Positions 1 through 20,554 of a stretch of DNA of 20,554 bases are shown piece by piece. The stretch's first letter is position 1. Each line of letters opens with the position of its first letter. The position numbers and the translations under genes were made by a program. Below the pieces are notes generated by a model. That model was not told the origin of the DNA. It saw nothing but the letters and a program-made list of their open reading frames with translations, and ran no database searches. This DNA is from a virus: positions 1 to 20,554 of IMG/VR virus record IMGVR_UViG_3300043587_000027. One strand, given 5' to 3'.

Positions 1-437
1 GTGCCGTAGGTGTCGGCCTTGGGCAACCACTCGCAGTAGTCCTGCAGCGTCCAGCCCGAGAGCCGGAAGGACTTGTACTTGCCCACGTTGGCCTCGGAAT
101 GGTGGAGGCAGTAGTTGAGCAGCATGTCCATCGCCGCGCGGTCGGGCGTGCCAGCCGCGTAGCGCTTGTAGGCGCTGTCGGTGGTGGCCGCGCCGTCGAT
201 GAACGTGCGAGGCGTGTACTTGCTGGCGTCGCGGGTCGCTTCCATGTTGACCCACACCTTGCGCGCTTCGAGCACGATGGGCTGGACCCGCGTCGCTGTC
301 TCGCCGATGCTGGTCAGCGACTTCGTGAAGTGGCCTTCCTGTAGCTGGCCCAGATTCTGACCCAGGTCAGCGAGCGCACCGCGGACGGTGGCGTAGGCCT
401 TGTCGTCGACGACGACGGTGGTGGTGGCAGTAGCCAT
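1..437 (-). CDS. Unrecognised phage protein, 3' end beyond window
   Basis: An open frame of 145 complete codons runs leftward from an ATG at 437-435 and leaves the window with no stop. The start is backed by an AGGGAG ribosome-binding site about 8 nt upstream. The protein begins MATATTTVVVDDKAYATVRG, is mixed alpha/beta in character, and has a Trp- and Tyr-rich stretch near the cut end (SGWTLQDYCEWLPKADTYG). I see no catalytic motif, signal peptide or membrane segment and do not recognise the family. It lies downstream of the primase/helicase gene on the same strand but is separated from it by a 528-bp non-coding region, so it probably has its own promoter or depends on read-through. The rightward frame over 99-344 is a shadow of this gene. 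Confidence 0.8.
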   Translation of the reverse strand, partial: MATATTTVVVDDKAYATVRGALADLGQNLGQLQEGHFTKSLTSIGETATRVQPIVLEARKVWVNMEATRDASKYTPRTFIDGAATTDSAYKRYAAGTPDRAAMDMLLNYCLHHSEANVGKYKSFRLSGWTLQDYCEWLPKADTYG

Positions 438-560
438 GATGATTCTCCCTGTCTGATTGGTGGACTACCCGTTTGGATGGTCCATTCCCTTGCTTACGAC
501 TAGTGCAATGCCCAGGGATTATGCCTCTTTCCATGCCATCTACTAGGGGCTTTGCACCGC

Positions 561-600
561 ATCCCACCCCACCCCCCCCACCCCCCACCCCTACCCGGGG
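561..600 (-). promoter_or_regulatory. G-quadruplex candidate tract upstream of the 1-437 gene
   Basis: The plus strand shows six runs of three or more C separated by single A residues or TA: 563-565, 567-570, 572-579, 581-586, 588-591 and 594-596. The minus strand, which is the RNA-sense strand for the gene at 1-437, therefore carries six G runs with one- or two-base loops, a near-ideal G-quadruplex pattern. It sits about 125-160 nt upstream of that gene's start. Whether it folds, and whether it acts on transcription, replication or translation, is unknown. Confidence 0.6.
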
Positions 601-698
601 CACGGGCGGGGGCCGGTGGGTGCTGTAGAGAGGGGTGGTGCTCCGGAGTCACATCCACGTCGTTGCAGGTGGGCCTCTGAGGGGCCCCCAGGGCCTGG

Positions 699-712
699 TG
701 CAATAGATTGCA
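699..712. repeat. Perfect palindrome TGCAATAGATTGCA
   Basis: Two 6-bp arms, TGCAAT and ATTGCA, flank AG. The heptamer GTGCAAT seen here (698-704) also occurs at 503-509 and, inverted, at 6975-6981 in the divergent promoter region, so it may be a shared protein-binding or promoter element. Short palindromes can occur by chance; the recurrence in the two non-coding regions is what makes it notable. Confidence 0.4.
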
Positions 713-771
713 GGTCGACCAGGTTCTCCCTGCCTCCATGCTTCGGATATCGACGAGCTCGTACACCCGCC

Positions 772-786
772 GAGCATTGCATGCTC
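772..786. repeat. Perfect palindrome GAGCATTGCATGCTC
   Basis: Arms GAGCAT and ATGCTC flank TGC. It lies 12 bp outside the left cluster of TGGGGACT repeats. It could be a protein-binding dyad in the same control or origin region; no function can be read from sequence alone. Confidence 0.4.
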
Positions 787-798
787 CGTTTGATGGAG

Positions 799-830
799 GG
801 TGGGGACTGGGTGGGGACTCAGTCCCCACC
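799..830. repeat. Left arm of mirrored TGGGGACT repeat cluster
   Basis: Contains TGGGGACT at 801-808 and 812-819 and its complement AGTCCCCA at 821-828. The inner pair forms a 25-bp odd palindrome (808-832) centred on C820 with perfect 12-bp arms. The whole 32-bp arm is the reverse complement of 931-962 with a single mismatch at the central base of the dyad. Spacing is 11 bp between the two direct octamers and 9 bp between the inverted ones, close to a helical turn, which fits cooperative protein binding. Confidence 0.75.
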
Positions 831-883
831 CACCGCGGGGACGGGGGACTGAGACGATTGAAGGAAGATGATAATGACCAGGT

Positions 884-896
884 GTTATGCGATAAC
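884..896. repeat. Palindrome GTTATGCGATAAC in AT-richer core
   Basis: Arms GTTAT and ATAAC flank GCG. It lies near the middle of the 100-bp core enclosed by the mirrored TGGGGACT clusters, in one of the few AT-richer stretches of the window. A binding site or part of an unwinding element are both possible. Confidence 0.4.
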
Positions 897-930
897 GACA
901 TATCGCTCCGAACGCGAGATTGCGCGCCCA

Positions 931-962
931 GGTGGGGACTCAGTCCCCACCCAGTCCCCACC
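931..962. repeat. Right arm of mirrored TGGGGACT repeat cluster
   Basis: Contains TGGGGACT at 933-940 and the complement AGTCCCCA at 942-949 and 953-960, mirror image of the left cluster. In addition 928-940 and 953-965 form a perfect 13-bp inverted repeat with a 12-base loop that begins one base after the stop codon of the primase/helicase gene. In leftward RNA this would be a strong hairpin, so a terminator or processing role is possible, though no U-tract follows. Confidence 0.75.
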
Positions 963-965
963 TGG

Positions 966-3239
966 CTAGGGCTTCCGCACCCCCGGCACGAAGCACCGTT
1001 TACCCTCGTTATCACCAAGCACGACCCACTGCTCCGCCACCGCGTGCGTGACTATGGCGTCGATGCTCTTGCGGGCATCACCGTTCAGTCGGTTGCGGAT
1101 CAGGCGCCACGGAACGGGCTGCTGCGTCTCGTTGTGCACCCACCGCGCCAGGCTGCGAGCTCTATCCTCGATCCAAGCGTCCTGCCTCGCTGAGGCGCGA
1201 AGGTGATCCTGTAATCCAGCAGCACGGGCCTGTTGCGTCGACACCTCGGTCAGCCCAGCAAGCACACGTCCTCGAGTTGCGAGGGAGTGTCGCTCAACTT
1301 CACCGGCGAGCTGCCAGTGGATGGGCTCAGGCTGCGCGAAACCGTCCATCAGGGCCATTACGCAGGTAGTGCGTAGCCGCAGGAGCATCATGTGGCCGTC
1401 AAGACGACCACCTCCCTGCGTCCTGCGCTGGTAGTCCCAGTCGATCACAGCCTGCTGCACGTCGAGCGGAAAGGTCATCACGCCGATCTGCTTGCCCTGC
1501 TCCGGTGGGTAGTACGGCAGGCCGATATCCGTGACCCTGTGCTGGTAGCCAGCGACCAGCTTCGGCCCCAGGTGGTCCAGCCCGAAGAACAGCAGCCGAC
1601 CTGGGAACCCCAGCGCAGCAGCGTCGCCCGTGAACAGGCTGCCTCCCACGCCGAACTGGATGCCGAGCACTGCGCACACCCGCACCAGGTCTGCGGGGAA
1701 CGCTTCCTCGCCAGCGGCCTTCGTGCCGCCCACCTTGCTGCCTCGTGCTCCCGACCAGGCGGTGAGCAGGTACGGCAGCATCGTCGAGCCCGAGCGATCG
1801 TTCTGCTGCGCCAGCGCCTTGCCCTCGTCGAACTCGATCTGCACGCCCCGTCGGTACAGCGGTGTGAGCTCCTCGTCCCCCCGGCTCTTGCGCTGCGGCA
1901 CCAGCGCCGCGGTGATCAGCCCCTCGCCGCTGCGCAGGTTGACGGCGTAGCGGAAGTCCTGGCTGTCGGTTGCCCCGCACAGCGCTCGAGCCATCGTCAT
2001 CGCCGACGTCTTGCCCGAGCCCGAGGGCCCGCACAGCGCCGAGTAGACGTTGAGCGGTGAGTCGGCCCCGCTGACCACCGCCTGCACCCGGATCGACGAC
2101 GGCAGCGACGTGGCGTACGTCGACAGCACCGCGCCGAGCACGGCCTCGGGGCAGGCCTGGTTCGAGTGCGCCGCATCGCGGATCGCCCCCAGCCACGGCC
2201 GAGCCTCCCAGAAGTCGTCGCTGATCCACCCCGTCGGCTCAGCCACCGAGAGATCAGCGGCCACCCGCGATGACGGCCCGCCGAAGCGGCGCAGGATCTC
2301 GACCCGCTCCGACGTCGAGGGCAGGTGGCCCAGCTGGTAGCAGCCGAGCACGTCGATGGTGTCGTAGGTCTGGCGCCCCACCGAGGCCGGGACCGGCGCG
2401 GCGTTGGAGCTGAACACGAACAGCCGCCCGGCCCGGTTGACCGTGGCGCTGTGGCCGTCGCGCGGGTCCTTGTCCGGGCGGGTCCAGTAGTTGTGCTCGG
2501 CGTCGCAGTGGCTGTAGGTCCAGCCCATGTGGCCGAGGACCTCCTCGATCGACGGCACCGCGACGCCGTCGATCCAGGCCTCGGTGTGCTCCATCCGAGA
2601 GAGTGAGACCCCGCCCGTCGGCACCGGAGAGCGTGGTGCCTCGGGCGGGGTCTCCGACGCTGCCACGGCGTCGAATGTGGAGATCACTGAGCAGATCGCT
2701 CGCCACTCCTCGGTGGTGGCCCAGGCGATTGTGTCGAAGCTGCCGCGGAGTTGTACCCAGGGTTGTCCACTGAGGTGTGTGGTTCCGTTGCTGGGGGCGG
2801 CCGCAACGTAGCCGCCGTGGCCGCGCGTCTCGACCAGGCACATCCCGCTCTCGTCCATCGCCAGCTTGGTGTTGCCCGGCTGGTCGTCGCCCTCGATGTG
2901 CACGGCGACGTGGAAGCCGCCGCCCGGCGTCTCGACGAGGTAGCCGTCGAGCCACGACTCGAAGACCGGGCCGAGCTCACCGAGCCGGGTCCGAAGCTCC
3001 GGGATGTGCTCCATGAACCGGCCCTCGAAGTCGAGTACCTGCAGCCGCGTCGGCCCGCCGCAGGCGATGGCGAAGCCCTCGGCCCTGCTTGCCTCACGGC
3101 GCACCGTTAGCTCGTCTGGCTGGGCGTCGATGCGATCCCGCCAGGTGGTGATGGCCGGGCGCTTGTTGGCGCGCAGCGGGATGACGGACAGCCCAGCCCG
3201 GTGGGCTGCGAGCATTGCCGCCTCGATGGCGGCGGTCAT
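966..3239 (-). CDS. Primase-polymerase / helicase fusion protein
   Basis: Predicted 757-aa replication protein. Residues about 1-180 match bifunctional primase/polymerase (prim-pol) domains: GLSVIPL near the start, the metal-binding VLDFEG (D70, E72), TPGGGFHVAVH (H110, H114) and LVETRGHGGYVAAAPS (E137). A linker (about 230-315) has the Trp- and Gly-rich pattern seen between these domains in phage primases. Residues about 340-720 form a helicase-type ATPase module of the DUF3987 sort, with Walker A GPSGSGKT (404-411) and Walker B-like IEFDEG (468-473). It likely unwinds DNA and lays primers or extends them at the phage fork. The ATG at 3239-3237 overlaps the previous stop by one base (TGATG); a longer upstream frame exists but would run 90 bases into the neighbouring gene. 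Family membership is from motif recognition; polymerase activity is inferred. Confidence 0.9.
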   Translation of the reverse strand: MTAAIEAAMLAAHRAGLSVIPLRANKRPAITTWRDRIDAQPDELTVRREASRAEGFAIACGGPTRLQVLDFEGRFMEHIPELRTRLGELGPVFESWLDGYLVETPGGGFHVAVHIEGDDQPGNTKLAMDESGMCLVETRGHGGYVAAAPSNGTTHLSGQPWVQLRGSFDTIAWATTEEWRAICSVISTFDAVAASETPPEAPRSPVPTGGVSLSRMEHTEAWIDGVAVPSIEEVLGHMGWTYSHCDAEHNYWTRPDKDPRDGHSATVNRAGRLFVFSSNAAPVPASVGRQTYDTIDVLGCYQLGHLPSTSERVEILRRFGGPSSRVAADLSVAEPTGWISDDFWEARPWLGAIRDAAHSNQACPEAVLGAVLSTYATSLPSSIRVQAVVSGADSPLNVYSALCGPSGSGKTSAMTMARALCGATDSQDFRYAVNLRSGEGLITAALVPQRKSRGDEELTPLYRRGVQIEFDEGKALAQQNDRSGSTMLPYLLTAWSGARGSKVGGTKAAGEEAFPADLVRVCAVLGIQFGVGGSLFTGDAAALGFPGRLLFFGLDHLGPKLVAGYQHRVTDIGLPYYPPEQGKQIGVMTFPLDVQQAVIDWDYQRRTQGGGRLDGHMMLLRLRTTCVMALMDGFAQPEPIHWQLAGEVERHSLATRGRVLAGLTEVSTQQARAAGLQDHLRASARQDAWIEDRARSLARWVHNETQQPVPWRLIRNRLNGDARKSIDAIVTHAVAEQWVVLGDNEGKRCFVPGVRKP

Positions 3240-3535
3240 CACAGCATCTGCTGTGCGAGGTCGCACTCCACGCAGCGGATCATCGAGGTGACCCCGGCGT
3301 TGGTGATGCGCGTTCCGACCTTGCCGCACAGCGCGATCGAGGCGTGTTCGGGCGTCGTCGCGGCGATGAGGTGGGCGTACGGGATCACGCCGCGCCGGTC
3401 GCGCAGGTAGGTGTAGCCGGGGGCGAGCGGCTCGACCAGCTGTTCCAGGCGTTCCGTGTGGCGCCGTGGCTTGCGCCCCGGCCCGTACTCGTCGGGGTCG
3501 AACAGCTGACCTTCGTGGTCGTCAAGCAGACTCAC
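3239..3535 (-). CDS. Small Cys-containing protein, possible zinc finger
   Basis: A 98-aa protein beginning with GTG at 3535-3533; a GAGGAGAG ribosome-binding site just upstream supports this start even though it overlaps the 3' end of the HNH gene by 14 bp. The C-terminal half has C70 and the pair C88-x2-C91 (RCVECD), with H64 nearby, which could bind one zinc ion. The N-terminal half is charged (HEGQLFDPDEYGPGRKPRR). It is translationally coupled to the primase/helicase gene, whose ATG overlaps its stop, suggesting a related role in replication. I do not recognise a named family. Confidence 0.75.
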   Translation of the reverse strand: MSLLDDHEGQLFDPDEYGPGRKPRRHTERLEQLVEPLAPGYTYLRDRRGVIPYAHLIAATTPEHASIALCGKVGTRITNAGVTSMIRCVECDLAQQML

Positions 3536-4172
3536 TGCGCTCTCCTCGCTCGTGCCGCCAGGCGGCGTACTTCGCCGCGGCTGCTTCCTTGGTCGGGTTG
3601 ATCTTGCGCCGGGGGGTGGCAGTGGCGGAAGATCCCTCGGGACTGTAGCCCGGTGGTGGTGGGGGGGCTGGCTCCCACCCGTTCTCGAGTTTCTTGCCGA
3701 TCCAGCGCAGGCCGCGGATCGTCACGGCCTCGCGGATGTCGCGGAAGTCGTCGTAGATCTGGACGTAGCTCAAGCCCGCTTGACGTCCGGCGCGGACCAC
3801 TTCGATCTGGCTGGGCGACAGCGCGCAGGGTGGTCCGAGGTGGCCGCGCTTGGAGGCGTCGTCGTTGTTCTCGGCCACCGTGCCGAGCTCGAGGTGGCTG
3901 AGCCGGAAGCACGGCGGGTTGTCGCACTTGTGCCGCACCACCAGCCCGTCTGGGATCGGCCCGTTGGCCATCGTCCAGATCCACTTCGAGGCCGTCATCT
4001 GGCGGCGCTTGTGGTCGGTCATGTGCACCGTCACCCGGCCGTAGCCGTAGCGGTCGACCGAGCCCTGCCAGATCCGGCACGGTGTCGGCTGGGGGTTGGG
4101 CGGCGGGTAGTCCACCCGCCGCCTGACGTACAGCTTGCGCGGTCGCCCGCCCTGTGCGTCTCCCCAGCCCAT
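3522..4172 (-). CDS. HNH endonuclease
   Basis: A 216-aa protein with a clear HNH signature: VRHKCDNPPCFRLSHLELGT around residues 79-98, followed by AENNDDASKRG (100-110). H81, H93 and N102 are the expected catalytic or metal-binding positions of the HNH_3-type family, with extra Cys at 83 and 88. Residues about 118-150 (LSPSQIEVVRAGRQAGLSYVQIYDD) read as a helix-turn-helix, giving site recognition. A Pro-run (PPPPPPG) and a basic Ala-rich tail follow. Such nucleases are either free-standing homing enzymes or phage DNA-processing enzymes. Here it sits inside a tight replication operon, 1 nt from the upstream stop and 14 bp into the next gene, and no intron or interrupted gene is visible, so a resident role is as likely as a homing one. 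Confidence 0.88.
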   Translation of the reverse strand: MGWGDAQGGRPRKLYVRRRVDYPPPNPQPTPCRIWQGSVDRYGYGRVTVHMTDHKRRQMTASKWIWTMANGPIPDGLVVRHKCDNPPCFRLSHLELGTVAENNDDASKRGHLGPPCALSPSQIEVVRAGRQAGLSYVQIYDDFRDIREAVTIRGLRWIGKKLENGWEPAPPPPPGYSPEGSSATATPRRKINPTKEAAAAKYAAWRHERGERSESA

Positions 4173-4173
4173 G

Positions 4174-4656
4174 TCAGTTGTCGAACAGGTCCTTGCCCGA
4201 CACCGACGACGGTGCGGCGGGCTTCCACGACGCCGTGTACAGCTTGGGTGCGTTGAAGGCGCGGTTCTTCTTCACGCCCTCGCCGGTCCAGGCGATCGCC
4301 AGCTGGTCGCCGGGGTTGAGCCCCGAGCCCCCGCCGTCGCGCACCGCCTGGGCGATCGCGGGCTTCATCGCCTGGCCCTCACCGGAGGCGACCTCGTGGG
4401 CGCCGCCCTTGGCGAAGACCTGGCGGATGCCGTCGTCATCGTCGTTGGTGTGAAGCTGCGTCTGCAGCGTGACGACCAGCTGCATCCGCGGCGACCCGTC
4501 GGTCCAGAACAGCTTCTCGCCGGTATCTACATCGGTCTGCTGCCTGATCTCTGCCGAGACCACCTCGCCGATCACCACGTCGTTGAGGTGCTCGAACGGG
4601 AAGGCCTTGCCTCCCTGCTGCATGAGGAAGTCGTTGGCGTCCTTCTGAACTGTCAT
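4174..4656 (-). CDS. OB/SSB-like protein of actinophage recombination modules
   Basis: A 160-aa protein starting MTVQKDANDFLMQQGGKAFPF; the ATG overlaps the stop of the nuclease gene by four bases (ATGA) and follows an AGGAGC site. A longer frame starting at 4719 would lie in that gene and is not preferred. The pattern FLM..GGKAF, an EI-x-QQTD-x-DTG-x-x-L-x-W-x-DG-x-PR-x-QL-x-VTLQT core, and a later PKLYTASW closely recalls a conserved protein found beside Cas4-like nucleases in many actinophages. Its beta-rich core and acidic C-terminal tip (GKDLFDN) suggest an OB-fold single-strand DNA-binding protein. The family resemblance is from memory and the DNA-binding role is inference. Confidence 0.72.
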   Translation of the reverse strand: MTVQKDANDFLMQQGGKAFPFEHLNDVVIGEVVSAEIRQQTDVDTGEKLFWTDGSPRMQLVVTLQTQLHTNDDDDGIRQVFAKGGAHEVASGEGQAMKPAIAQAVRDGGGSGLNPGDQLAIAWTGEGVKKNRAFNAPKLYTASWKPAAPSSVSGKDLFDN

Positions 4657-5903
4657 GGCACATTGCTCCTGGGTTCGTTGTTCCTGGGTAACTGATCGGA
4701 GTGAAGACCCCGATCCCACTCCACCCGCGGGTCACCCGGCGGGAAGGGCAGGCTGAATGCACCCTCGATGGCATCGAGCAGGTCGAGCACCGCCGAGAGT
4801 TGGGCGGCGCTGACGCCGCCCTGGCGAAGGGTGGGGGTGTCGTCTGGCCAGCGACGAAGGAGAATGGCGCGGGCCTCGGCGACACCCCCGATGACATTGA
4901 TACGCGACTGGGCGAAGGAAGTCATCGCCTCGACCCACGCCTCGTGCTCGACGCCGTTGGGAATGTCTGGCTCGTGAGGCACGAAGTCCCCGAATGCCAG
5001 CTGCTCCATCGGGGTGGCCATCACCGCTACCTCGTCGGTCGGTGGCGGTGTGAAGCCGATGGTGAAGTCGTTGCGGCGACGCCAGCGGCGCACGTCGCGC
5101 ACGATCCGGGCGCCCTCGCGCCCGACCTGCATGTCGAGCCAGTGGAACTCGCAGCTGGCTCGACCGGCTGGCATGTGGACGAGCAGGGCGATGTCGGTCC
5201 GCATGTCAGCTGGGAGTGGTGAGCGCTCGTTGGTCTCGACGTCGTAGAACACGCTGTCGATGTACAGCGCCAGCTGGATGGCGAAACCTGGCAGCGAGTA
5301 GTCGAGGCGCTTGCCCGTCTTCAAGTCGCCGAGGATGTGCTGGCCGGGCAGGACCGGGGGGCAGCCCGCCACTTCCAGTTCGCGTGTCGCTCGGTAGATC
5401 CGGTCGGCGGTGCCCGCCGCTCGCCACTCGTCGTTGCATAGGTGGCACTCGATGAACTCGCTCACCAGCCCGGCGGCATCGAGCTGCATCAGGTAGGCGG
5501 CGATGTCGGCGTCGAATGGTGGCGGGGCCCGGAAGCCGTCGCCGCTCTCGACCCGCTCGGTCATGCGGTGCAGCGCCGTGCCGATGTCGGCAGCCTCCTC
5601 GCCGCGGCCGCGCTGGATCGCACGCTCGCGGCGTTCCTTGGCGCCTTCCTTGACGCCGAGGTTGGAAGCGACCATCGCCGCGATGGAGGGGTCGCAGGCC
5701 ACGCCCTCCATCGCTCGGTCGATCTTCCAGGTGACGAGGTTGGACTCGTCGTCGAGGTCCGAGCCCCAGCTCGACGGTCGGCTGTAGCGATCCCACTTCG
5801 TCGGGTCGTCGAGGCGGCGCACCATCGGAGCGCCGTTGGCCCGGCGGAAGTCCCGAGCTACGGGGTCGGCGCCGAACTCGTCGAGGCTGAGGCCCTGGCT
5901 CAT
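4653..5903 (-). CDS. Cas4/RecB-like PD-(D/E)XK nuclease
   Basis: A 416-aa protein with the ordered motifs of the PD-(D/E)XK exonuclease superfamily: H112 in ADIGTALHRMTE, D167 in AAGTADRIY, the D193-x-K195 pair in ILGDLKTGK, and Q210/Y214 in AIQLALYIDS. This is the arrangement of phage Cas4/RecB-type nucleases that resect DNA ends for recombination or help degrade host DNA. No obvious four-Cys iron-sulphur cluster set is present (C154, C157 and C181 occur, but not the usual C-terminal triplet), so it may not be a true Cas4. Start ATG overlaps the upstream stop by ATGA, and its own stop overlaps the SSB-like start, implying coupled synthesis of nuclease and partner. Confidence 0.88.
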   Translation of the reverse strand: MSQGLSLDEFGADPVARDFRRANGAPMVRRLDDPTKWDRYSRPSSWGSDLDDESNLVTWKIDRAMEGVACDPSIAAMVASNLGVKEGAKERRERAIQRGRGEEAADIGTALHRMTERVESGDGFRAPPPFDADIAAYLMQLDAAGLVSEFIECHLCNDEWRAAGTADRIYRATRELEVAGCPPVLPGQHILGDLKTGKRLDYSLPGFAIQLALYIDSVFYDVETNERSPLPADMRTDIALLVHMPAGRASCEFHWLDMQVGREGARIVRDVRRWRRRNDFTIGFTPPPTDEVAVMATPMEQLAFGDFVPHEPDIPNGVEHEAWVEAMTSFAQSRINVIGGVAEARAILLRRWPDDTPTLRQGGVSAAQLSAVLDLLDAIEGAFSLPFPPGDPRVEWDRGLHSDQLPRNNEPRSNVP

Positions 5904-6136
5904 TCGGTGTCGCCGTTCGGGGAGGAGGCCTTGGACTTGCGCGTGCGGGGCTGGGCGGCGGAGACGATGCGGGCGAGGGGCTTGCGCTGTTCGAGTAGCT
6001 CCTGCACCTTGGCGCCGATCTGAGCGCGCGTGGCGCGCAGGCTGGCGATGTTGGCGTCGATGGCGTCGAGGGCGACGCTGGCGTCAGCGACGATGGCGTC
6101 GGCGTCGCGGGGTTCCGTGGTCTGGGTGTCGGTCAT
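5900..6136 (-). CDS. Small coiled-coil protein with basic tail
   Basis: A 78-aa protein (MTDTQTTEPRDADAIVADAS...). Residues about 15-58 are a heptad-like helix (VALDAIDANIASLRATRAQI, then KVQELLEQRK), followed by a Lys/Arg/Ser tail (PRTRKSKASSP). The ATG at 6136-6134 has AAGGATC upstream and overlaps the stop of the zinc-ribbon gene; a longer frame from 6193 is possible but would overlap that gene by about 60 bases. Its stop overlaps the nuclease start. It could be an oligomerising partner or DNA-binding accessory of the recombination module; no family recognised. Confidence 0.75.
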   Translation of the reverse strand: MTDTQTTEPRDADAIVADASVALDAIDANIASLRATRAQIGAKVQELLEQRKPLARIVSAAQPRTRKSKASSPNGDTE

Positions 6137-6312
6137 TGGTCTGATCCTTGCTGGTGGGTGTGACGGGGTAGAGCCTTGAAGCAGCGCGGGCACTGCCAGG
6201 CGTTGAACAGGTCGATGTGCTGGGGCACGGTCCAGCTGCAGTGGCAGATCAGCTCGCCGCTGTCGCGCAGGCGGACGAGCTCGGCGTCGCTGACTGCCTG
6301 GGTGTTAACCAT
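6133..6312 (-). CDS. 59-aa zinc-ribbon microprotein
   Basis: A short frame from ATG at 6312-6310 to TGA at 6135-6133 gives MVNTQAVSDAELVRLRDSGE followed by two Cys pairs: C23-x-C25 (ICHCSW) and C41-x2-C44 (QCPRCF), an arrangement typical of a zinc ribbon. It is easily missed because of its length, but it fills exactly the gap between the resolvase and the coiled-coil gene: its start overlaps the resolvase stop by 8 bp and its stop overlaps the next ATG. This perfect packing and the paired cysteines argue that it is real. Function unknown; a nucleic-acid-binding or adaptor role is plausible. Confidence 0.8.
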   Translation of the reverse strand: MVNTQAVSDAELVRLRDSGELICHCSWTVPQHIDLFNAWQCPRCFKALPRHTHQQGSDQ

Positions 6313-6790
6313 CGAGCACCGCCTTGGTGATCGAGGTGTGGCGCCCGTACTCGCAGATCAGCAGCGCCTCGGCGCGGTTGTGGTCCTTGACCCGGTTGAG
6401 CTGGTCGGCCACGGTCGGGAATAGTTCCTGCGCCCGCCACCGTGAGCGATTCTTGCGCTCGGTCTCGGAGAAGCCACCACCGAACAGCCCGAAGTAGCTC
6501 TGCCACTGGCGGGGCAGAATCCACACCAGCGGCACCTTGGCCAGGTGCACGGCGGTGCGGATGGCGCCGTTCGAGTCACCCTGGCTGTAGGCAGCCTTGG
6601 AGCCGTTCTTGGGCATGGCGTGGGTGCGCTCGACGTTGACCTCGTCGGGCTGCCACTGCATCAGCAGGCGGTAGAGCAGCGCTCCGTCGATGCCGTCGGC
6701 ACCGCGGGGCATGTCGTAGACCGAGGCCTCGCCGTGATGGATCAGCGCAATGGCCCCGGTCACTCCGGGGTCGATCCCTACGATCGGCAT
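6305..6790 (-). CDS. RuvC-like Holliday junction resolvase
   Basis: A 161-aa protein, close to RuvC length. It has the RNase H-fold acidic set: D7 in VGIDPGVTGAIAL, E54 in VNVERTHAMP, and a C-terminal KDHNRAEALLICEYG with D136 and E141. This pattern defines RuvC-type resolvases, which cut four-way junctions so that branched replicating DNA can be packaged. The stretch QGDSNGAIRTAV and the WILPRQWQSYF motif are also typical of phage versions. Its ATG overlaps the stop of the upstream ribbon-helix-helix gene by one base (TAATG). It joins the nuclease and SSB-like protein as a recombination set. Confidence 0.9.
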   Translation of the reverse strand: MPIVGIDPGVTGAIALIHHGEASVYDMPRGADGIDGALLYRLLMQWQPDEVNVERTHAMPKNGSKAAYSQGDSNGAIRTAVHLAKVPLVWILPRQWQSYFGLFGGGFSETERKNRSRWRAQELFPTVADQLNRVKDHNRAEALLICEYGRHTSITKAVLDG

Positions 6791-6957
6791 TACGACAGGT
6801 CCACGCCAGCGGCGAGCAGCTTCTCGAGGAGGAACTGGTTGACCGAGACGCTCTCGGCGTCGGCCAGGTCTCGCAGGTGGTCGCGCTGGCGGAAGCTGAT
6901 TCGCAGGGGCACGACGACCTTGACGTCCTCGGCTTCGGTGATGGGTTCTGGTCGCAT
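6790..6957 (-). CDS. Small ribbon-helix-helix-like DNA-binding protein
   Basis: A 55-aa protein from ATG at 6957-6955: a short acidic lead, then VKVVVPLRISFRQRDHLRDL and a helix pair ending SVNQFLLEKLLAAGVDL. A basic beta strand followed by two helices resembles the Arc/CopG/MetJ fold. It is first in the leftward operon and next to the divergent intergenic region, so it may autoregulate by binding the palindrome at 7000-7017; this is inference. The Shine-Dalgarno site is weak. An in-frame GTG at 7017 would add 20 residues but would place the palindrome inside the gene, so I prefer the shorter form. Confidence 0.7.
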   Translation of the reverse strand: MRPEPITEAEDVKVVVPLRISFRQRDHLRDLADAESVSVNQFLLEKLLAAGVDLS

Positions 6958-7054
6958 GTCTTCATGGTAGCAGTATTGCACTGTGCTGTCTAGCATAGAG
7001 AACGTGAACACGTTCACATACAGGACTGCCTAGGGCTGCTACATTCTCGCCGCA
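6958..7054. promoter_or_regulatory. Divergent control region between early and late genes
   Basis: Leftward and rightward genes start on either side of these 97 bases, so promoters for both arms are expected. For the rightward side TACATT at 7040-7045 is a possible -10 box about 10 nt before the GTG start, implying a nearly leaderless message. For the leftward side AATACT (within TGCAATACT, minus strand, around 6978-6972) is a weak candidate. No convincing -35 boxes are paired at 17 bp. The palindrome at 7000-7017 lies between. Confidence 0.55.
7000..7017. promoter_or_regulatory. Operator-like palindrome in divergent region
   Basis: GTGAAC-AC-GTTCAC (7004-7017) is a perfect dyad, and an overlapping one, GAACGT-GAAC-ACGTTC (7000-7015), shares its bases. 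Position between divergent genes fits a repressor site that could control both arms. The nearby ribbon-helix-helix-like protein is the obvious candidate binder. Confidence 0.5.
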
Positions 7055-7501
7055 GTGAAGCGCTTGATGGCACTGGCGGCTGGCCTGGTTATGGCCCTGA
7101 CAATCGCGGCTAGCGGGGCCTCGCCGGGGCAGGCTTGGACCTGCGAGCCCGACGACTACATCGAGAGTGAGTGCGGCCCGACCACGGTGGCGACGACCAC
7201 CACGACGGAGGTGACGACATCGACTTCCACTTCGACGTTGCCGAGCACCTCGACCACCTCGTCGAGTACATCCACGCTCCCGGTGTCGACAACGACTACC
7301 TCTACGACCCCATCCACTTCGTCCTCGTCCACCGTCGTGACGTCGACCAGCTCGACCACGATTGTCGCGACCACTGTGAGCACCCCCACGACCACGACTG
7401 TCGTGACTTCTGCGCCCACGACCACCACGACGACGACCCTGCCGCCGCCGTCCCCGGTGACGGTCGTGGTGAGGCCGTTCGTGCTGCCACTGACCCGCTG
7501 A
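7055..7501 (+). CDS. Secreted Ser/Thr-rich mucin-like protein
   Basis: A 148-aa protein with a clear signal peptide: basic start MKRL, hydrophobic core ALAAGLVMALTIAA, and a likely cleavage near ASGA or GQA before residue 28. The GTG start is chosen because it supplies the positively charged n-region; no Shine-Dalgarno site is seen. C30 and C40 may form a disulphide. Residues 41-139 are about two-thirds Ser and Thr with runs such as TTTTTTTLPPP, typical of extended, possibly O-glycosylated stalks. The end (VVVRPFVLPLTR) is too short for a membrane anchor, and no lipobox or LPXTG is present. A secreted stalk as first gene of the late operon is unusual; surface modification, superinfection exclusion or a role in lysis are guesses. 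Confidence 0.8.
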   Translation: MKRLMALAAGLVMALTIAASGASPGQAWTCEPDDYIESECGPTTVATTTTTEVTTSTSTSTLPSTSTTSSSTSTLPVSTTTTSTTPSTSSSSTVVTSTSSTTIVATTVSTPTTTTVVTSAPTTTTTTTLPPPSPVTVVVRPFVLPLTR

Positions 7502-7513
7502 TCTAATAGGGCG

Positions 7514-7930
7514 ATGGCGAAGCCCTACACCCCGGTCCGCCAGGACCCCGAGAAGATGCGCTTCATCGAGTGGCTGACCACTCCGCCCGCGGCGCGCAAC
7601 CCGGAGACCGAGGCCGAGTTCGCCCGGATGATCGACGTCCACGTCAAGACCTTGTACAACTGGAAGCACGACCGTGAGTTCCGGGAGGTCTGGCAAGGTG
7701 AGACCGATCAGGTCATCGGCGACCTCGACAAGCGCCAGCGCGTGCTCGACGCCCTGTTCGAGGCAGCCAGCGATCCGCGCAACCCCCGCCACGTATCCGC
7801 GGCCAAGGAGTACCTGCGGGCGATCAGCGAGATGAGTCCGGAGCGCACCAACGGCTCGGGCAAGGCGGTGGGGTTGCTCACCGACGCTGAGCTGCAGCAG
7901 ATGATCGACCGGAACATGGTCGAGCAGTGA
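7514..7930 (+). CDS. terS: Terminase small subunit
   Basis: A 138-aa protein directly before the large terminase region. Residues 15-60 (MRFIEWLTTPPAARNPETEA, then FARMIDVHVKTLYNWKHDREF) form the helix-turn-helix typical of phBC6A51/homeodomain-like small terminases that bind the packaging site. A helical middle (DKRQRVLDALFEAASDP) and repeat-like AKEYLRAIS fit oligomerisation, and the acidic tail DAELQQMIDRN may contact the motor. Start ATG at 7514 follows an AGGGCG site. Its stop overlaps the next GTG by four bases. Assignment rests on motif style and position. Confidence 0.85.
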   Translation: MAKPYTPVRQDPEKMRFIEWLTTPPAARNPETEAEFARMIDVHVKTLYNWKHDREFREVWQGETDQVIGDLDKRQRVLDALFEAASDPRNPRHVSAAKEYLRAISEMSPERTNGSGKAVGLLTDAELQQMIDRNMVEQ

Positions 7931-8085
7931 GCGGGCGTACCGGGTTCCAGCCGCGCAACACGCCAGCCGAGCGCCGGGCCTTCTTCGACCTGCAGCGCAA
8001 GAATCGCACCCTCGAGGAGCGCCTGGCGGCGGTCGAGGAACAACTTCTCGATCACGAGGAGCGCATCGAAGTCCTCGAGCCGTGA
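7927..8085 (+). CDS. 52-aa coiled-coil protein between terminase genes
   Basis: A short frame from GTG (7927) to TGA (8083-8085) encodes MSGRTGFQPRNTPAERRAFF followed by a heptad-patterned acidic/basic helix (RKNRTLEERLAAVEEQLLDH) ending IEVLEP. It overlaps the small terminase stop by GTGA and the large terminase start by GTGA, so it bridges the two exactly with no spare bases. This packing and the strong coiled coil make it very likely real though it is too short for many gene callers. It may link terminase subunits or regulate assembly; no family recognised. Confidence 0.8.
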   Translation: MSGRTGFQPRNTPAERRAFFDLQRKNRTLEERLAAVEEQLLDHEERIEVLEP

Positions 8086-9698
8086 GTGATGGCTACACAC
8101 TCGAGGAGCTCCTGCAGGAGCGCGAGTGGCGCAAGATCGCACCGCCGTGGAAGGTGAGCGACGACGAGAAGTTGGAAGCCTTCCGCTACTTCTGCTCGAC
8201 CTACTGGTGGATCAGGCACCCGGAGCGAGGGCGCATCCACTTCGAGCTGTTCGACGCCCAGATCGAGGCGGTTTACCTGTGGCTGCAGGAGCGCTACACG
8301 GTCAGCCTCAAGGCCCGCCAGATCGGCTTCTCCACCTTGATCTCCACCTTCTGCTTCTGGCTCACGTACTTCTATCCCGACCGCGCCATCGTGATGTTGT
8401 CCAAGACCGAGCGCGACGCGGTGAAGCTGCTCGACAAGGCGAAGTACGGAGCCCGCTTCCTGCCGCCGTGGATCAAGTACCGCGGCCCGGTGGTCTCGGT
8501 CAACCAGACGCGCATGGGGATGAGCAACGAGAGCTACATCGAGTCGCTCCCGTCGGCGAGTGACCCCGCTCGTGGCGAGACCGTCTACACCGTGGTCGTC
8601 GACGAGCTCGGCCTGCTGCCCAACTCGGACGAGGCGTGGGCTGCGATCGAGCCCATCGCTGACGTCGGCGGTCGCGTGATCATGCTCGGCACCGCCCAGG
8701 GTGAGGGCAACCTGTTCCACAAGCTGTGGGTCGGCAGCCAGAACCGCACCAACCGCTTCAAGGGCATCTTCTTCCCGTGGTGGTCGGGCGACCGCGACGA
8801 GGAGTGGTACGAGACGAAGCGCCGCGACCTGCCCGACTGGCAGCTGGCTCAGGAGTACCCGGCTGATCCCGATGAGGCGTTCCTGCGCTCGGGCCACCCG
8901 GTGTTCCACGTCGACACGCTGCGGGCGATGACGGCGGTGGACCCGGCGCGCGGTCGACTGGTCTCGGCGATCGAGGGCCGGTACTTCGAGGAGGAGCGCA
9001 ATGGCCCGCTGCGCGTGTGGCGAGAGCCCGAGGAGGGTGGCCGCTATGTCATTGGCGTGGACGTTGCCGAGGGCCTCGAGCATGGCGACTACTCGGTGGC
9101 GTACGTCATCGACGCCAAGAGTCGTGACGTGGTGGCGTGCTTCCACGACCGGGTGGACGCCGATCTGCTCGGCACTGACGTCACCTTCAACCTTGGGCGT
9201 TGGTACAACAACGCACTGGTGGGGGTGGAGTCCAACAACCACGGGCTGACCACCAACAAGGCGCTGGCGCGGATGATGTACACGCCGCTGTATCGCTCGC
9301 GCAGCCAGACCAAGGCGCGCTCGGTGGCGAGTGAGGTGCTCGGCTGGCGCACCACGACGATCACCAAGCCGCTCGCCATCGACGAGCTCAACTCAGCGCT
9401 GCGCGAGAACCAGCTGCACTGCCACGACGCCGAGTGCATCACTGAGCTGCGATCGTTCGTGCGCGACGGCGACGGCAAGATGCACGGCACTCCCTGGGAC
9501 GACCGCGTGATGGCCTTGTCGATCGCCGTGCAGATGCTCAAGTACGTTTGGCTCCGCGAATATCAGCCGGTTCTCGAGCCGCCGCCTGGCACTTGGGGCT
9601 ATATGGAGCGCATGATGTTCGGCAAGCTCGACCGGGTCTCCGCCGTCCCGGTCGAGCGCGAACCGATCGGCCGACACTTCGTCAGGAGCACCAGATGA
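8082..9698 (+). CDS. terL: Terminase large subunit (packaging ATPase and nuclease)
   Basis: A 538-aa protein. The ATPase half has a variant Walker A, KARQIGFST (77-85), and Walker B VVVDEL (D174, E175), followed by a coupling-type motif MLGTAQGEG (201-209). The nuclease half is RNase H-like with D327 in VIGVDVAEG, E383 in VGVESNNHG and D473/D474 in PWDDRVMALSIA. These are the standard elements of the motor that pumps phage DNA into the prohead and cuts it. Start GTG at 8082 overlaps the previous stop by GTGA; its own stop overlaps the next ATG by ATGA. Length is normal for the family. Confidence 0.96.
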   Translation: MSDGYTLEELLQEREWRKIAPPWKVSDDEKLEAFRYFCSTYWWIRHPERGRIHFELFDAQIEAVYLWLQERYTVSLKARQIGFSTLISTFCFWLTYFYPDRAIVMLSKTERDAVKLLDKAKYGARFLPPWIKYRGPVVSVNQTRMGMSNESYIESLPSASDPARGETVYTVVVDELGLLPNSDEAWAAIEPIADVGGRVIMLGTAQGEGNLFHKLWVGSQNRTNRFKGIFFPWWSGDRDEEWYETKRRDLPDWQLAQEYPADPDEAFLRSGHPVFHVDTLRAMTAVDPARGRLVSAIEGRYFEEERNGPLRVWREPEEGGRYVIGVDVAEGLEHGDYSVAYVIDAKSRDVVACFHDRVDADLLGTDVTFNLGRWYNNALVGVESNNHGLTTNKALARMMYTPLYRSRSQTKARSVASEVLGWRTTTITKPLAIDELNSALRENQLHCHDAECITELRSFVRDGDGKMHGTPWDDRVMALSIAVQMLKYVWLREYQPVLEPPPGTWGYMERMMFGKLDRVSAVPVEREPIGRHFVRSTR

Positions 9699-10084
9699 CC
9701 GTTGCCCGCCAGAATCACCAGCGAACGGTCACCAAGCCGAACCGTCGCTGGGCCCGCCAGCGGCCGAGCTACCGGGGTGGCAACGATGACATCACCGCGC
9801 CGCCTGCACCGACGGTCACGAGCATCACACCATCGTCAGTGGCTCACGGTGTGGCGACCACCTCGTTCGCCGTCGTCGGCACGAACTTCAAGTCGGGCGC
9901 GATGGTGGTCACGTACACGGCGCCGAGCACGTCAGCCAAGACGGTGACGCCGGTCGTCGCCGATACCACCCACCTGTCGTTCACCATCCCTGCTGGCGAC
10001 CTCGATCTCGCCGGGACCGTGACCTGGGTGCTCGACCCGAGCGTCGGTGCCAACGTGACCGGCTCGCCCATCACGATCACATGA
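9695..10084 (+). CDS. IPT/TIG Ig-like domain protein
   Basis: A 129-aa protein from ATG at 9695, with AGGAG upstream and an ATGA overlap with the terminase stop; a longer frame begins inside the terminase gene and is rejected. After a basic N-terminus (TKPNRRWARQRPSYRGG) comes an Ig-like IPT/TIG fold, residues about 38-129: PTVTSITPSSVAHGVATTSF, GTNFKSGAMVVTYTA, and an AGTVTWVL strand. Such domains decorate capsids or tails and often bind carbohydrates. Location between large terminase and portal is unusual for a decoration gene. The fold call is motif-based; virion display is inference. Confidence 0.8.
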   Translation: MTVARQNHQRTVTKPNRRWARQRPSYRGGNDDITAPPAPTVTSITPSSVAHGVATTSFAVVGTNFKSGAMVVTYTAPSTSAKTVTPVVADTTHLSFTIPAGDLDLAGTVTWVLDPSVGANVTGSPITIT

Positions 10085-10290
10085 CCTGCGAGTGCGGCAA
10101 GCCAGCCGAGGCCGGACGGAGCGAGTGCTTCGGATGTCGGGTCCGCACGGTTGGCTTCGCGTTCAGAGGTGGCGGCACGTATGGACGATCGCGCTTCAAC
10201 GATATGACCATTAGCGAGCGCCGCGCCGACATCCTCGGTGACCGCGTGCTCGGTGTGGATGTCGAGCCCGCCTCAACGTTCGGAGCGTGA
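10081..10290 (+). CDS. 69-aa zinc-ribbon-like protein
   Basis: Starts with ATGA overlap on the preceding stop and ends one base before the portal ATG. The N-terminus carries C3-x-C5 (MTCECG) and C16-x2-C19 (CFGC), a compact zinc-knuckle pattern, followed by an Arg/Gly-rich middle (RGGGTYGRSRFND) and helical part (ISERRADILGDRVLG). Role unknown; small Cys-rich genes beside the portal occur in various actinophages but I cannot name this one. Confidence 0.78.
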   Translation: MTCECGKPAEAGRSECFGCRVRTVGFAFRGGGTYGRSRFNDMTISERRADILGDRVLGVDVEPASTFGA

Positions 10291-10291
10291 C

Positions 10292-12190
10292 ATGCCGCCG
10301 ATGAAGCTGACCGACAAGCTGCAGTTCTGCCGCGACGAGATCGAGCGCTCGAAGAAGTGGCGCAGCGACAACTACGACAACCTGTGGCACCGGATGATCG
10401 AGCTGTACCGGGGCAAGCAGTACGCCGCCGCGGACCGCAACGACCGCCTGGTGATCAACCTCGTGTTCGCCACCAAGAACGTGATCGCCCCGGCCGTGGC
10501 GATCAACAACCCGAAGTTCGTGGTCAACGCTCGCAAGCCCGAGAGCGCACCCAACGCGGTGGTCGTCGAGGAGGTGCTCAACTACCTCTGGCGGGCCCAC
10601 AAGTACCAGGACGAGATCCGCCTCGCCGTCGACGACTGGATTCTCGCCGGGCATGGCTGGATCAAGGCTGGCTATCGCTTCACCAAGCCGCCCGAGGTCA
10701 AGCCGACCGGCGAGCTCGGCGGCGAGAACACGATCGAGACCGGTGACACCGAGGGCATCGACGACCGCTTGCCGGTGCCGGGCAACGCCGAGAGCGAGTC
10801 GACCGACTGCGTCGCCGACTACCCCTACATCGAGCGCATCAGCATCTTCGACATGCTCGTCGACCCCGACGCTCGCCTGCCCCGCGAGATGCGCTGGATC
10901 GCCCAGCGCTCGTGGCGCCCGATCCAGGACGTGCGCGTCGACAGCCGCTACGACGTCAAGGCGCGCAAGGCCGTGGCGGTGACCACGCGCTTCGTCAGCT
11001 CGGGCCAGGGCGACAACGACGGGCGCAGCGACATCGACACCGCCGACGAGGGTGCGATCAGCTACTGCGAGATCATCGAGTTCTACGACTTGAAGCGCCA
11101 GGAGGTCTCGACCTTCGCGCTGCGCGGTGACTCGGTGAACGAGGGCTCGGCTCAGAATGACGCCTACCTCATCAAGCCCGCTCCGATCCCCTATGGCAGC
11201 GGGCACCCGTTCCTGATGCTGCGTAACTACGAGGTGACCGACAACTTCTACACGATGGGCGAGATCGAGTCGATCGAGTCGCTGCAGCTCGAGCTCAACG
11301 AGACCCGCAACCAGATGCTCAACCACCGCAAGCGCTTCGCGCGGAAGTGGATCTACGCACGCGACGGCTTCGACGAAGACGGCGTGCGAGCGCTCGAGTC
11401 CGACGTCGACAACTCGATGGTCCCGGCGCTCGGCGACCAGGACCCCTCGCGTCTCATCGCCCCGCTGCCCTCCGTCGGCACCCCACCCGACTTCTACAAC
11501 CAGTCCCAGCTGATCGAGGACGACATCAACACGGTGTCGGGCGTGAGCGACTACATGCGCGGGCAGCCCGAGTCGGCCATCCGCCGCACCGCCACCGAGG
11601 CGGCGATGATCCAGGACGCCGCCAACTCGCGCAGCCGGGACAAGCTGGCCAAGATCGAGTCGTTCCTGTCCGAGTGCGGCAGCAAGATCATCTCGCTGAT
11701 GCAGCAGTTCGTGACCGGCGACCAGATCGCTCGGATCACCTCGGTCGCAGGGCGGGCGTGGGTCAACTACGACGCCGAGTACCTGCAGGGCGACTACGAC
11801 TTCGAGGTCGAGGGCGGCTCGACCGAGCCGCGCAACGAGGCCTTCCGGCGCCAGTCGGCGCTGCAGCTCGTCGACGCGATGGCGCCGTTCGTGGAGGTGG
11901 GTGTGGTCAACCCGGCGGGCCTGGCGCGCTACGTCCTGCAGTACGGCTTCGGCATCAAGGACACCTCGACGATCCTCACCAGCCCGATGGATCAGATGAT
12001 GCAGCAGGCCCAGCAGGACCCCAACGCGCAGGGTCAGCTGCCTCCCGGCATGCCTCCCGGCATGCCTCCCGGCGGCGAGGCGATGCCCCAGGGCGCCGAT
12101 CTGGCGGGCCAGGGACCGCCCATCGAGCAGATGCCAATGGGTCAGGCTCCGCAGATTCCACCGGAGCTGCTTGCACAAATGGGCGGGTGA
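10292..12190 (+). CDS. Portal protein
   Basis: A 632-aa protein. Start ATG at 10292 (MPPMKLTDKLQFCRDEIERS) follows GGAGCG by about six bases; the longer frame from 10238 overlaps the previous gene and lacks a site. Typical portal features are ELYRGKQYA near the start, a stretch LVINLVFATKNVIAPAVAIN, WILAGHGWIKAGYR, MLVDPDARLPREMRWIAQR, and a long helical part (GEIESIESLQLELNETRNQM) with MRGQPESAIRRTATEAAMI near residue 430. The size and layout match portals of short-tailed phages. The C-terminus is low-complexity, rich in Pro, Gly, Met and Gln (from residue about 582), partly built from a 12-bp DNA repeat. It forms the dodecameric ring for DNA entry and exit. Confidence 0.92.
   Translation: MPPMKLTDKLQFCRDEIERSKKWRSDNYDNLWHRMIELYRGKQYAAADRNDRLVINLVFATKNVIAPAVAINNPKFVVNARKPESAPNAVVVEEVLNYLWRAHKYQDEIRLAVDDWILAGHGWIKAGYRFTKPPEVKPTGELGGENTIETGDTEGIDDRLPVPGNAESESTDCVADYPYIERISIFDMLVDPDARLPREMRWIAQRSWRPIQDVRVDSRYDVKARKAVAVTTRFVSSGQGDNDGRSDIDTADEGAISYCEIIEFYDLKRQEVSTFALRGDSVNEGSAQNDAYLIKPAPIPYGSGHPFLMLRNYEVTDNFYTMGEIESIESLQLELNETRNQMLNHRKRFARKWIYARDGFDEDGVRALESDVDNSMVPALGDQDPSRLIAPLPSVGTPPDFYNQSQLIEDDINTVSGVSDYMRGQPESAIRRTATEAAMIQDAANSRSRDKLAKIESFLSECGSKIISLMQQFVTGDQIARITSVAGRAWVNYDAEYLQGDYDFEVEGGSTEPRNEAFRRQSALQLVDAMAPFVEVGVVNPAGLARYVLQYGFGIKDTSTILTSPMDQMMQQAQQDPNAQGQLPPGMPPGMPPGGEAMPQGADLAGQGPPIEQMPMGQAPQIPPELLAQMGG
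12041..12076 (+). repeat. 12-bp tandem repeat in portal C-terminus
   Basis: CCTCCCGGCATG occurs twice in a row (12041-12052, 12053-12064) followed by a partial third copy CCTCCCGGCGGC. It encodes PPGM-PPGM-PPGG, a flexible tail that could vary in copy number by slippage. Confidence 0.8.
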
Positions 12191-12235
12191 GATGTGGTTC
12201 AATAGCGCCTGACACAGAGCAACCAGGAAGGACTC

Positions 12236-13108
12236 GTGTTGTCAGACGCATATCCCTTCGGGGAGCCCGAAGCCGTCGATCCCGTGCCAGACGGGGCAGT
12301 CGAAGGTGATGGCATCCAGGCCGACCCAGGCCCACCCCCGGAGCCCGAGCGCTCTTACCTCGACCTCGACGACGACACGGCCCAGCGCTACGTCCGAGTC
12401 AGGGTGGATGGCGAGGACGTAGAGGTTCCACTGAGCGAAGCTCTCACGGGCTACAGCCGGACGGCCGACTACACCCGCAAGACACAGGAGCTGGCCACAC
12501 AGCGCCAGCAGGCTGAGTACGCACTCACCATCGAGCGAGCACTGCAAGCTCAGCCAGCCGAGACGATTCGGCTCCTCGCACAGCAGTACGGAGTGGACTT
12601 CGGTCAGCAGCAAGCCCCGGCGCCAATCGCGCCGGGCGACTTCGATGACCTCGACGACAACCCCTACGTCGATCCGGTCGAGCGCAGGCTCGCCCAGATC
12701 GAGCGTCAGAATCAAGCCCTGACGCAGCAGTGGGAGCAACGTCAAGCGAACGAGCAGCTGCGATCGGCGGTCGGCCAAATCCAGCAGCGGTACCAGCTGA
12801 GCGAGAACGATGTTCGCGAGGTCGTGTCCACGGCACTGCAAGCCCGCATGGGCCCAGAATCGTTCGACATGATCTGGAAGACGATCGCCTTCGACCGGGC
12901 CCAGACGGCTCAGTCCCAGGCGCAGGCCCGCACGGCAGCGCAGAACGCGCAGCGCCAGGCGGCAGGAGCGAACGCTGCACAGCTGATCGGAAACGGTGGA
13001 TCTGCCACTCAGGCAGGCACCTCACCGGCCCCGGCCAACGCTGGTCCCATGACCATCGCCGAGGCCTTCGCCGCCGCCGAGCGCCAGCTCGGGCGTAAGG
13101 CGGTCTAG
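12236..13108 (+). CDS. Scaffolding protein
   Basis: A 290-aa protein starting with GTG at 12236, with AGGAAGG five bases upstream. The N-terminus is acidic and Pro-rich; residues about 45-70 hold a short conserved-looking beta part (RYVRVRVDGEDVEVPLSEAL, then TGYSRTADYTRKTQEL), a pattern known from phage scaffolds of portal-scaffold-capsid operons. The middle is Gln/Glu-rich helix and coiled coil (VERRLAQIERQNQALTQQWE), then an Ala/Gln-rich linker and a C-terminal helix (MTIAEAFAAAERQLGRKAV) that could bind the coat protein. Position directly before the major capsid gene and the coiled-coil nature support the call. 45 non-coding bases separate it from the portal gene. Confidence 0.85.
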   Translation: MLSDAYPFGEPEAVDPVPDGAVEGDGIQADPGPPPEPERSYLDLDDDTAQRYVRVRVDGEDVEVPLSEALTGYSRTADYTRKTQELATQRQQAEYALTIERALQAQPAETIRLLAQQYGVDFGQQQAPAPIAPGDFDDLDDNPYVDPVERRLAQIERQNQALTQQWEQRQANEQLRSAVGQIQQRYQLSENDVREVVSTALQARMGPESFDMIWKTIAFDRAQTAQSQAQARTAAQNAQRQAAGANAAQLIGNGGSATQAGTSPAPANAGPMTIAEAFAAAERQLGRKAV

Positions 13109-13130
13109 GCCCCTCCCGAAGGGACCTTCC

Positions 13131-14150
13131 GTGGTTGCAGCCAACCCAACGCATCTACCCGTCGACTGGGACGCCCACCTGACGACGACGATGCACAACT
13201 ACCACCGCACGCTGACCGACAACATCTTCAACGGTCGGCCTCTGCTCAACTACATGATGTCGAAGGGCCGCGTCCGCAAGGTCAACGGCGGCATCTCCAT
13301 CGTCGAGCCTCTGATCTACGCCGAGGGCGAGTCGGGCAGCTACTCCGAGTGGCAGCAGCTCACCATCACCCCGCAGGCCGGGATCTCGGCGGCTCAGTTC
13401 CCGTGGCGCCAGGTGTACGCCACCATCGCCATCAGCGGCCTCGAGGAGGCCACGAACAACGGCAAGGAGCAGGTCCTGTCGCTGCTCGAGGCCAAGGTGA
13501 TGCAGGCCGAGGAGACGCTCAAGAACCGGATGAGCCGGATGCTCTACGGCACGCTCGGTGGTGGCGCTGATCCGACGAAGGACTTCCTGTCCCTCGACGC
13601 GATCATCGACTCGACCGGTGCCATCGGTGGCATCGACCCGGCGACGAACACCTGGTGGAAGTCGATCGAGACCGCCGTCGGCGCCGTCGACGCAACCGGC
13701 CTCGAGAAGGCGATGAGCGCGGCGTACCACTCGAGCTCGGACTCGGGCAGCGACCGCGTCGATGCCATCTTCACCGGCCAGGGGACCTACGAGTTCTACG
13801 AGTCGACGCTCACCCCGCAGGTGCGCTACACCGACACCAAGTCGGCCAACCTCGGCTTCATGAACCTGCTGTTCAAGCAGACCCCCGTCTACTGGGACTT
13901 CGATTGCCCGGCTGGCGTGATGTACGGCATCAACTCGAAGTACGTCGGGCTGGTCTTCCACAGCTCGCGGTTCTTCGCTCAGACGCCGTTCTCCAAGGGT
14001 CTGTCGGAGTCGCTGGCTTCGGCCCACGCCACGTCGGGGCTCGCCTCAGCTGTCGACGCGCGGTACTCGTTCATCACCGCGTACGGCAACCTCACCACGC
14101 GTCAGCGCCGTCGGCACTTCAAGCTGACCGGCATCTCCGTCGCACCGTGA
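13131..14150 (+). CDS. Major capsid protein (HK97-like fold expected)
   Basis: A 339-aa protein beginning with GTG at 13131; AAGGG lies about seven bases upstream, and GAAGG/CCTTC form a small dyad there. The N-terminus (DWDAHLTTTMHNYHRTLTDN, then IFNGRPLLNYMMSKGRVRKV) and the following GGISIVEPLIYAEGES are typical of phage coat proteins in this gene order, followed by an E-loop-like region and a long spine-type helix (KEQVLSLLEAKVMQAEETLK). TGQGTYEFYESTL and the C-terminal AYGNLTTRQRRRHFKLTGI also fit. It forms the capsid shell around the scaffold. No cleavable prodomain is evident, in keeping with a separate scaffold gene. Confidence 0.9.
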   Translation: MVAANPTHLPVDWDAHLTTTMHNYHRTLTDNIFNGRPLLNYMMSKGRVRKVNGGISIVEPLIYAEGESGSYSEWQQLTITPQAGISAAQFPWRQVYATIAISGLEEATNNGKEQVLSLLEAKVMQAEETLKNRMSRMLYGTLGGGADPTKDFLSLDAIIDSTGAIGGIDPATNTWWKSIETAVGAVDATGLEKAMSAAYHSSSDSGSDRVDAIFTGQGTYEFYESTLTPQVRYTDTKSANLGFMNLLFKQTPVYWDFDCPAGVMYGINSKYVGLVFHSSRFFAQTPFSKGLSESLASAHATSGLASAVDARYSFITAYGNLTTRQRRRHFKLTGISVAP

Positions 14151-14154
14151 GATC

Positions 14155-14187
14155 GTGGGGGCGGGGGGTCCCCCTCCCCGCTCCCAC
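14155..14187 (+). terminator. Strong GC hairpin after the major capsid gene
   Basis: Four bases after the capsid stop, 14155-14168 pairs with 14174-14187 in rightward RNA: a continuous 14-bp stem (two G-U pairs) with a 5-base loop. No T-tract follows, and the next gene's AAGGAG begins six bases later, so it is more likely a leaky terminator, attenuator or mRNA 3'-end stabiliser than a full stop. Confidence 0.65.
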
Positions 14188-14203
14188 CTGACAAGGAGTT
14201 CCA

Positions 14204-14497
14204 ATGCAGCCAGGCGAGGTGTCCCGATACGGCACCACTCAGAATCCCGATGCGGCACGCGTCACCGCTGACGCGCTGTTCGGGACACCCGTTGGCCATC
14301 CCCAGGAGAACGCCGCCATCGGCAGCGCGGCGGGCTTCTCGACCGCCCCCTACATCCCGCCCAAGCGCATCTCGCGCGATGGCTTCTGCCGGGCCAAGGC
14401 CGACACCTGCAAGGCCCGCGCCGTGCGCGGCACCGACCTGTGCATCTTCCACGCTCCGGGCCAGGGTCGTCACGATCGCCTCGGTGAGGCTCCGTGA
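14204..14497 (+). CDS. Small protein with Cys/His zinc motif
   Basis: A 97-aa protein with a strong AAGGAG site (14193-14198) before its ATG. The N-terminal 55 residues are Ala/Pro/Gly-rich and lack obvious structure. The C-terminal part holds C62, C69, C80 and H83 (GFCRAKADTCKARAVRGTDL-C-IFH), a pattern resembling the C-x-n-C-x10-C-x2-H mini zinc fingers common in phage and bacterial proteins. It lies between coat and adaptor genes and overlaps the adaptor start by GTGA. It may be a minor capsid or decoration component, or a regulator; function unknown. Confidence 0.78.
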   Translation: MQPGEVSRYGTTQNPDAARVTADALFGTPVGHPQENAAIGSAAGFSTAPYIPPKRISRDGFCRAKADTCKARAVRGTDLCIFHAPGQGRHDRLGEAP

Positions 14498-15180
14498 ACC
14501 TGCAGCAGCTGCGGGACTACATCCGCACGCAGCTCGACATGGACGACGAGGAGCTGCCGAGCTCGATGCTCGACTCCTACATCATCGAGGCCTACCAGCG
14601 GATGATGTCGATGGAGAACCGTTGGCCCAGCTTCGAGGCGCGCTGGGACGTCACCCAGACAGCCGGTGACGCCGACATCGAGCTGCCCAGCGACTGCGAC
14701 CCGGCGGGGTTGTTCAGCGTCATCGACGGCACCAGCGGGGTGCGCTTGGTGCAGGTCGCCAACGAGCAGGCCGAGGACAGCTTCAACCAGGTGGCCACGG
14801 TCACCACGCCCGTGTACTTCACGATCTGGGGTGGGCGGCTGCGGCTGTGGCCGAACCCCAACGTCGAGCGCGCCGTGCGCCTGCGCGGCTACCGCCTGCC
14901 GACGTCGTGGTGGCTCACCGGAGCCGGTGCCGAGGTCGACGCGGATCCGCGGCTGCACATCCTGCTCGCTCACTACGCCATTGCGCTGTGCTACGCCCAG
15001 CAGGAAGACGAGATCCTCGAGGACCTCTACATGAAGCGGTTCATGTCCGGGTTCACCGCAGCGCGCAACGCCATCTGCAACCCGCGTCATCACCGGCCGC
15101 TGATCTACGCCGGGGGCCTGCCCTATGGCGACACCGGGGCCACGAACATGGTCTGGTCCAATCCCCCGGTGGCGCCCTGA
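14494..15180 (+). CDS. Head-tail adaptor-like protein
   Basis: A 228-aa protein starting with GTG at 14494 (GTGA overlap). The helical N-terminus (MNLQQLRDYIRTQLDMDDEE, then LDSYIIEAYQRMMSMENRWP) followed by a beta-rich middle (TPVYFTIWGGRLRLWPNPNV, then LRGYRLPTSWWL) and a helical C-terminal part is characteristic of the connector proteins that sit under the portal in short-tailed phages (T7 gp11-like). Position right after the capsid block and before the nozzle-like gene supports this. Sequence similarity to a specific family member cannot be confirmed here. Confidence 0.75.
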   Translation: MNLQQLRDYIRTQLDMDDEELPSSMLDSYIIEAYQRMMSMENRWPSFEARWDVTQTAGDADIELPSDCDPAGLFSVIDGTSGVRLVQVANEQAEDSFNQVATVTTPVYFTIWGGRLRLWPNPNVERAVRLRGYRLPTSWWLTGAGAEVDADPRLHILLAHYAIALCYAQQEDEILEDLYMKRFMSGFTAARNAICNPRHHRPLIYAGGLPYGDTGATNMVWSNPPVAP

Positions 15181-16883
15181 TGCCCAACCGCCTCGATCCG
15201 ATCAACCTCGTCGACTTCTCGGGCGGCATCAACACCCGCGCCTCGCCGTTCCAGCTGGCCGAGAACGAGACCGCCGAGTCGCTCAACGTCGCTGTCGATC
15301 GCCTCGGCGGGATCTACTCGCGCCCCGGCTGGATGAAGTGGTCGGCCGGTGACCTGTGGCCCGACCCGCTGACGTGGGACCCGCGCCGCGCCTTCATGCA
15401 CAGCCTGTCCGACGGGCTCGACGTCGTCTACGTCGCTGCCAACGGCACGCTGCTGGCCTCGGCCGGGTCGACCACGCTGACCGATCTGCACGTCCCGGTG
15501 GCGGCGAACAGCCACATGGTCGACTTCGCCTCGATGGGCGACACGCTGTTCATGGCGTGCGGTCGCACCAACGTCGGCTACACGCGCACCGGCATCTCCC
15601 CACCGGCCCCGCTCGTAGCGGTCGGGGCCGGTGGATGGAACGACGACTACACCAACCCGGTCGGCGGCAAGATGCCCAAGGCCGAGCTGTGCGAGGCGCA
15701 CGCGGGCTACCTGTTCACCGCCAACCTCGTCGAGGACGGGGTGACGATGCCCAACCGCATCCGCTGGTCGCACCCGACCAGCGCGGGCGACTGGGCCCAG
15801 GCCGACTACATCGACATCATCTCCGAGGGCTCGAAGATCACCGCCTTGATGAGCTTCCAGGACCACCTGCTGGTGTTCAAGCCGGACGGGGTCTGGGCCA
15901 TCTACGGATACGACGCCGAGTCGTGGCAGGTGGTCAAGAAGTCGACCACCGCCGGGGCGCCGGGCCCGCAGGCCGTGACGCGCTCGGAGCGGGCGGTGTT
16001 CTTCTACTCGGGCTCCGACAGCGGCGCGGTGTACGCCTACTCAGGCGAGGAGCCACAGGAGATCTCGACCGGGATTCGCCGCTCGCTGGCCACGATCACC
16101 CAGCACGACAAGGTCTGGGTCGGGTGGTTGAAGCGCAAGCTGTGGGTCACCGTGCCGTGGAGCTACAGCGGCCCGGCCGACGACTCGACCGGCGTGTTCG
16201 TGTTCGACCCAGCGGTCAACGAGAACGGTTGCTGGATGTTCTACAAGTCCGCAGCCGGTGGTCTCGGCCCGCTCGTTGGCGGGTCCAACATCCACACCTC
16301 GGCCTTCCCGATGGGCGTGCTGCGCAACACCGAGTGGCCGCGGATCGTGATGCTCGATGCCATCGAGGACCAGGCCTACGACCTCGTCGGCGACGTCTCC
16401 GTGCTCGGCTCGACGACCGGCTCGTCGTGGGACTTCCCGGCGATCCTGACCGGCGACGGCTACGAGATCATCGCTACGGGCACGCCGGGGGCGCTGCCCT
16501 TCGAGACCATCTACCGCACGCCGTGGGTCACGGGCGGGTGGCCGACTCGTAAGAAGTCCTTCCGCCGCCCTGACTTCGTGTGCCGCCGCACCGGGCTCAC
16601 CCACCAGCTGCGCATCCAGAGCTTCCGCGACTACGAGGAGGTCAACGCTCGTCGTCAGCACACCATGCAGATCGACTCCCAGGGCATCACGCTGTGGGGC
16701 CAGTTCGACTGGGGTGATGGGTCGCAGTGGGGGGCGGGCCGCGCCACCGGCAACAAGATCGTGCGCGGTGGGAGCTTCGGGCTGTGCAAGGCCCTGCAGG
16801 TACGCATCACCGGGATGACCCCCGGCGCCCGCTGGGGCATCGACGCCATTGTCTTGAAGCACGTCATGCGGAGGTTCCACTGA
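15180..16883 (+). CDS. Tail nozzle-like virion protein
   Basis: A 567-aa protein whose ATG (15180) overlaps the previous stop by one base (TGATG); a longer frame from 14847 lies inside the adaptor gene and is rejected. The N-terminus NLVDFSGGINTRASPFQLAE followed by NETAESLNVAVDRLGGIYSR is a hallmark seen in many phage proteins of the tail-nozzle or stabilisation type (T7 gp12-like in position). Repeated beta-strand blocks rich in Gly, Trp and Ser (for example MSFQDHLLVFKPDGVWAIYG, KVWVGWLKRKLWVTVPW, GVFVFDPAVNENGCWMFYKS) suggest a beta-propeller body. It probably closes the tail tube in a short-tailed virion. Confidence 0.75.
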   Translation: MPNRLDPINLVDFSGGINTRASPFQLAENETAESLNVAVDRLGGIYSRPGWMKWSAGDLWPDPLTWDPRRAFMHSLSDGLDVVYVAANGTLLASAGSTTLTDLHVPVAANSHMVDFASMGDTLFMACGRTNVGYTRTGISPPAPLVAVGAGGWNDDYTNPVGGKMPKAELCEAHAGYLFTANLVEDGVTMPNRIRWSHPTSAGDWAQADYIDIISEGSKITALMSFQDHLLVFKPDGVWAIYGYDAESWQVVKKSTTAGAPGPQAVTRSERAVFFYSGSDSGAVYAYSGEEPQEISTGIRRSLATITQHDKVWVGWLKRKLWVTVPWSYSGPADDSTGVFVFDPAVNENGCWMFYKSAAGGLGPLVGGSNIHTSAFPMGVLRNTEWPRIVMLDAIEDQAYDLVGDVSVLGSTTGSSWDFPAILTGDGYEIIATGTPGALPFETIYRTPWVTGGWPTRKKSFRRPDFVCRRTGLTHQLRIQSFRDYEEVNARRQHTMQIDSQGITLWGQFDWGDGSQWGAGRATGNKIVRGGSFGLCKALQVRITGMTPGARWGIDAIVLKHVMRRFH

Positions 16884-17809
16884 TGACCCTTGTCCTACCC
16901 AACGACATCGTCAACGGGGCCCTCGCCGACGCCGTGCCGGTCGAGCAGAACTACCAGATCATCCAGGAGTACATCAACGGTGAGCTGATCCACCGCGACG
17001 GCTCGGTGGCGATGACCCAGCCCCTGCTGCTGTCGGCCGACCCGGTGCAGCTGCTGCAGGCGGCGACCAAGCAGTACGTCGACAACCTCCTGCCGGTCGG
17101 GATCATCCTGCCCTGGGCGGCGCCGACACCACCGGCCGGGGCGTGGCTCGCCTGCGACGGCTCGGGCGTCACGGCGACCGCCTACCCCAAGCTGTTCGCC
17201 GTGATCGGCACCCGCTTCGGGGGCAACTCGACCACCTTCCTGCTGCCCAAGATGGCCGGGCGCTTCCCGGTCGGGCTCGACCTCACCCGCACCGAGCTCA
17301 ACACCGTCGGCAAGATCGGCGGCACCTTCACCGTGCCGGTGCCCGCTCACTCCCACCCGATGCCGCACACCCACCTGATGCCGCACACGCACGAGCACCC
17401 GCACACGCACGAGCATGTGCACACGCATACGAACAACCACGATCACGCCGCCTTCAACACCTCGAACCCGCTGACCGGTCACCGCCATGACGTGAGCCAG
17501 CGTCAGAACTCGACGCCGGGCACCACCGGCTCGGTGATGATGGCCAGCGCCACCGGCACGACCGTGGCTGGCTTCACCGGCAACGACGACACCGTGCACG
17601 CCCACCAGGTCAACGTGCCGAGCTATGCCGGGGCCACGGGCGCGGCGAGCGACGCCACTAGCGGCCAGCCCAGCGAGGCCACCAGCGGCCAGCCATCAGC
17701 GGCCTCGACGGGGGCGGTGTCGACGCCCAACACGGCCAGCTTCGGCACCTCGGGGGCCGAGATGCTGCAGCCCTTCGTGGTCGTCACCTACATCATCCGG
17801 GCGGGCTGA
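16883..17809 (+). CDS. Tail fibre/spike with collar domain and His-rich repeat
   Basis: A 308-aa protein, ATG at 16883 overlapping the previous stop (TGATG). N-terminal 60 residues resemble a virion-attachment helix (DAVPVEQNYQIIQEYINGEL). Residues about 70-135 match the phage tail collar domain: VGIILPWAAPTPPAGAWLAC-DG, YPKLFAVIGTRFGG, TTFLLPKMAGRFPVG. Residues 156-188 hold 14 His, mostly as His-x-His (for example HPHTHEHVHTHT), a pattern that in trimeric fibre tips binds metal ions along the axis. A later repeat (DATSGQPSEATSGQPSAAS) and a beta-rich end (LQPFVVVTYIIRAG) follow. Likely host-receptor-binding protein. Confidence 0.88.
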   Translation: MTLVLPNDIVNGALADAVPVEQNYQIIQEYINGELIHRDGSVAMTQPLLLSADPVQLLQAATKQYVDNLLPVGIILPWAAPTPPAGAWLACDGSGVTATAYPKLFAVIGTRFGGNSTTFLLPKMAGRFPVGLDLTRTELNTVGKIGGTFTVPVPAHSHPMPHTHLMPHTHEHPHTHEHVHTHTNNHDHAAFNTSNPLTGHRHDVSQRQNSTPGTTGSVMMASATGTTVAGFTGNDDTVHAHQVNVPSYAGATGAASDATSGQPSEATSGQPSAASTGAVSTPNTASFGTSGAEMLQPFVVVTYIIRAG

Positions 17810-17810
17810 G

Positions 17811-18254
17811 ATGGCACTCGTCGACTCTGGCTACTACGAGCAGCAGCGCCGCGGGGTCGACGATCAGTACGCCGCGCAGCTGGCGTCGAACACCTTCGCT
17901 CGCACCCTTGCTCAGCAGCGCGGCAACCGCGACCTGAGCATGATGAGTCAGAGCTTCAAGCGTCAGACGCCGAGCTTCCTGTCGAGCTTCGGGCAGCGTG
18001 GCTTCGGTGGTGGCAACGTGCGCTCGGGCGTGATGCAGCGCTCGATGCAGAACTACCTCGGTGACTTCACGCAGCAGTACGGCACGGCGCAGAACGATCT
18101 CACCAGCCAACTGCGCCAGTACGACCTCACCGGCACGCAGCTCGGTGCGCAACACTCGAGTGCCCTGGCTGACATCCAGCTGGCCAAGGCGCGCGAGATC
18201 GCTTACGCCGCGCAGAACATCGAGGCGCTACGCCAGTCACTCGGAGGTGTCTGA
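17811..18254 (+). CDS. Probable virion protein, Gln/Ser-rich
   Basis: A 147-aa protein starting one base after the fibre stop. It is helical and polar (YYEQQRRGVDDQYAAQLASN, LGDFTQQYGTAQNDLTSQLR, IQLAKAREIAYAAQNIEALR) with a Gly/Phe-rich centre (FLSSFGQRGFGGGNVRSGVM). No enzyme motif, signal or membrane span is evident. It is coupled to the next gene by TGATG. Gene position after adaptor, nozzle and fibre, plus the polar helical make-up, suggests an internal or ejection protein of a short-tailed phage, but this is inference. Confidence 0.75.
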   Translation: MALVDSGYYEQQRRGVDDQYAAQLASNTFARTLAQQRGNRDLSMMSQSFKRQTPSFLSSFGQRGFGGGNVRSGVMQRSMQNYLGDFTQQYGTAQNDLTSQLRQYDLTGTQLGAQHSSALADIQLAKAREIAYAAQNIEALRQSLGGV

Positions 18255-19345
18255 TGGCAACGAATCCGTGGAGCAACTGGACTGCCCCGGCGACAGGTGC
18301 GACGAAGACGCGCAACCAGCAGCAGCGACGCAACAACAGCCCACAGGGTGCCCGGAAGCCGGGCATCCCGTTCGTCCAGTCGCTCTGGCGTCCGCCTCCC
18401 GCGCCGGGGACGCCGGGCGCCTACGCCCCCAACGCCATCGACCGTTCGCTCATGCGCATCGGCGGCAACGCTGTCACCAACTCCTTCGCTGCCAACGCCC
18501 CCGGTCCCAGTGGTCCTGGCGGCAGTAGTGGCGGTGGCGGCGGCGGTGGTGGTGGCGGCGGCGGTGCAGCCAAGCCCGCCGTGACCCAGGCGATGATCGA
18601 CGCCCTCACCCAGGCGCTCGGCGTGCGCGGCCCGCAGCTCGGCTACACGCCGCTACCCGCCTTCCAGGGTCAGCGTCTCGGGGCCTTCAACGCTGCGCCG
18701 TACAACACCCAGCGTGGGCTGGTGAACCAGGCCGTCACGGCCGACACGGCGAACATCAACACCAACCAGGCAGCCACCGCGCGGGCGGTGCAGGGGGCGT
18801 ACTCCAACCCCTACGCCACCGCTCAGGTGCAGGCCGGGCCGCAGGCCCCGGTGATGGGGGCGGGCCTGATGGCCACGGCCGGTGGGGTCGCCAGCCCCGA
18901 CGCCGCGGCGCAGGTGAACCAGGCCAACACGCAGGACCAGGGCACGTTCCAGGACCTGCTCAAGGTGCTCTCGGCCAGTCAGCAGGCTAGCCAGGGCAGC
19001 CGCATGCAGCAGGTGGCGATGGACGCCAACTACGGCCGTCAGCAGCTCGGTGCGCAGGCGCTCGGGCTGCGCGGCGGCATCGCCAACCAGCAGGCCCAGG
19101 CGCAGAACGCCTGGCAGCAGCAGGCTGCCGAGCGTGACTACCAGAACAGCCTGATGCGCCAGCAGTACGCCAGCCAGAATGCCCAGGGCCAGCAGGCTGT
19201 GAACCAGGCCAACTGGACCCAGGGCAACACCACCCAGCAGGCACGACTGCAGCCGATCCTCGACCTGATCAGCCAGTCAGCGAACATCCCCGGCCTCAAC
19301 TTCCAGAAGCTGATCGCGGCGATCCAGCAGGGCGGTGCCCGATGA
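18254..19345 (+). CDS. Gln/Ala-rich virion protein with poly-Gly hinge
   Basis: A 363-aa protein. The N-terminal 90 residues are basic and Pro-rich, followed by 12 consecutive Gly (residues 93-104) and a long helical Gln/Ala/Asn-rich region (QVNQANTQDQGTFQDLLKVL, LSASQQASQGSRMQQVAMDA, ANQQAQAQNAWQQQAAERDY) ending in a short hydrophobic helix (NIPGLNFQKLIAAIQQGGAR). No catalytic motif seen. Such compositions are found in ejection proteins stored in capsids of short-tailed phages. Coupled both sides: TGATG at its start, ATGA at its stop. Confidence 0.75.
   Translation: MATNPWSNWTAPATGATKTRNQQQRRNNSPQGARKPGIPFVQSLWRPPPAPGTPGAYAPNAIDRSLMRIGGNAVTNSFAANAPGPSGPGGSSGGGGGGGGGGGGAAKPAVTQAMIDALTQALGVRGPQLGYTPLPAFQGQRLGAFNAAPYNTQRGLVNQAVTADTANINTNQAATARAVQGAYSNPYATAQVQAGPQAPVMGAGLMATAGGVASPDAAAQVNQANTQDQGTFQDLLKVLSASQQASQGSRMQQVAMDANYGRQQLGAQALGLRGGIANQQAQAQNAWQQQAAERDYQNSLMRQQYASQNAQGQQAVNQANWTQGNTTQQARLQPILDLISQSANIPGLNFQKLIAAIQQGGAR
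18530..18565 (+). repeat. GGN codon run encoding 12 glycines
   Basis: Twelve consecutive GGC/GGT codons separate the basic N-terminal part from the Gln-rich helical part of the 363-aa protein and probably act as a flexible hinge. The tract is prone to slippage. Confidence 0.8.
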
Positions 19346-20554
19346 GCGACAGCTGGGGCGGCGGGCTCGACCCGACGACGCAGGCGATCATCCAGTACCT
19401 ACTGAGCCAGGGCGGGGCCCAGGCCGCGCCCTGGCAGGGCGCGGCAGGCGCCGATCAGCTGGGTCAGCTCAGCTTCGGCTTCGACCCCTCGATGATGCAG
19501 CAGCAGTCGCTGGGCGGGTTCATTCCTCCGAGCCAAGACCCCGAGGACGCGGGCACGCTCGAGGAGGCCGGGCGCCAGGGCAACTACCTACAGGACTTCA
19601 TGGACCTCAGCAGCGACCCGATGATCGCTGCGCTGATGGGCGCCGGGTCGTTCGCTGGTGACTCCTTCGCGCCCACGGTGGAGCGCGAGCTGATCGCCCG
19701 CCCGGCCACGCAGCAGTTCAACCAGTGGCTGACCAACGCCCAGGCGGGCGAGGTCTCCTTCGAGGGCATCGTCGCCCAGGCGGTGCAGGCCGGTCGCTCG
19801 CCGCGCACCGCGGTGAGCCAGATGCGCCAGCTCATCCAGCAGGCCGACGCCAACGCAGCTACGGACAACCCCGACCCCGACCTGCAGGCCCAGGCGGATG
19901 CCATCCGCTCGTTCCTGCCGCCGTCGTTCCAGTACGACTCGGCCGGTGAGCCGCTGACCGGAGACGCCGCGATCAACTGGCAGTCGGCCTTCGACGATGC
20001 CGACGATCTGGTCAAGCCGTACCAGGAGGAGCAGCAGACCCAGCCCGGCCCGATCGGTGCGACCTACGACCAGGACGGCAACCAGACCTCGAGCGGCGGC
20101 ACGATCATCGTCGGGCCCGACGGGCAGTTCTACCGCGAGACCACCACCGAGTCGCCGCTGGCCGAGAAGTACCGCGAGCTCGGCATCCCCCTGCCGACGG
20201 AACAGTACGAGGCGGGCGACCTGCTCGGCGCCGAGTGGCAGCAGGCCAACCAGGCTTACCTCGACAACGAGCCGCAGATGGACGAGGCCTATCAGCAGCT
20301 GCTCAGTGACCGTGACCGGGCGCTCTCCAACGCCACCGGCGACAACCTCAGCCAGAGCGACGTCTTCCGCATGGACTCGATGGACAATGCCGCTACGCAC
20401 GCAGTCGGCGCTGCGCCCACGCAACAGCAGCAGCAGCAGCAGCAGACCACGGACCAGTCGAGCAACAGCGCGGCCGGACGCCTGAACAGCGTTGCCACGG
20501 CCGTATCGCCCATCGCTGGGCCGACCAGTGCGTGGTTCCAAGATATGTGGACCG
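19342..20554 (+). CDS. Large acidic Gln-rich virion protein, 3' end beyond window
   Basis: An open frame of 404 codons starting with ATG at 19342 (ATGA overlap) runs off the right edge with no stop. The protein is acidic and Gln-rich, starting MSDSWGGGLDPTTQAIIQYL; it has helical stretches (VERELIARPATQQFNQWLTN, GIVAQAVQAGRSPRTAVSQM, RQLIQQADANA) and a beta patch (GGTIIVGPDGQFYRETTTES), and near the cut end a run of eight Gln. No enzyme motif such as a lytic transglycosylase is visible in this part, but the unseen C-terminus could contain one, as large ejection proteins often do. The leftward 317-aa frame over 19588-20541 is a shadow. Confidence 0.8.
   Translation, partial: MSDSWGGGLDPTTQAIIQYLLSQGGAQAAPWQGAAGADQLGQLSFGFDPSMMQQQSLGGFIPPSQDPEDAGTLEEAGRQGNYLQDFMDLSSDPMIAALMGAGSFAGDSFAPTVERELIARPATQQFNQWLTNAQAGEVSFEGIVAQAVQAGRSPRTAVSQMRQLIQQADANAATDNPDPDLQAQADAIRSFLPPSFQYDSAGEPLTGDAAINWQSAFDDADDLVKPYQEEQQTQPGPIGATYDQDGNQTSSGGTIIVGPDGQFYRETTTESPLAEKYRELGIPLPTEQYEAGDLLGAEWQQANQAYLDNEPQMDEAYQQLLSDRDRALSNATGDNLSQSDVFRMDSMDNAATHAVGAAPTQQQQQQQQTTDQSSNSAAGRLNSVATAVSPIAGPTSAWFQDMWT
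20422..20445 (+). repeat. CAG-type microsatellite encoding poly-Gln
   Basis: One CAA followed by seven CAG codons gives eight glutamines inside the last, truncated gene. Likely flexible linker and a slippage-prone site. Confidence 0.85.

Follow-up and report, generated by a model that had tools for sequence, protein, structure and literature searches.

Mirrored iteron arrays directly 3' of PrimPol-DUF3987 primase-helicase genes as candidate replication origins of actinobacterial phages

Analysis of a complete IMG/VR virus record of 20,554 bp (hereafter the window, probably a fragment) recovered a repeat array at positions 799-962 which, judging from comparative sequence analysis, is very probably a replication origin recognized by the primase-helicase encoded upstream of it, with the octamers of the array acting as iterons bound by the C-terminal winged helix of that enzyme. 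Relatives of the virus keep the place and layout of the array but mostly have other repeat units, with every copy changed in concert, and among close relatives the unit covaries with the C-terminal region of the primase. These observations favor the suggestion of the first-pass annotation of the window that the element might be a phage origin with an iteron type of its own.

The octamer TGGGGACT occurs exactly six times in the window, against an expectation of 0.76 copies from shuffled sequences, with the largest count in 100 shuffles being four and none reaching six. The copies form a distal cluster at 799-830 (801+, 812+ and 821-, i.e. > > <) and a proximal cluster at 931-962 (933+, 942- and 953-, i.e. 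> < <), and the two 32-nt arms thus delimited, set 100 nt apart, are 97% complementary, making them the longest inverted repeat within 400 bp among those listed for the window. Counting and an inverted-repeat search therefore reproduced the six octamers, their orders and the near-complementary arms just as first described. Both arms contain a 21-bp palindrome, GGTGGGGACT-C-AGTCCCCACC, located at 810-830 in the distal cluster (GGTGGGGACTCAGTCCCCACC) and at 931-951 in the proximal one, along with one additional half-site 11 bp off. Two degenerate plus-strand copies of the octamer, which had escaped the first reading, adjoin the distal cluster at 836-843 (CGGGGACG, two mismatches) and 843-850 (GGGGGACT, one mismatch). 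The intervening core (831-930, minus strand) is a candidate melting region with an AT-richer middle: AT content is 60% at 861-900 versus 25-35% over the arms, which bears out the AT-richer core of about 100 bp noted earlier. In a scan covering the window, a 31-kb relative, 17- and 21-kb relative loci and the complete Gordonia phage Jojo24, the array locus was the sole site at which a 7-mer occurred at least six times within 260 bp with copies facing both ways.

The array lies between the stop codon of the primase gene, from which it is separated by 3 bp, and the next minus-strand gene (start 438). As the primase gene, with its end at 966, is itself encoded on the minus strand, the element is downstream (3') of it, a clarification of the earlier statement that it is next to the primase/helicase gene, the adjacency itself being correct. 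The core carries the motif ACCTGGT (an instance of CWGGT) on the minus strand at 877-883, within the sequence CGATATGTCG..GCATAACACCTGGT common to the window and its relatives; immediately beyond it, at 884-896, is GTTATGCGATAAC, a partial palindrome in a conserved core block. The GCATAAC part of this palindrome is kept in the loci L003, L004 and L011, and the block around CGATATRTCG..GCATAACNCCWGGT is common to the window and the same three loci. A second copy of the CATAANNCCWGG motif is found on the minus strand at 512-523, upstream of the next gene, and the motif likewise precedes the gene following the element in L005 (8730-8785), L011 (8807) and L003 (8812), with exact matches absent elsewhere in the sequences scanned; this copy is perhaps a second binding site or a promoter element. 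The stretch that separates the element from the next gene also contains a C-rich low-complexity run (568-597), and relatives possess similar G-rich runs.

The presence of a GC-rich 21-bp palindrome in each cluster, directly after the primase stop codon, could alternatively be taken to mean that the clusters are terminator or attenuator hairpins of a minus-strand replication operon. We regard this as quite improbable: a scan of positions 400-1100 for a GC-rich hairpin followed by a T run recovered 0 sites on either strand, so that the element gains no support as a terminator only, and such hairpins would account neither for the second, mirrored cluster and the additional half-sites nor for the joint change of every copy. 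Moreover, the first cluster of the related locus L052 (cluster orders >>>>/><<<) consists of four direct copies, which are unable to form a local hairpin.

Relatives spanning a wide range of divergence were collected by searches with the primase, terminase and exonuclease. At least five copies of one 7-mer within 360 bp were present in 26 of the 34 primase 3' flanks examined, whereas control windows of the same loci had a mean of about 2.7 copies of one 7-mer. The arrays typically comprise two clusters flanking a core and start at or near the primase stop codon, with units in the arms spaced about 7-13 bp apart, and spacing and orientation are often unequal between the two clusters (e.g. L052, L082, L005 and L011). 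The octamer TGGGGACT itself is kept only in L003/L010 and L043/L052, the latter two having primases 57-60% identical to that of the window, while L005/L009 and L011/L012, with primases 59-64% identical to it, have GTGGGGGGAC and GTGGGGGAC, respectively. Hence, conservation of the octamer in relatives, which had been proposed as a check on the origin reading, is confined to these few loci, and it is the place and layout that are conserved instead; since each lineage has its own unit, non-conservation of the octamer is misleading as a refutation. More distant relatives display yet other units: GGGGTGTCA in L008, GGGGTCA in L060, TGTAGGACC in L071, GGGTGGAAG in L083, and GGGGAAGC, GGGGAACG, GGTGTGGCG and others elsewhere. 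Among the Gordonia phages, Jojo24, Santhid and Reyja have CCTGGAA, Tarzan and TinyDot CGTGGACA, and Francois and Nadeem AGCAAACC. The two-cluster plan further extends to the Tsukamurella phage TPA4 (unit CTCGGAAC), three M. abscessus prophages, M. smegmatis phages of the Weiservirinae, and two plasmids, from Streptomyces and Nonomuraea; in the Arthrobacter phage Peas the array is looser. Arrays were absent from the complete 3' flanks of the related primases of Firecracker, Shambre1 and Eileen, and fewer than five copies of any one 7-mer were found in the complete flank of L068 and the incomplete flanks of L004 and L058.

The cores, too, have recurrent features. CWGGT is present on the primase strand in 20 of 28 cores, that of the window included, and 6 of 28 lineages have an exact DnaA box (TTATNCACA) within the array or next to it, although the match in L057 lies in the end of the coding sequence; the window has no exact DnaA box. 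The probabilities of 3e-10 and 1e-12 obtained for CWGGT and the DnaA boxes, respectively, are descriptive only, since both motifs were picked after inspection and the calculation used related sequences and hand-drawn core borders. In L071, L072, L076 and L008 sequences similar to CGAACACCTGTTCG are situated downstream of the array, and these resemble the actinobacterial LexA (Cheo) box. In Jojo24 the array is overlapped by gene 54 (L119, 36565-36795), annotated as a small 'hypothetical protein', and this gene may be an artefact of ORF calling across the candidate origin; similar small genes come after the primase in related phages.

The proposed initiator is a 787-aa protein encoded on the minus strand at 966-3329. 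Its Pfam matches are to PF09250 (Prim-Pol; E 3.4e-14) and, just below the cut-off, to PF13148 (DUF3987), with no others; its PHROG assignment is DNA polymerase/primase, and its best matches among solved structures are the primase-polymerase of the plasmid pRN1, followed by MCM AAA+ helicases. The AlphaFold2 model of its C-terminus shows helices followed by a beta hairpin (pLDDT 91 for a 90-aa fragment), so that residues about 721-787 (969-1169, minus strand) are predicted to form a winged helix, our proposed iteron reader. Foldseek searches with this fragment gave no match at E <= 0.001, the weak matches including several winged-helix or MarR-type structures, and a scan of GTDB genomes with the primase found no relative. 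The primase diverges much faster than TerL, the portal and the exonuclease: in the same relatives its identity to the window protein is 57-63%, versus 75-80% for the exonuclease (4653-5903) and 86-90% for the large terminase (8082-9698). In the Weiservirinae phages L107, L108 and L116-L118 the iteron arrays 3' of the primase go with a C-terminal sequence of a different type (YQRWA...LGRELSARFGV), implying that more than one reader domain may be used.

Natural swaps between close relatives point to this C-terminal domain as the likely iteron reader. The primases of Jojo24 and Tarzan are 92-100% identical in each 60-residue window except the last, where identity is 62%, and their units are CCTGGAA and CGTGGACA, respectively; Jojo24, Santhid and Reyja, which have one common unit, are 93-100% identical in this last window. 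Similarly, identity among the primases of the prophages prophiGD12-2, GD17-1 and GD05-1 is 91-100% until the last 60-120 residues are reached, and it drops to 35-68% over the last 60 and, in the pairs involving GD12-2, to 78% over the preceding 60; the three prophages have three different units. DNA alignment of the swap pairs revealed changes in both clusters around a core retained in part, together with conserved downstream sequence. In GD17-1 and GD05-1, the C-terminal window is 68% identical and the layout of the array is largely equal, with GGTGTCAGC replaced by GGTGGAGGC; their units are GGTG-TCA-GC and GGTG-GAG-GC, respectively. Within the group of the window itself, where most of the remaining primase is roughly 45-80% identical, the C-terminal window is 50% identical between the window and L052, which both have TGGGGACT, versus 28-30% between the window and L004, L005 and L011, which have other units. 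Among close relatives, primases with a common C-terminal domain have a common unit. Across all pairs, a Mantel-type test gave a partial r of only 0.11 between C-terminal and unit similarity (reached by 37 of 1000 permutations), compared with 0.17 between helicase and unit similarity; most pairs are too divergent to inform this correlation, and in view of its weakness the case rests on the close swaps. As the domain and the array are neighbors in the DNA, they could have been transferred together by recombination; that the two changed clusters flank a partly retained core makes a single simple exchange less probable.

The same comparisons bear on two other interpretations. Mirrored half-sites are typical of dimeric regulators, and the window encodes a protein with a weak ribbon-helix-helix match (6790-7017; PF16777, E 0.017); the element might accordingly be an operator or partition site, the alternatives named in the first-pass annotation, bound by this or another phage protein, such as ParB. 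This seems the least probable of the interpretations considered here, as tblastn searches found no homologue of the ribbon-helix-helix protein in the available sequence of the loci L004, L005, L007, L008, L011 and L052, the last of which has TGGGGACT itself, no ParA or ParB match was detected among the ten window proteins scanned, and it is the primase C-terminus that changes with the unit in the close swaps, in a comparison that covered primases. A different view, put forward for pRN1, is that the origin is read as a structure, with the arms forming a long stem or cruciform seen by the enzyme and the arm sequence free to vary. The 32-bp arms of the window do pair almost perfectly, and long-range complementary arms of 13-32 bp were present in all 22 of the 22 elements tested, so that a long stem is always possible; furthermore, the pRN1 origin has been described as a stem-loop, one stem mutant of which replicated only with symmetry restored (PMC4234260). 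Nevertheless, a stem has no need of arms built from repeated units about 7-13 bp apart, the unequal clusters of L052, L082, L005 and L011 would yield imperfect stems, and the unit tracks the C-terminal domain in the close swaps. Iterons are hence the better reading, and recognition of the arms as a stem is rather unlikely.

Under the preferred iteron reading, the C-terminal winged helix would bind each octamer unit, and the mirror-image clusters would direct the formation of two oppositely facing primase-helicase assemblies, one per cluster, flanking the AT-richer core. The core would then melt between the two assemblies, allowing the PrimPol domain to lay primers and forks to unwind in both directions. 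In this scheme, iteron binding and origin activity are conjectural, as are the oligomeric state of the enzyme, the melting step and the bidirectional course of replication. The cumulative GC skew, in which an inflection at the element had been anticipated, shows none there in the window, the 31-kb relative or the complete Jojo24; in the window, where it peaks at 7176, the skew tracks the orientation of the genes, and in Jojo24 it declines nearly continuously, so that it is a weak and uninformative test here. If correct, the proposal provides the PrimPol-DUF3987 primases of actinobacterial phages and of two plasmids with a common, recognizable candidate origin and ties it to a likely reader, and the close pairs, prophiGD17-1 and GD05-1 in particular, offer a ready natural experiment for reading the specificity code of such an initiator.

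The closest known systems, besides pRN1, are the origins of phage satellites. In SaPIs, Rep reads iterons located directly 3' of its own gene through its C-terminal domain, apparently binding them as two hexamers (PMC7581432), and in Gram-negative PICIs the AT-rich region of the origin is invariably flanked by two sets of iterons (PMC6092414). The window shares with them both the two iteron sets around an AT-rich region and their location directly 3' of the replication gene. However, the satellite Rep proteins contain DUF927 or D5_N/Primase_Cterm helicases, unlike the PrimPol-DUF3987 protein of the window, and the window-type arrays occur in whole phages and two plasmids rather than in satellites. 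Additionally, window-type clusters frequently mirror each other, their units facing in opposite directions, and even phages with near-identical primases can have different units. In the open-access literature, rep genes followed by iterons around an AT-rich region are described for PICIs and SaPIs, and no description of this arrangement in actinobacteriophages was found. A further parallel is the alpha protein of phage P4, a primase-helicase whose winged-helix domain binds repeats at the origin (cited in PMC4234260). Its primase is of the TOPRIM type, as opposed to the Prim-Pol (AEP) domain of the window protein. The P4 ori and crr are separate sites and are not known to form two mirrored clusters at the 3' end of the gene.

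For the question of iterons versus stem, the nearest published case is pRN1 of Sulfolobus, whose putative origin of about 100 nt lies directly 3' of a PrimPol-helicase-winged-helix gene and is required for replication; arm sequence varies between members of the pRN1 family, and the replication protein displayed no specific origin binding in vitro (PMC4234260). The two systems have in common the Prim-Pol domain (PF09250), a C-terminal winged helix (predicted in the window protein) and, 3' of the gene, an element whose arms are complementary, these being 32 nt long and separated by 100 nt in the window and 25 nt long and separated by 58 nt in pRN1. They differ in that the pRN1 element is archaeal, has been described as a stem-loop without iterons and has at most two units per arm. 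The helicase may be a further difference: that of pRN1 belongs to SF3, and the window protein has DUF3987 just below cut-off and structural matches to MCM AAA+ helicases. In BPP-1, used as a stand-in for BIP-1, which is cited in the pRN1 paper, no iteron array was found 3' of the primase. Inspection of the printed sequences of the published stem-loop origins (pRN1, pHEN7 and pRN2; L099, L111 and L112) shows arms with short direct repeats 9 bp apart: TGTCCA occurs twice in the pRN1 arms, 9 bp apart and mirrored, and the left arms of pHEN7 and pRN2 contain TGTCAC and GGAC, respectively, twice each. That the pRN1 arms might be mirrored iteron pairs is suggestive only. A broader generalization, which we advance tentatively and at somewhat less than even chances, is that PrimPol-helicase replicons, including those with the 'stem-loop' origins of the pRN1 type, follow one plan of mirrored iteron pairs around a melting core with a C-terminal winged-helix reader, and that phages switch specificity by exchanging this domain and all iterons around a retained core, possibly escaping incompatibility or cross-recognition. 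The arrays described here also make it testable whether mirrored iterons underlie the function of the pRN1 'stem-loop' origin, where no binding motif was detected.
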